Of a stretch of 54,813 nt of DNA, positions 1-54,813 are shown one piece after another. A program made the position numbers and the translations under genes. The DNA is from Bacillota bacterium (GTDB lineage Bacteria; Bacillota; Limnochordia; DTU087). Within the stretch, counting starts at the first letter, position 1. Each line of letters begins with the position of its first letter. The notes beneath the pieces are model-generated. The model did not search any database and was not told where the DNA came from. It was given only the letters and a program-made list of their open reading frames with translations. The stretch spans positions 1 to 54,813 of the forward strand of contig JAAZMR010000128.1 in NCBI GenBank assembly GCA_012798695.1, read 5' to 3'.

Positions 1-2
1 TA

Positions 3-254
3 GAGATCATCTGTCTACTGAAAGAAAGGGGTGAGCTTTGCGTCTGCGATCTGACAGAATACACAAAGGGAACCCAATCACGCATTTCTTATCACTTAAG
101 GATCTTACACGATGCCGATCTTGTCTACCGTCGCACAGAGGGAGTGTGGTCTTACTATGGGCTAAATCGGGATGTATTTCATCAGATCCTCAGTCCGGAC
201 TGCTGTGCCGCTTTTAGATCCGGTTGCCATATCGCTACAGTGAAAAGGGACTAG
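3..254 (+). CDS. ArsR-family metalloregulator, C-terminal part
   Basis: Open frame running in from the left edge and ending in TAG at 252-254, so only about 83 C-terminal residues are present. It begins inside the winged helix and carries ELCVCDL, the Cys-x-Cys signature of ArsR/SmtB repressors that bind As(III) or Sb(III) at the DNA-recognition helix. Next comes a typical recognition and wing segment (ISYHLRILHDADLV, then a YYGL strand). Two further Cys (DCC) and one more (SGC) lie in the tail. Family knowledge: such repressors leave DNA when metalloid binds. The permease gene starts 34 bases downstream on the same strand, so an autoregulated metalloid-resistance operon is inferred. The start and promoter lie outside the window. 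Confidence 0.85.
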   Translation, partial: EIICLLKERGELCVCDLTEYTKGTQSRISYHLRILHDADLVYRRTEGVWSYYGLNRDVFHQILSPDCCAAFRSGCHIATVKRD

Positions 255-288
255 TAATGCTAATCCAATAGAAGGGGATGATCTGGGG

Positions 289-1206
289 TTGCATCTAAAT
301 GAGGTGAACGATGTCATTAGGTTCTTCCTAGTGATCGCTGGTGAGCTCCTGGTGCTTTTCGTGGGCATAAGCTTTCTGGTATCTTTGCTACAGCAATTGA
401 TCAGCCAAGATACAATCCACAGGGTGTTAGGAAGGGTAGGAAGGGGGTGGGGGAATGCAATTGGCGCACTGTTTGGTGCCCTGACCCCTTTTTGCTCGTG
501 TTCTACTATACCCATCCTAGTTGGTTTATTGAATGGTGGAGTTTCCTTTGGGACTTCCATGGCTTTTCTTCTAGCTTCGCCTCTTCTAAACCCAGTTATT
601 TTAGGGCTGTTTTGGACGATATTTGGAGGAAAGGTAACATTCATGTATGCGGGCTTTGCTTTCGCTGTGGCACTAATTGGTAGCATCACTTGGGATCAAC
701 TGGGGCTAGCCCGAGATGTCAAGAAAGTGAAGATCATGGGTGGTGCCTCATCACCATCTGGAGACGCAGGAGCGCTATCAGGTGTGGACGGCTTTCCTGG
801 CAAAGCGAAGCTAGCTTTCCGGGATTCCATTGGACTCTTTCTGCAAATGGCTCCTTACCTTCTGCTGGGAGCTGGGATAGGTGCTCTAATCTATGGCTTA
901 GTGCCGGAGGAGTGGATCGTTAGATTGGCAGGGCCCGGCAATAGGCTAGCCATTCCTTTGGCGGCTGTCATAGGTGTTCCGATGTATGTACGGACAGAAA
1001 CTCTAATCCCCATCAGTGGTGTACTCTTGGAAAAGGGTATGAGTCTGGGGGCGACAATGGCGCTGATTATCGGAGGGGCTGGTGCGAGCATTCCTGAGAT
1101 ACTGCTTCTAGGTGCCATATTTCGTCGACGGTTGGTCGCGACCTTTGTAATTACAGTACTGTTTTCGGCCATGATAGCTGGTTATCTATTTAATTGGTTG
1201 GTTTGA
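289..1206 (+). CDS. ArsP/YraQ-type permease (PF03773 family)
   Basis: A 305-residue polytopic membrane protein with about eight hydrophobic segments in two halves, joined by a hydrophilic linker near residues 140-180. The first half holds TPFCSCSTIP and the second GVPMYVRTETLIP. These paired motifs mark the permease family that includes the organoarsenical exporter ArsP and uncharacterised YraQ proteins. The Cys pair in the first motif is thought to bind trivalent arsenic in ArsP. The TTG start at 289 sits about 11 bases after AAGGGG. Position directly behind an ArsR-type repressor supports metalloid efflux. The exact substrate (methylarsenite, arsenite or another thiophilic ion) cannot be told from sequence. 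Confidence 0.85.
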   Translation: MHLNEVNDVIRFFLVIAGELLVLFVGISFLVSLLQQLISQDTIHRVLGRVGRGWGNAIGALFGALTPFCSCSTIPILVGLLNGGVSFGTSMAFLLASPLLNPVILGLFWTIFGGKVTFMYAGFAFAVALIGSITWDQLGLARDVKKVKIMGGASSPSGDAGALSGVDGFPGKAKLAFRDSIGLFLQMAPYLLLGAGIGALIYGLVPEEWIVRLAGPGNRLAIPLAAVIGVPMYVRTETLIPISGVLLEKGMSLGATMALIIGGAGASIPEILLLGAIFRRRLVATFVITVLFSAMIAGYLFNWLV

Positions 1207-1264
1207 GCAGTAGCATACGATATTGGAGAGTAACTCAGAAGAGACGAATAGGAGGGTTTTTCAC

Positions 1265-1441
1265 ATGGGTCGGAAAAAAGATGAAGGGCAAAATCAGGGT
1301 CTATTGGGCAGGTTCCTTAGCCGCAAACGCTCAGAGGGCGCCGGTGCCAAGTGCGAGTGTGGCAGGCCTGAGCAGAAGATGCAGAGACCTAAGGGCTGTT
1401 GCGACCTGGAGATCGTCGAAATAGAGGAAAAGAAAGACTGA
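1265..1441 (+). CDS. Small Cys-rich hypothetical protein after arsP
   Basis: A 58-residue, highly charged soluble protein with no signal peptide. The ATG at 1265 follows a strong AGGAGG about 11 bases upstream, which argues that it is really translated. A basic N-terminal half (residues 1-24) is followed by Cys30-Glu-Cys32 and a vicinal pair Cys45-Cys46, then an acidic tail. Four cysteines in this spacing could hold a thiophilic metalloid or zinc. It lies 58 bases behind the permease and probably in the same transcript, so a metalloid carrier or chaperone role is possible but only inferred. I recognise no named family. Confidence 0.65.
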   Translation: MGRKKDEGQNQGLLGRFLSRKRSEGAGAKCECGRPEQKMQRPKGCCDLEIVEIEEKKD

Positions 1442-1471
1442 CCCCAAAAGAAAAGACGGACAATGGCGCAA

Positions 1472-1573
1472 GCCCCACGGGGATTAGGGTTGCGAAGCAA
1501 CCAGGCGAGCCTTTGGGCGAGCCAGCACCTGATCTTAATCAGGGCGTCCGGGGTTCGAATCCCCGGTGGGGTA
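1472..1573 (+). tRNA. tRNA-Lys(CTT)-like RNA with abnormal D domain
   Basis: The 3' half looks like bacterial tRNA-Lys: anticodon stem CCTGA/TCAGG, variable GCGTC, perfect T stem CGGGG/CCCCG with loop TTCGAAT. Acceptor strand GTGGGGT at 1566-1572 pairs with GCCCCAC at 1472-1478. The rest is odd. The anticodon loop TCTTAA has six bases where seven are normal (CTCTTAA would be expected). The D arm is replaced by about 48 bases holding a GGTTGC-GAA-GCAACC hairpin (1488-1502) and an 8-base direct repeat GGCGAGCC (1504-1511, 1516-1523). The 3' end reads A-CGA, not CCA. It is followed by a good terminator. It could be a decayed tRNA, an integration-site remnant or a tRNA-like regulatory RNA. It is unlikely to work in normal translation. 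Confidence 0.45.
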
Positions 1574-1580
1574 CGATCCA

Positions 1581-1612
1581 AACCTGTTGCATGCAGCGGG
1601 TTTCGTTTTTTT
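1581..1612 (+). terminator. Rho-independent terminator after the tRNA-like RNA
   Basis: Nine-pair stem AACCTGTTG/CAGCGGGTT (two G-T pairs) with loop CATG, then TCG and a run of seven T. It lies eight bases past the tRNA-like element and would end transcripts from the ars genes or from the RNA itself. Confidence 0.8.
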
Positions 1613-1639
1613 GGGGGGTAGCATTCCATTTATGCTGGG

Positions 1640-2458
1640 TTAGCAGTTTCTAGTTGCGAGGATTTCGTCGACTTCAGTCCTGTCACCAGTGCAAGAAATT
1701 CTTCTGGGAGCTTTCAGGAATCTGAGTTTGAAACCGAGCTCTTCATATAATTCCACTACCCTGGGCGTCGCTTGGTTGGAAAGCACTACCGGGCCCTCGT
1801 GTTGGGCTAGCCACTGGGCCAGTCTTACTTGATCATCCCACCCAAAGTCTTCCTTTGCGTACTGGGTGAATTCTACGTCATATGGGGGGTCTGCATAGAT
1901 AAAATCTGTTGGGCAAGTCTCAACTTCCTGGAAATCACCACTGGTAAACTCCCAGCGGATGAGGGTTTCCTGATATGGTGTGAAGTCTCTTACATAGTTG
2001 ATCCGCTTGTATCGCCCAAAGGGGACGTTAAACTCACCACTCTGGTTGAAGCGACACAGACCATTATATCCAGTACGATTGAGGTAATAGAAAAGCTCAG
2101 CGGCTTCTTTGCTGTCCGCTTTCCCTAAGGGCCCGACTAATTCATTAAACCGGTCTCTATACTGATAGTAGAGATCCTCCCTTTTTTCCATCTTGATCGT
2201 AGTCTTAAGCCCTCTTTGCAGCCATTGGTAAAAGTTGATTAGGTGGGGATTAATATCATTCAGTAGAGCTCGAGTTGGCATTAATCCCAGGGACACTGCC
2301 ATTCCTCCACAAAAAGGTTCAACTAATCTGCTGTGCTTATGTCTGGACCAATATTTCCTCAAGGTGGGTACCAACCATCGTTTACCACCGGCCCATTTCA
2401 ATGGCGGCCTCAAAAAACTACCTCTATTCTCACTTGGCATTGTACTAGTTGTTGGCAT
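1640..2458 (-). CDS. D12-class adenine-specific DNA methyltransferase
   Basis: A 272-residue Dam-like N6-adenine methyltransferase that moves methyl from S-adenosylmethionine to adenine in DNA. It has the expected order: N-terminal PPLKWAGGKRWL, SAM-binding VEPFCGGMAVSLGL, a central target-recognition part with FNVPFGRYK, and catalytic ADPPYD near residue 195. Length matches the Dam/DpnM group. Start is uncertain: TTG at 2470, ATG at 2458 and ATG at 2440 are all in frame, and none has ideal spacing from an AGAAGGG box. No restriction endonuclease gene is next to it, so it may be an orphan regulatory methylase or a remnant of a mobile element, since it adjoins the odd tRNA-like sequence. The GATC target is only a family-based guess. 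Confidence 0.88.
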   Translation of the reverse strand: MPTTSTMPSENRGSFLRPPLKWAGGKRWLVPTLRKYWSRHKHSRLVEPFCGGMAVSLGLMPTRALLNDINPHLINFYQWLQRGLKTTIKMEKREDLYYQYRDRFNELVGPLGKADSKEAAELFYYLNRTGYNGLCRFNQSGEFNVPFGRYKRINYVRDFTPYQETLIRWEFTSGDFQEVETCPTDFIYADPPYDVEFTQYAKEDFGWDDQVRLAQWLAQHEGPVVLSNQATPRVVELYEELGFKLRFLKAPRRISCTGDRTEVDEILATRNC

Positions 2459-2675
2459 TTTTAAGAGCAAGCCCTTCTTACATAATAATCAACTTGGTAC
2501 CTCTTTAGCTCTGGGAAGCTTTTGTCGTCATTCTTGCATCAACATCAATTGTCTGGAGCAGACTTCCATAGACTACTTCTGGGAAGCTGGATGAGACTCC
2601 TCTCAGAAGGCCCATAGGTGCTGGAAGCGTTTGGAGATTCTGGACCTGGCCAACCAGGCATGACTCGCATAGCAT

Positions 2676-3563
2676 CTATCCGAGGCTAAGCAGCCTTTGG
2701 GCTAGTTTGCGCCCGGTGGGAGTAGATGCCAAGCCGCCCTCGGCTGTCTCCTTCAAGGCCGCAGGCATCTGCAGCCCTATGGAGCGCATAGCTTGAATCA
2801 CTTCATCGGCGGGGATGGCACTTTCAATCCCGGCTAGAGCCAAATCAGCGGCCACAAAAGCGTTGGCTGCACCAATGGCGTTGCGTTTTATGCAAGGTAC
2901 CTCCACCAAGCCGGCCACTGGATCACACGCCAGCCCCAAGACGTTTTTTAAGGCTATTGCACAGGCATGGGCGGCTTGCTCGGGTGTGCCGCCGACCATT
3001 TCAACTATAGCGGCGGCTGCCATTGCTGCTGCACTACCACATTCAGCCTGGCAACCTCCCTGGGCACCGGATATGGTAGCCTGTTTTGAGATAACAAGCC
3101 CAATTCCACCCGCGGTAAAAAGTGCCATGACGGCCTTGTGTTCTGGTATATCCTTGGTCTCCATGACAGTTAGAATGGCTGCCGGAAGGATACCACAAGA
3201 CCCGGCTGTAGGGGCAGCAACGATTCTCCCCATAGTCGCATTGACTTCAGTCACAGCTAGAGCTCTTACTAAAGCCATTCCTAAAGTGCCTCCCCCAGCG
3301 GTTTGGCCCTGTTGGACGGCCTCCAGCAGCCTATGAGCATCGCCTCCACTGAGGCCGGAAGGAGAGCGATGTCCTGGTTTGAGCCCCCATTGTACTGATT
3401 CCCGCATGACTTGCAGATTGCGTTCCATTTGCCGGTAAAGCTGATCAATGGTGCAATGCTGCTCCATGGCTTGTTGTTCGCTTACCACATCAGAGATCTG
3501 TTTCCTTTCGGAAACAGCTGTCTTCACCAACTCATCTATGGATTGATATGTGATCATGGTCAT
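2676..3563 (-). CDS. sdaAA: L-serine dehydratase, alpha subunit
   Basis: A 295-residue protein matching the alpha chain of the iron-sulfur L-serine ammonia-lyase, which turns L-serine into pyruvate and ammonia. Visible family features are GGGTLG, the AAPTAGSCGILPAA stretch with a cluster-ligand Cys, GAQGGCQAECG and LACDPVAGLVEVPCIKRN. Conserved Cys in these segments hold the oxygen-labile 4Fe-4S cluster. ATG at 3563 follows GGAGAGTG closely; a second ATG two codons on is equally plausible. Longer upstream frame is probably untranslated. It lies 60 bases behind the beta-subunit gene in the same direction, giving an sdaAB-sdaAA operon as in Bacillus. Confidence 0.95.
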   Translation of the reverse strand: MTMITYQSIDELVKTAVSERKQISDVVSEQQAMEQHCTIDQLYRQMERNLQVMRESVQWGLKPGHRSPSGLSGGDAHRLLEAVQQGQTAGGGTLGMALVRALAVTEVNATMGRIVAAPTAGSCGILPAAILTVMETKDIPEHKAVMALFTAGGIGLVISKQATISGAQGGCQAECGSAAAMAAAAIVEMVGGTPEQAAHACAIALKNVLGLACDPVAGLVEVPCIKRNAIGAANAFVAADLALAGIESAIPADEVIQAMRSIGLQMPAALKETAEGGLASTPTGRKLAQRLLSLG

Positions 3564-3623
3564 CACTCTCCAGCCAGGGATTCCCTGGACCATTGCTAGA
3601 CCCAAGGGATGTCGTTGCCAGCC

Positions 3624-4286
3624 TTATATTACGTGCAAGAATATGGCTCCAGTTACATTGGGTACGGCCTTAACCTGCCGACAGAGCTTCTCATCCACCT
3701 GCTCATCGGTTTCCAAAACAATTACACTGCGCCCACCTCGGTGTGAGCGATAGACCTTCATCTGGGCAATATTGATATTGTGACTAGCGAGAAGACTAGT
3801 CACGGCAGCAATCACTCCTGGCGTATCCTTATGGTAGACAATCAGAGTGTCATATTCGCCGGTAAACTCTGCAGGTAGGCCGTTAATCCTGTGAATCTGC
3901 ACTCTCCCCCCACCCACTGAAGAGCCTAACAGAGAAAGGAGCTTACCCGAGATGCCCTTCAGCTCGATTAGGGTTGTGTTGGGATGGACATCTCCTAGAT
4001 CCACGGGTTCAAAGCTATAACTTAAACCTTGCTCGGCGGCTAGTTGCAGGCTATCTTTAATTCTCAAATCATCGGGAGTGAAGCCTAAGAGCCCTGCGAT
4101 CAGGGCCTTGTCTGTACCGTGGCCCCGATAGGTGCGGGCAAACGAACCATGCAGCTTAATCTGGGCACAGGCTGGGCTTTCTCCTAAGAGCGCCCTGGCT
4201 ATTATGCCCAGTCGGACGGCACCGGCAGTGTGTGAACTTGATGGACCAATCATGATGGGACCGATGATGTCAAATACATTAGCCAA
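3624..4286 (-). CDS. sdaAB: L-serine dehydratase, beta subunit
   Basis: A 220-residue protein. Residues 1-140 carry the beta-subunit signature GPSSSHTAGAVRLG and the HGSFARTYRGHGTDKA stretch. Residues 145-220 form an ACT domain (DTLIVYHKDTPGVIAAVTSLL), which in this family contributes to assembly or serine sensing. The TTG start at 4286 sits seven bases behind AAGGAGG. It is the first gene of a two-gene operon with the alpha subunit. Together they let the cell use serine as carbon or nitrogen source. Confidence 0.95.
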   Translation of the reverse strand: MANVFDIIGPIMIGPSSSHTAGAVRLGIIARALLGESPACAQIKLHGSFARTYRGHGTDKALIAGLLGFTPDDLRIKDSLQLAAEQGLSYSFEPVDLGDVHPNTTLIELKGISGKLLSLLGSSVGGGRVQIHRINGLPAEFTGEYDTLIVYHKDTPGVIAAVTSLLASHNINIAQMKVYRSHRGGRSVIVLETDEQVDEKLCRQVKAVPNVTGAIFLHVI

Positions 4287-4566
4287 GGATCTGCCTCCTT
4301 CCCCGATAGGTCTTTAGAACAAGTCTATACATATTGGGTCACTTTGAAACTCTGGGTCAATGCCTACTAACAGATCTGTCCTCAGGCCCTCAGTTAGATT
4401 ACTGGAGGCGACATCATTTTCCCTTCTGTCTAAGGTAGGTAAAGCTGGTAAGATAGAAGGGGCTGCAATCCTGGGGTATAGAGAAGGAATTGGGCCAGGG
4501 AAGCATAATAGGTTTGATATGAAGCCATCGGTGAGATATCGTTTTGGCTATAGAGGGGGAGTCTAG

Positions 4567-5247
4567 TTGGAACCAGTTGTGGCAGCCGATCTAAAAATCG
4601 ATATCAATATTGGAGGGCTCTTGCAGGCACTAAGGGTAGATGAGGTAAGTGCTGATGGCGAGAGCGTTCTTGCGCTTATAGAAGCAGCTGTGGAGATAGG
4701 TAAGCCTAAAGGTATGTATAAACAGGCTTTTATCGATGAACTAGGTGATCAGCATGTGATAATAGATGGCATCCGATTTGATAGCCGGGTTCTGAGGGTC
4801 AATCTAGACGGGGTGCATAGAGTATTTCCTTATATTGTTACCGCTGGCAGGGAACTAGATGAATGGTCAATGACTATTGAGGGAATGTTAGAGCAGTACT
4901 GGGCCGACAAGATCAAAGAGGCGATACTTAGGTCGGCCTTTCGGGACTTTACTGCCCGCTTAGTCGCTGCCTATAATCTGAGAACTACAGCAGTGATGAA
5001 TCCAGGCTCGCTAGAAGACTGGCCCATTAGGGAGCAAGTTAAACTGTTCGATTTACTGGGAGACCCGCAGAAGGCTATTGGGGTGGAGCTCACTGAAAGC
5101 TGTCTTATGATACCTACCAAATCTCTTTCGGGGATTCGATTCGCCACTGAGATCACCTTTGAGAACTGCCAGCTATGTTCCCGTGAAAACTGTCCCGGTA
5201 GACGAGCACCGTATGACCCCTTGCTCTATGAAAATCGATACAAATGA
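4567..5247 (+). CDS. Stand-alone cobalamin-dependent Met synthase activation-domain protein
   Basis: A 226-residue protein resembling the C-terminal reactivation domain of MetH (PF02965): MNPGSLEDWPIREQ, a LTESCLMIPTKSLSGI segment of the SAM-binding region, and a Cys-rich end with Cys201, Cys204 and Cys209 followed by CPGRRAPYD. In MetH this domain binds SAM during reductive methylation of inactive cob(II)alamin. Free-standing versions occur in Firmicutes and anaerobes and often carry this Cys motif, which could hold a metal or Fe-S centre. TTG at 4567 follows GAGGGGGA. Its stop overlaps the start of the radical SAM gene by four bases (ATGA), so translational coupling is likely. No metH lies in the window, so it may act on another corrinoid protein. 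Confidence 0.85.
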   Translation: MEPVVAADLKIDINIGGLLQALRVDEVSADGESVLALIEAAVEIGKPKGMYKQAFIDELGDQHVIIDGIRFDSRVLRVNLDGVHRVFPYIVTAGRELDEWSMTIEGMLEQYWADKIKEAILRSAFRDFTARLVAAYNLRTTAVMNPGSLEDWPIREQVKLFDLLGDPQKAIGVELTESCLMIPTKSLSGIRFATEITFENCQLCSRENCPGRRAPYDPLLYENRYK

Positions 5248-6917
5248 ATGAGACCTTGATAGAGACCAAAAAGACAAGAGATCTAAAAGTAATGCTGATC
5301 GATGGCTATCTGGATGAGCCATCTTGCTTAGGAGTCCCACCTTATGTATCTCCTCATGTTCGCTATGCCTATGGTGCCTTGTTGGACCTAGGTATAGAAC
5401 CAGCCCATCTTATCTATGCAACCATCGATCAGCTGCGTCAGTCCCGAAACGAATATCTGGATGCAGCGCGTAGTACCGATGCAGTAATTGTCATAGCCGG
5501 GGCCACAGTGCCTGGCCGCTATCTGGGTGGCAGGCCGATTTCCACCCGGGAAATCAGTGAACTGGGTTCGGCTATTCACCCGGTCCCCCTAATCTTGGGA
5601 GGACCGATAGTGCTTTGCCAGGAGATGATCCCTGGTGTCAGTATTATGTGTGGCGAGATTGCCGCCATTTCGTTGCAGGAAATTCTGGGCGACAGATCCA
5701 TCCCAGACAAGGGTGCCGGACATTTGTGGGCGGAGAGCATAGCCCGATTTGCAGTTCTAGGAGCAGAACTCACCCCCCTTCATCCATCCTTTCCATACAT
5801 TGTCTGTGAACTAGAGACTTTTCGAGGGTGTCCCCGTCGGGAGAATTGCGCTTTTTGCAGTGAAGGGAAAAAGCAGGTGCGATACCAAAGGCCGGTTACC
5901 GACATAGTGGCAGAGGTAGAGGCCCTTGCCCGTTTGGGGAACCGGTATTATCGGCTGGGCTGTCAATCAGATCTTTTCCTCTATGGAGCCAGTACTCGGG
6001 AAGGGCAGCTCTATCCAGAACCGGCGGTGCTCCGGGATCTATATCAGGGTATTAGGCAGGCAGCACCTGAACTGGAAGTCCTGCACATGGACAACGCTAA
6101 TCCAGCGAGCATAATGCGGGATCCCAAGGCGGCAGAAACGATCATGGAGATCATCTGCCGACACAACACCCCAGGCGATGTGGCTGCCTTCGGATTGGAG
6201 TCAGCGGACCCGGTAGTGCTTGCAGCCAACCGAGTGGAGACATCTCCGGAAGAGACTCTGGCTGCAATTCGGCTGATGAATCAGATCGGTGGCCAACGCC
6301 AAGACGGTATTCCGCGGCTCTTACCTGGCCTTAACTTTCTCCATGGCCTTGTAGGTGAAAGGCCGGAGACCATGCAGATCAATCTACGCTATCTGCAAAG
6401 GCTGCTGGATGAAGACCTATTAGTACGGCGGATCAACATCCGGCAGGTACTGACTTGGGGTGGTTACAAGGCAACCCGTGTTGCTCCTCACCGTTTTCAA
6501 GCCTACAAAGATAAGGTCAATGATGAGATCAACAAGCCGATGTTGCAGAAGGTGTTTCCCATCGGCACGCTCTTGCCTAATGTGCATATCGAAGAAGTCC
6601 AGGGACAGATGAGTTTTGGCCGACAGTTGGGAACCTATCCTATCCTTGTCGGCATCCCGGGCGAAGAGTCACTGGGCAAGATCCTGGATGTCCGGGTAAT
6701 AGACCACGGCTATCGGTCTATCACCGCTTTACCCACTCCTTTTTGTATCAATCAGGCCAGTGTCGCCCAATTGGCGGCCCTCCCCGGAGTAGGACGCAAG
6801 CGGGCCATGAGACTTTTCTTGGCTCAGCCGATCCGCGATGCCCACCACATTGAGGAGCTGTTAGAAGGCCAGGTAGATCTAGGCACCATATTACCGTGGA
6901 TCGATTTCTCCATCTAA
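5244..6917 (+). CDS. Radical SAM protein with C-terminal helix-hairpin-helix (COG1031-like)
   Basis: A 557-residue protein. The first 180 residues form a Rossmann-like or cobalamin-binding-like region (LKVMLIDGYLDEP, DAVIVIAGATVPG, PLILGGPIV). The cluster motif is Cys196-x5-Cys202-x2-Cys205 within FRGCPRRENCAFC, wider than the usual C-x3-C-x2-C. A TIM-barrel part follows with GNRYYRLGCQSD and GLESADP. The end (about 503-550) is a DNA-binding-type helix-hairpin-helix, with INQASVAQLAALPGVGRKRA. This architecture matches COG1031, a group known mainly from archaea and anaerobes and without an established reaction. Coupling to the cobalamin reactivation protein suggests corrinoid or methyl-transfer chemistry; this is inference. 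Confidence 0.8.
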   Translation: MNETLIETKKTRDLKVMLIDGYLDEPSCLGVPPYVSPHVRYAYGALLDLGIEPAHLIYATIDQLRQSRNEYLDAARSTDAVIVIAGATVPGRYLGGRPISTREISELGSAIHPVPLILGGPIVLCQEMIPGVSIMCGEIAAISLQEILGDRSIPDKGAGHLWAESIARFAVLGAELTPLHPSFPYIVCELETFRGCPRRENCAFCSEGKKQVRYQRPVTDIVAEVEALARLGNRYYRLGCQSDLFLYGASTREGQLYPEPAVLRDLYQGIRQAAPELEVLHMDNANPASIMRDPKAAETIMEIICRHNTPGDVAAFGLESADPVVLAANRVETSPEETLAAIRLMNQIGGQRQDGIPRLLPGLNFLHGLVGERPETMQINLRYLQRLLDEDLLVRRINIRQVLTWGGYKATRVAPHRFQAYKDKVNDEINKPMLQKVFPIGTLLPNVHIEEVQGQMSFGRQLGTYPILVGIPGEESLGKILDVRVIDHGYRSITALPTPFCINQASVAQLAALPGVGRKRAMRLFLAQPIRDAHHIEELLEGQVDLGTILPWIDFSI

Positions 6918-7127
6918 CCACGAATACTGAATTTAATACTCACCTTCCCCAGCCCTGCTTATCCCATAAGAACCCCCATGGGTTTAATCAGCTTACAAAT
7001 GTGAAACACTAATACTCGGCACATTCTGGGAGCTGTCAAGTGAGGATGTTGGTCCCCTAAGGGATGCTCCCAAATATCTGCGCCACCGACTGCTGGCTAG
7101 GTCGGCCCATGACGGGGGTACACAATC

Positions 7128-10100
7128 TTGATGCTGGAGAACATCTTTTTGCTGATCACCTTGCTGATAGTGGGAGCAGGTGTGATGCGGGTACGTCAGC
7201 TGGCCCAACGGCCATTACCAGGGGAGCCCATCTCTGATGCACTCTTGGGCATGAATGAGTTGGAGCAGCATGCTCGGGAATTGGCTACCCGCCACCGTAT
7301 TTCCAGTGAAGCTCTGAGTAGAGGCAGGCGTTTGCCGAATCCTAAAGCGGCTGGTAAGGTGCTAGAAAATGTGCACACCAAGATGTCGCGGGTGGTGCGG
7401 GAGGGTTACAACCCCTCTCCTGCCGGCGAATGGTTGTTGGATAATTTCTATGTCATTAGCGCGAGCATTCGGGATATCCAAGGGAGTATGCCTCCAGAGT
7501 ATTATCGTGAACTTCCCAAACTGAGCAATAGCCGCATGCAGGGTTATCCACGGGTATATGCTCTGGCCCTGGATTTGATTTCCCATTCAGATGGACATGT
7601 GGATACCGAAACAATAGAACGGTTTTTTGCGGCCTACCAGTCCATTACACCATTATCTATCGGTGAGATCTGGGCTATACCTACATTCCTGCGAGTGGGC
7701 CTTACCGAGAATCTAAAACATCTTTCTCTACAAGTTCTCAATACCCACCAAGAGAGGCAAAAAGCCAACATATGGCTAGATCACCTCCTGCAGGATGCCC
7801 GCACTCGCCTGCTGAGGTTAGAAGATTTGTTGGCATCCAAAGCTCGGTCTTTACGCCGAGTGAGTGCCACCTTTGCTACTGAACTGCTCTATCGTTTACG
7901 CAATGAAGGAGCTGATGCTGCTCCATTAAGTGCCTGGCTGGACAGGCGTTTGGCTGCTATTGGCACTACTGCAGATGAGATCGTCCATTTGGAGCATCAG
8001 CGGCAATCTGCTAGGGAAATATCAGTGAGAAATGCAATCAATAGTCTGCGAGGACTGGCGGTCATTGATTGGAGTGACTCGTTTGAGCGCTTAAGTCAGG
8101 TGGAACGGATTTTGCAGACTGATCCTGATGGGACCTATTCAACTATGGACAGTGCCAGTCGCGACATGTACAGACATAGAGTAGAGAAAATTGCCAGATC
8201 TTTGGGTGTTTCCGAACGTCAGGTGGCGCGGCAGGCCATCCAGTGTGCTAGAAGCGCAGCCTCGGATAACTCTCAATTCTGGCAACATCATGTGGGGTAT
8301 TACCTAATAGACCATGGCCAAGGGCAGTTGCTGGCCCTACTGGGGCAACCACTACCTTGGGGGAGGCGGTTGGTCAGAAGTATCTCAGAACGCCGTTTTA
8401 CGCTCTACCTAGGTTCCTTAGGCCTGCTATCGCTCTTCATCACTATTGGTATTTATGCTTATGCGGGTTACTTGGGTGTGCTCAGCACCGTACTAGGTGT
8501 GCTTGTCAGCCTGATCCTGGCTAGTGATCTGGCGGTGCGTACGGTCCATGGGTTCATCACTACTTTAGTGCCTCCCCGGATCTTGCCTAAATGTGAGTTA
8601 AGACACGGTATTCCAGAAGACCATACTGCGATAGTAGTGATCCCTGCCCTGCTGCCAGATGGGCGGCGGACCCAGCAACTGATCGACCAACTTGAGGTGT
8701 ATTACCTTGCCAACCAGGATAGCAACCTTTTATTTGCCTTACTGGGCGATTTCGCTGATGCTTCTCAAGAGTCGCTGTCCAAGGATGGCGAGATAGTGAG
8801 GGTGGCTCAAGAGAGGATCCAGGAGCTCAACCATGAGTATGCAATGGAGAGCCCCATATTTCACTTCTTCTATCGGGCTCGGCTATGGAATGAATCAGAA
8901 AGCTGTTATATGGCATGGGAACGCAAACGCGGCAAGCTGGAGGAGTTCAACCGCTTGCTCAGGGGAGCCCAGGATACAACTTATGTCTTGGACGAGCTGC
9001 CCAGCTATCTTCTTAATGTACAGCACGTGATTACACTGGATGCGGATACTGGTCTACCTCGGGATGCGGCTCGACGCTTGATTGGCACACAGACCCATCC
9101 ACTTAATTGGCCGGTTCTGGATAAGGATAACCGCCATGTCATCCGTGGTTATGGTTTGCTGCAACCCCGGATCAATATTGTGGCGACTTCGGCGGCCCGC
9201 AGCCTATTTGCACGGGTATTTGCCGGCGATGGTGGTATTGATCCTTATACAACAGCGGTATCCGATGTCTATCAAGATCTGTTTGGTGAAGGCATTTACA
9301 CTGGTAAGGGGATATACCATGTCGATACGTTCAATGCTGTCTTGGGCCAGCGGCTGCCAGATAACGCCATCCTCAGCCATGATCTGTTGGAGGGCTCCTA
9401 TATTCGGGCAGGGCTAACCAGTGACATTGAATTGATAGACGGTTACCCAGCTAGGTATGATGCGTATGCACTCCGCTTACATCGCTGGGTGAGGGGTGAT
9501 TGGCAGCTCTTACCTTGGCTTCTTAAGACCGTTCCCAGTGGGGTAAAGGGTGGTAGGGAACCTAATCCCCTGTCCGCGCTATCCCGATGGAAGATTGCTG
9601 ACAATCTGCGCCGAAGTTTAGTTGCCCCTGCCTTGCTCCTTCTGATTCTAGGCGGACTGACCACGTTTCCGGGTTCACCCGTTTTCTATCTGGGTCTAGG
9701 CCTTTTAGTGCTTCTCTTTCCTTGGTTTACCATGGTGGCGGCTGGTACACTAGGTGGCCCGCGGGGCAACCGCTTCTTAGGCCATGTCTGGACTATGGTA
9801 TCAGATTCTCGAAAACAGGCCTGGCAGGTCTTTTTGTCTTTAACCTTTTTGCCCTATCAGGCGTATTTGATGGCAGATGCCGCTGTGCGCACCCTAGTCA
9901 GGTTGCGGTTTACTCGTTGCCATCTGTTGGAATGGGTGACCGCAGCCGACCTGGAAGAGCGTCTATCTTCAGGATGGCAGGCATATTGGCTGCGTATGTG
10001 GCCAGCTCAAGCCTGGGCCCTGATCTTCTTTGGTCTAATTAGGTGGGCGCGGCCGGCCAACCTCGTATGGGGCAGCCCCCTAGTTTTGCTATGGTTGGCC

Positions 10101-13100
10101 TCCCCATGGATAGCTGACAGAGTGAGCAAACCAATCGATGATCAGCCAGCTGTAGTTGGCGGTGAGGACAAGCAGCAGTTGAGGTTATATGCTCGGCAAA
10201 TCTGGCGATATTTCGAGGACTTTGTCAGTCAAGGGGATAATTGGCTGCCACCGGATCACTATCAGGAGACACCGAAGGCGTCTATAGCTCATCGAACCTC
10301 TCCTACTAATATTGGTTTGTACTTGCTATCGATTTTAGCTGCTCGTGATCTAGGATATATCGGTACACAGGAGGTCTTGAACCGAGTGGCAGCCAGTATT
10401 GCCAGCATAGAGCAGTTAGATAAGTGGCATGGACATCTCTATAACTGGTATGACACTCGGATTCTCAAGCCATTGCGGCCATTTTATGTCTCGACAGTGG
10501 ATAGTGGGAATCTGGTGGGTTATCTGATCACCCTAAGGCAGGGCCTCTTGGGGGTCTTAGCCGAGCCGGTTTTGGATCTAAAATGCTGGCAAGCAGGATT
10601 GACTGATACATTCACCTTGATGAGTTTGGAAGTAAGAGGGGATGTGCAGCAGCCTGAGGAGGCTATGGTGCAATTTACGAAGGAATCGGAGACAGCCGAC
10701 GTGGCCGCTGATCGAGTTTTGCCGGCAGCAGCCAGAGGTTTCATGGCCCTCCGGAATCTCGAACACAAACTAAGCCATGTCATTATGACAGAGCGGGCGA
10801 GAACGCAGACTGCCAGATCAAAGCAAACTTGGGCTCTGCGCTTGGCGGACATGATCGCGGCATATCGACAGGAGATTCAGATGATATGCCCTTGGGTGCC
10901 GCTGTGGGTGGACATGCCGATTGACCTTGACAAGAGCTCATTGGGGCCAGAAGCCCACCGACTTTGGTCCTCGGTGCGTGACGTATTGGATACTAGAGCA
11001 TCATTACTGGAACTACCTCGCCTCTATCAGGGGGCTGGGGAGGATTTGGATCAGCTGATTAGCCTTGTACAGAAAGCTGTGGACGCTAATCAAAGCAACT
11101 CAGAACTGCTCACATGGCTGCAGGGCTTTCAGCAAGCTCTGTGGGAATCTGCTGATCTAGCTGCCAATTGGGTACAGCATTGCTATCAGCTGATGGACAA
11201 AATCCAGGCCCTTGTCATCAACACCGATTTCCGTCACCTTTATAACGAGAAACGCCATCTGTTTTCCATTGGTTATAGCATAGATGAAGAACGCTTGACC
11301 AGGTCCTATTATGATCTATTGGCCTCTGAGGCACGGCAGGCCAGCTTCGTAGCTATTGCCAAAGGTGATGTGCCGCAGAAGCATTGGTTCCAGTTGGGAA
11401 GGACTATGCTCAAGGCCAGTGATAGCCGCACCCTGATATCCTGGAGTGGAACCATGTTCGAGTATTTGATGCCGCTTCTAGTCATGCAATGCTACCCCGA
11501 TACGCTGCTGGCAGAGGCATGTACAGCTGCCGTGAGGGAGCAGATAGAATATGGACGCAAGCAGCGGGCACCATGGGGGATATCGGAGTGCGCCTTCAGC
11601 GCATTGAATGTACAGCTGAATTACCAATACCAAGCCTTTGGTGTTCCGAGCTTAGGCCTGAAACGGGGTCTGGCACGAGATTTAGTGATTGCTCCCTATG
11701 CTTCTTTCTTGGCATTGATGGTCTATCCCGCCGCAGTTTGCGACAACATCAAAACCTTGGCCAAGCTTGGTCTGAACGGCCTGTACGGAATGTACGAGGC
11801 CATTGACTTTACTCCCGATCGAGTGTCGCGAGGTGCAGGCGGGAGCATTGTACGCATGTATATGGCCCATCATTTGGGGATGAGCCTTTTGGCACTTGAT
11901 AATTACCTCAACAATAATGTGATGAGACGGCGTTTCCATGATGACCCCTATGTGCAGGCCACTGATTTACTTTTACAGGAGCGGCTGCCTCGACACATCT
12001 CGGCGATAGAGCCAAAGGAGGACACGCTCACCACGGCTCCGGCCCCACGAACGACTGGCCCAGTGGTAACCCGCCGCTTTGTTCCGTCTGATCTGGAACA
12101 GCTCAATGTCTTCCTAGCCTCAAATGGTGCCTATTCCATTATGTTGACGACATCGGGGTCTGGGTACAGTCGCTGGGAGGATATTGCCCTATCTCGCTGG
12201 AGAAGAGATGGCATTCGGGATCAGTGGGGGATGTTTTTTTACTTAAGAGACTTGAAGAGGGACCGCCTCTGGTCAGCCACCTATCAGCCCACATTGACTG
12301 AACCCGATTCCTATGAAGTGGAGTTTGCTGATGATCGGGCTGAATTTGTGCGATGGGATAGTGGTATCAAAACCAGAATGGAGGTCACTGTTTCCTCTGA
12401 ACATAATGCAGAAGTACGGCGGATATCTTTGACTAATTACGGTCATGAATCCCGCCTGATCGAGGTGACCAGTTTCTCCGAAATCGTGCTGGATGTGAAC
12501 TCAGCTGATGTGGCCCATCCGGCCTTTAGCAACCTTTTCATTCAAACGGAATACCTCCCTGACTGCGATACTCTCATGGCTTTTCGCAGACCGCGCTATG
12601 AACACCAACAGTCCTTGTACTTGATCCATACAGTTGTCGTAGAAGGCAATACAGTAGGCGAATTGGAGTATGAAACAGATAGGGGGAAGTTCATTGGCAG
12701 GGGAAATGATGTATCTTTACCTCAGGCCTTAGGTAAACGGCTTTCGGGTAGAGTAGGTGCGGTCTTGGATCCCTGTCTCAGTCTACGCAGGCGGGTGCGC
12801 ATACCGCCTGGTAAGACAGTACGGTTGGTTTATTCGACGGCTGTAGCTAGGTCTCGGGAAGAAGCAATGAATCTGGCCAGGATCTATCACGACCCCGATG
12901 GTGCCCACCGAGCCTTTGCCTTGGCTTGGGCGCGCAGTCAAGTGGAACTCAGGTATCTTGGGTTATCCCTAACCGAGGCACATCTTTTTCAAACCATAGC
13001 TGCTCAATTGATTTATGGATATACATCCCAATCCGATCATCGCCCAGATCAGATTGTCTGTAACCAGTTAGGTCTGCAAGGCCTTTGGGCCCAAGGGTTA

Positions 13101-16100
13101 TCTGGAGAACTGCCGATCATGTTGGTCAAGATCAAGTCGAGGAAAGAAGAGGAAATCGTCAGGCAAGCTCTAGTCGCCCATGAATACTGGCGCATGAAAG
13201 GTCTCCCAGTAGATCTGGTAATCATCAATGAAGAGGCTGGGGGATATGAGCAAGCAATTCAAGATCTCCTTCGTCAGCTGATCACGAGTGGTCATGCCCA
13301 AGCCAAGGAAAATCGACCAGGAGGCGTTTTCCTCAAGCAATCGAGCCATCTATCATCAACGGAACTCAAGCTGCTGGAGACGGCTGCTCGAGTAATGGTG
13401 GGCACCGGAGTAGGCTCACTGGGAGAGAAAGCCAGAAGCCGTCCCCATCGCTTGGTTGCCGTATCCCGTCGTGGCCTTTTGGCTCGGCGGCGGCCACCCG
13501 AACTGTCTGTTAACTTTGGGAATAAGGCGGCCACAGCTAGTGACGGGGAACCGGTAAACCAAGAACCAGCCCTATCGGAGACTGAGTCAGACATTAGTCC
13601 AGATGGAGCAAGTCTTGATGAAGCCATGTCGGCCTTGCTGCCGATGCAGCTTGAGTATTTGAATGGGACCGATGGTCAGGTGGCTTTCTTCAACGGTCTT
13701 GGCGGCTTTTCCGATGGTGGGCGAGAATATGTGATGGTGTTGCATCATGGTTTAAATACTCCGGCTCCATGGATCAACGTGATCAGTAACCCCAATGCTG
13801 GATTTTTGATATCCGAATCGGGTGCGGGCTACACCTGGACAGAAAACAGCCGCGAGAATAAACTAACCCCTTGGTCCAATGATCCAGCAATTGACCCTCC
13901 TGGTGAGGTTTTATATCTACAGGATCTAGATACTGGAGACTTATGGTCTCCCACTGCCACACCTATCCGGGAAACAGAACCTTATATCGTCAGCCACGGA
14001 CAAGGCTATTCCCGATTTTTCCATGATAGCCACGGTATTGAGCAGGTATTATGGGCTTACGTACCCCTGGAGGCTCCTGTCAAGATCTATCGATTAAGAT
14101 TGAAAAACCGGAGTGGAGATCAACGTCGTCTAGCGGTAAGTCTCTATGTGGAATTGACGCTGGGGGTTCACAGGGAAACAACTGATCAGTATATAGTGAC
14201 TGAGTTCGATGGGAAAAGTCAGGCATTGCTTGCTCGCAATTCTTTCCGAGATGATATTTATGCTCACCGGATAGCCTTTGCCGCATCATCTCTGGAGGGT
14301 ACGAGCCATACCGGTGATCGGCGTGAATTTATTGGGCGCCACGGAACCCTGGCATCACCCAAGGGATTAGCGGCATCAGCATTGTCCGGTAAAGTGGGCT
14401 CCGGTCTAGATCCTTGTATGGCGATTAAGGCTCCCTTGAAGCTGGAACCAGGGGAAGAAATTGAGGCGATCTTTCTATTGGGAGAGACAGATAGCCTTGG
14501 TGAAATGCGGAGATTGGTAGAGAAGTACACTGTGACGGTACAAGCCCAGGCCAGTCTCCAGGAGGTACAAGCCTGGTGGGATGAGACTCTTGGTGTTGTA
14601 GAGATCAAGACTCCTAACCATGGGTTGGACCTTTTGGCCAATCGCTGGCTGCTCTATCAGAATCTGGCCTGCCGCATGTGGGGCCGTTCCGCTTTTTATC
14701 AAGCTAGTGGTGCTTACGGATTCCGCGACCAGCTGCAGGATAGTATGGCTTTGCTGCTTTGCCGGCCCGAAATCACACGAGCCCATATTCTGCGGGCCGC
14801 TGCCCAGCAATATATCGAAGGTGATGTACAGCACTGGTGGCACCCTGATTCCAATAAGGGAATCAGAACTCGCTTTGCTGATGACTTGCTCTGGCTGCCA
14901 TTGGTTGCTGCCAAGTACGTGACGGTCACAGGAGATACATCCATCTGGGAGGAGGAAATCGGATTCCTCGAAGATGAGCCTTTGCGGCCAGAAGAACAGG
15001 AGCGTTTTGGTATACCTCGGCGCTCATCTGAAAAGGGCAGTATTCTTGAACACTGCTGGCGGGCAATCGATCATAGTCTGCGGTTTGGCGAACATGGCCT
15101 GCCGCTGATGGGCTCCGGGGACTGGAATGATGGCATGAACAAGGTGGGTTGGCAAGGCAGTGGTGAGAGTGTATGGATGGGCTGGTTTCTATGCACGATT
15201 CTAACCGAATTTGTCCCCATTGCTGAAGCACATGGCGATACTGAACGAGCCCGTCGCTACAGTCGAGAGGCTAAGCGTCTGGCCCATGCCCTGCATCAGT
15301 CGGCTTGGGATGGCGAATGGTATAGGCGAGCCTATTTCGATGATGGCACACCCTTGGGCTCAGCTAGCAACGAAGAATGTAGAATTGACTCTATCTCTCA
15401 ATCTTGGGCAGTGATCTCAAAAGCGGCTGATCCTAAACGGGCACAGGAAGCTATGCGTGCAGTTGGTGATTATCTGGTACGCAAGGAGGATGGACTAATT
15501 CTACTTTTGGCACCTGCTTTTGATCGGATGAACCCCGATCCTGGCTATATCCGTTCCTATGTGCCAGGAGTGAGGGAGAATGGCGGCCAATACACCCATG
15601 CGGCCATGTGGGTGATCATGGCCACTGCCATGTTAGGTGAAGGTGAAAAGGCCATGGAGCTGTTCGATCTGGTGAATCCCATTCACCATGCTGCAGACTT
15701 AGGCAGTGCTCTGCTGTACCGAGTGGAGCCTTATGTCGTAGCGGCAGATGTAGCTGCGGTTTCACCTAATACGGGCCGAGGAGGGTGGACCTGGTATACC
15801 GGGGCTGCGGGGTGGATGTATCAAGTGGTGGTGGAATGGATTCTGGGTCTGAAAGTAAGAGGTACTCATTTTACCTTGGAACCCTCTATTCCCCGGGGCT
15901 GGTCCCAGTTCCAACTCAACTATCGCCATAGAACGACCAGATATGAAATAACGGTGGTCAATCCCGAGGGGATTGAATCTGGCGTAATCGAGGTCCGGCT
16001 CGATGGGGTAGTAGTCCCAGAAAGGCTGATCCCCCTTTGGGATGACAACAGCACCCATCAGGTAACAGTGACGATGGGTATCAGGGCCAGTGAGGATCAA

Positions 16101-16139
16101 GCAAGTGATCAGCTTGATGAGTTTGTATCGATCACCTAA
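7128..16139 (+). CDS. ndvB: Giant cyclic beta-1,2-glucan synthase (GT84 + GH94)
   Basis: A 3003-residue membrane enzyme of the NdvB/ChvB type, which builds, cyclises and trims beta-1,2-glucan from UDP-glucose. Order seen: soluble N-terminal region; membrane segments about 425-475; GT84 domain about 500-800 with WERKRGKLEEFN, DADTG near 637 and LHRWVRGDWQ; more membrane segments about 825-995; glycoamylase-like domain about 1365-1590 (SGTMFEYLMP, APWGISECA); a GH94 beta-sandwich about 1660-1860 and another about 2190-2425; and the GH94 (alpha/alpha)6 domain about 2490-2910 with GDWNDG at 2664-2669, the motif that holds the family's catalytic Asp. Slightly longer than proteobacterial homologues (about 2800-2900). 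Start is TTG at 7128 or ATG at 7131, behind GGGGG. Product is probably a periplasmic or secreted glucan. Confidence 0.93.
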   Translation: MMLENIFLLITLLIVGAGVMRVRQLAQRPLPGEPISDALLGMNELEQHARELATRHRISSEALSRGRRLPNPKAAGKVLENVHTKMSRVVREGYNPSPAGEWLLDNFYVISASIRDIQGSMPPEYYRELPKLSNSRMQGYPRVYALALDLISHSDGHVDTETIERFFAAYQSITPLSIGEIWAIPTFLRVGLTENLKHLSLQVLNTHQERQKANIWLDHLLQDARTRLLRLEDLLASKARSLRRVSATFATELLYRLRNEGADAAPLSAWLDRRLAAIGTTADEIVHLEHQRQSAREISVRNAINSLRGLAVIDWSDSFERLSQVERILQTDPDGTYSTMDSASRDMYRHRVEKIARSLGVSERQVARQAIQCARSAASDNSQFWQHHVGYYLIDHGQGQLLALLGQPLPWGRRLVRSISERRFTLYLGSLGLLSLFITIGIYAYAGYLGVLSTVLGVLVSLILASDLAVRTVHGFITTLVPPRILPKCELRHGIPEDHTAIVVIPALLPDGRRTQQLIDQLEVYYLANQDSNLLFALLGDFADASQESLSKDGEIVRVAQERIQELNHEYAMESPIFHFFYRARLWNESESCYMAWERKRGKLEEFNRLLRGAQDTTYVLDELPSYLLNVQHVITLDADTGLPRDAARRLIGTQTHPLNWPVLDKDNRHVIRGYGLLQPRINIVATSAARSLFARVFAGDGGIDPYTTAVSDVYQDLFGEGIYTGKGIYHVDTFNAVLGQRLPDNAILSHDLLEGSYIRAGLTSDIELIDGYPARYDAYALRLHRWVRGDWQLLPWLLKTVPSGVKGGREPNPLSALSRWKIADNLRRSLVAPALLLLILGGLTTFPGSPVFYLGLGLLVLLFPWFTMVAAGTLGGPRGNRFLGHVWTMVSDSRKQAWQVFLSLTFLPYQAYLMADAAVRTLVRLRFTRCHLLEWVTAADLEERLSSGWQAYWLRMWPAQAWALIFFGLIRWARPANLVWGSPLVLLWLASPWIADRVSKPIDDQPAVVGGEDKQQLRLYARQIWRYFEDFVSQGDNWLPPDHYQETPKASIAHRTSPTNIGLYLLSILAARDLGYIGTQEVLNRVAASIASIEQLDKWHGHLYNWYDTRILKPLRPFYVSTVDSGNLVGYLITLRQGLLGVLAEPVLDLKCWQAGLTDTFTLMSLEVRGDVQQPEEAMVQFTKESETADVAADRVLPAAARGFMALRNLEHKLSHVIMTERARTQTARSKQTWALRLADMIAAYRQEIQMICPWVPLWVDMPIDLDKSSLGPEAHRLWSSVRDVLDTRASLLELPRLYQGAGEDLDQLISLVQKAVDANQSNSELLTWLQGFQQALWESADLAANWVQHCYQLMDKIQALVINTDFRHLYNEKRHLFSIGYSIDEERLTRSYYDLLASEARQASFVAIAKGDVPQKHWFQLGRTMLKASDSRTLISWSGTMFEYLMPLLVMQCYPDTLLAEACTAAVREQIEYGRKQRAPWGISECAFSALNVQLNYQYQAFGVPSLGLKRGLARDLVIAPYASFLALMVYPAAVCDNIKTLAKLGLNGLYGMYEAIDFTPDRVSRGAGGSIVRMYMAHHLGMSLLALDNYLNNNVMRRRFHDDPYVQATDLLLQERLPRHISAIEPKEDTLTTAPAPRTTGPVVTRRFVPSDLEQLNVFLASNGAYSIMLTTSGSGYSRWEDIALSRWRRDGIRDQWGMFFYLRDLKRDRLWSATYQPTLTEPDSYEVEFADDRAEFVRWDSGIKTRMEVTVSSEHNAEVRRISLTNYGHESRLIEVTSFSEIVLDVNSADVAHPAFSNLFIQTEYLPDCDTLMAFRRPRYEHQQSLYLIHTVVVEGNTVGELEYETDRGKFIGRGNDVSLPQALGKRLSGRVGAVLDPCLSLRRRVRIPPGKTVRLVYSTAVARSREEAMNLARIYHDPDGAHRAFALAWARSQVELRYLGLSLTEAHLFQTIAAQLIYGYTSQSDHRPDQIVCNQLGLQGLWAQGLSGELPIMLVKIKSRKEEEIVRQALVAHEYWRMKGLPVDLVIINEEAGGYEQAIQDLLRQLITSGHAQAKENRPGGVFLKQSSHLSSTELKLLETAARVMVGTGVGSLGEKARSRPHRLVAVSRRGLLARRRPPELSVNFGNKAATASDGEPVNQEPALSETESDISPDGASLDEAMSALLPMQLEYLNGTDGQVAFFNGLGGFSDGGREYVMVLHHGLNTPAPWINVISNPNAGFLISESGAGYTWTENSRENKLTPWSNDPAIDPPGEVLYLQDLDTGDLWSPTATPIRETEPYIVSHGQGYSRFFHDSHGIEQVLWAYVPLEAPVKIYRLRLKNRSGDQRRLAVSLYVELTLGVHRETTDQYIVTEFDGKSQALLARNSFRDDIYAHRIAFAASSLEGTSHTGDRREFIGRHGTLASPKGLAASALSGKVGSGLDPCMAIKAPLKLEPGEEIEAIFLLGETDSLGEMRRLVEKYTVTVQAQASLQEVQAWWDETLGVVEIKTPNHGLDLLANRWLLYQNLACRMWGRSAFYQASGAYGFRDQLQDSMALLLCRPEITRAHILRAAAQQYIEGDVQHWWHPDSNKGIRTRFADDLLWLPLVAAKYVTVTGDTSIWEEEIGFLEDEPLRPEEQERFGIPRRSSEKGSILEHCWRAIDHSLRFGEHGLPLMGSGDWNDGMNKVGWQGSGESVWMGWFLCTILTEFVPIAEAHGDTERARRYSREAKRLAHALHQSAWDGEWYRRAYFDDGTPLGSASNEECRIDSISQSWAVISKAADPKRAQEAMRAVGDYLVRKEDGLILLLAPAFDRMNPDPGYIRSYVPGVRENGGQYTHAAMWVIMATAMLGEGEKAMELFDLVNPIHHAADLGSALLYRVEPYVVAADVAAVSPNTGRGGWTWYTGAAGWMYQVVVEWILGLKVRGTHFTLEPSIPRGWSQFQLNYRHRTTRYEITVVNPEGIESGVIEVRLDGVVVPERLIPLWDDNSTHQVTVTMGIRASEDQASDQLDEFVSIT

Positions 16140-16177
16140 AACGAAAGTGAGACAAACGATTAAGGGGGAAGGCAGCT

Positions 16178-16882
16178 TTGTTGATCCTGTTTGGTCGAAC
16201 TGCCATATTGTATCTGACGGCAGTGGTGGTTATTCGGATTATGGGAAAGCGCCAGATTGGGCAGTTACAGCCCTTTGAACTGGTAATTACCATCATCATT
16301 GCTGAGTTGGTGGTAATCCCCATGCAGGATAAGGATGTGCCATTGGTGGAAGGTCTGGTCCCTGCCTTGACTCTCCTCTTCCTTCAATATCTGGTATCTT
16401 TGATCTTGATGAAAAGTGAAAGTGCCAGAGCCGTGGTTTGCGGCATGCCCAGTGTCCTGGTGCGTAATGGCCGCATAGTGGAAAAAGAGCTGCGTTTCCT
16501 CCGCTATAACCTCAGTGACCTCTTAGAGCAGTTGCGGGTGAAAGGGGTGCCTGAAGTTGGTGATGTCGAATTTGCAGTATTGGAGACTAATGGTGAATTG
16601 AGTGTGGTTGCCAAGTCCCAAAAGCGACCGGTACAGCCGCAAGATTTGCAGTTGGATACCACATACGAAGGTCTGCCCCTGCCCCTAATTATAGATGGCA
16701 AAATCAAAGCCGGGAGCCTAAAGAAAGCCTGCCTGGATCGTCAATGGCTTGAGACTGAGATACAGAAGCACGGCCTTCATCGACCTCAAGAGATACTGTA
16801 CGCCAGTCTAAGTACAGATGGTACGCTATTCGTCCAACCGCGGGAGTCAGGTTCCGGCTGGCAGGAAACTGGGATCAGCTAG
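16178..16882 (+). CDS. DUF421 membrane protein (YetF-like)
   Basis: A 234-residue protein with three N-terminal hydrophobic segments (about 1-22, 30-50, 58-80) and a cytosolic C-terminal domain. The segments carry the family's RIMGKRQIGQLQPFELVI signature. The soluble part includes GMPSVLVRNGRI and LRFLRYNLSDLLEQLR. Members occur in many copies in spore formers. The function is not firmly known; some are linked to spore germination or membrane stress. TTG at 16178 follows AAGGGGGAAGG. It begins 38 bases after the glucan synthase stop, so co-transcription is likely, but a link to glucan export is only a guess. Confidence 0.85.
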   Translation: MLILFGRTAILYLTAVVVIRIMGKRQIGQLQPFELVITIIIAELVVIPMQDKDVPLVEGLVPALTLLFLQYLVSLILMKSESARAVVCGMPSVLVRNGRIVEKELRFLRYNLSDLLEQLRVKGVPEVGDVEFAVLETNGELSVVAKSQKRPVQPQDLQLDTTYEGLPLPLIIDGKIKAGSLKKACLDRQWLETEIQKHGLHRPQEILYASLSTDGTLFVQPRESGSGWQETGIS

Positions 16883-16970
16883 ATCTCGTTTGTCTATACA
16901 TTGATCAAGGTTGCTCTGGATTAGAGGGATTGCAGGCATCGGTGATATTGGGTAGGGAGGTTCTATCGAT

Positions 16971-17360
16971 TTGTATTTGGACCGGAGGTTAATTATCCTG
17001 GGAGCCTTTTTTGCGGTCTTCTTGATCATAGGCTACGTAAGTGATCAGAGAGTAATGCAAGCCGCCAATGAGTTAATCTACCTTGCTGAAGGCATAGAGG
17101 CGGCTGTGCATATGGAGGATTGGTTTACGGCCGAGCAGCTATTGGACAAGATATCAACTAGATGGCCGATTACCCGCAGAACGTGGGATCTAAGAATGGA
17201 TCGGGATGAAATGGATGAGTTCGATCTGTGTCTGGCCCGATTACAAGGTTATGCCGGTCAAAAAGAGAAGGCTGGGGCTCTGGCCGAACTAGCAGTCTGG
17301 CATGCTTTGCTGATCCATGTACAGCAAAAGGAGGTGTTTCGCTGGCGCAATTTACTTTGA
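16971..17360 (+). CDS. DUF4363-family small membrane-anchored protein
   Basis: A 129-residue protein with one N-terminal membrane anchor (about residues 7-24) and a helical extracytoplasmic domain (VMQAANELIYLAEGIEAAV, then WFTAEQLLDKISTRW). This pattern matches DUF4363, which in Clostridia and related spore formers often lies next to DUF421 genes, as it does here. TTG at 16971 follows GGGAGG by ten bases. Function unknown; the conserved neighbour pairing suggests it works on or with the DUF421 protein. Confidence 0.7.
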   Translation: MYLDRRLIILGAFFAVFLIIGYVSDQRVMQAANELIYLAEGIEAAVHMEDWFTAEQLLDKISTRWPITRRTWDLRMDRDEMDEFDLCLARLQGYAGQKEKAGALAELAVWHALLIHVQQKEVFRWRNLL

Positions 17361-17480
17361 GACAGGAAACTGAGATGTCTCCCTAGCAGGAAATCCATAC
17401 CTTAGCAGGAAGATTGGCAATGCAACCGGATTGTACTGACGATCCATTCATCTAGCTCGGAAGCCTAAGGGAGTGGCTCT

Positions 17481-19013
17481 ATGGGATACCTTCTAGGGTT
17501 GGACATCGGCACAACGCATCTGAAGGCGGGGATATTTACTGAGCAGGGCGAACCGGTAATAGTGAAGCTAGCAAGTACGCCCGTGCTTAACCTAGGTGCA
17601 GGCAGAGCTATCTACGATCCCGGTCAGTTATGGGTGAAGGTCTCTGGTTTGCTGAGAGAGGTAACGAGTCAATTGGAACCGGGGACCCAAATTCTATCTG
17701 TGGCTATTGCCAGTATGGGGGAAGCTGGGCTGCTGCTTGATACGGATGGCGAGCCTTTGACTCCCATCATAGCCTGGTTTGACTCCAGGGGCAAAGATGT
17801 GATCGATAAATGGGCCCATTGTTTTGGTGTGGAACGCACACTTTCTATAACGGGGTTGATTCCGGACTATATATACTCCCTCATGAAATTGCTGTGGCTC
17901 AACCAGCATGAACCGGAGTTGGTGTCCGGTGCACATAAATGGCTTTGTATGATGGATTATATAATATACAAGCTGACCGGTGAGTTTGCCACTGATTACT
18001 CCATCGCGTCACGGACAATGCTGTTTGATATCACCCTGAGAGCCTGGTCACCGGAAATTGCAGAGTTCGCCAACCTGGACATCGAGCTTTTGCCCAGAGC
18101 ATATCCAGGTGGAACAGTAGTGGGCCAGGTGACAGAAGTGGCTTCATACAGCACTGGCCTTGAGAAAGGAATACCGGTTTGTACGGGCGGTCATGATCAT
18201 ATTTGCGGGGCATTTGCGGTGGGAGTGTTTGAGCCAGGCAACGCCCTGGACTCATTGGGCACGGCCGAGAGTTTGGTCGCAGCCTATAAGGACATCCCTA
18301 CACTAAAACCACAGGTGGTCAAGGGTTTTGGTATAGGCTGTCATGTCGTCAGGAACGCATACTATCTGTTGGGGAGCATTAATGCTTCGGGACTCAGCGT
18401 GGATTGGTTCAAAGATGAGTTTGGCAGTATGCTGCAATCCTCAGCTGCAAAGAAAGGTGTAAGCATTTATGAGGTGCTTCTAGAAGAAGCGCGCCAATCT
18501 CCGCCTGGTACCAAAGGACTTATGTTTGTCCCACACATGCGGGGTGCGGGGCCCCCTAACCCAGATCCACATAGCCGAGGTGCTTTTGTGGGAATTAGGG
18601 ATTATCATGAGAGGAAAGATTTCTTACGGGCTATACTTGAGGGATTATCCTGCGAGTTTGCCCTCGCTTTGCGGGAATCTGAGGATGCCTTAGGGCTAGC
18701 CGTCTCTAAGATACAGGCTATTGGCGGGGGGACCAAGAATCAGCTTTGGATGGAGATCAAGGCTGCCATGCTAGACAAGCCTATTGAGATACCGGCGGTG
18801 CAGGAATCAACACTACTCGGCGCAGCACTTCTCGGGGGTTTGGGGGCCGGAGTATACCGTGATGCCCATGAGGCTCTTTCAGAGACATATCGAGTATTGC
18901 ATACTTATGAGCCGGAGCAAAGACTCGTGCGGCAATACGCAGACATTTACGAGGCATACTGCCAGATCATGCCACTGGTTCGGGAGATCAGCCATTTTGC
19001 TCCTGATGATTAG
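17481..19013 (+). CDS. FGGY-family carbohydrate kinase
   Basis: A 510-residue sugar kinase of the xylulokinase/gluconate kinase superfamily. The phosphate-1 motif LGLDIGTTHLKAGIF is at the N-terminus. DPGQLW and AWFDSRG match the sugar-side region, TGGHDHICGAFAVG the middle, and AIGGGTKNQLWMEI the C-terminal adenosine motif. It phosphorylates a sugar or polyol with ATP. The substrate cannot be assigned: it is clearly different from the glycerol kinase elsewhere in the window, and no isomerase or transporter adjoins it. ATG at 17481 follows AAGGGAG. It is followed by a strong stem-loop shared with the convergent coat genes. Confidence 0.85.
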   Translation: MGYLLGLDIGTTHLKAGIFTEQGEPVIVKLASTPVLNLGAGRAIYDPGQLWVKVSGLLREVTSQLEPGTQILSVAIASMGEAGLLLDTDGEPLTPIIAWFDSRGKDVIDKWAHCFGVERTLSITGLIPDYIYSLMKLLWLNQHEPELVSGAHKWLCMMDYIIYKLTGEFATDYSIASRTMLFDITLRAWSPEIAEFANLDIELLPRAYPGGTVVGQVTEVASYSTGLEKGIPVCTGGHDHICGAFAVGVFEPGNALDSLGTAESLVAAYKDIPTLKPQVVKGFGIGCHVVRNAYYLLGSINASGLSVDWFKDEFGSMLQSSAAKKGVSIYEVLLEEARQSPPGTKGLMFVPHMRGAGPPNPDPHSRGAFVGIRDYHERKDFLRAILEGLSCEFALALRESEDALGLAVSKIQAIGGGTKNQLWMEIKAAMLDKPIEIPAVQESTLLGAALLGGLGAGVYRDAHEALSETYRVLHTYEPEQRLVRQYADIYEAYCQIMPLVREISHFAPDD

Positions 19014-19032
19014 AACGTAGATGCACTTGACT

Positions 19033-19070
19033 AGGGGATGACGCTAGGTGCTTACGAGGCGCCATCCCCT
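19033..19070. terminator. Stem-loop between convergent sugar kinase and coat gene
   Basis: AGGGGATG (19033-19040) pairs with CATCCCCT (19063-19070), followed by TTTCC on the plus strand. It lies between convergent stops at 19013 and 19086, so it may serve both strands. The T tract is short. Confidence 0.5.
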
Positions 19071-19085
19071 TTCCAGTTTGAAGCC

Positions 19086-19433
19086 TTACTGCAAGGCGCC
19101 TTGGTAAGGGAACTGAGTCAAATAGTTGCTGAACTGCTGCTGAGATTGCTGCAGCTTCTGTCTGTCTACACCCTCCAATTTGTACCAGCCCCGCTGGAAC
19201 ATAGCGTTGAAGCTGTCCCGGGTTGCATTGTGGGTATCACAAAGGATGCTTTCTACATCGCTATGGAGGCTGGCATAGCTAGTTTCTCGGGCAAAGATAT
19301 TGAAATTGTCCGTCAAGTACTTTTCAGTAGCCAACACATCATTGAGGATATCACGGTCATTCATCTGTGGGCCTTTCACATTGGGCAGATTCCCGGATTG
19401 GGGATTCTGAATAACGTTTTTGTTGTGTGGCAC
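19086..19433 (-). CDS. CotF-like spore coat protein
   Basis: A 115-residue protein of the Coat_F family, with MNDRDILNDVLATEKYLTDNFNIFA marking the start of the four-helix, ferritin-like fold and a Gln-rich end (QQSQQQFSNYL). Proteins of this type are deposited in the spore coat. GTG at 19433 follows AGGAGGTAAG. It sits 16 bases behind another coat-like gene on the same strand, so both probably form a small sporulation operon. Evidence that the host makes endospores. Confidence 0.82.
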   Translation of the reverse strand: MPHNKNVIQNPQSGNLPNVKGPQMNDRDILNDVLATEKYLTDNFNIFARETSYASLHSDVESILCDTHNATRDSFNAMFQRGWYKLEGVDRQKLQQSQQQFSNYLTQFPYQGALQ

Positions 19434-19449
19434 AACCTTACCTCCTGTG

Positions 19450-19722
19450 TCACTGTGATAATGGCTGACTGGGCATGGCTTTTGCCGGGTCTAGGTGCCT
19501 GAGCAGTTTCTGATAATGGGTCTGATGCATTTTGCTCAGCCGATCACAAAGATCCCGAATTCCTTGCTCCTGTGCTACTTGGGCATACATCGCGAATTTC
19601 TTGGCAGCCAGCAGTTCCCAAGATAAAGCATCTTCGATATAGGATAGATCCTTAGTGGTGACGATCTCCGGTGGCTGCTGCATCACCCCACCGCTAATCT
19701 GTGTACCTGTCTGCAACTGCAC
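19450..19722 (-). CDS. Small coat-associated ferritin-like protein
   Basis: A 90-residue helical protein (LSYIEDALSWELLAAKKFAMYAQVAQ, then LCDRLSKMHQTHYQKLLRHL) with a Pro/Gln-rich end. The helix pattern resembles the short coat proteins that accompany CotF-type genes in spore formers. GTG at 19722 follows GGGAGG. First gene of the two-gene minus-strand coat operon. A mother-cell sigma factor (SigE or SigK) would be expected to drive it, but I could not fix a promoter with confidence in 19723-19800. Confidence 0.65.
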   Translation of the reverse strand: MQLQTGTQISGGVMQQPPEIVTTKDLSYIEDALSWELLAAKKFAMYAQVAQEQGIRDLCDRLSKMHQTHYQKLLRHLDPAKAMPSQPLSQ

Positions 19723-19914
19723 GACTATCTAACCTCCCTTCGCTTTACACAGATTAGTATTACCAGCCAGTAGCAAAATACACAATGCGCGCCGGGGGCT
19801 GCTTCAAACTACTTCTTCGCTGCGTTCGCCCCAGCTTAGGTAGACTTGAGGGGGTGCGTATTGTAGAATAGGCACAGATTAGAAAACATATACAATCGAA
19901 CTGGGGCTGGGGCC

Positions 19915-20334
19915 ATGATAACCAAAGAAACATGGATCAGGGGATGGAAAAACGGCATAGATGCCGTCTGGGAACTGGCGAAAGTGGTCATACCTCTCAC
20001 TGTGGTGATAGCAATCCTGAAAGAGGTGGGGTGGTTGGGTTGGCTGGCCAACCGGATGGAGCCATTGATGTCAGTGTTGGGGTTACCAGGTGAAGCAGCT
20101 CTGGCGATTGTCATCGGCTACTTCGTCAATATCTACAGTGCCATTGCTGTGATTTTGGCCATAGACCTAACGGTTAGGCAGGTGACGATTGTCGCGGTCA
20201 TGATCTCCATCTGTCACGGAATTTTCCTGGAAAGCGCCATTACTAGCAAAACCGGTGTCAAGGCTTGGCCGCTGGCCTTGATGCGGATGGGGGTTTCCAT
20301 CTTAGCAGGTTTGGGTATCAACTGGTTCTTCTAG
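19915..20334 (+). CDS. Gate-domain (nucleoside recognition) membrane protein A
   Basis: A 139-residue protein with about four hydrophobic segments. It matches the Gate/nucleoside-recognition domain (PF07670) with WELAKVVIPLTVVIAIL and GYFVNIYSAIAVI. It resembles one half of the SpmA/SpmB or YjiH type of protein. It is followed 32 bases later by a second Gate-domain gene, and such pairs usually work together. In Bacillus, SpmA and SpmB help dehydrate the spore core. Here the neighbouring coat genes fit a spore role, but transport of an unknown solute is equally possible. ATG at 19915 has only a weak GGGGCTGGGG ribosome site. Confidence 0.75.
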   Translation: MITKETWIRGWKNGIDAVWELAKVVIPLTVVIAILKEVGWLGWLANRMEPLMSVLGLPGEAALAIVIGYFVNIYSAIAVILAIDLTVRQVTIVAVMISICHGIFLESAITSKTGVKAWPLALMRMGVSILAGLGINWFF

Positions 20335-20366
20335 GTAGACAAGATCATACACGAGGAGTGAGAAGT

Positions 20367-20852
20367 ATGGACATTGCTCTCATCCAGGTAACCTTAGATG
20401 GGTTGAAGTCAGGCCTCTTAGGTGTGAAGAATATCGCCGTCATCGTACTGCCTTTGATGGTTTGCATAGAACTAGCGAAAGACAGTGGTTTGATGGAGCG
20501 GGTTACCAGCAAATTTCAACCACTGGCGGGGTTTCTGCAGATTTCCAAGGAAGCAGTGCTGCCCTTGGTAGTCGGATTGAGCATCGGACTTTCCTATGGT
20601 TCTGGGGTGATTATCAGTGCCGCTAAGGAAGGCAACCTGTCACTGAAGGACCGCTATGCTATAGCGATTTTCCTATCTATATGCCATTCGCTGTTTGAGG
20701 ATACATTGATTCTGGTCGCAGTGGGGGCGAGCCTGCCGTGGTTGCTGGGGAGCCGTCTTGTACTGGCTGCTGTGGCTACTGTTTTTGCCACTAGGGTGCT
20801 GTTGACAAGTAGTGCAGCTCAGCAAGTTCCCTCATCCGTAACACCTGATTGA
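20367..20852 (+). CDS. Gate-domain (nucleoside recognition) membrane protein B
   Basis: A 161-residue partner of the previous gene, also of the Gate type, with KNIAVIVLPLMVCIELAKDSG, the polar GLSIGLSYGSGVIISAA stretch and SICHSLFEDTLIL. ATG at 20367 follows GAGGAG, and the longer upstream frame is rejected for that reason. Both proteins share the motif S-I-C-H (SICHGIFLES and SICHSLFEDT), so they are distant paralogues forming two halves of one membrane unit. Confidence 0.75.
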   Translation: MDIALIQVTLDGLKSGLLGVKNIAVIVLPLMVCIELAKDSGLMERVTSKFQPLAGFLQISKEAVLPLVVGLSIGLSYGSGVIISAAKEGNLSLKDRYAIAIFLSICHSLFEDTLILVAVGASLPWLLGSRLVLAAVATVFATRVLLTSSAAQQVPSSVTPD

Positions 20853-20899
20853 ATGGCGCTGTATGAAGAAAACAGAGCTCTGGTGCCCGGGGAGGAACA

Positions 20900-20992
20900 A
20901 TGCTTACGGGAAAGAACTTGTATACCAGGATAACTAGGCAAGTGGAGCAGAATGCCCAGGCCTGGGTCGCAGATCAGATGATCAGCAGCTGA
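20900..20992 (+). CDS. Possible 30-residue small protein
   Basis: ATG at 20900 follows a good GGGGAGG (20889-20896 region). The frame is open for 30 codons and ends in TGA at 20990-20992, 22 bases before the beta-mannosidase start. The product is an amphipathic, Gln-rich helix-like peptide (YTRITRQVEQNAQAWVADQ) with no hydrophobic segment. It could be a leader peptide or small protein; chance is possible at this length. No family recognised. Confidence 0.35.
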   Translation: MLTGKNLYTRITRQVEQNAQAWVADQMISS

Positions 20993-21014
20993 GTAAAGAC
21001 GGGAGGCAGAACCT

Positions 21015-23465
21015 ATGCAGCGACTGGATTTAGCTGGTGTTTGGCAACTAGCTCAATTGGGAAGTGATGAGACCATACCGGCTCAGGTGCCTGGGGATAC
21101 CCACAGTGCTCTTTTGGAGGCCGGCAAGATCCCGGATCCCTACTGGGGCAAGAATGAGCTGGCAGTACAGTGGGTGGGTCGGGAAGACTGGGTATGGTCC
21201 CGCAGCTTTGCTATCGATGAGAAATTCTTGAAGGAAAAGTCAATATTCCTCAATTGTGATCGTTTGGATACCATTACCGATATCTACATTAACGATCAGT
21301 ATGTAGCCTCAACAGATAATATGTTTCGTCGCTATCGTTTGGAAGTGAAGAAATTCCTACATCCGGGTGATAATGAACTAAAGATTATCTTTCATCCCGC
21401 TGAGCGAGTAGCCCGGGAGCGCAGCAAGAACCTACCCTATGAGATTCCTCATAGTCAGTATCCGATTCAATCACCTCACGTAAATTTGGTTCGCAAACCA
21501 GCCTGTCACGGAGGATGGGATTGGGGCTGTTGCTTGATGGTCTCTGGTATCTATGGGGACATATACTTGGGTGCTGTCTCTGTAGGCCGCATCGAGTACG
21601 TATATACGACTCAAACCCATGAGGCCGAGGGCTGCAGAGTGGAAATCACGGCTGAGGTCATGTCGCCCAATGGTGGGGAAACGGAACTACAGGTGACCTT
21701 AGGTGATATCTCCAATACCCAGCCCGTACTTCTCCAGCCCGGTCTGAATACCTTATCAACCGAGATCCTTGTAGAAAACCCCCAGCTCTGGTGGCCCAAT
21801 GGTCATGGTAAACAGCCTCTTTATGATCTGATGGTGCGCATCGCCGGAGACGAAGTGAAAAAGCGTTTGGGACTGCGGCAGCTTGAAATTATCACCGAGG
21901 AAGATGATATCGGGTTATCTTTTAAAGTCAGGGTCAATGGGGTTGACATTTTCTGTAAAGGGGCTAACTGGATCCCAGCTGATGCTCTGCCTCAGCGACA
22001 GACCCGAGAGCGGTTAGATGATCTATTAGCCAGTGCGGCGGCAGCCCATATGAACATGATCCGGGTCTGGGGTGGTGGCCAGTACGAGACGTATGACTTC
22101 TATGATTTATGTGATGAAAAGGGTATCTTGATCTGGCAGGATTTTATGTTTTCCTGTGCTTTATATCCAGCCACCAAAGACTTCCTAGCCGATATTAAGA
22201 AAGAGATTACCCATCAGGTGAAACGTCTGCGAGATCATGCGTGTATTGCCCTTTGGTGTGGCAATAACGAATGCCTGGGGGCTCTCAACTGGTTTGATGT
22301 ATCCCGCCGTAACCGTGATCGTTACCTGGTGGATTATGACCGTCTCTATGAAGGGACCATTGGGCATGCAGTCGATGCCGCGGATCCCACCCGGCTCTAC
22401 TGGCCCAGTTCACCCTGTGGTGGTAGGGGAGACTACTCTGATTGCTGGCATGACGACTCGCGAGGTGATATGCATTACTGGACAGTATGGCACGAGAACG
22501 CATCGATTGACGCCTATTTTGGTGTGACCCCACGTTTTTGCTCAGAATTTGGCTATCAATCCTTTCCATCAATAGATACCATATCGACCTATGCTCCCAA
22601 ATCTCAGTTCAATGCTACTGCACCCATTATGGAACACCATCAAAGACATCCTGGCGGCAATTCGAAAATTACTGAGATGATAACTCGCTATTTCCGGATA
22701 CCGGAGGGCTTTGCCAACTTCGTATTCCTCAGTCAGGTTCAGCAAGGCCTAGCCATAAAATCCGGGGTGGAATTTTGGAGACATCTGCAGCCAACTTGTA
22801 TGGGTACTCTCTACTGGCAGCTGAATGATGTCTGGCCGGTTTGCTCGTGGTCGTCTTTGGAGTATAGTGGTAAATGGAAGTGTCTGCATTACATGGCCAA
22901 GAGATTCTATGCCCCGGTGATGGTAACCGCCTTTCAGAATCAGGAGGATGAACTGGAGATCTGGGTGGTCAATGATCGACACCAAGCCGAGGAAGTAGCG
23001 GTGACTATGCAGGTGCTGGATTTTGGTGGTCATACGAGGCGCTCCGAGAAGTATTGCAAGGCAGTTCCGGCAGGAGGAGCTAAGCTGATGGCCAAATATC
23101 CGGTAGCTGAACTTGCTCCTTTGCCCAATGAGGTATTCCTCTACCTCGAACTGGAAGGTACAGACATCTATCACTGGAATGATCATTTCTTCACAGAGTA
23201 CAAAAGATGCCACTTGCCTGAAGTCAACTTCGAGCATACTATTGAAGAAGTGAACGGTTGTTTCCGAGTGAAAGTCACCAGTGATCAGCCTGCCTTTTTC
23301 TTGACATTGAATGTTCGAGGGATCCAAGGTGAGTTCGATGATAACTGTATTACCCTGTTGCCGGGGAAATCTAAGACACTCATATTTAGGCCCAAGCAAA
23401 GCACTACATCGGTTGAATTGGCAGACTCCCTGGAAATACAGCATCTGCGGGATACGTATCGCTAA
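21015..23465 (+). CDS. Beta-mannosidase, GH2 family
   Basis: An 816-residue enzyme that removes terminal beta-D-mannose from manno-oligosaccharides. Order: jelly-roll sugar-binding domain (about 1-180; LAGVWQLAQLG, VPGDTHSALLEAG, HGGWDWG), Ig-like sandwich, TIM barrel (about 290-600) and C-terminal Ig-like domains. Catalytic acid/base is Glu419 in WCGNNE and the nucleophile Glu511 in CSEFGYQSFP, both as in family 2 mannosidases. No signal peptide, so it is cytoplasmic and would act on imported beta-mannosides. ATG at 21015 follows GGGAGG. No sugar transporter lies next to it. Confidence 0.93.
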   Translation: MQRLDLAGVWQLAQLGSDETIPAQVPGDTHSALLEAGKIPDPYWGKNELAVQWVGREDWVWSRSFAIDEKFLKEKSIFLNCDRLDTITDIYINDQYVASTDNMFRRYRLEVKKFLHPGDNELKIIFHPAERVARERSKNLPYEIPHSQYPIQSPHVNLVRKPACHGGWDWGCCLMVSGIYGDIYLGAVSVGRIEYVYTTQTHEAEGCRVEITAEVMSPNGGETELQVTLGDISNTQPVLLQPGLNTLSTEILVENPQLWWPNGHGKQPLYDLMVRIAGDEVKKRLGLRQLEIITEEDDIGLSFKVRVNGVDIFCKGANWIPADALPQRQTRERLDDLLASAAAAHMNMIRVWGGGQYETYDFYDLCDEKGILIWQDFMFSCALYPATKDFLADIKKEITHQVKRLRDHACIALWCGNNECLGALNWFDVSRRNRDRYLVDYDRLYEGTIGHAVDAADPTRLYWPSSPCGGRGDYSDCWHDDSRGDMHYWTVWHENASIDAYFGVTPRFCSEFGYQSFPSIDTISTYAPKSQFNATAPIMEHHQRHPGGNSKITEMITRYFRIPEGFANFVFLSQVQQGLAIKSGVEFWRHLQPTCMGTLYWQLNDVWPVCSWSSLEYSGKWKCLHYMAKRFYAPVMVTAFQNQEDELEIWVVNDRHQAEEVAVTMQVLDFGGHTRRSEKYCKAVPAGGAKLMAKYPVAELAPLPNEVFLYLELEGTDIYHWNDHFFTEYKRCHLPEVNFEHTIEEVNGCFRVKVTSDQPAFFLTLNVRGIQGEFDDNCITLLPGKSKTLIFRPKQSTTSVELADSLEIQHLRDTYR

Positions 23466-23521
23466 CCTAGTGCATGATGGGAAAGACAGAAAGCCCAGAT
23501 AACTGGAGGAGGGTGGATGAT

Positions 23522-24217
23522 ATGTCCCAAAAGACCATCAAGTTTCTCTTGAGCATGGTGATTGTCAGTTTAGTGATGGGAGCGCCCGCGGCCACAGCCG
23601 CATCGCCGGATACTCTCATTGGTGAGAGTATCACGACATTGCGGGAAATGGCCGATGAACCCGATGCTAAGACCATGGCCAATTGGATGCAGAAGGCCAG
23701 AGGTGTGGCCATCTTTCCCTCGGTTGTGAAAGCCGGTGTTTTCCTAGGGGGCAAGTATGGCGAAGGTTTGGTCATTCAGCGAGATCCCCGTACAGGTAGT
23801 TGGTATGGCCCAAACTTCATCAGCATCAAGGGAGTTTCCTATGGTTTACAGTTTGGAGTGCAATCTACAGCCCTCATCTTAGTGATCAATAACGAAGAGG
23901 GCATGGAGAGCTTTCGGGGATCGCAGAAATTTACATTAGGTGGAGATATTGGCATAGCTGCCGGCCCAGTCGGCCGTCAAGCCGGTGCTAGCACTGATGT
24001 AGAGCTGAAATCAGCGATCTATAGTTACTCTATCAGCAAAGGGTTTTTCGCTGGGCTTTCCTTGGAAGGAGCCATCATTGAGGCAGTTGATGGTACTAAC
24101 CGGGAGTATTGGGGTAAAGCAATGTATCCCCAGGAAATTCTGGATACCAAGGCTAGCGACTCTCGGGTAAGGCTCCTGCTCAAGGAACTGGACGATCTTA
24201 TGAAGAAGGCTGGTTAG
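23522..24217 (+). CDS. Secreted SYLF-domain (Ysc84-like) lipid-binding protein
   Basis: A 231-residue protein with a signal peptide (FLLSMVIVSLVMGAPAATA, cleavage about residue 26). The remainder is a SYLF domain: TLREMADEPDAKTMANWMQKARGVAIFPSV, GLVIQRD, WYGPNFISI and the Gly-rich core GGDIGIAAGPVGRQAGA. Eukaryotic members bind phosphoinositides; bacterial secreted ones are poorly known and may touch membranes in the periplasm. ATG at 23522 follows GGAGGAGGG, and the upstream ATG at 23474 is rejected. Such a secreted protein fits a diderm envelope, though it is not proof. Confidence 0.82.
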   Translation: MSQKTIKFLLSMVIVSLVMGAPAATAASPDTLIGESITTLREMADEPDAKTMANWMQKARGVAIFPSVVKAGVFLGGKYGEGLVIQRDPRTGSWYGPNFISIKGVSYGLQFGVQSTALILVINNEEGMESFRGSQKFTLGGDIGIAAGPVGRQAGASTDVELKSAIYSYSISKGFFAGLSLEGAIIEAVDGTNREYWGKAMYPQEILDTKASDSRVRLLLKELDDLMKKAG

Positions 24218-24273
24218 TTTGGCTTTGGCGTATCTGTGTACTCGTTTTGAGCATTGCCGCACTAACGATCAGT

Positions 24274-24294
24274 GGGCCTGGGTGAGCCAGGCCC
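24274..24294. terminator. Stem-loop between convergent SYLF and HAD genes
   Basis: GGGCCTGG (24274-24281) pairs with CCAGGCCC (24287-24294) around loop GTGAG. It separates the convergent stops at 24217 and 24302. No T tract follows on either strand, so termination may be weak. Confidence 0.45.
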
Positions 24295-24301
24295 CAACAA
24301 A

Positions 24302-25111
24302 TCAAGCAGGGGGCCGGATGAGACCCAGTTCGAGCAGCGCATGGTAAATACCGTCCTCATTGTTGCTTTTGGTCACCAGGTCGGCAACGGCCAACACCTC
24401 GGGCATGGCATTGCCCATCGCTACGCCCACACCGGCCATGCTCACGATCCCCATATCATTCTCTCCATCACCAAAAGCGATTATATTCGTATGAGGTATC
24501 TTGAGTATCTTGGCGACCTGCTCTAGGGCATGAGCTTTTGACACTTCTTTGATGACGATCTCACAATAATTGGGTTTAGATAGGCTGATGTTTAGGGGCA
24601 GACTCCTGGAGTCGGCCCACTCCCGGTAAGAAGCAATATCTTCAGCATCACCCATCAATAATACCTTGTGGGCATTTGGTATTGAGTCAGCCAATAGATC
24701 TTCCACCATCTCTGGCTGAAACTCGACGATGGCTGCTTCCTGATCATACCAGCTGCTGGCTGTTTCTACATACCAATGCCAACCGGCCATGATGTTGGCA
24801 TGGAGATGTCGTCTCCGGGCCTCCTTGATGATTTCCTCCACAGCTTGCCGATCCATAGGCATTTCCCAAACAATCTGGTTATTGCTGATGATCATGGCCC
24901 CATTCAGGGCTATGGATATGGCGTGCTCAATCTCCAAATCCGTGGCGATCTGTGCAACACTCCTTGGGGGCCTGGCCGTGGCCAATAGAACATGATGGCC
25001 ATCTTGCACCAGCTGCTGCAGCGCTGCTTTAGTCGAAGCCAATATGGAATGGGTACTTGTTAGTAGTGTACCATCCACGTCAAAAGCCACCAACTTAGGC
25101 TGCATCGGCAT
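24302..25111 (-). CDS. Cof-type HAD-IIB hydrolase
   Basis: A 269-residue phosphatase. Motif I is AFDVDGTLLTS, with two catalytic Asp. Motif II is LLATARPP, and motif IV is IAFGDGENDMGIVSMAG. The cap region between about residues 85 and 190 is of the IIB type. Such enzymes dephosphorylate sugar phosphates, flavin nucleotides or other small phosphates; the substrate cannot be fixed. ATG at 25111 follows GGGAGGT by ten bases; 11 further upstream codons are probably not translated. Confidence 0.9.
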   Translation of the reverse strand: MPMQPKLVAFDVDGTLLTSTHSILASTKAALQQLVQDGHHVLLATARPPRSVAQIATDLEIEHAISIALNGAMIISNNQIVWEMPMDRQAVEEIIKEARRRHLHANIMAGWHWYVETASSWYDQEAAIVEFQPEMVEDLLADSIPNAHKVLLMGDAEDIASYREWADSRSLPLNISLSKPNYCEIVIKEVSKAHALEQVAKILKIPHTNIIAFGDGENDMGIVSMAGVGVAMGNAMPEVLAVADLVTKSNNEDGIYHALLELGLIRPPA

Positions 25112-25385
25112 ATCAGGTGATACCTCCCTTCTTTGCGAACACAATACTGTTTTGTTTTTCTTGGGAAAGCCCTAATGATCCTGCCCACCTGCAAAAAGTA
25201 TGATGTGAGAAAGGAGTACTGCTTTTCACTACCTTGGGGGCCTAGTACCATGGAACCATATGTCTGGCATGGTCATAGTGTAATAGCGAAAGTTTGGCGA
25301 GGGGAAGATTGCTGCTCATGGGAGCTTTCTGGGCCTTTCCCGAAGGGAGCAAAGCCTGCATGCCTATCCAAGGGGTGATATGTAG

Positions 25386-25625
25386 ATGAAGGAGGAGACT
25401 TGTTCACTAAAAGATCTGCCCATTGGTAGGCAAGGAGTGGTCATGGAGATCCGGGTCACTGGGAATACCAGACGGCGCTTGCTAGATTTGGGGCTAGTGC
25501 CTGGTACGGTGGTGGAAGCGATTCGCCGCAGCCCTATGGGTGATCCGACGGCATACTGGATTAGGGGTGCAGTGGTTGCCCTGAGGAAAGAAGACGGAGA
25601 TGTGATTGTAGTTAGAACCATATAA
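25386..25625 (+). CDS. feoA: FeoA, ferrous iron transport accessory protein
   Basis: A 79-residue SH3-like protein. LKDLPIGRQGVVMEI, RRRLLDLGLVPGTVVE and the final GAVVALRKED are typical of FeoA. It is a small cytoplasmic partner of the ferrous-iron permease FeoB. ATG at 25386 follows GGTGATATGTAG, which is a poor ribosome site. Its stop overlaps the earliest feoB ATG by one base, so the genes form one operon. Confidence 0.93.
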   Translation: MKEETCSLKDLPIGRQGVVMEIRVTGNTRRRLLDLGLVPGTVVEAIRRSPMGDPTAYWIRGAVVALRKEDGDVIVVRTI

Positions 25626-25648
25626 TGCATAGGGCAAGGAGGGGAGAG

Positions 25649-26410
25649 ATGGGTACTGCCTACCATCCTGCCAGCTCAAGAGTTACTAGGGAAGACTTTG
25701 TGCCTGCCCACATAGATGCCGATTACGTTGCGGCTTTGGCAGGAAATCCGAATACCGGGAAGAGTACTGTGTTTAATGCCCTGACAGGTTTGAAGCAGCA
25801 TACCGGCAATTGGCCGGGAAAGACTGTATCACAGGCTAGGGGTTATTATCGGCACCAAGGGAGGAACATAGTTTTAGTAGATCTGCCAGGGACTTACTCG
25901 CTGCTGGCTAGTTCTCCAGAAGAAGAGGTGGCCCGGGATTTTATCTGTTTTGCCCAGCCGGATGTCACAGTAGTAATCGTTGATACTACATGCCTGGAAA
26001 GAAACCTCAATTTGGTATTACAGGTGTTGGAGATCACCCCTAAGGTGATTGTCTGCCTTAATCTAATAGATGAAGCCGAGCGCAAAGGCTTAAATATCGA
26101 TGTTGGGCAATTATCCCACAAGCTAGGGGTTCCCGTAGTGCCGACTGCTGCTCGAAGCGGTAGAGGAATGACATTGCTGAAAGACTGGATTAGTGCCATC
26201 GCCTCTGGTGAATCGTCTACTCAACCGAGGCCAGTACAGTATTGCGAGCCTCTGGAACGCGCCGTCGAACGGCTGGAGAGATATCTCCAGCACGTATATA
26301 CAAATGGCCTCAGCAAGCGTTGGGTGGCTTTACGGCTTTTGGAGGGCGACAGTGCTGCCATTGCAGCTATTCGTCATTACAGTTTGGCTGGTGGCAAGCA
26401 GGGGGGGTAA
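25649..26410 (+). CDS. feoB: FeoB N-terminal part: GTPase domain
   Basis: A 253-residue G domain of the ferrous-iron transporter. G1 is GNPNTGKS, G3 is DLPGTYSL, and NLIDEAE stands in place of the usual NxxD. The switch region includes HTGNWPGKTV, and the C-terminal guanine dissociation inhibitor-like helices follow. ATG at 25649 follows AAGGAGGGGAG; an earlier ATG at 25625 is possible. The frame stops at TAA 26408-26410 directly after a run of seven G (26401-26407). The permease part continues at once in the -1 frame. An eighth G would join both into one normal protein of about 723 residues. So this is a frameshifted gene, a natural split, a programmed shift, or a homopolymer sequencing error. 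Confidence 0.88.
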   Translation: MGTAYHPASSRVTREDFVPAHIDADYVAALAGNPNTGKSTVFNALTGLKQHTGNWPGKTVSQARGYYRHQGRNIVLVDLPGTYSLLASSPEEEVARDFICFAQPDVTVVIVDTTCLERNLNLVLQVLEITPKVIVCLNLIDEAERKGLNIDVGQLSHKLGVPVVPTAARSGRGMTLLKDWISAIASGESSTQPRPVQYCEPLERAVERLERYLQHVYTNGLSKRWVALRLLEGDSAAIAAIRHYSLAGGKQGG

Positions 26411-26412
26411 TA

Positions 26413-27819
26413 GTGGGAATTGGCAGCAGACCTACTTTAGATAATGCTATTGAACGGGGGCGAGAACTGGGAGAAAGTCTGGGTGAAGGAGTCCAGGTCC
26501 GGGATATAGTGGTGACCGCCCTTTACAAGCGGGCCGAAACCATAGCTGCTGAGGTCACATCCTGCACCCAGGGGGTGGGGCGGGATTGGGACCGGAAAAT
26601 TGATGATATCCTTACCTCGAGGTTGGTCGGGTATCCTTTGATGCTGATTCTCTTGGGATTTGCTCTCTGGCTGACCGTTACAGGTGCCAATTACCCATCA
26701 AATGCTTTGGCAGTACTGTTTTCCATGTTGGAGGATCGGTTAACAGCCTTCTTTGTTGGGGTGGGAGCACCTGGTTGGCTTCATGGAATATTGGTGCTTG
26801 GTACTTATAGATGCCTAGCTTGGGTAGTCTCGGTCATGTTACCGCCCATGGCGATCTTCTTCCCACTATTTACCTTGCTGGAGGATTTGGGTTACTTGCC
26901 TAGAATCGCGTTCAATTTGGATAGTCTATTCAAGCGGACAGGTGCCCATGGGAAGCAGGCACTGACGATGGCTATGGGTTTTGGTTGTAATGCAGCGGGG
27001 GTTATGGCGGCTCGCATCATTGATTCGCCTCGTGAACGGATGATAGCCATTCTCACCAACAACTTCACACCATGCAATGGTCGCTTTCCATTGTTGATCG
27101 CCATGTCTTCATTGTTTCTGGGTTTAGGGGTAGTGGGACCGGGAAATATGCTGGCTACACTGGCGGTAATAGGCATGGTACTTCTGGGGATTGCCATGAC
27201 CTTCTTGGTTTCTTATATTCTTTCTAAGACGCTGCTGAAAGGTATTTCTACATCGTTTGCCCTAGAACTGCCTCCTTATAGAAGGCCACAAGTCTTGCAG
27301 ATCATAGTACGTTCTATCTTTGATCGCACTTTATTTGTGCTGTGGCGAGCGGTCAAAGTAGCCGCTCCTGCAGGTGCCTTGGCCTGGATCCTCGGCAATA
27401 TGGATATAGATGGTGTGAATGTGATCAGCCATGTGGCTGGCTATTTGGATCCCTTAGCTCATACTATCGGCTTGGATGGTTTTATCTTGTTAGCCTTTAT
27501 TCTGGGACTCCCGGCGAATGAGATTGTCATTCCCATCTTACTGATGAGTTATCTGGGTTCGGGAGCACTGATGGAGCTAGACAGCCTCTCATCGATGAAA
27601 GCATTGCTAGTATCAAGGGGGTGGACTTGGCTCACTGCCCTAAACGTGATGGTCTTTTCGGTGTTACATTTCCCTTGTGGAACTACTTTGCTGACGATTC
27701 ATCATGAGACCGGTGGATGGAAATGGACGGTAGTAGCCGCCTTGCTGACAACAGCCACGGCGATGATCGTATGCTTCTTGATTACCCAAGTTGCCCACCT
27801 TTCACAGTTGGTCCTGTAA
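26413..27819 (+). CDS. feoB: FeoB C-terminal part: membrane permease domain
   Basis: About 468 residues covering the rest of FeoB. The helical linker ARE-type segment (DNAIERGRELGESLGEGVQVRD) is followed by membrane segments with both Gate cores: DLGYLPRIAFNLDSLF with the conserved GFGCNAAGVMAARI, then NNFTPCNGRFPLL and GLPANEIVIPILLM. Cys in GFGCN and TPCNG lies in the iron path. A GTG start at 26413 sits five bases behind the G run, which could serve as a ribosome site, so separate translation is conceivable. Otherwise it is reached by a -1 shift from the GTPase frame. Ends 26 bases before a strong terminator. Confidence 0.88.
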   Translation: MGIGSRPTLDNAIERGRELGESLGEGVQVRDIVVTALYKRAETIAAEVTSCTQGVGRDWDRKIDDILTSRLVGYPLMLILLGFALWLTVTGANYPSNALAVLFSMLEDRLTAFFVGVGAPGWLHGILVLGTYRCLAWVVSVMLPPMAIFFPLFTLLEDLGYLPRIAFNLDSLFKRTGAHGKQALTMAMGFGCNAAGVMAARIIDSPRERMIAILTNNFTPCNGRFPLLIAMSSLFLGLGVVGPGNMLATLAVIGMVLLGIAMTFLVSYILSKTLLKGISTSFALELPPYRRPQVLQIIVRSIFDRTLFVLWRAVKVAAPAGALAWILGNMDIDGVNVISHVAGYLDPLAHTIGLDGFILLAFILGLPANEIVIPILLMSYLGSGALMELDSLSSMKALLVSRGWTWLTALNVMVFSVLHFPCGTTLLTIHHETGGWKWTVVAALLTTATAMIVCFLITQVAHLSQLVL

Positions 27820-27845
27820 GACAGCAAAAAACAGTATGCTAATTA

Positions 27846-27873
27846 GATACCCCCAGGAAGACCTGGGGGTATC
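27846..27873. terminator. Strong bidirectional terminator after feoB
   Basis: Perfect 12-pair stem GATACCCCCAGG/CCTGGGGGTATC with loop AAGA, between the convergent stops at 27819 and 27880. Flanks are AT-rich but without a long T run. Confidence 0.75.
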
Positions 27874-27879
27874 TATGTA

Positions 27880-28161
27880 TTACAGTATTTCTGTCTCTAT
27901 GGTGATGATCAAAACCATCGGCTGTTTTTCAATGAAATCAATGATGGACTGCAATTGACTGCTGGCATGGGCCGTTGAGTTTCCGATTACAGCGGCGCCG
28001 ATAGTGCTTTTCTGCCAAAGGTCTTGGTCAGCGATTTCAGCAATGGCAGCATTAAATTTGTTTCTCAGCCGTTGAGTGAGACTCTTTATTATGCTGCGCT
28101 TTTCCTTGAGGGATTGGCAATCAGAGATGTGAAGGCCGAGTCTGACGATGCCTACTACCAT
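27880..28161 (-). CDS. DUF503 protein (YlxP-like)
   Basis: A 93-residue ferredoxin-like fold protein, matching DUF503 by VGIVRLGLHISDCQSLKEKRSIIKSL and IAEIADQDLWQKSTIGAAVIGN. The Bacillus homologue YlxP is usually encoded in the nusA-infB-rbfA cluster and is thought to touch ribosome assembly. Here it stands apart from that operon. ATG at 28161 follows AGGAGTGCAAAAGGTGAA. Confidence 0.85.
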   Translation of the reverse strand: MVVGIVRLGLHISDCQSLKEKRSIIKSLTQRLRNKFNAAIAEIADQDLWQKSTIGAAVIGNSTAHASSQLQSIIDFIEKQPMVLIITIETEIL

Positions 28162-28203
28162 GATTTCACCTTTTGCACTCCTGTAAGAAGCTAGTATGTT
28201 TTC

Positions 28204-28959
28204 CTACTTTTGCAGAACAGCCTTCAGATTCTCCAGCCCTACTCGCACACTATCTACTGGAGCCATATTGTATTCTTCGGTTTCAATTATATACCATTTG
28301 ACTCCTACCTCTGGAGCGGCAGCGACGATACCGGCTAAGTCGATGTCGCCTGTGCCCACCTCAGTCTGAGGACCGTCTTGTTTGAAGTCCTTTACATGTA
28401 CTAGAGGGCAACGCCCCTTATACTTCTTCAGATAGGTTACAGGATCAACACCGGCGTGGAAGGTCCAACCCAGGTCGATCTGTGCTACAATGTTAGCAGG
28501 ATCCGCGTTGGCATAAAAGATATCCAACGCGTATTGACCGTCGAAGGTCTTAAATTCCCAGGCATGATTATGATAGGCAAGCTGAAGACCTCGTTCTTTC
28601 ACCTTGGCCCCGATTTCAGACATTTTCTGGCCAAAGGCCTTCCAATCATCGGCCTCACTGTCCCCGAATAGTTCGCGGGGAGGAGCCGGACAAACGATAT
28701 AATGGTTCCCGATCGCCAAATTGAAATCCAGGACCTGGTCAAGGTCTTTGTCTAGCTGCTCAAAGCCAACATGGGATCCAGCAACCTCGAGTCCCAGATC
28801 GCCTAAGAGAGCTTTGAGCTGGGGAGCGGCCAAACCACCATAGCCGGCGAATTCAACCCCTGCATAGCCCATGTCAGCAACGGTTCGTAGGACACCAACG
28901 AAATCCTTGGCTGCAGCTTCCCGAAGGGAGTATAGCTGTAATCCAATAGGGATAGACAA
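28204..28959 (-). CDS. Sugar phosphate isomerase/epimerase (xylose-isomerase-like TIM barrel)
   Basis: A 251-residue AP-endonuclease-2/xylose-isomerase-like barrel. PIGLQLYSLREAA begins strand 1. Metal-site elements are YAGVEFAGYGG, GSHVGFEQL, LAYHNHAWEF, QIDLGWTFHAG, CPLVHVKDF and the closing ETEEYN. These His, Glu and Asp residues bind the divalent metal in inosose or hydroxypyruvate isomerase-like enzymes. The true start is TTG at 28959, eight bases from a perfect AGGAGG at 28968-28973. The much longer upstream frame is not coding. Substrate unknown. The gene is divergent from dat. Confidence 0.88.
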   Translation of the reverse strand: MSIPIGLQLYSLREAAAKDFVGVLRTVADMGYAGVEFAGYGGLAAPQLKALLGDLGLEVAGSHVGFEQLDKDLDQVLDFNLAIGNHYIVCPAPPRELFGDSEADDWKAFGQKMSEIGAKVKERGLQLAYHNHAWEFKTFDGQYALDIFYANADPANIVAQIDLGWTFHAGVDPVTYLKKYKGRCPLVHVKDFKQDGPQTEVGTGDIDLAGIVAAAPEVGVKWYIIETEEYNMAPVDSVRVGLENLKAVLQK

Positions 28960-29168
28960 AGTGATTACCTCCTTTATACGTGATAGATGACCTGACTTTG
29001 GATTATTGGTCAAAGCATTACTTGCCCAAGTATCAGTGAATTCCTTCAATAAGCCAGTGATTTGATGGAATAGAGTGGAAGTGAGGAAGTTTGCCGATGC
29101 TTGAAGAAGTAGATTGTGGAGATTCGTCGGCTCGGATTCCATGCAGGAAACTAGGCCTGGATCAAGGA

Positions 29169-29205
29169 AGTATGCCTGCGCAGAGTGTGCAGGAGGGGGC
29201 ATACT
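29169..29205. promoter_or_regulatory. Inverted repeat upstream of the aminotransferase
   Basis: AGTATGCC (29169-29176) pairs perfectly with GGCATACT (29198-29205), with a weaker inner pairing CTGC/GCAG. It lies 40 bases before the TTG start of dat in the 286-base divergent spacer. No T tract follows, so an operator or a 5' leader hairpin is more likely than a terminator. Confidence 0.35.
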
Positions 29206-29245
29206 AAGAGAGCTATTGCCATGGTTCTATAAGAGAGAGGAGTAG

Positions 29246-30130
29246 TTGTCGGTGGGGGAAAGCGTCTTTCTAAATGGTGAGTTTATTGCAGCAGAGCAAG
29301 CGTTTGTTTCGATAGGTGATCGCGGTTTTCAGTTTGGTGATGGTATTTACGAGGTGATTTGGTGCTATCAGGGTCGGGCATTCCGCCTAAATGAGCATAT
29401 TGAACGGCTGCTCGGCAGCGCTGCAGGGATCAGGCTGGAACTGCCTTATGGTCGAGATGAATTGGTCAAATACGTTAAACAGATGCTGACAGATATCAAG
29501 TGGGAATATGCAAGTGTTTATATCCAGGCGACTCGTGGGCCGGCCGTACGGACACATGCCTTTCCCTCAGATGTACAACCAACAGTGATTATGTATGTCA
29601 ACCAGGGTCAAGGGGTACCCACTTCCACTAGAGAAGCAGGTATCGCAACCATTATTGTGCCTGACACCCGGGGAACGCTGTGTAACATAAAGTCTGTGAA
29701 TTTGCTGCCAAACGTTTTGGCTAGGCAGGCAGCCGTGGAGGCCGGGGCAGGTGAAGCCCTGTTTGAAAGGGATGGCATTGGCGTGGTAGAGGGTGCGGCC
29801 AGCAATATTTTTGCTGTGCGAGACGGTGTGCTTTCCACCGGCCCCCTCAGTCCCTATACACTGCCAGGAGTAACCCGAGATTGTGTATTGCAGTTGGCCA
29901 AGTCGAAGGGGCTGCCTGTCGCATTAGAATTCCTGTCCCGAGAAGAGTTAATCACGTCCAGTGAAGTGTTTATTACCAGTACAAGCAAGGAAGTACTTGC
30001 TGTTACCGATATTGCAGGGCATGTGATTGGCAATGGTCGACCTGGTCCTGTTACACTCGAGCTGGCTGATGGCTATCGGGTTTTAGTAGAACGGGAATGT
30101 GGTATTAAGTTTGGTGACAATAGGTGCTGA
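29246..30130 (+). CDS. dat: D-amino-acid aminotransferase (class IV)
   Basis: A 294-residue PLP fold-IV enzyme. The N-terminal LNGEFIAAEQAFVSIGDRGFQFGDGIYEVI and the PLP lysine in NIKSVNLLPNVLARQAA are characteristic. EGAASNIFAVRDG and LPGVTRD match the D-alanine transaminase group better than branched-chain enzymes. It makes D-glutamate and D-alanine for peptidoglycan from D-amino acids and oxo acids. TTG at 29246 follows AGAGAGAGGAG. A branched-chain or aminodeoxychorismate lyase function is a less likely alternative. Confidence 0.83.
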   Translation: MSVGESVFLNGEFIAAEQAFVSIGDRGFQFGDGIYEVIWCYQGRAFRLNEHIERLLGSAAGIRLELPYGRDELVKYVKQMLTDIKWEYASVYIQATRGPAVRTHAFPSDVQPTVIMYVNQGQGVPTSTREAGIATIIVPDTRGTLCNIKSVNLLPNVLARQAAVEAGAGEALFERDGIGVVEGAASNIFAVRDGVLSTGPLSPYTLPGVTRDCVLQLAKSKGLPVALEFLSREELITSSEVFITSTSKEVLAVTDIAGHVIGNGRPGPVTLELADGYRVLVERECGIKFGDNRC

Positions 30131-30238
30131 CCTTACATGAACAAGTTTGATTGAGGATGGGAGTGAGTTGTTGGCACCACGGTCATGATAATGTAGGCCT
30201 ATCTTATTTGCCTAATCTGGCGAGGGTTGGAGGAGCTC

Positions 30239-32533
30239 ATGCAGCTAAAAAACGTACCGGAGACATTTCGTGGATATGTGCTTGATGGATTTCAGCGAGA
30301 GGCTATAGCTCATCTGCTGCAAGGAGCCTCTGTCTTTGTGGCAGCACCTACTGGTTCAGGTAAGACCCTGATTGCCGACTATGTAGTGGAGATGACTCGC
30401 CCCACAAAAAAGGGAGTGATTTATACTGCTCCGATCAAGGCACTGAGTAATCAGAAGTTCAAGCAGTTCCGAGATACATTTGGGGAAGAAAATGTTGGCC
30501 TAGTTACCGGTGATGTAGTTAGGAACGACACTGCACCGGTATTGCTTATGACAACAGAAATTTTTCGCAACATCCTATTTGATCACAGTCGTTCACTAGA
30601 GGATATTGCCTATGTCATCTTTGATGAGATCCACTACATTGCCGATGAAGACCGAGGTTTCGTTTGGGAGGAAAGTCTGATCTTCCTGCCAGAGCATATC
30701 CGCTTTCTAGGTTTGAGTGCAACCATTGCCAATGGCCATGAGTTGAGCAGCTGGATGGCTACATTGCGTTCAGAACCCGTCACTGTCGTAGAATACCGGG
30801 AACGGCCGGTACCTTTGTCTCATAGCTACTTTGCTCCAGGGGTGGGGCTCACAAATCTAGCGAGACTGGATAGCTACTATCTCAGCGAGGTGGCGCGCAT
30901 GGAAGCTGCTGGAACGGGACGTGTAGATTTTCCTTTGGCCAAGCATGTGGACCTGATCGATACCTTAGGAGAACAGCATCTCCCCCTGCTGTTTTTTGTC
31001 TTTAGCCGTCGCGGTTGTGAAGCCCATGCTTTGGACCTGGCCAAGGATCACGATTACCTGAATGAACAGGAGACTTGGCTGGTTCGGGAGGCTGCCCAGC
31101 GTCATCTTTGGGGACGAGAGCTGGAAACCTTAGGTAGTGTTATCCAATTGACTGAGATACTGGAAAGGGGAATAGCCTATCATCATGCGGGCCTCTTGCC
31201 GGCTTGTAAGGAATTGGTGGAGGAGCTGTTCGAACGAAGACTTGTCAGGGTCCTATATGCCACCGAGACCTTTGCTGTGGGTGTAAATTTCCCTGTACGA
31301 ACTGTCTGTTTTGACAGTTATACCAAGTACGATGGGCGAGGTTTCCGTCAGTTGACAGTAGGGGAATATTTCCAGATGGCCGGCCGGGCAGGCCGTAGAG
31401 GTATTGATGAAGAGGGTTTTGTATACACCATGGTGGACCTGAATTTCTATCAGCCCGGGGAGTTGGAAGATCGGGTAGAGGATAATGTTGAGCCCCTTTG
31501 GAGTCAGTTTGATCTCACCTACAATTCGGTGCTAAATCTGACTGCCCGCTACAAGACTCCAGAGCAAATCCGGGATGTACTGGAGCGCAATTTATTGGTT
31601 TACCAGAATCAAAGGCATTACCAACGGCTGCAGGATGAACTCTTGAATGTTTCTGATCAAGTCCTCAGCCTGACCGCTGAACGATGCCCTCATCATGATC
31701 AGGATACCTGCATTGAAGCTGTAAAAAAGGCCCGTCGTCAAGTCGATAAACTGCACAAAGAGTTGGTAAATATGCGAGGTAAGGGTCGCACGCATCAGCG
31801 TCGAAGACAGGTTTTGCGAAAGCTGCATAAGCTGGGAGAAACGACGCAGAATGCATCCATCTATCGCTGTAGTAAGGCGGAGAGAGATCAATGTCGGTAT
31901 CGGGAGCGTCAAATCCGTAGAGGAGAAAGGCGTCTTCGAGAGCTGAAAGGGAAGATGCGCCTGGTGCTCACTCAGGAGCGCCTATACGAGTCCTTCCTGG
32001 CGAAACAGCGGTTCTTGGAGCGGCTGGGATATATTGAAGCCGGAGAACTAACCGGACGTGGCCAGATAGCAGCAGGGCTTTATGTACAGGAGTTGCTGGT
32101 TACTGAGTTGTTGTTTGATGGTACTTTCCATGAGTTGTCTGAAGATGCCATTAATGCACTGTCGGTCTGCATCGATTATGAACCACGTAAAGATGAAGTG
32201 GTTCGGGCCTGGAGACTTGTAGATCTGAGCCATGCGCAGAAACTCGCGGCCGAGTTGGCCTTGATGGAGAAGGAATTGCTAGATGAGCAGCGAGTCCGGT
32301 TTCACAATAGTTTACATGAATTAGCCTATCGCTGGAGTAAGGGAGACACCTTTCTTGAGCTGATGGGTGAAGCGGAAGCCATGGCCGAGGGGGATATTGT
32401 CAGTGCGTTCCGTAGGGGTATAGATCTATTGAGACAGGTGCGACGGGTCTGTGTAGAAGATGAGCAGCTGCGGGCCAAACTATCGCGATGTATGAAGAAA
32501 ATGGACAGAGGTGTGGTCGAAATCCGGCTTTAG
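30239..32533 (+). CDS. Ski2-like superfamily II RNA helicase (first copy)
   Basis: A 764-residue DExH helicase. Motifs in order: LDGFQREAI (Q-like), APTGSGKT (I), TAPIKALSNQKF (Ia), LVTGD, MTTEIFRN, DEIHYI (II), GLSATIAN (III), AYHHAGLLP (IV), ATETFAVGVNFP (V) and QMAGRAGRRG (VI). Residues about 460-600 form a Lys/Arg-rich helical insert with Cys-His pairs (RCPHHDQDTC, YRCSKAERDQC), possibly a metal-binding arm like that of Mtr4-type proteins. The end resembles the DSHCT domain. ATG at 30239 follows GGAGG; TTG at 30227 is an alternative. Probable role: unwinding RNA for decay or processing. A paralogue lies at 44.4 kb. Confidence 0.88.
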   Translation: MQLKNVPETFRGYVLDGFQREAIAHLLQGASVFVAAPTGSGKTLIADYVVEMTRPTKKGVIYTAPIKALSNQKFKQFRDTFGEENVGLVTGDVVRNDTAPVLLMTTEIFRNILFDHSRSLEDIAYVIFDEIHYIADEDRGFVWEESLIFLPEHIRFLGLSATIANGHELSSWMATLRSEPVTVVEYRERPVPLSHSYFAPGVGLTNLARLDSYYLSEVARMEAAGTGRVDFPLAKHVDLIDTLGEQHLPLLFFVFSRRGCEAHALDLAKDHDYLNEQETWLVREAAQRHLWGRELETLGSVIQLTEILERGIAYHHAGLLPACKELVEELFERRLVRVLYATETFAVGVNFPVRTVCFDSYTKYDGRGFRQLTVGEYFQMAGRAGRRGIDEEGFVYTMVDLNFYQPGELEDRVEDNVEPLWSQFDLTYNSVLNLTARYKTPEQIRDVLERNLLVYQNQRHYQRLQDELLNVSDQVLSLTAERCPHHDQDTCIEAVKKARRQVDKLHKELVNMRGKGRTHQRRRQVLRKLHKLGETTQNASIYRCSKAERDQCRYRERQIRRGERRLRELKGKMRLVLTQERLYESFLAKQRFLERLGYIEAGELTGRGQIAAGLYVQELLVTELLFDGTFHELSEDAINALSVCIDYEPRKDEVVRAWRLVDLSHAQKLAAELALMEKELLDEQRVRFHNSLHELAYRWSKGDTFLELMGEAEAMAEGDIVSAFRRGIDLLRQVRRVCVEDEQLRAKLSRCMKKMDRGVVEIRL

Positions 32534-32596
32534 GAGCCTTTCTTTGCGGTTTAACACACTATTAACCAGCGTAACCAAAGCTTAACAGCATTTCTC

Positions 32597-32625
32597 TTGC
32601 CTTTCTCGGGAAAACCCCGTATGAT
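32597..32625 (+). promoter_or_regulatory. Promoter of the ParB-like gene
   Basis: TTGCCT (32597-32602), a 17-base spacer and TATGAT (32620-32625) resemble a vegetative sigma-A promoter. Downstream the leader holds GGGTCAC (32639-32645) and GTGACCC (32670-32676), a 7-pair inverted repeat before the ribosome site. Confidence 0.6.
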
Positions 32626-32713
32626 CATAGTGGCGGGTGGGTCACAGAGTGCCCCGGGGTGGACACCAAGTGACCCGATAGCGCCGAGTAGGATCAAAGG
32701 AGGGAGAATAGAA

Positions 32714-33070
32714 GTGTTATTCTTCCGGAAACGCAAGAAGGTGCGGTCCCTAGATGAAGAGCGGGGTAAGTACGGAACTCTAAATCATAGGAACATCGGT
32801 ATCACGGCCATCGAGCTTGATAAGGTCGTGGGTAGTGTTGACCGGCACAAGGATTTCGATCAGAATTTCGAATGGATGCATCGCCGGCCAGATGGCCGCT
32901 CGACAGCCATCGAAGCAGCTATGGCCCGAGGCGAGATATTGCCTCCCATAGATGTCTTTGAGCTGGATAATAAGTACTTCGTGGTTGACGGGCATCACAG
33001 AGTCAGAGCAGCCAAGAAGATCGGCCAGGAATTTATGGATGCTAATGTCACAAGGCTGATTCCAGCATAA
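32714..33070 (+). CDS. Orphan ParB-N-domain protein
   Basis: A 118-residue protein with a basic start (MLFFRKRKKVRSLDEERGKYG) and a single ParB/Srx-like domain: ITAIELDKVVG, the middle GEILPPIDVFELDNKYFVVDGHHRV and AAKKIG. The DGHHR motif corresponds to the GERR/DGNHR site that binds nucleotide or cleaves nucleic acid in this superfamily. It lacks the helix-turn-helix of true ParB and has no ParA partner nearby. GTG at 32714 follows AAAGGAGGG. It stands alone between its own promoter and a terminator. Function unknown. Confidence 0.75.
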   Translation: MLFFRKRKKVRSLDEERGKYGTLNHRNIGITAIELDKVVGSVDRHKDFDQNFEWMHRRPDGRSTAIEAAMARGEILPPIDVFELDNKYFVVDGHHRVRAAKKIGQEFMDANVTRLIPA

Positions 33071-33141
33071 CCAATAGTCTCGATGGAGCTAGAAGCTTAA
33101 CTCACACCTAGACTAATATATATATCAGGATTGGACTGAGA

Positions 33142-33169
33142 AGAGGTACCATATGGTGCCTCTTTTTTT
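33142..33169 (+). terminator. Terminator after the ParB-like gene
   Basis: Nine-pair stem AGAGGTACC/GGTGCCTCT (one T-G pair), loop ATAT, then a T tract of seven or more. A classic rho-independent terminator, 72 bases after the stop. Confidence 0.88.
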
Positions 33170-33362
33170 ATGCGCAGCCCTCAGGCAGAATCTGAATTGA
33201 AAAGGCAGGAGATGAGCCTATCTACGGTCAATTACTAATCAGTTAAGCTAAACGATATATTTCGTATACTCCATCACGGGGGTGCACATCTGCATTTCGC
33301 CATGTGGCTAGAGATGGTAAGCTCCCAGGGAACCAGTCCCCGGTGGGAAGGGAGACGATAGG

Positions 33363-34859
33363 GTGAGAAAGTACATTCTTGCTATTGACCAAGGTACTAC
33401 AGGTACTACCGCTATCATTTTCGACAATTCAGGCCGTCCCGTCTGTCGAGGATATCAAGAATTTACCCAGTATTATCCTCAGCCGGGTTGGGTGGAACAT
33501 GATCCGGAGGAGATTTGGCAAGCGACTGCAGGAGCCATACAAGATGCCCTATATGGGCCGGTTGGGGTTGACGAGATCGCCGTCATTGGCATCACTAATC
33601 AAAGGGAAACTACGGTGGCGTGGAATAGGCATACAGGGCAAGCGGAGGGCAATGCGGTGGTATGGCAGTGTCGACGCACAGCTCCTATGTGTCAACAATT
33701 GAAAGACGCAGGATATGCTGAGCTATTCCATCAAAAGACAGGGCTGGTCCTGGATCCCTATTTTGCCGGTACCAAGATGGCCTGGTTACTGGAGAATCGG
33801 ACAGGATTGCGGGCAAAAGCAGAAAAGGGTGAAATCTGTTTCGGCACCATCGATAGTTGGCTGATTTGGTGCCTTACCGGCGGCAAACGCCATGTAACTG
33901 ACTATACGAATGCATCCCGTACCTTGCTGTATGATATCGGCCGCTTGGAGTGGGACCCAGAATTGCTGGAAACTCTAAACATACCCCCGCAAGTATTACC
34001 AGAAGTACTTCCCTCCTGTGGTTTTTTTGGCGTGACCAATGGAATAGCTTGCCTTCCAGATGGTATTCCCATCTATGGTGTAGCTGGAGATCAGCAGGCG
34101 GCTTTGTTCGGACAGACTTGCTTCCAGCCGGGAATGGTGAAAAACAGCTATGGTACAGGCTGTTTCATGTTGATGAATACGGGCAGTGAACCCATCGTGT
34201 CTAAACAGGGGCTTCTGACCACCATCGCGTGGGGTCTGGAGCCAGGTAAGGTGGTCTATGCCTTAGAAGGCAGTGTCTTTATCGCGGGAGCGGTGGTACA
34301 GTGGCTGCGTGACGAACTTGGCATAATAGAACATGCGGCGGAAACTGAGCAGTTAGCTGCAGCGGTAGAGAATTCGGCTGGAGTCTATCTTGTACCGGCA
34401 TTTGTCGGTCTGGGCACTCCCTATTGGGACCCATATGCTCGGGGAGTCTTAGTCGGACTGACCAGAGGAGTAAATAGGAACCACTTAGTTCGAGCAGCTC
34501 TTGAGAGTATAGCTTACCAGTCCCGGGATGTGCTTTTGGCCATGCAGAAAGAAGCCAATATCTCCATTCCGGTGCTGAGGGTTGATGGCGGAGCATCTGT
34601 CAACAACTTCCTCATGCAGTTCCAGGCAGATGTGCTGGATATTGTGGTAGAACGGCCCCGTGTGACAGAGACTACTGCCATGGGTGCAGCCTTCTTAGCT
34701 GGCCTGGGATGTGGGCTATGGTCAGATTTGGATGTAGTCGCGGGCACGTGGGAGAAGGAAAATCAGTTTGATCCTAAGATGAGCCAGGAGCGGCGGGAGC
34801 ATCTGTGTCATGGATGGCGGAGAGCTGTGGAACGTTCATTGGGCTGGATCGAGCATTAG
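33363..34859 (+). CDS. glpK: Glycerol kinase
   Basis: A 498-residue FGGY kinase, ATP:glycerol 3-phosphotransferase. It has AIDQGTTGTTAIIFD at the N-terminus, GWVEHDPEEIW, ITNQRETTVAWNR, GTIDSWLIW, NASRTLLYDI, GVAGDQQAALFGQ and the glycerol-kinase-specific GLGTPYWDPYARG. Length matches GlpK of Bacillus. GTG at 33363 follows GGGAGACGATAG. Alone here, with no glpF or glpD, but a glycerophosphodiesterase gene lies 1.4 kb further on. A weak promoter (TTAAGC, 16 bases, TATACT) may lie at about 33240-33270. Confidence 0.96.
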   Translation: MRKYILAIDQGTTGTTAIIFDNSGRPVCRGYQEFTQYYPQPGWVEHDPEEIWQATAGAIQDALYGPVGVDEIAVIGITNQRETTVAWNRHTGQAEGNAVVWQCRRTAPMCQQLKDAGYAELFHQKTGLVLDPYFAGTKMAWLLENRTGLRAKAEKGEICFGTIDSWLIWCLTGGKRHVTDYTNASRTLLYDIGRLEWDPELLETLNIPPQVLPEVLPSCGFFGVTNGIACLPDGIPIYGVAGDQQAALFGQTCFQPGMVKNSYGTGCFMLMNTGSEPIVSKQGLLTTIAWGLEPGKVVYALEGSVFIAGAVVQWLRDELGIIEHAAETEQLAAAVENSAGVYLVPAFVGLGTPYWDPYARGVLVGLTRGVNRNHLVRAALESIAYQSRDVLLAMQKEANISIPVLRVDGGASVNNFLMQFQADVLDIVVERPRVTETTAMGAAFLAGLGCGLWSDLDVVAGTWEKENQFDPKMSQERREHLCHGWRRAVERSLGWIEH

Positions 34860-34901
34860 AGCTACTCTTGTTGTGATGCGCATCAATCATAGACAAAACA
34901 A

Positions 34902-34925
34902 ACAGGGGCGCTTAAGCGCCCCTGT
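34902..34925. terminator. Bidirectional terminator between glpK and ferredoxin
   Basis: Perfect 10-pair stem ACAGGGGCGC/GCGCCCCTGT with loop TTAA. On the minus strand it is followed by TTGTTTTGT, so it best serves the ferredoxin gene. It separates convergent genes ending at 34859 and 34944. Confidence 0.8.
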
Positions 34926-34943
34926 ATAGTCATGAACATAAGG

Positions 34944-35132
34944 TTAGGGTTCTTGGATAGCCTCAGTGGGACAGCCTTCTTGAGCCTCGCTTGCGGAATC
35001 CTCCAAATCCTCGGGGATAGGGTCAAGGGTAACGTCAGCTTTGCCATCATCATTCCAGTCAAACACTTCAGGGCAAGTGTCAATACAAAGGCCGCAGCTA
35101 ATGCATAGATCCTGATCCACTATCAGTCTCAT
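34944..35132 (-). CDS. Small 4Fe-4S ferredoxin
   Basis: A 62-residue ferredoxin. The motif is C-I-S-C-G-L-C-I-D-T-CP at residues 10-20, followed by an acidic middle and a fourth ligand in EGCPTEAI. This Cys pattern (C-x2-C-x2-C then a distant CP) is that of single-cluster ferredoxins such as those of Bacillus and Thermotoga. It carries electrons in the cytoplasm, for example to radical SAM or reductase partners. ATG at 35132 follows GGAAAGGAAGGG. Located between two hairpins, so probably monocistronic. Confidence 0.93.
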   Translation of the reverse strand: MRLIVDQDLCISCGLCIDTCPEVFDWNDDGKADVTLDPIPEDLEDSASEAQEGCPTEAIQEP

Positions 35133-35266
35133 TAAAGGTCCCTTCCTTTCCCTAGTAATTCGCTCTTAGTATTGTCTTCTCATGTACATATGTATACAGA
35201 AGGAGCGGAATCCAAACTGCCCCAGTGGGATTAAGCGACATATCTATGCACTTGCACCATTAGAGA

Positions 35267-35301
35267 AATACACCGTTCTCAATGAAGAGAAACGGTGTAT
35301 T
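35267..35301 (-). terminator. rnpB: Probable terminator of RNase P RNA
   Basis: AATACACCGTT (35267-35277) pairs with AACGGTGTATT (35291-35301), with CTC/GAG continuing inside. It lies just beyond the 3' end of rnpB on the minus strand and is followed there by TTTCTCT. Confidence 0.65.
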
Positions 35302-35305
35302 GGAT

Positions 35306-35645
35306 CACAAGTCTACCTGTAAGCGGGATTCTGTCATTTAAGGCAACCATCTATCTCAGAAGCTAGGATTACTTCCGCCCACAAAGGGTGCCGCTACCAT
35401 AATTTGCGTTGCTGGCTGGTGGGGCTTTCCTCGTTTCATCCGCCGCGTTGCCACGGAGGCTCGTTTCTGTGGAGCTTTTATAGCTACTACTACCCCAGGG
35501 GGATAGGTTTGCTGCCGTCAGGTCACCCTGCCACAGCTTGTGCTGTGCACCAACTTTCTTGCCTGAGACAGGCAAGGCCAGTCCCGACTTTCCTCTAGTG
35601 GTCGTCCTGCGAAGGCCACCAGCGGTTGCCCAGTAGACTTGAGTC
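35306..35645 (-). ncRNA. rnpB: RNase P RNA
   Basis: The catalytic RNA that trims tRNA 5' ends. On the minus strand it contains the universal P4 and core motifs GAGGAAAGTCGGGACT near the 5' side and ACAGAATCCCGCTTAC near the 3' side. Its ends pair as the P1 helix: CAAGTCTAC (35633-35641) with GTAGACTTG (35308-35316). Length of about 340 bases fits a bacterial type A molecule, which is the ancestral form. Bacillus has type B, so this also separates the organism from Bacilli; the class call is tentative. It follows tRNA-Trp by only 35 bases. Confidence 0.92.
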
Positions 35646-35662
35646 TTGGCTCTGTGCCTTGC

Positions 35663-35680
35663 TGCCGCCTCATGGCGGCA
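35663..35680 (-). other. Stem-loop between tRNA-Trp and RNase P RNA
   Basis: TGCCGCC (35663-35669) pairs with GGCGGCA (35674-35680), loop of four. It directly follows the tRNA 3' CCA and has no T tract, so a processing signal on a joint transcript is more likely than a terminator. Confidence 0.4.
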
Positions 35681-35756
35681 TGGCAGGGGAGACAGGAATC
35701 GAACCCGCAGCCCCCGGTTTTGGAGACCGGTGCTCTGCCAATTGAGCTACTCCCCT
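35681..35756 (-). tRNA. tRNA-Trp (anticodon CCA)
   Basis: A 76-base cloverleaf with acceptor AGGGGAG/CTCCCCT, D arm AGCTCAATTGGCAGAGC, anticodon stem CCGGT/ACCGG with loop CTCCAAA (anticodon CCA), and T arm with GGGTTCGATTCC. The 3' CCA is encoded. All conserved positions are intact. Confidence 0.97.
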
Positions 35757-35817
35757 AAGTACGGTGTAAGGCATCGCCATATACTCATTGTCACCTATAG
35801 AGTCCGTCAGCAGATAT

Positions 35818-35846
35818 ATTATACCCCTGCTTCGCAGAAAATGCAA
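35818..35846 (-). promoter_or_regulatory. Promoter of tRNA-Trp and probably rnpB
   Basis: On the minus strand TTGCAT (35841-35846), a 17-base spacer and TATAAT (35818-35823) form a near-consensus sigma-A promoter. It lies about 60 bases before tRNA-Trp. Confidence 0.75.
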
Positions 35847-35868
35847 AACCCATGATCGGCGAGATCCG

Positions 35869-36054
35869 TTACCAAGCACCGTAGATAGCCAAGCAAAAGC
35901 CCAGGAATGATATTACACAACCTGCTACTCTGCGTAGGCGCCAAAGTTTGGCATTCATTTTCCGGGGGCTACTGGGATAATCAAGCATTCGCATCCATAC
36001 GAGCCCCACCCAAGCGAATAGCCCTCCAATCAGTATATATAGTTCTCGCATCAT
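35869..36054 (-). CDS. Small two-segment membrane protein, hypothetical
   Basis: About 61 residues with two hydrophobic segments (YILIGGLFAWVGLVWMRML and VAGCVISFLGFCLAIYGAW) separated by a basic loop (KMNAKLWRLRRVAG), a typical inner-membrane hairpin. Start is uncertain: ATG at 36054 or 36051, both behind AAAGG at long spacing. No family recognised. The composition is convincing, the ribosome site is not. Confidence 0.45.
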   Translation of the reverse strand: MMRELYILIGGLFAWVGLVWMRMLDYPSSPRKMNAKLWRLRRVAGCVISFLGFCLAIYGAW

Positions 36055-36268
36055 GTAGCAATCAGGCCTTTCTAAGAGGGGATCATGCATCTATCCAGTA
36101 TTTGCTTGCCAACAGGTGGTGAGCTGGTCAGCAGCCTAAAGCAATGGACTTATCTGTTAGAGAGCACGTAGATTGCTGGAAATAAGTATATACAGAATCC
36201 CTAAAGGGTGCAAGAAGCCACTTCTGCAGATTCATTTGAGTGGACGATGCTGCGAAATTCCAAGAACC

Positions 36269-37015
36269 CTAATCGATACCGAGCTCAGTGACAACTGATT
36301 TGAGGATATCAGGGAAATTGGTGCAAATACCATCAGTCCCCAACCGAATAAGACTGACCATGTCGGGCAACTGGTTGACGGTCCACGCTCGTACCGAGAG
36401 ACCGAGTCGGTGTGCTTCATTCAGCAATTCTCGATCAACAAGTTTGTACCAAGGATGCAGTCCTTGCCACCCTTCTTGGATGGCTTCATCGAGGATTCCA
36501 GGTACTGCCTCCGAGTAGAGCAAAGCCACCTCAATACCGGCATCCTCTTGCCTTATTTCCCTAAGATATGCACGATGGAAAGAAGAGATGACAATCTCAT
36601 TTCGGGCATCGTATTGGTAAATGATGTCTAGAAGCTTATCGATAATCTTGGGATATGTTTGTCTACCTGCCTTGATCTCAATATTCAAAGCTACATGGTG
36701 GCTAGTAATCTCCAGTACTTCCTGCAGAGTGGGGACCTTTTGTCCCCGAAAGTCAGCATGTATGCCAATGCCTGCATCAAAACGCCGGATTTCGGCCAAG
36801 GTCATATCTTCCACCAGGCCAGAGCCAGTAGTAGTGCGGGCGAGCTCATGATCATGGATTACCACTAGCTCACCATCTCGAGTCAGGTGGACATCCAGCT
36901 CCACCATGGTGGCTCCCATGTCTATCGCTCTTTGGAATGACACTAATGTATTCTCCGGAGCATGGGCCATAGCACCCCGGTGGCCGATTAACTCAAACCT
37001 TTTAGAGATCCGCAT
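36269..37015 (-). CDS. Glycerophosphodiester phosphodiesterase
   Basis: A 248-residue GDPD-family TIM barrel. It has [18 protein letters not shown] (catalytic His and Arg), [17 protein letters not shown] (metal-binding Glu and Asp, second catalytic His) and the later NIEIKAG and RAWTVN. It hydrolyses glycerophosphodiesters to glycerol 3-phosphate and an alcohol. No signal peptide, so cytoplasmic. ATG at 37015 follows AGTGGGGG; a longer frame upstream is not supported. Functionally linked with the glycerol kinase gene 1.4 kb away, as both feed glycerol 3-phosphate. Confidence 0.93.
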
Positions 37016-37209
37016 CTGGCAAAACCCCCACTGGCAATCGCGCTTTGTTACATGCATGTAACATTCGCTGGTGTGAGAGAGTTTTCCTTCAAAACGGGGA
37101 CAGGTGCGGCCATTTTCGCCTGACTCACTGGAGGTTTCCACTAGTTCGTGTCGAATTGGTTCTGGGAGAATATACCTCTCGGCAAAGCGGCATCGAAAGG
37201 AGTAAATAC

Positions 37210-38940
37210 ATGCGATTTCCCAAGATAAACTTTTGGCCGGGCAGACGTCGGAAGCAAAAAGTGCAAGCACTTGAGGAAACGGTGGTGCGCGGATGGCCCA
37301 TTCTCCGTCTGGTGAAAGTCAGTGTAACGATTTTCTTGATTATCACCTTTAGTATCACCGGGTTGCTTCTCTGGAATATTAGCATTCTGCGGACTGGTGT
37401 AGAAGAGCTAGGCTCCAGATATATGAGAATGATGCAGTTTGCTTCTTCGACAGCCACAGATGTACAACAAGCCCAAGCCACTATCTATCAGAAACTGAAC
37501 GCCTACTACGAATGGGGCGTTCTGTCTGATATCTCTCAGGATTTCAGTAATCTAAGCTTTAGTCTATCAATGCTCTCTCAGAGTGCGGCAGATGAAGACA
37601 GATACCGGTATGCCATCGAAAACATGCAAGAAGCCCAAACGCATTTGGATAAAGAAGTCCAAGAGATCACGGCTATGGTGGACGATGATGAAAAAGCAGA
37701 AGCTCTCGCCATTTTACCCATCTATATGAACAGTATCGCTCAGGAGAGCTCCAACATGAACATGGATCTTTGGATGCGGGTAAATGGACTCCTTGAGGAA
37801 ACTGATGCCTCAGTGCAAAGGACCTACAGAGTTCTGAGCATCATGGGTGGTGCGGCCATAGTTATCATTGTACTTCTGGGAGTTTTTATGAGTCAGGGTG
37901 TCAAGAAGGTACATAGAGTCATCTCAGGGACATCGGATCATGCCACTAGTCGAGCAGCGGCAACTATGCAGACGGCTAACGCAATGAAAGAACGGGCCAA
38001 TGATGTAGCTGCTGCCGTGACCGAAGCGGAAGTTGTTATCGATGAAGTCTCTTCGCGCAGCTCTCAGGTGGCTTCGGAAAACTTAGAACGGGTTAATGAA
38101 GTGATTAGTGGCCTGACCAGAAGCTCTCAGCAGACCTTAGAGTCTGCTAGAGGTACCTACAGTATGATCGAGAAACTGGAGAATGATATACACGAAGGCA
38201 CTGTGGCTGTGAATGAGACTGTTACCGTAGCTACCTCCAATACTGATAGTGCACGTACAGCTGGAGAGAAGGCTAAGGCTTTCCAGGAAGCTATCGGCCA
38301 AGTCAATCAGATGACGGCTAGGATTACCGATATTGCTAAACAGACTCAATTGCTGAGCTTTAATGCCAGCATAGAGGCGGCTAGAGCTGGAGATGCGGGT
38401 CGGGGATTTCAGGTAGTGGCTACCGAGATCAAATCCCTGGCCGATGACAGCAAGAAGGCAGCCGATGAGATTCGGGCCATAACTGATGGTATTCAAGATG
38501 CAGCCGATGAGATTAGTTCATTTGTGGCCACCACTGCTTCCGGGACTGAGCAGGTGCAGAACATGTCGAGGCGCATCGCTGATGTATTAGGCCAGGTGTC
38601 AGTCTCGTTCACGCAGATTAAGAACCTGATGGAGGGTGTAACCGAAGTAGCCTCCAGCCAGGAAGAGGAAGCAGTCGATGCCAATACCAGCTATGAAGAA
38701 GCAATGGCTGCCATGTTACAAATCAATGCACAGTTGCAGGAGATCTCAGCGAGCATGCAGCAGCTGGTGGAGATGAATCAGCATCTGTTGGAGGATATTG
38801 AGCAAACTACGGAGAACGCTGATGAGCAGGTGCGCCTGGCGAAGATAGTTACCGATAACATTGAGGTTCTCGTCCGCAGAGCTAGGCCAAATAGCAGAAA
38901 AGAGAGACGCGCGCGGGCTCTACCGTGGTTCCGGAAGTAG
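37210..38940 (+). CDS. Methyl-accepting chemotaxis-like protein
   Basis: A 576-residue transducer. Membrane segments lie at about 35-58 and 215-237, enclosing a helical sensor domain of about 155 residues with no recognised ligand fold. The cytoplasmic part is a long coiled coil with the receptor tip at about 375-430: [21 protein letters not shown], then [18 protein letters not shown]. The tip differs from the classic form only slightly, so coupling to CheA/CheW is expected. There is no obvious HAMP domain. It ends in a basic tail ([14 protein letters not shown]). ATG at 37210 follows AAAGGAG. No other chemotaxis or flagellar gene is in the window. Confidence 0.88.
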
Positions 38941-38955
38941 GAGCGGAGGTTCGAC

Positions 38956-39465
38956 ATGTGCAATAATGAATCATGGGTGGGGCGGGAAGCCCAAACCGCC
39001 TATGAGCAACTGTTGGTACAGATGGAAGCTTTATTGGCACCTGAGATTGACTGGCTGGCCAATTTGGCCAACGCAACCGCACTGTTGTACCATGCACTGC
39101 CGGATTTGAATTGGGCTGGGTTCTATCTACATAAGCAGGGTGAGCTGATCTTGGGGCCTTTTCAGGGGAAACCGGCCTGTGTAAGGATCGCAATAGGTAA
39201 AGGTGTTTGTGGTACCGCGGCTGAACGACGGGAGACTGTGGTAGTTCAGGATGTACATTTATTTCCGGGTCATATAGTGTGTGATCTGGCTTCTCGCTCA
39301 GAGATCGTAGTGCCTATCATCCAAGATGAAAGAGTGTGGGGAGTCTTGGATCTGGATTCTCCTTGTAAAGGCCGATTTTCCAGACTGGACCAAACGTATT
39401 TAGAAAGATTAGTAGAGCTCTTATATGAACATGTTGAGTGGCGGGCTGCCTGTGGCAAAATCTGA
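38956..39465 (+). CDS. msrC: Free methionine-R-sulfoxide reductase (GAF domain)
   Basis: A 169-residue single GAF domain of the fRMsr (YebR/YtsP) family, which reduces free methionine-R-sulfoxide. The three family cysteines are present: KPACVRI, GKGVCGTAA and GHIVCDLASRSEIVVP. NWAGFYL and LGPFQGK also match. Start is ATG at 38956, behind GGAGCGGAGG. It lies 15 bases after the chemoreceptor-like gene and 21 before ppx, suggesting one operon, though a functional link is not clear. Confidence 0.93.
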   Translation: MCNNESWVGREAQTAYEQLLVQMEALLAPEIDWLANLANATALLYHALPDLNWAGFYLHKQGELILGPFQGKPACVRIAIGKGVCGTAAERRETVVVQDVHLFPGHIVCDLASRSEIVVPIIQDERVWGVLDLDSPCKGRFSRLDQTYLERLVELLYEHVEWRAACGKI

Positions 39466-39486
39466 GCAAATGGGGAAGATACTATC

Positions 39487-40995
39487 ATGGAGCGAATAGC
39501 TATTATTGACATGGGCTCAAATTCTGTGCGCCTGATCATCATGGATATCGGGCCAGAGGGTGAGTACCATCAGATGGAAAATGTCAAGGAGACAGTACGC
39601 CTAGTTGAGAACACTACTGCTGATGGATCCCTGCACCCGAAAGCACAGGACCATGCAGTGGAGGCCTTGTCGTTTTTCGCCAGATTGTGTGATGTGCGGC
39701 GGGTAGACAAAATCATCGCTGTGGCAACTGCCGCGGTGAGAAGGGCGCCTAACCGTGATGAGTTCTTGATGAGATTACGTAGGGAAACCGGCATTGATGT
39801 ACGCATGCTAACTGGTGAAGAAGAAGCTGATCTAGATTATATAGGGATAGTTAATACGGTTGCTCCTGAGACTGGCCTCATCGTAGATGTAGGTGGCGGT
39901 AGTACGAAACTGTTGGGGTACCGCAATCGGTTAAAAGAAGCATCAGCGACACTGCCTTTTGGCATAGTTACCCTCACTGACCGATTCCTCAGTACGGATC
40001 AGATTGACCCCACATCCTTAGCTGAGCTGGAAGCATTTCTGACTGGAGAGTTCGGTGGCCTCGCATGGCTATCTGAATACGACAAGATAGTCGCTTTGGG
40101 TGGAACTGCTCGCACACTTGCCCGGATAGATCGACGAAGGCGGGCGTATAAACCCGATATTACTCACGGGTATCAGATGCAAGCGGAAGCAGTCCACAGC
40201 ATCTATCAGCGGATAACTAACCTGGATCTGGAGGGTCGCTGCCGTATCCCCGGCATGTCCTTGGAGAGAGCTGATGTAATCGTAGCAGGCATCGCCGTCA
40301 TTAATCAGCTGGTGGAAGTTACAGGTATTGAACAGCTGATTACAAGCAGGAGTGGATTAAGGGATGGGCTGCTATTTCATTACCTGTCCAGGGAAACGCA
40401 GGATCCTATCTTACCTAGTCCGCTGATGCATAGTGTAGACAACCTCATCCACTATTACAACATTGAAGGTTCCCATGTACGGCATGTAAGCAATCTAGCT
40501 TTATCTCTATTTGATCAGCTGAGGCCAATACACGGCCTGGATACTTATGAGCGGCGATTGCTAATTGTGGCCTCACTGTTACACGACATAGGTGTAGCAG
40601 TAAACCAGGAAAACCACTATAAACATACCTTTTACATGATCCTTAATGCAAGGATCAATGGTTTGACCCACCGGGAACTGGTGACATGTGCCTTTGTAGC
40701 TGCATCCCACGAGCGTTATTACCTACAGGGGGTAAGAGAGTATCTAGAACCGGCTGGGCCGTTACACCGCGGAGATGCTCGCCGGATCATGCTGCTAGCT
40801 TTAGTTCTGCGGCTAGCTAAGAGCTTTGATAGAGGTAGCAGTGGGGTAGTAGAGGCTGTTAAGGTGGAGTATGACGATCAGGCTATTAGAATTCATCTAA
40901 AAATAGGAGGCAAGGCCAGGCTGGAGACACAGGCAGCTATGGCCCATGCCTCTGACTGTAAAGCACTGCTGGGACGTGAACTACAGATTTTGTAG
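39487..40995 (+). CDS. ppx: Ppx/GppA-type exopolyphosphatase
   Basis: A 502-residue protein of the Ppx/GppA phosphatase family with an ASKHA fold: IIDMGSNSVRLIIMD, ATAAVRRAPNRDEF, GEEEADLDYIG and VDVGGGSTKLL, followed by GTARTLARI. The C-terminal part (about 320-500) is HD-like, with SLLHDIGVAVNQENHYKHTFYMI. It should split polyphosphate or pppGpp; which is preferred cannot be told. ATG at 39487 follows a weak GGGGAAG. Translationally close to the GAF gene. Confidence 0.92.
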   Translation: MERIAIIDMGSNSVRLIIMDIGPEGEYHQMENVKETVRLVENTTADGSLHPKAQDHAVEALSFFARLCDVRRVDKIIAVATAAVRRAPNRDEFLMRLRRETGIDVRMLTGEEEADLDYIGIVNTVAPETGLIVDVGGGSTKLLGYRNRLKEASATLPFGIVTLTDRFLSTDQIDPTSLAELEAFLTGEFGGLAWLSEYDKIVALGGTARTLARIDRRRRAYKPDITHGYQMQAEAVHSIYQRITNLDLEGRCRIPGMSLERADVIVAGIAVINQLVEVTGIEQLITSRSGLRDGLLFHYLSRETQDPILPSPLMHSVDNLIHYYNIEGSHVRHVSNLALSLFDQLRPIHGLDTYERRLLIVASLLHDIGVAVNQENHYKHTFYMILNARINGLTHRELVTCAFVAASHERYYLQGVREYLEPAGPLHRGDARRIMLLALVLRLAKSFDRGSSGVVEAVKVEYDDQAIRIHLKIGGKARLETQAAMAHASDCKALLGRELQIL

Positions 40996-41115
40996 ATTTG
41001 CCCATCTGTACAGGAGATTGGGTGGTCTTTTGAGGAGACAACTGCGCTAGCAGGAGGGAAGAGGTCTGGTGAAGAAAAAAGACGATAGTTTGACGATATG
41101 GGAGGGTTAAGTCAC

Positions 41116-42267
41116 ATGACGCAGACTAGGCATGAAGAATTGATCCTGCAGACCGTGGGAGCACTCCAAACAGCTGAGTCTAAAGCTGAAGCGCTGCAGT
41201 GCTTCGTGGGTTTTGATGGGTTTGTTGATGAGATTATCCATGTGGTAGATAAACGGGTTGACTTTGAGTCCTATACTCGAGTAGAAACCATTGGCGAGCT
41301 CGCTGAACGCATTGGCCGCGCAGCTGGGCTAAGCACGAATATCGAGCTGATTCCCAAGCAGATGAAACTTGGTGGCAATGGACCGATCATGGCTAATGCC
41401 CTCAGGAGTTTTGGGGCCCAGGTGACTTATGTTGGTTGTTTAGGTCACCCTGATGTCCACCAAGTTTTCCGAGAGCTGGCAGATGCTTGTGAGACCTACT
41501 CCATTAGCGATCCAGGCCATACTGATGCACTCGAGTTTGTCGATGGGAAGCTTATGCTCGGCAAAATCGAGATCCTGAAAGAGGTTAACTGGGACAATAT
41601 TATTGCCCAGGTACCATTGCAGAAAATGACAGAGATCTTCTCTCGATCTGATTTGGTCAGTATGGTGAATTGGACCATGATCCCATACATGAATAACATC
41701 TGGGAACACCTGCTGAAAGAAGTCCTGCCCCAAGTGAGCACTACGGACAAGCCATTGGCTTTCTTTGATCTGGCTGATCCGGAGAAACGCAATGTAGAGG
41801 ATATTGCCGGGGCCATGAAGATGGTTCAGCGTTTCGAGCAGTACTACCGTGTAATTTTGGGCTTGAATCGCAAGGAAGCTTCAGAGATCGCTGCGGTTTT
41901 GGGTGTAGACCTCAGCGATAAACCTGAAACTGTAAGCCTCGAAGAGATTACTCGTGCTATAGCCGATGACTTGGGGATTTACTGTTTGGTAGTCCATCCA
42001 GTGACCGAGGCAGGGACAGTGGTGGGTGATGAGTTCTTCCACATAGAGGGACCATATTGTGCCAAACCCAAACTGACAACTGGTGCAGGCGACAACTTCA
42101 ATGCTGGTTTTTGCTTAGGCCAGGTTTTGGGCCTATCTCCCCAGCAGTGTCTTATTACTGGCACTGGCACGTCTGGATTCTATGTGCGAAGCATGCGAAG
42201 CCCCAATTTCACAGAGCTAATGGATTTCCTCAAATTGTGGTCGGAGAACGTGGGTCAGGATTTCTAG
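41116..42267 (+). CDS. PfkB-family carbohydrate kinase
   Basis: A 383-residue ribokinase-type enzyme. GFDGFVDEIIHVVD begins the fold, KLGGNGPIMANALRSFGAQVTYVG is the N-terminal signature, and TTGAGDNFNAGFCLG holds the anion hole and catalytic Asp. It is longer than most PfkB proteins, with extra residues at the start and around 170-200. It phosphorylates a sugar or related molecule with ATP; substrate unknown. ATG at 41116 follows GGGAGGG by nine bases, so ATG at 41098 is rejected. Precedes the acyl-carrier-like gene by 115 bases. Confidence 0.88.
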   Translation: MTQTRHEELILQTVGALQTAESKAEALQCFVGFDGFVDEIIHVVDKRVDFESYTRVETIGELAERIGRAAGLSTNIELIPKQMKLGGNGPIMANALRSFGAQVTYVGCLGHPDVHQVFRELADACETYSISDPGHTDALEFVDGKLMLGKIEILKEVNWDNIIAQVPLQKMTEIFSRSDLVSMVNWTMIPYMNNIWEHLLKEVLPQVSTTDKPLAFFDLADPEKRNVEDIAGAMKMVQRFEQYYRVILGLNRKEASEIAAVLGVDLSDKPETVSLEEITRAIADDLGIYCLVVHPVTEAGTVVGDEFFHIEGPYCAKPKLTTGAGDNFNAGFCLGQVLGLSPQQCLITGTGTSGFYVRSMRSPNFTELMDFLKLWSENVGQDF

Positions 42268-42382
42268 AACATAATGGTTCTAGGCTTCGCCTCATTTTTC
42301 TTCCAGCCAGTCAAGATTATGTCCAAATTAGCTCCTGGGCATAATACGAGGCAGACTGCTAGGATGGGAAAGGAGGCGGAGC

Positions 42383-42664
42383 ATGAATCTTTATAGTCGC
42401 CTGGAAGATAGGGTGATCGAGATCATCTCTAGTTTTTCAGGAGCGTTGGAGGAGACCATCACGCCTGGTGATAATGTTCGGCAGGAAGATGGCGGATGGT
42501 TGGAAGATGATGAACTGTCCGCGTTGGTCGATGAACTTGAGGGCGAGTTTGGCATTACCATTGATACCTATGCTTTGGCAGACATAGAGAAAGTCGATGA
42601 GTTGATCGACATGGTACAGGAACTGGTCATGGAGAAAATCGCTGGTGATAAGGACTTAATCTAG
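42383..42664 (+). CDS. Acyl-carrier-like protein without the carrier Ser
   Basis: A 93-residue, very acidic helical protein. Residues 40-75 line up well with helices 2 and 3 of acyl carrier proteins: LEDDELSALVDELEGEFGITID, then IEKVDELIDMVQEL. The DSL motif that takes phosphopantetheine is changed: by this alignment the Ser becomes Asp42. So it probably has the ACP fold but cannot carry an acyl group. ATG at 42383 follows AAAGGAGG. No fatty acid or polyketide gene is near. It may be a structural or regulatory ACP homologue. Confidence 0.72.
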   Translation: MNLYSRLEDRVIEIISSFSGALEETITPGDNVRQEDGGWLEDDELSALVDELEGEFGITIDTYALADIEKVDELIDMVQELVMEKIAGDKDLI

Positions 42665-42727
42665 AATATCGGCAGCTGTTCCTAGGGCGGGAATTTCGGG
42701 GTTAAGTCATATCAGCTGAGTACATGG

Positions 42728-42766
42728 CTCACGGCCCTTGCAGGTATGCTCGGGCCGTGAGTTTTT
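42728..42766 (+). terminator. Terminator after the acyl-carrier-like gene
   Basis: CTCACGGCCC (42728-42737) pairs perfectly with GGGCCGTGAG (42752-42761), then five T. A strong rho-independent terminator. Confidence 0.88.
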
Positions 42767-42795
42767 GATCTGCGGTTTTCGTGGCAAAACTTCTC

Positions 42796-44190
42796 TTACT
42801 TCTTGCCAAAAAGGCTGCCTACCACCGTCTTAGTGCTGGCAAGGGCCATCTGAATGTGACTGTGGTTACGTGTGAAAATCTCATCCAGTGCACTGATCAC
42901 CTGATCGATTTCATCCTGAGTGACGACGAGCGGTGGTTCTAACCGAATGACGTTAGGGTTATTTAGAGTGTAGGCTGTAATGATATGATGACGATTGAGC
43001 AGCTCACCGGCAACCATGGCTCCGAGATACTCCTCTGAGAACTTACTGACAGCTCCCTTTGTGAGTCTATTCATCAGGCCCTGAGGTTTGGCAAACTCCA
43101 GACCAATCAAGAGGCCGCGCCCGCGTACTTCGGTAATGAGGCCGTGTTTCTCTTGGAGTTGCTCTAGGTTCCTGAGCAGATACTGACCGTTTCTCTCAGC
43201 CCGTTCAGGTAGGTCTTCTTCGATAATGGCATTTAGTGCTGAGATACCGGCAGCTACAGCCCGGGTATTGCCTCCGAAAGTAGAGGTGTGTAAGAGGGCT
43301 CTATCCATGGGCCCATAGGCTCGATCCCACACCTCGGATGTAGTGATGGTAGCCCCAATCGGCATAAGTCCTCCACCTAGTGATTTTGCCACACAGAGGA
43401 TGTCAGGGGCAATGTCCTCATGTTGGCATGCAAAAAGCTTGCCAGTGCGTCCGAAACCGGTCTGGATCTCATCAGCTATGAATAGGGTTCCATACCGGGA
43501 GCAAAGCTCTCTCACTTTGGTTAGGTAACCGGTAGGTGGTATGATTACACCACCTTCACCCTGAATGGGCTCCACGATAAAGGCGGCTACATCTGCGCGG
43601 GCTAGCTCGTTCTCCAAAGCTATAACATCACCATAGGGGATGGCTTGACAACCGGGCACTAAGGGAGCGAAAGGTTGCTGATACTTGCTGCGCCCCGTGA
43701 CGGATAGTGCACCAAAAGTCTTGCCGTGGAAAGCTCCTTCACAATAAAGGAGCCGCTGCCGCCCGGTAGCAATACGGGCCATTTTCAGGGCACCTTCTAC
43801 AGCTTCCGCACCACTATTGCAGAAAAAGGTTCTTTGTAGTAGTCCCGGGGTAACTTGGGCTAGATTGTGAGCCAAAGCTGCCGTCATACCATTGAGGCTG
43901 GCTTGTAGAAGGTTTGGCAATGCCTGTACTTGGCTTAAGGCCTTTTCCACTACAGCTGGGTTATGCCCTAGGTTCAGAGCACCATAGGCTCCCAGAAAGT
44001 CCAAATAAATATTGCCTTCTTCGTCCCAGACCCGCATGCCATCGGCTTTTACGAATCGCTTGTCAAAACTGAGCAGTCCCATCATCTGAGCCAATCCCGG
44101 ATTCATATATTCCTTGTATAGATCACGAACATCCTGTCTGGAGAATTCCAGCACATCATCTATAGTGAATAATTGGTTTCCAGTATCCAT
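42796..44190 (-). CDS. Class III aminotransferase (putrescine/ornithine type)
   Basis: A 464-residue PLP enzyme. CNSGAEAVEGALKMAR binds the phosphate, GAFHGKTFGALSVTG follows, ADEIQTGFGRTG has the pyridine-N Asp, and the Schiff-base Lys is in CVAKSLGGGLMPIGA. HTSTFGGNTRAVAAG and EVRGRGLLIGLEF complete the pattern. The N-terminal extension (FTIDDVLEFSRQDVRDLYKEYMNPGLAQMM) is like that of putrescine aminotransferase (PatA/YgjG), so polyamine or ornithine breakdown is likeliest; 4-aminobutyrate or acetylornithine are alternatives. ATG at 44190 follows GGGAGGG; the 35 residues upstream in frame are rejected. Confidence 0.9.
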   Translation of the reverse strand: MDTGNQLFTIDDVLEFSRQDVRDLYKEYMNPGLAQMMGLLSFDKRFVKADGMRVWDEEGNIYLDFLGAYGALNLGHNPAVVEKALSQVQALPNLLQASLNGMTAALAHNLAQVTPGLLQRTFFCNSGAEAVEGALKMARIATGRQRLLYCEGAFHGKTFGALSVTGRSKYQQPFAPLVPGCQAIPYGDVIALENELARADVAAFIVEPIQGEGGVIIPPTGYLTKVRELCSRYGTLFIADEIQTGFGRTGKLFACQHEDIAPDILCVAKSLGGGLMPIGATITTSEVWDRAYGPMDRALLHTSTFGGNTRAVAAGISALNAIIEEDLPERAERNGQYLLRNLEQLQEKHGLITEVRGRGLLIGLEFAKPQGLMNRLTKGAVSKFSEEYLGAMVAGELLNRHHIITAYTLNNPNVIRLEPPLVVTQDEIDQVISALDEIFTRNHSHIQMALASTKTVVGSLFGKK

Positions 44191-44361
44191 GGAAAACCCT
44201 CCCTCGTCACTGTCCGTAACTTCCGAGCCGCAAAAAAGGGCCATGGGTAGACTTATTCGTACCCAATAGGGGAATTCCCTTCCAACCAGGGCCAATCATA
44301 CCCCCGAGGATAAGGAGCTATAGCCTGGACAAAAGACCCTATTTAGGACAGTTAATGTGTG

Positions 44362-46383
44362 TCAATGTGTTATCACCCTTACAACTCCCCGGTCTAATCT
44401 CGCAATGGCCTCATTCAGCCTGTTGCGGTCTTGTTGATGTGAAGCCGCTGACAAGATCTGCCGGAGTAAATCGATGGATTGACGGCAGACACTGACCAGG
44501 TCTCCAGGATCAAGCGGATGCTTCTTCAGGACATCGCCTAGGCTTAGGCCTTTAGCCCAGCCGGAGATAGCCGGGGATATGGCTGGATAAATCGAGAACG
44601 GTGTTGCCAGCTGCGTAATATCAATCCTACATGACCTTTCATTGATCAGATCCACGGCTGGCATCCATCTAGGCGGCGAAAGAGTGAAGGTCGGATCACT
44701 GGACCTGGGGGAATAGATAATGGCTGCTACCAGGCCCGCCAGATCAGAAGGACTGAGCTCGTGGATGAGTCCACTGGCGATCAGCTCGGTGACCAAGATC
44801 TCTTGAACGTAGATGTTCCGGCAGATGCGGCCCTTAGAAAGCAATTCGGTCCCCTCTATATATCCTAGCTTTTGTAATAGTATCCATTTCTCTTTGAAAT
44901 CATCCATCAGTTCGTCGGCACTGCGGATCTCTATTAGGCCTTGCTGGCTCTGAAAGCTAGATAAGGTCTTGTCAAGCAAAACCTCTATTTCCTGAGGTGT
45001 GAAACGAGCCAGTAGATTAACTACCATATTAAATGAAATACTAATACGGCTGTGGATAGGCTCAATATCAGTCTCATCCCAGACTGGTAGTTGATCGGGT
45101 GAAACGTGATCCATGCGGGAAATAACCGTACCTAGCTTATCCCAGCCTCGTCGACCGGCCCTACCGGCCATCTGGAAATACTCGTGCTGAGTGAGCGGTC
45201 TAAGCTCTTCACCATCGAATTTTACCAGGGTATCGAAGCAAACGGTTCTCACCGGCATGTTTACACCGACGGCAAAGGTTTCGGTGGCATAGATCACCTT
45301 GAGCAACCGTCTTTCGAGCAGGTTTTCGGTAATCTCTCGTACCAAAGGTAGGAGTCCAGCGTGATGTACGCCTATTCCTCGCAGCCATTGCCTTTGCCAG
45401 GTGCCATATTTGGGGATGTCATTGGCAGTCAAGCCTGTTTCCTGCAGCTTACGGCGAACAGTGACTCGCACTGCTTCCTTCTCCTTGCGGGAGAGGTAGT
45501 TGACATGAGTGGCCAATTCTTTGGCTTTTTCCTCACACCCTTCCCGACTGAATGCGAAGTAAAGACAGGGAAACAGTCCACTGGTTGCCACGTAATGAAC
45601 AAGATCAAGGTGAGTTGTCAATGGTCCCCTGGGGCTCCTTGCGGCTGGATGGCGACTTGCTAGGGACAGCTCATCCCAGCTCAAGGTACCGCCTTTGGTA
45701 TCAGCGCCCACTGATGGGGATTCTACCATGGCCTGGATGAAGTCCCCCATCTCGACTGCCTGGCATTGGCTGTTAAAATACATGTGTCGTAGCGGGACAG
45801 CCCGCGTCGCGTGTTCCACAATGGCGACGGGTTGAGAGACAGATTCAATCCAGGCTCCTAGTTGATCAGCATTGGGGATAGTAGCAGAGAGTCCTAGAAT
45901 CTTGGTTGCCCTTGGCATAAAGAGAATGGCCTCTTCCCATACCGTGCCGCGCTCAGGATGATTAAGGTAGTGGATCTCATCAAAAATGACCCAACTGATG
46001 CTAGAGACAGTAGTATCACTCCGGATCAGCATATTGCGGAGAATCTCAGTGGTCATGACCACCACCGGTGCGGCTTGTTGGTAAGAAACATCACCGGTGA
46101 CAATACCAACATGTTGTTTACCATGGCGGCGAAAAAACTCCCTATATTTCTGATTCACTAAAGCCTTGATGGGGGCAGTATAGATTAATCTTTGCTTTGC
46201 TTCAATAGTCTTTTCTACGAGAAAATCAGCAATAAGGGTCTTCCCGGTACCGGTAGGAGCTGATACTAGGGTAGAAGTATCATGCTGTAGATACCAGATG
46301 GCTTGCTGTTGAAATTCGTCCAAGACTAGTCCCCTGTACTTATAGGGTATAGGATTCCGTCTGTGTCGTTTTCTGGCAGCCAA
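44362..46383 (-). CDS. Ski2-like superfamily II RNA helicase (second copy)
   Basis: A 673-residue DExH helicase, paralogous to that at 30.2 kb. Motifs: LDEFQQQAI, APTGTGKT, TAPIKALVNQKY, GIVTGDVSYQQAAP, DEIHYL, GLSATIPN, HHAGLLP, ATETFAVGVNMP and QMAGRAGRRG. It lacks the long Cys/His helical insert of the first copy and has instead about 40 extra residues after motif III (near 215-255) with a Ser/Pro-rich stretch. The end is DSHCT-like. The TTG start at 46383 follows AGGAGCGGAG. Likely an RNA-handling enzyme; the two copies may divide substrates. Confidence 0.87.
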   Translation of the reverse strand: MAARKRHRRNPIPYKYRGLVLDEFQQQAIWYLQHDTSTLVSAPTGTGKTLIADFLVEKTIEAKQRLIYTAPIKALVNQKYREFFRRHGKQHVGIVTGDVSYQQAAPVVVMTTEILRNMLIRSDTTVSSISWVIFDEIHYLNHPERGTVWEEAILFMPRATKILGLSATIPNADQLGAWIESVSQPVAIVEHATRAVPLRHMYFNSQCQAVEMGDFIQAMVESPSVGADTKGGTLSWDELSLASRHPAARSPRGPLTTHLDLVHYVATSGLFPCLYFAFSREGCEEKAKELATHVNYLSRKEKEAVRVTVRRKLQETGLTANDIPKYGTWQRQWLRGIGVHHAGLLPLVREITENLLERRLLKVIYATETFAVGVNMPVRTVCFDTLVKFDGEELRPLTQHEYFQMAGRAGRRGWDKLGTVISRMDHVSPDQLPVWDETDIEPIHSRISISFNMVVNLLARFTPQEIEVLLDKTLSSFQSQQGLIEIRSADELMDDFKEKWILLQKLGYIEGTELLSKGRICRNIYVQEILVTELIASGLIHELSPSDLAGLVAAIIYSPRSSDPTFTLSPPRWMPAVDLINERSCRIDITQLATPFSIYPAISPAISGWAKGLSLGDVLKKHPLDPGDLVSVCRQSIDLLRQILSAASHQQDRNRLNEAIARLDRGVVRVITH

Positions 46384-46587
46384 AGTGCTCCGCTCCTATC
46401 TGTGATAGTACTTATCTTAATCTTAACAGAAAAGCTGGTTTTAACCCAGTTCACTCAATGGTATGTGTATAGGTTCTCTATGTCGGCAGGAACTGCAGCG
46501 CTGGGTGTCGAACGGATGACCATTCAGATAAGCTTGATGGAGCTCGCAGATTCTTAAGCTCATGCAGCAATTTGGGAGGTAGGCAGC

Positions 46588-47094
46588 ATGCCGAAAGACA
46601 ACAGCTTACACTTGCTGGTTCTTGTCGCCCTGTTCACCGCTCTGGTGGCATTAGCAACCATGGTAATTAATGTGCCCATGGTTGCCACTCAAGGGTTCAT
46701 TAATGTAGGTGATACGATTATCTTTCTCAGTGCTCTATTGATGGGTCCTAGAGTTGGCATAATCGCCGGAGGACTTGGCTCAGCACTGGCAGACCTCTTG
46801 CTGGGATATGCTCACTGGGCGCCCTGGACCTTGGTAATCAAAGCAGTAGAAGGGCTCATTGCAGGCTTGATTGGGCATGCTGTCTATCGTAAAGAGCGGC
46901 AGGTCGGTTTCCGGGTGATCATTGCCTTAGTCATTTCTGCGCTCTGGATGGTAGTGGGTTATTACCTTGCTGGCGGGGTAATGGTTGGATTCCACACCGC
47001 ATTAGCTAGTGTGCCCGGCAACTTGTTACAAGGTCTGGGAAGTGTAATTCTGGCATTACCCTTGTTACATGCTTTTCGTAATCTTAGAACATGA
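46588..47094 (+). CDS. ECF transporter S component
   Basis: A 168-residue membrane protein with five or six hydrophobic segments, of the ECF substrate-binding type (PF07155-like). FINVGDTIIFLSALLMGPRVGIIAGGLGSALADLLLGY is the core, and WTLVIKAVEGLIAGL the next helix. It captures a vitamin or precursor and pairs with the shared EcfA/EcfT module encoded elsewhere. Substrate unknown; I could not recognise a riboswitch in the 204 bases upstream that would reveal it. ATG at 46588 follows GGGAGG. Confidence 0.87.
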   Translation: MPKDNSLHLLVLVALFTALVALATMVINVPMVATQGFINVGDTIIFLSALLMGPRVGIIAGGLGSALADLLLGYAHWAPWTLVIKAVEGLIAGLIGHAVYRKERQVGFRVIIALVISALWMVVGYYLAGGVMVGFHTALASVPGNLLQGLGSVILALPLLHAFRNLRT

Positions 47095-47351
47095 GCCAGC
47101 TTCCTCGGGGTTTCCTCAGGAAAACCTCATAACCCATAGCCGAGAACGATGGCTTTGGGTAGACTTGCAGGAGAGCGAAGATTCGACTGGGCAGGAAGTT
47201 CTCTGCCTTTGCAGAAGTTTCTAAGAGATGGGATTGTGGGAAAGCGTACCGCAAGGTTCGGCGAATTGGACTGCGGTTCATGAATATGCGGAACTGGGCG
47301 CAGCTTCTTCTCCATAGCCGTGGCCCGATTCTATGAAAGGGGAAACGCACG

Positions 47352-48428
47352 ATGAGGCAAGCAGTGCAAGTTCGAAGGACTATCACCATGTTCGTCTGTC
47401 TGGTTGCGGCGATGGTGTTGGTGCCAACTCTGGTTACAGCCGAACAGACCCCGGCAGAAGAGGTTTTAGCCATTACTGTGGATAAGGCCGTAGAAATTGC
47501 TAATGATAACAACCTGGCGTTAGCATTGGCTCGTTTGGAAGTAGAACATGCTGAAAAGCAGCTTACCAAAGCTCAGGCAGACGCCGCTTTGGCACCATCT
47601 CCAGTAGCAATACGTCAAGCGGAAGTGGTGGTAGAAACCCAAGAACTCCTGCTGAAACAGGCCCGACGCCAGGTCGATCTACAGGTGCGCAGTGCCTATT
47701 ATACAGCTATAAGCAAAATGCAGCAGAGAGTTATTGCTGAAGAAAGTTTAGACCAGGTGGAGCAGCAGCTCAAGATCATCACAGCCAAGCATGAGGAAGG
47801 GTTAGCCACAAAGCTAGACCTGATTAGTGCAGAAAAGAGTGTATTACAGGCCCAGGGTTCACTGGAATCAGCTTTAGCAGAAGAAGAGCTAGCCGTGTTG
47901 GAGCTTAAGAGGGTAATGGGGCTAGCTTATACAGAGCCAATAGCCATAGAGCCTGCTGACGCGCTAACAGAACCCATAGAGCTTTCACCGGAGCAAGTAG
48001 TATCCAAAGTTCTTGCCAACAGCCTCGATTTGATTCGCTTACAATGGGCCTTAGAGATCAGCCAGATGCAGGAGGAAAGTGCCCGCAATGAGTATACGGC
48101 TCCCCTAATCAAAGACATCTATGCGAACCGGCGAATGAAGGCGGAGCTCGATCTGAAAGAAGCGACTCGGGCTATCTACTTGCAGGCGAAACAAGCTTGG
48201 TATAGCTTCACGCAGGCAGAGAATAGAGTACAGCTATCAGAGAAAGAGCTGGAGGCAGCGGAAGAGAATTACCGGATAGTCAAAACCCGGTTTGATGGTG
48301 GTCTGGAAATCCCTAATAGTTTGCTCCGTGCCCAGATTGGTCTTACCTCGGCTCAACATGCGGCTGTTGCGGCCATATTCGAGCATAACCTTGCCCGGAT
48401 CCGACTACTGAACCTGATGGGAGAATAA
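47352..48428 (+). CDS. TolC-family outer-membrane-type protein, short
   Basis: A 358-residue protein with a signal peptide (TMFVCLVAAMVLVPTLVTA, cleavage about residue 31) and repeated long amphipathic helices. ITVDKAVEIANDNNLALALARLEVEHAEKQL is a typical OEP-domain opening. The second half contains ALEISQMQEESARNEYTAPL and a closing helix, with RFDGGLEIPNSLLRAQ. It is shorter than classic TolC (about 420-490 residues), so some beta strands may be missing. ATG at 47352 follows AAAGGGG. The next gene is a longer member of the same family. Its presence suggests an outer membrane. Confidence 0.8.
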   Translation: MRQAVQVRRTITMFVCLVAAMVLVPTLVTAEQTPAEEVLAITVDKAVEIANDNNLALALARLEVEHAEKQLTKAQADAALAPSPVAIRQAEVVVETQELLLKQARRQVDLQVRSAYYTAISKMQQRVIAEESLDQVEQQLKIITAKHEEGLATKLDLISAEKSVLQAQGSLESALAEEELAVLELKRVMGLAYTEPIAIEPADALTEPIELSPEQVVSKVLANSLDLIRLQWALEISQMQEESARNEYTAPLIKDIYANRRMKAELDLKEATRAIYLQAKQAWYSFTQAENRVQLSEKELEAAEENYRIVKTRFDGGLEIPNSLLRAQIGLTSAQHAAVAAIFEHNLARIRLLNLMGE

Positions 48429-48447
48429 GGACGAGGGAAGTGGCAAG

Positions 48448-50004
48448 ATGGTTTTTCCTGAAAGCAAACGAGAAAAGGCTGAGACAAAAGCCAGGCATAT
48501 TGGCACAGTTATGCTCCTGTGTTTGACCTTTCTCTTGGTGGCTGGAATTTCTGGTACACAGTCAGTGATTGCTCAGGAAGAAGTAATAGGCGAACCTAAA
48601 GGAGTGCTGCATACTTACTCACTAGAAGAGACCGTTCTTGCAGCTCTAAAACAAAATGCTGCCTTGTGGCAGGCCGAGCTGCAAGTGCGTCAAGCCCAGG
48701 CGGCAGTACTAGCTGAACAGGGTAAAGCCGAATTGCAGGGATTTATGACACCTATAGTAGGTGCAGGGACGTTAGGAAGACTGGAATGGGCTGAGAAAGC
48801 TATCGATGACGAGACTATTAGGAAACGTGCTGCCGATCAACATGCCTGGGAAGGCGGTCTGCGGGTTGGTTTTAGCAAACCTCTATCTACCGGGGGGCTC
48901 TTCTCACTAGGGCTTAACTGGGGGGCTGCCGCTGGGTTGGGTAGCACCGAATTGGGGGAGAAAGTTTATTCTACCGCCCTCATTAGTGAGATAACATGGA
49001 ATCAACCACTGTGGCGTAATCCTACAACACTTGAGCCGTGGTGGGCTATCCAGACAGCAGATGATGTCTATGTAAAGGCCAAGCTGACTAGAGATACTAT
49101 AACTCGAGATGTAATCGTGGCGGTAACGACCATGTTTTTCGAAACAGTGCAGGCCAATGAGCAGTTAGATGTGGCTCTCAAGGCATTGGAGTCCATGCAA
49201 GAGCAGAGGCGCATGGTTGAGGACAGAGTTAGCCGGGGTCTAGGAGGGTCCTTGGATCTGCGCACAGCGGAAATTGAAATGGCTGCAGCCCAGCATGCAG
49301 TATCGCAAAGTCGCCGTCATTTGGATCTGGCCCGGCGCCGGTTGTCTCAAGCCACCGGATTGAGTCTAAGTGGGATGACCCGCTTGGCGCCCCCACCACC
49401 CATCACATGGGGCACAACCCTAGATGTGGCTATAACTACGGCGCTGCATAACAGCATAGATTTGCAGAGACTAGAGGTTGATCTGAACGCTGCCAGGCGG
49501 GCCTGGTTGAAAGCACAAGAAGAGAAAAAGCCGCGTTTTGATACAAACTGGTCATTGAATCAGGCTGGTGAGTGGCGTGTGGGCCTGGAAGTCACATGGT
49601 CATTTTGGGATGGCCATACAGCCCAACAGAGACTAGAAGCTGCTGCCCTAGAGCTGCAAAAGGTCAACACCCAGCTGGAGACCATAACCGAGGAGATCAA
49701 ACTGAATATCCGCCGTGCACATTATGACTATCTAGCCAGTGAGGAGCAGGTGGAGCTAGCTGATCTGAAATTCACCCGGGCTGAGGAACTACTGGAAACC
49801 ACTCGGCGTCGCTATGGCCTGCGGATGACTACTGAGTTGGAAATGATGAATGCTCTCAATCAAGTGCGAGAGGCCAAGGCTGAGCAATCATCAGCTTCAT
49901 ATGCCCGGACCTGTGCAGCTATTCAATTGTTGGCATGTACCGATCAACTAGGTAGGGTATTCCCCAATATTAGCTGGGATGAGGTGGAGTCACGCCGGCA
50001 ATAG
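48448..50004 (+). CDS. TolC-family outer-membrane efflux protein, full length
   Basis: A 518-residue protein with an N-terminal signal (VMLLCLTFLLVAGISGTQSVIA, cleavage about residue 47) and the two-fold OEP layout: YSLEETVLAALKQNAALWQAELQVRQAQAAV opens repeat one, LDVAITTALHNSIDLQRLEVDLNAARRAWL repeat two. Central stretches (RVGFSKPLSTGGLFSLGLNWGA, then ALISEITWNQPLW) look like beta strands of a barrel. It begins 19 bases after its shorter paralogue. No membrane-fusion or inner-membrane pump gene adjoins, which is unusual. A role in export through an outer membrane is inferred. Confidence 0.85.
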   Translation: MVFPESKREKAETKARHIGTVMLLCLTFLLVAGISGTQSVIAQEEVIGEPKGVLHTYSLEETVLAALKQNAALWQAELQVRQAQAAVLAEQGKAELQGFMTPIVGAGTLGRLEWAEKAIDDETIRKRAADQHAWEGGLRVGFSKPLSTGGLFSLGLNWGAAAGLGSTELGEKVYSTALISEITWNQPLWRNPTTLEPWWAIQTADDVYVKAKLTRDTITRDVIVAVTTMFFETVQANEQLDVALKALESMQEQRRMVEDRVSRGLGGSLDLRTAEIEMAAAQHAVSQSRRHLDLARRRLSQATGLSLSGMTRLAPPPPITWGTTLDVAITTALHNSIDLQRLEVDLNAARRAWLKAQEEKKPRFDTNWSLNQAGEWRVGLEVTWSFWDGHTAQQRLEAAALELQKVNTQLETITEEIKLNIRRAHYDYLASEEQVELADLKFTRAEELLETTRRRYGLRMTTELEMMNALNQVREAKAEQSSASYARTCAAIQLLACTDQLGRVFPNISWDEVESRRQ

Positions 50005-50018
50005 CGAATTGGCGAGTA

Positions 50019-50047
50019 TTGCAGTTCGATACTCTGTATGGTATCAT
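50019..50047 (+). promoter_or_regulatory. Promoter upstream of tadA
   Basis: TTGCAG (50019-50024), a 17-base spacer and TATCAT (50042-50047). It is followed by a 6-pair hairpin GGACCC/GGGTCC (about 50084-50108) before the start codon. Confidence 0.5.
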
Positions 50048-50123
50048 ATTCGGGTAGTGAGGCTGTTGGAATACCGATGCAAGGACCCGGTATCAGAACC
50101 AGGGTCCCAAAAGGACAAATCCT

Positions 50124-50585
50124 ATGGATGAGCTAGATAGATTCTACATGCAGGCCGCACTAGAAGAGGCTCTGGAGGCATATGAGGTAGGAGAAGTGCC
50201 TATCGGAGCAGTCGTGGTGCGGAGGGGAGAGATCATCGGCAAAGGGCATAACCGGCGAGAAACATGGAAAGATCCTACAGCCCATGCTGAGCTTCTGGCT
50301 ATTCGGGAAGCGTGTCAGCAGCTCGGTGGCTGGCGGTTGACGGAAAGCACTCTATATGTTACAATAGAACCCTGTTCCATGTGTGCTGGCGCCATAGTAT
50401 TGGCCCGAATACCCCGGCTCGTCTATGGAGCTCAGGATCCAAAAGCAGGAGCGGTCGACTCTCTTTTCGATCTTGTCCGACGGGAGGATCTCAACCACAG
50501 AGTGGAAGTCACCAGCGGTGTCTTGGAGGATGAATGTCGGGCGCTTATGCGAGAGTTTTTCCAGGAGCTGCGGGGTAAGAGCTAG
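50124..50585 (+). CDS. tadA: tRNA-specific adenosine deaminase
   Basis: A 153-residue zinc deaminase that turns A34 into inosine in tRNA-Arg(ACG). The motif is [11 protein letters not shown] with the zinc His and catalytic Glu, followed by [15 protein letters not shown] with the two zinc Cys. [12 protein letters not shown] and the end also match TadA. ATG at 50124 follows AAAAGGACAAATCCT. As in Bacillus, it heads the tadA-scr-dnaX order, here with two tRNA-Ser genes inserted. Confidence 0.95.
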
Positions 50586-50593
50586 CAGCAAAG

Positions 50594-50686
<93 letters not shown>

Positions 50687-50734
50687 AAACAGTAATGAGT
50701 AGACATATGACTACTGCATCGGCACAATTGATTG

Positions 50735-50825
<91 letters not shown>

Positions 50826-50862
50826 GCAAATCCGGACAGGGGCAATACCTGGCCGGATTTGC
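50826..50862 (+). terminator. Stem-loop after the tRNA-Ser pair
   Basis: Perfect 10-pair stem GCAAATCCGG (50826-50835) with CCGGATTTGC (50853-50862), two bases after the tRNA CCA. Only ATCTTAGTT follows, so termination is likely but not textbook. Confidence 0.6.
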
Positions 50863-50896
50863 ATCTTAGTTCGACGATTGACCTATCCCGGTTATC

Positions 50897-50925
50897 TTGA
50901 CTTTCGGTCATTAGCCGAGTATAAT
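50897..50925 (+). promoter_or_regulatory. Promoter of SRP RNA
   Basis: TTGACT (50897-50902), a 17-base spacer and TATAAT (50920-50925), a near-consensus sigma-A promoter, about 30 bases before the mature RNA. Confidence 0.8.
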
Positions 50926-50954
50926 TTTCAACGGATAGTAAATAGTCAATAATA

Positions 50955-51225
50955 TTGCCGTGCTAGACGGGGCAGTAGCGGGGCCCTGAACCCGAAAACC
51001 GCTATAGCGGGGTCGAATTCCCGCTTCAGGGTTGGGCCAACGGGGCCTGGTCCGGGCAAGTGGTGTTGACGATTGGGTCTTGCGCAATAAGGCTTCATGA
51101 ATCCCGTCAGGTCCGGGAGGAAGCAGCGGTAAGTGAACAACCTTATGTGCCGCGAGGGTGCCTAGTCCGAGCTAACGACCTGGGTGCCGCTCGGGGGTGT
51201 CGATTCGAGAGCGGGTGCACGGCAG
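50955..51225 (+). ncRNA. ffs: Signal recognition particle RNA, long Firmicute form
   Basis: About 270 bases of the long SRP RNA of Gram-positive spore formers (Bacillus scr type), with an Alu domain. The 5' part has GACGGGG, then ACCCGAAAACCGCTATAGCG. The conserved tip is GTCAGGTCCGGGAGGAAGCA with GCGGTAAG near 51107-51134. Ends pair: TTGCCGTGC at the 5' end with GCACGGCAG at the 3' end. It binds Ffh and targets membrane and secreted proteins. Own promoter and terminator visible. Confidence 0.95.
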
Positions 51226-51229
51226 TTTG

Positions 51230-51258
51230 ACGGCTGGATGATGAGTCCGGCCGTTTTT
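51230..51258 (+). terminator. Terminator of SRP RNA
   Basis: Nine-pair stem ACGGCTGGA/TCCGGCCGT (one T-G pair), loop TGATGAG, then TTTTTA. Immediately follows the RNA 3' end. Confidence 0.88.
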
Positions 51259-51392
51259 ACATATTGATAAGAACGAGTATCTGCGTACGGTTCGGGAGTA
51301 TTTCGATTGCTGGTCGGTGATTTGGTGGGCAGGATATTGGATCTTTGATCAGAAAGTACTAAGAGAAATGAACTAACTTCGGAGGCGGTGGC

Positions 51393-53246
51393 ATGTCTTA
51401 TCTTTCCCTGTATCGGAAATACCGGCCGCAGCGGTTCGAAGATGTGATTGGCCAAGAACCGGTAGTTCGCACCCTGTGGAATGCTTTAGAGCGTGGTCGG
51501 GTCGCTCATGCATATATGTTTTCCGGACCCCGAGGAACTGGCAAGACGTCACTGGCGCGTCTCTTGGCTAAGGGCCTGAACTGCCGTCAAGGACCTACGG
51601 CAGAGCCCTGCAATGTGTGCTCAAACTGTCAACGAATCAGTGATGGATACGCTATGGATGTGATTGAGATAGACGGGGCCTCTAATCGGGGGATCGACGA
51701 AATCCGGGATCTACGGGAGAATGTACGATTCGCTCCGACCGAAGGCGGATATAAGGTATACATTATTGATGAAGTCCATATGCTCACAACAGATGCTTTC
51801 AATGCCCTATTGAAGACTCTAGAGGAGCCTCCGGAGCGCGTGGTATTTGTACTGGCAACCACTGAGCCCCACAAAGTCCCAGAGACTATTGCATCCCGTT
51901 GCCAGAGGTTTGAGTTTCGCAATTTCACAACTGGGCAACTGATTGCGCGACTGGAGCAAGTGGTTGAGGCGGAGGAGCTGGATGTGGCTCCCGCGGCACT
52001 GAAACTGATTGGGCGCCATGCGGCTGGCGGTATGCGAGATGCTTTGGCACTTCTAGATCAATCCATATCATTCCAAAGTGGTCGGATTGAAGAGAGTCAC
52101 ATAGCGGAGCTGTTAGGTGTTGTTCCTGAAGAGCAGCTATACGAACTACTGAACAGCATAGCCGGAAAGGAAAGAGTGGCTGCCATTACCCTCGTTCATG
52201 AAATGATTGGCAGCGGAGCAGATCCAGCTCAATTGACTAAAGATTGCATCAGCCTTCTCCGAGACCTAATGTTGACCAAAGCAGATGATTCGGAAGCTGT
52301 GCTAATGGCGGAGAACGAGAACTGGGCGCACAGATGGCCTCAGCTAGCCTCCCTGGAATTAGATGGTATCTTAACACTCATTGACGTGCTCTCACGGGCT
52401 GTAGCTGACATGCGGTGGATGTCTCCAGTCTGGCTTCCCTTGGAAATGGCCGTGGTGCGAAGTGCGGGAGGCAATCAGGAGCCAAATAGACAGCCAGCTA
52501 ATTCTCAAAGAGACTGGGTAGGGCAGGGTGAGCTCGCCCAAAGATTGGATCGTCTTGAAGCTGCAGTCAGAGAGCTTCAGGCTGGCGATAAACCCTCCGA
52601 TACCCCGGTAAAGTCGCCCAACATTCCCACCAGCAATATGAGTGCATCTGATCAAGCCTCTACAGCGAGTGATGGGAGGAGAAGCGATACAGATCGGGAC
52701 TTCTCACCATCCAATGATAGGCAGGCAGAGTTACGCTCTTTGGTCTCAAGATGGGACGAAGTTTCCGAACTATTGAAGCAAGAACGTCAAGCTCCAGTAG
52801 AGGCATTTTTGAGGGAAGGAAGGCCATGGGGAATAGACCAGGAAGGGAGACTACTCCTCGTTTTTCCACGGACGAAAGAGTTTCATAAGGTTAGTCTCGA
52901 ACAACCGATGAATAAAGAAGTACTGGAAAGAGTTCTGGCCCCGTTGATGGGAAGGGCTGTAGAGGTATTATGTTATTTTGAAGATGAGGCACCAACATCG
53001 TGTGCTATTGCTGAAAAAGACATTACCGGGTCAGATAGTGGGGAAAACCAGCCTGCAGCTGAGATGGATAACTGGGCTCCTGCGGAGGACATGTCGGCCC
53101 TGGGTCAGCAGGAAAACGCAATACCTATGAGCAAGCAGCAAGAGAGTAAAGTGGCTGGAAACCCAGCTTTGGAAGCAGCTTTCAGGGTGTTTGGCGGGAC
53201 AGTGGTCGAACTTAGGGATGAGAGTGGAGAGGGGTCGGAAGAGTAG
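51393..53246 (+). CDS. dnaX: DNA polymerase III gamma/tau subunit
   Basis: A 617-residue clamp-loader ATPase. YRKYRPQRFEDVIGQEPVVRTL opens it, Walker A is GPRGTGKTS, zinc-site Cys lie in NCRQGPTAEPCNVCSNC, Walker B is IIDEVHML and the sensor ATTEPHKVPETI. ATPase domains end near 365. A disordered linker (about 365-450) rich in Ser, Asp and Pro leads to the C-terminal tau-type domain that binds the polymerase. ATG at 51393 follows GGAGGCGG. Only a full-length product is indicated; I saw no good slippery site at the gamma/tau border. Overlaps the next gene by one base. Confidence 0.97.
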   Translation: MSYLSLYRKYRPQRFEDVIGQEPVVRTLWNALERGRVAHAYMFSGPRGTGKTSLARLLAKGLNCRQGPTAEPCNVCSNCQRISDGYAMDVIEIDGASNRGIDEIRDLRENVRFAPTEGGYKVYIIDEVHMLTTDAFNALLKTLEEPPERVVFVLATTEPHKVPETIASRCQRFEFRNFTTGQLIARLEQVVEAEELDVAPAALKLIGRHAAGGMRDALALLDQSISFQSGRIEESHIAELLGVVPEEQLYELLNSIAGKERVAAITLVHEMIGSGADPAQLTKDCISLLRDLMLTKADDSEAVLMAENENWAHRWPQLASLELDGILTLIDVLSRAVADMRWMSPVWLPLEMAVVRSAGGNQEPNRQPANSQRDWVGQGELAQRLDRLEAAVRELQAGDKPSDTPVKSPNIPTSNMSASDQASTASDGRRSDTDRDFSPSNDRQAELRSLVSRWDEVSELLKQERQAPVEAFLREGRPWGIDQEGRLLLVFPRTKEFHKVSLEQPMNKEVLERVLAPLMGRAVEVLCYFEDEAPTSCAIAEKDITGSDSGENQPAAEMDNWAPAEDMSALGQQENAIPMSKQQESKVAGNPALEAAFRVFGGTVVELRDESGEGSEE

Positions 53247-53569
53247 TGAAGAACATGAGAAAGATGATGAAAGAAGTCCAAAAAATGCAGGCCGAGATGG
53301 CTCGAGTGCAAGAAGAGTTGGGTGACAAGACCGTCGAAGCCAGTGCCGGCGGAGGCGTGGTACGGGTAGTGATGAACGGGCATCTGGCAATCAAGGAGGT
53401 AGTGATTGAACCGGTGGCCGTTGACCCCGATGATCTGGAGATGTTGCAGGACTTGATAATGGCGGCTGTGAATGAAGCGATTCGTATGGCCCAGGAGATG
53501 AGTGCCGAGGAGATGGAAAAAGTAGCTGGAGGCCTAGATTTGTCTGGCCTACCAGGAGGATTGTTCTAG
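53246..53569 (+). CDS. yaaK: YbaB/EbfC nucleoid-associated protein
   Basis: A 107-residue DNA-binding protein. NMRKMMKEVQKMQAEMARVQEEL is the N-terminal helix, EASAGGGVVRVVMNGHLAIKEVVIEP the beta sheet, and the end is GLDLSGLPGGLF, as in the family. It acts as a dimer clamp on DNA. GTG at 53246 overlaps the dnaX stop by one base; ATG at 53255 is an alternative. Translational coupling with dnaX is likely. Confidence 0.95.
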   Translation: MKNMRKMMKEVQKMQAEMARVQEELGDKTVEASAGGGVVRVVMNGHLAIKEVVIEPVAVDPDDLEMLQDLIMAAVNEAIRMAQEMSAEEMEKVAGGLDLSGLPGGLF

Positions 53570-53614
53570 GGGAATAACTCGTTTGCTGGCGGAATAAAAG
53601 GAGATCGGAAGAGC

Positions 53615-54211
53615 ATGGCCATATATGCAAGACCCATAGCTCGGCTCGTAGAGGAGTTGGCCAAGCTGCCGGGTATTGGACCCAAAACAGCTCAAAGGTT
53701 AGCTTTTCATATTATCAGTGGTACAAGGGAGAATGCTGAGAGCCTGGCTGAGGCGATTACGCAGGCTAAGGAGAAAACTATTTATTGCTCGATTTGCAGC
53801 AATCTGACGGAAGCAGACCCCTGCTCTGTATGTACTTCCGTAGGCCGGGACAGGAGTATGATCTGTGTGGTGGAAGAGCCTAAAGATGTAATATCATTAG
53901 AGCGCACAAGATTTAAGGGCCTTTACCATGTTTTGCATGGAGCCATTTCACCCATAGATGGGATCGGACCTGGGGATATTAGGGTCAAAGAACTATTAGA
54001 GCGCTTAAAAGATGATACTGTTCAGGAAGTTATTTTGGGGACAGATCCCAATGTTGAGGGTGAGGCTACAGCGATGTATCTGGCGCGGTTGCTGAAACCA
54101 TTGGGTTTGAAGGTGACGAGAATGGCCCATGGTATGCCTGTAGGCAGTGATCTGGAGTATGTGGATGAAGTCACTTTGGCCAAGGCATTAGAGGGGCGCC
54201 GCGAAGTCTAA
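53615..54211 (+). CDS. recR: Recombination protein RecR
   Basis: A 198-residue RecR. Helix-hairpin-helix with [19 protein letters not shown] near residue 15, the zinc finger [16 protein letters not shown] at about 57-72, and a Toprim domain with [14 protein letters not shown], then [12 protein letters not shown]. It works with RecO (and RecF) to load RecA at gaps. ATG at 53615 follows AAAGGAG. Part of the conserved dnaX-yaaK-recR cluster. Confidence 0.97.
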
Positions 54212-54291
54212 TATGGGATTTTGACATAATTTGCTATGTACAAGGATAGACTTTACCATAGCAACTATAGTTGCCTATGGGGGGATATCCT

Positions 54292-54582
54292 GTGGCGAGA
54301 GAGTTCTTGCAGAACCTGTGGAAGGCGGTATACAGTCAGTTTTCGCTAGCCAGTGATGATGTCATAGAAGAGCGTATCAGTGACGACTTCGAATCACTAG
54401 TGGAACAGGCCCGGCAAGAATGGGTAAATGCTAAGTCCTACTTTGATAATGTAGTTGATCCTGATTTGGTGGATTATGCGGTCTACTCGGTTGAAGCAGC
54501 GGAAAGAAAGTATATGTACTTACTCAAGAGGGCTCGCTTAGAAGATGCGCAAGATACCAGACCGGCTGATACGTGGAGATGA
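54292..54582 (+). CDS. yaaL: DUF2508 protein (YaaL-like)
   Basis: A 96-residue helical protein matching YaaL by position (directly after recR) and by the pattern of EARQEWVNAKSYFDNVVDPDLVDYAVYSVEAAERKYMYLLKRA-type residues at about 38-80. GTG at 54292 follows GGGGGG by seven bases; TTG at 54271 and ATG at 54277 are also in frame but lack a site. Function unknown. The bofA gene that follows it in Bacillus is missing. Confidence 0.82.
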   Translation: MAREFLQNLWKAVYSQFSLASDDVIEERISDDFESLVEQARQEWVNAKSYFDNVVDPDLVDYAVYSVEAAERKYMYLLKRARLEDAQDTRPADTWR

Positions 54583-54629
54583 GAACCCTAGATAGAGAAT
54601 CGATGTTGGTTTAAAATAAATCGACGGGG

Positions 54630-54658
54630 TTGACAGATAGGCAGGCACCTGGTATAAT
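54630..54658 (+). promoter_or_regulatory. Ribosomal RNA operon promoter
   Basis: Consensus TTGACA (54630-54635), a 17-base spacer and consensus TATAAT (54653-54658), preceded by an AT-rich stretch (TTTAAAATAAAT) that may act as an UP element. The best promoter in the window. Confidence 0.9.
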
Positions 54659-54665
54659 CAGAACT

Positions 54666-54796
54666 TGCCGGGTGGTTGAGCCCGGCGGACAGCTAAGTGA
54701 CTTGAACCTTGAAAACTGAACAGCGTAAGGAAAGTTTGTGCAGCCAAGTTTAATTTTGAAGCCAGAATCTATTCCCGGATAGGGATGGATAAAATC
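54666..54796 (+). other. rRNA leader
   Basis: About 130 bases between the promoter and 16S. Starts with hairpin GCCGGG (54667-54672)/CCCGGC (54681-54686). Then comes ACCTTGAAAACTGAACAGC near 54705-54723, the boxA-like leader wording common before Firmicute rRNA. The later part should pair with sequence behind 16S for RNase III cutting, which lies outside the window. Confidence 0.7.
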
Positions 54797-54813
54797 TTTA
54801 ACGGAGAGTTTGA
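54797..54813 (+). rRNA. 16S rRNA, first 17 bases
   Basis: TTTAACGGAGAGTTTGA matches the conserved 5' end of bacterial 16S rRNA, whose next bases are normally TCCTGGCTCAG. The gene continues beyond the window. Confidence 0.9.

Follow-up and report, generated by a model that had tools for sequence, protein, structure and literature searches.

The window, by which we mean the whole stretch of 54,813 nucleotides analysed here, opens on the forward strand with a short operon. An ArsR-family regulator, the 5′ end of which is lost at the contig start, lies at 3–254 (Pfam HTH_5 (arsR family), E = 6.8e-15), an ArsP-type permease at 289–1206 (Pfam ArsP_1, E = 6.8e-56), and a small ORF of 58 amino acids, the last of the operon, at 1265–1441 (from the ORF list; no family match). 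At 1472–1612, a tRNA-like sequence follows in the same orientation. To its right is a D12-class adenine methyltransferase at 1640–2470 on the reverse strand (Pfam MethyltransfD12, E = 8.7e-43) and then, at 2676–9127 and named from sequence, serine dehydratase subunits (SdaA/SdaB-like), a "VEPVV" protein, a radical SAM-like protein, and the start of a giant glycan-synthase-like gene. The last is an ORF of 3003 codons (7128–16139), which we take to resemble cyclic glucan synthase/GH94 proteins. Farther along, the window contains a Class B RNase P RNA beside tRNA-Trp (35315–35756) and two tRNA-Ser genes followed by a large SRP RNA (50594–51222).

At the junction, the forward strand reads GCCCCAC at 1472–1478, an acceptor-like 5′ strand that can form seven of seven pairs with GTGGGGT at 1566–1572 (one of them G-U). 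An anticodon helix, CCTGA/TCAGG, spans 1528–1543 around the loop TCTTAA, and a T arm, CGGGG-TTCGAAT-CCCCG, can be read in the sequence at 1549–1565. Aligned with native genes (ACCA), positions 1574–1576 have CGA where relatives carry a genomic CCA; the window thus reads ACGA at 1573–1576 and does not encode CCA. The initial annotation had rightly given the anticodon loop as six bases, CCA as missing, and a strong terminator as directly following (a 10-bp stem and T run at 1580–1610). It had also described a rebuilt D domain. The 6-pair hairpin of that domain is present (hairpin 1, GGTTGC-GAA-GCAACC, 1488–1502), and so is its 8-base direct repeat, with GGCGAGCC occurring twice within 1504–1523, but the repeat is simply both arms of a second hairpin (hairpin 2, GGC-GA-GCC-TTTG-GGC-GA-GCC, 1504–1523), and the whole segment is better read as the end of a foreign element.

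Measured as a functional tRNA, the sequence at 1472–1612 has no model call, no D arm, and an anticodon loop one base short. ARAGORN calls in the window tRNA-Trp and the two tRNA-Ser only, with no tRNA at 1472–1612, and the Rfam tRNA model RF00005 finds no match there at either the gathering or a permissive threshold (E up to 10). The acceptor, anticodon, and T stems had been called intact. Their bases are all present, but the predicted folds suggest that the outer helices are intact base by base only: the ensemble retains the acceptor-like helix, hairpin 1, and the anticodon helix, while the T arm opens (pairing probability 0.001), and a cloverleaf-like fold (−48.4) falls short of the MFE (−55.1) by 6.7 kcal/mol. 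The acceptor match itself is near chance: when the upstream segment is shuffled, ~4% of the resulting sequences contain a 7-bp match with at most one G-U, and 23% do if G-U pairs are freely allowed. A longer match, CCCCA-CGGGGATT at 1473–1485 against the tRNA 3′ end, has a shuffle P of 0.003, uncorrected for its post hoc choice.

On the right side, the origin of the sequence is clear. Positions 1524–1574 are 98% identical to the intact tRNA-Lys(CTT) of genomes G002, G003, and G006 and reach the 3′ end of that gene, so that 1524–1573 (forward strand) is the displaced 3′ half of a tRNA gene native to this lineage, its anticodon loop lacking one base. In the family, the intact tRNA-Lys(CTT) follows tRNA-Met(CAT) in G002, G003, G005, G006, G007, G008, and G010. 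The gene 3′ of it in G005, G007, G008, and G010 is a D12 methyltransferase, 74–77% identical to that of the window, followed by the VEPVV and radical SAM-like proteins. On contig C152 of G006 it is followed by two serine dehydratase subunits, the VEPVV and radical SAM proteins, and the giant gene, in the order of the window and at 70–76% identity; in G003, by part of the same gene set. Together, these six relatives cover the gene order of the window from the methyltransferase through the dehydratase subunits, VEPVV, and radical SAM to the giant gene. Since the same genes follow intact tRNA-Lys(CTT) in relatives, the right side is the original chromosome. The hairpin and T run are likewise mostly present after intact tRNA-Lys(CTT) copies with assembled downstream sequence, and the terminator at 1580–1610 (forward strand) is that of the tRNA gene, which now closes the operon on its left.

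On the left side, other DNA stands where relatives have the tRNA-Met and the 5′ half of tRNA-Lys(CTT). The ArsP-type permease has, among 10 other family members, a best full-length match of 31% identity and is elsewhere absent or partial. By GC content, the left side does not stand out (0.49 vs. 0.51). Between operon and tRNA half, the ~75-bp segment 1448–1523 (forward strand), hereafter the arm, has no counterpart in normal tRNA-Lys. Among 73 genomes of the class, it is found at only two further places: the window is 81% identical to contig C246 of G058 over 124 bp (1448–1569) and to contig C58 of G006 over 112 bp. A 24-base exact pattern from the arm occurs on those two contigs only among 84,980 GTDB species genomes and patterns from it are absent from viral contigs; matches in phage and plasmid collections are to the tRNA-Lys half only. 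In both G006 and G058, the arm is joined to the 3′ half of tRNA-Lys(TTT) and not of tRNA-Lys(CTT), from which it follows that arm and tRNA half are of separate origin. One upstream sequence attached to the halves of two tRNA genes would fit the attachment sites of one element family. The two relatives are not strongly independent of each other, since both come from the same study. The G058 contig may moreover be binned with the wrong organism, as its tRNA half matches the family of the window and not the other tRNA-Lys genes of its bin.

These three sequences bear directly on whether the locus is a functional RNA, that is, a tRNA-like regulatory or structural RNA in which two hairpins have replaced the D domain, kept by selection and with its own terminator. 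Its fold is strong against its own shuffles (z = −3.7, or −4.6 with flanks), a value that is not surprising in a sequence made of a tRNA half and two hairpins. The terminator after the tRNA-like part, the potential of the 5′ segment to pair with the 3′ end of the tRNA, and the two arm hairpins also speak for it: both hairpins hold across the three copies, hairpin 1 identically and hairpin 2 with one compensatory pair change between the window and the relatives (C-G vs. U-A). However, in both relatives, three of the seven acceptor pairs and three of the five anticodon pairs are broken, and the acceptor helix is not formed in the consensus fold of the copies. The pairing expected of a tRNA-like molecule is further undercut by the open T arm, and a search with the sigma-70 consensus finds no promoter-like site upstream, between the small ORF and 1472. 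The unit occurs in three places only, each time on a tRNA half, and the window copy stands at a native tRNA locus. We therefore regard such an RNA as improbable. Given the broken pairs, neither a regulatory tRNA mimic nor a non-canonical tRNA, both offered by the initial annotation, finds support. It had looked to homologues for compensatory changes and had held that acceptor and anticodon stems without covariation, together with a missing transcript, would point to a decaying pseudogene; with these pairs broken in the two relatives, the covariation half of that statement describes what is found in the three sequences available.

The initial annotation had also listed an integration scar carrying a tRNA 3′ half, and this option is borne out by the native downstream flank, the foreign upstream DNA, and the same end on a different tRNA-Lys. 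Very probably, 1472–1612 is such a scar, an attR-like junction left by an element inserted in the native tRNA-Lys(CTT). Synteny on the right, the shared arm on the left, and two different tRNA partners of that arm are direct observations. Three features of an attR are there: a fragment that runs to the 3′ end of its tRNA gene, native chromosome beyond it, and a foreign end common to separate insertions. The junction is of an ordinary kind; this instance of it is new.

In outline, an integrative element would have entered the native tRNA-Lys(CTT) by site-specific recombination at the anticodon stem-loop, presumably through a tyrosine recombinase. The 3′ half, the terminator, and the chromosomal right flank are still in place from 1524 on, and the upstream 5′ half with the tRNA-Met has given way to arsR, arsP, the small ORF, and the conserved element end of about 75 bp, a putative left arm of attP. 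The "anticodon stem" would then be a composite, its left half-site contributed by the element and its right half by the host, and this would explain the loss of the D arm as well as the mismatches in the anticodon stem of the relatives. The breakpoints, from AGCACCTGA in the window and from GGACTTTTAATCC in G006 and G058, fit a crossover site in the anticodon stem-loop. At the other end of the element, its attP copy may have rebuilt a tRNA-Lys. No integrase linked to the junction was found in the window: the contig begins at base 1, for which reason the other junction and the integrase of the island are not seen. The draft assembly holds two tyrosine recombinase genes, neither linked to the junction; each relative also has one or two.

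Alternatively, the locus could be a decaying tRNA-Lys(CTT) pseudogene in which a simple deletion or rearrangement, and not a site-specific element, brought the 3′ half next to other chromosomal DNA. The marks of decay (the lost loop base and the change of CCA to CGA), the absence of an integrase nearby, and the loss of tRNA-Met and the 5′ half would all suit such an event; in the draft assembly (130 contigs), neither an intact tRNA-Lys(CTT), which the initial annotation had expected to be checked for elsewhere in the genome, nor a tRNA-Met of the relatives' type is found. Yet a simple deletion does not predict the same ~75 bp at the homologous position of a different tRNA-Lys half on two other contigs, nor a permease operon without close counterpart in the family, and we hold it unlikely. 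An assembly chimaera, with an unrelated contig joined to the tRNA half, is less probable still. The draft state of the assembly with its 130 contigs lends itself to such joins, and other contigs do begin at or inside tRNA-Lys genes (C31 of the source genome, G000, and C72 of G007), but the arm also adjoins tRNA-Lys halves in two other bins, and the tRNA half carries two sequence changes, which a misjoin does not produce.

Under the scar reading, these two changes look like relaxed decay of the tRNA half. With one loop base lost and CCA changed to CGA, this half has most likely lost its function as a tRNA. Its present role is likely only that of terminator to the co-directional operon, given that the small ORF ends about 30 bases before 1472 on the same strand with no sigma-70-like site between. 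It is plausible that 1472–1612 is transcribed mainly as the 3′ end of the arsR–arsP operon.

Other tRNA loci of the family and the source genome bear on the element. On G058 contig C246, the junction region (1652–1954) is flanked on both sides by stretches collinear with a paralogous contig, C26, from which the region is absent, and this copy is for that reason best read as an attP. Both contigs carry paralogous segments of an element, of which only that on C246 includes the attachment region; C246 also encodes a RuvB-like ATPase. In the source genome, a copy of the sequence 3′ of its tRNA half (74 bp, 76%) directly follows tRNA-Arg(ACG). Direct repeats TGACAGCTAAATGACAGC occur both 3′ of that tRNA-Arg(ACG) and beside the G058 left arm, placed as arm-type sites would be; the window has none. 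A short ORF beside the G058 junction was considered as the N-terminus of an integrase, and is not used as evidence because Pfam gave nothing, PHROGs only weak endonuclease matches, and tblastn against phages no support. For the G006 element, a reading as a tRNA lacking the D arm (acceptor GAGCCAT/ATGGCTC, CCA present) was rejected: the 8-base match has a shuffle P of 0.10 and the anticodon stem contains mismatches. Gene synteny of C58 of G006 with other tRNA-Lys(TTT) loci does not extend beyond ~85 bases past the tRNA. On contig C59 of G010 (60–150), a displaced 3′ half of tRNA-Lys(TTT) has a different, unrelated 5′ flank and may be a further insertion at tRNA-Lys in the family. In the source genome, contig C53 (~170–240) carries, after an unrelated ORF, a displaced fragment of tRNA-Arg(ACG) that begins at about position 8 and runs to CCA; the intact tRNA-Arg(ACG) is on C100, where it is followed 3′ (31775–32500) by a terminator, direct repeats TTTGACAGCTAAATGACAGCAACC, and a putative IS21-type transposase-like ORF, named from sequence.

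Tyrosine integrases acting in tRNA genes, in many cases with the crossover at the anticodon loop, leave behind a displaced 3′ fragment on one side of the insertion and, on the opposite side, a rebuilt tRNA (PMC4383910, PMC9897764, PMC8371274). The anticodon stem-loop is a known integrase crossover site (PMC4383910, PMC8371274), and for tDNA-targeting islands it counts among the standard sublocations of crossover (2083 of 3919 islands; PMC4383910). Like Islander islands (PMC4383910) and category 1b attR fragments (PMC9897764), the locus has a 3′ tRNA fragment with native downstream flank, a foreign 5′ side, and a breakpoint at the anticodon loop region; unlike them, it is seen from one end, the integrase and any rebuilt tRNA lying off the contig. 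An attachment site in a tRNA-Lys gene is shared with mycobacteriophages Boilgate and Fionnbharth, which integrate in tRNA-Lys(TTT) with a tyrosine integrase (PMC10865867), the enzyme class we infer here. Those are actinobacterial phages, whereas the window has tRNA-Lys(CTT), belongs to an uncultured Bacillota lineage, and carries a permease as cargo. With non-canonical tRNAs and tRNA mimics (RF00005 clan), the locus has in common recognisable T and anticodon arm sequences and a possible acceptor pairing, but it has neither a match to any tRNA model nor conserved acceptor and anticodon pairing.

Two features go beyond what the scar model requires: the complementarity between 1473–1485 and the tRNA 3′ end, and the compensatory change in hairpin 2. 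On the strength of this remainder, one could imagine that the two-hairpin arm of about 75 nt on a tRNA-Lys half acts as RNA or as folded single-stranded DNA and not as plain protein-binding DNA; it might be a structured attachment arm, for instance, or a tRNA-sequestering RNA that regulates the element. We give this little credence.

The odd tRNA-like locus is thus settled, to our minds, as an integration scar and not as a new kind of RNA, and it illustrates that a tRNA half with a near-chance acceptor match can mimic a new RNA class. In this uncultured Bacillota family, the tRNA-Lys genes are repeated insertion sites for elements with a common attachment arm, and an operon of the arsenic/metal-permease type appears to have arrived with one of these elements.
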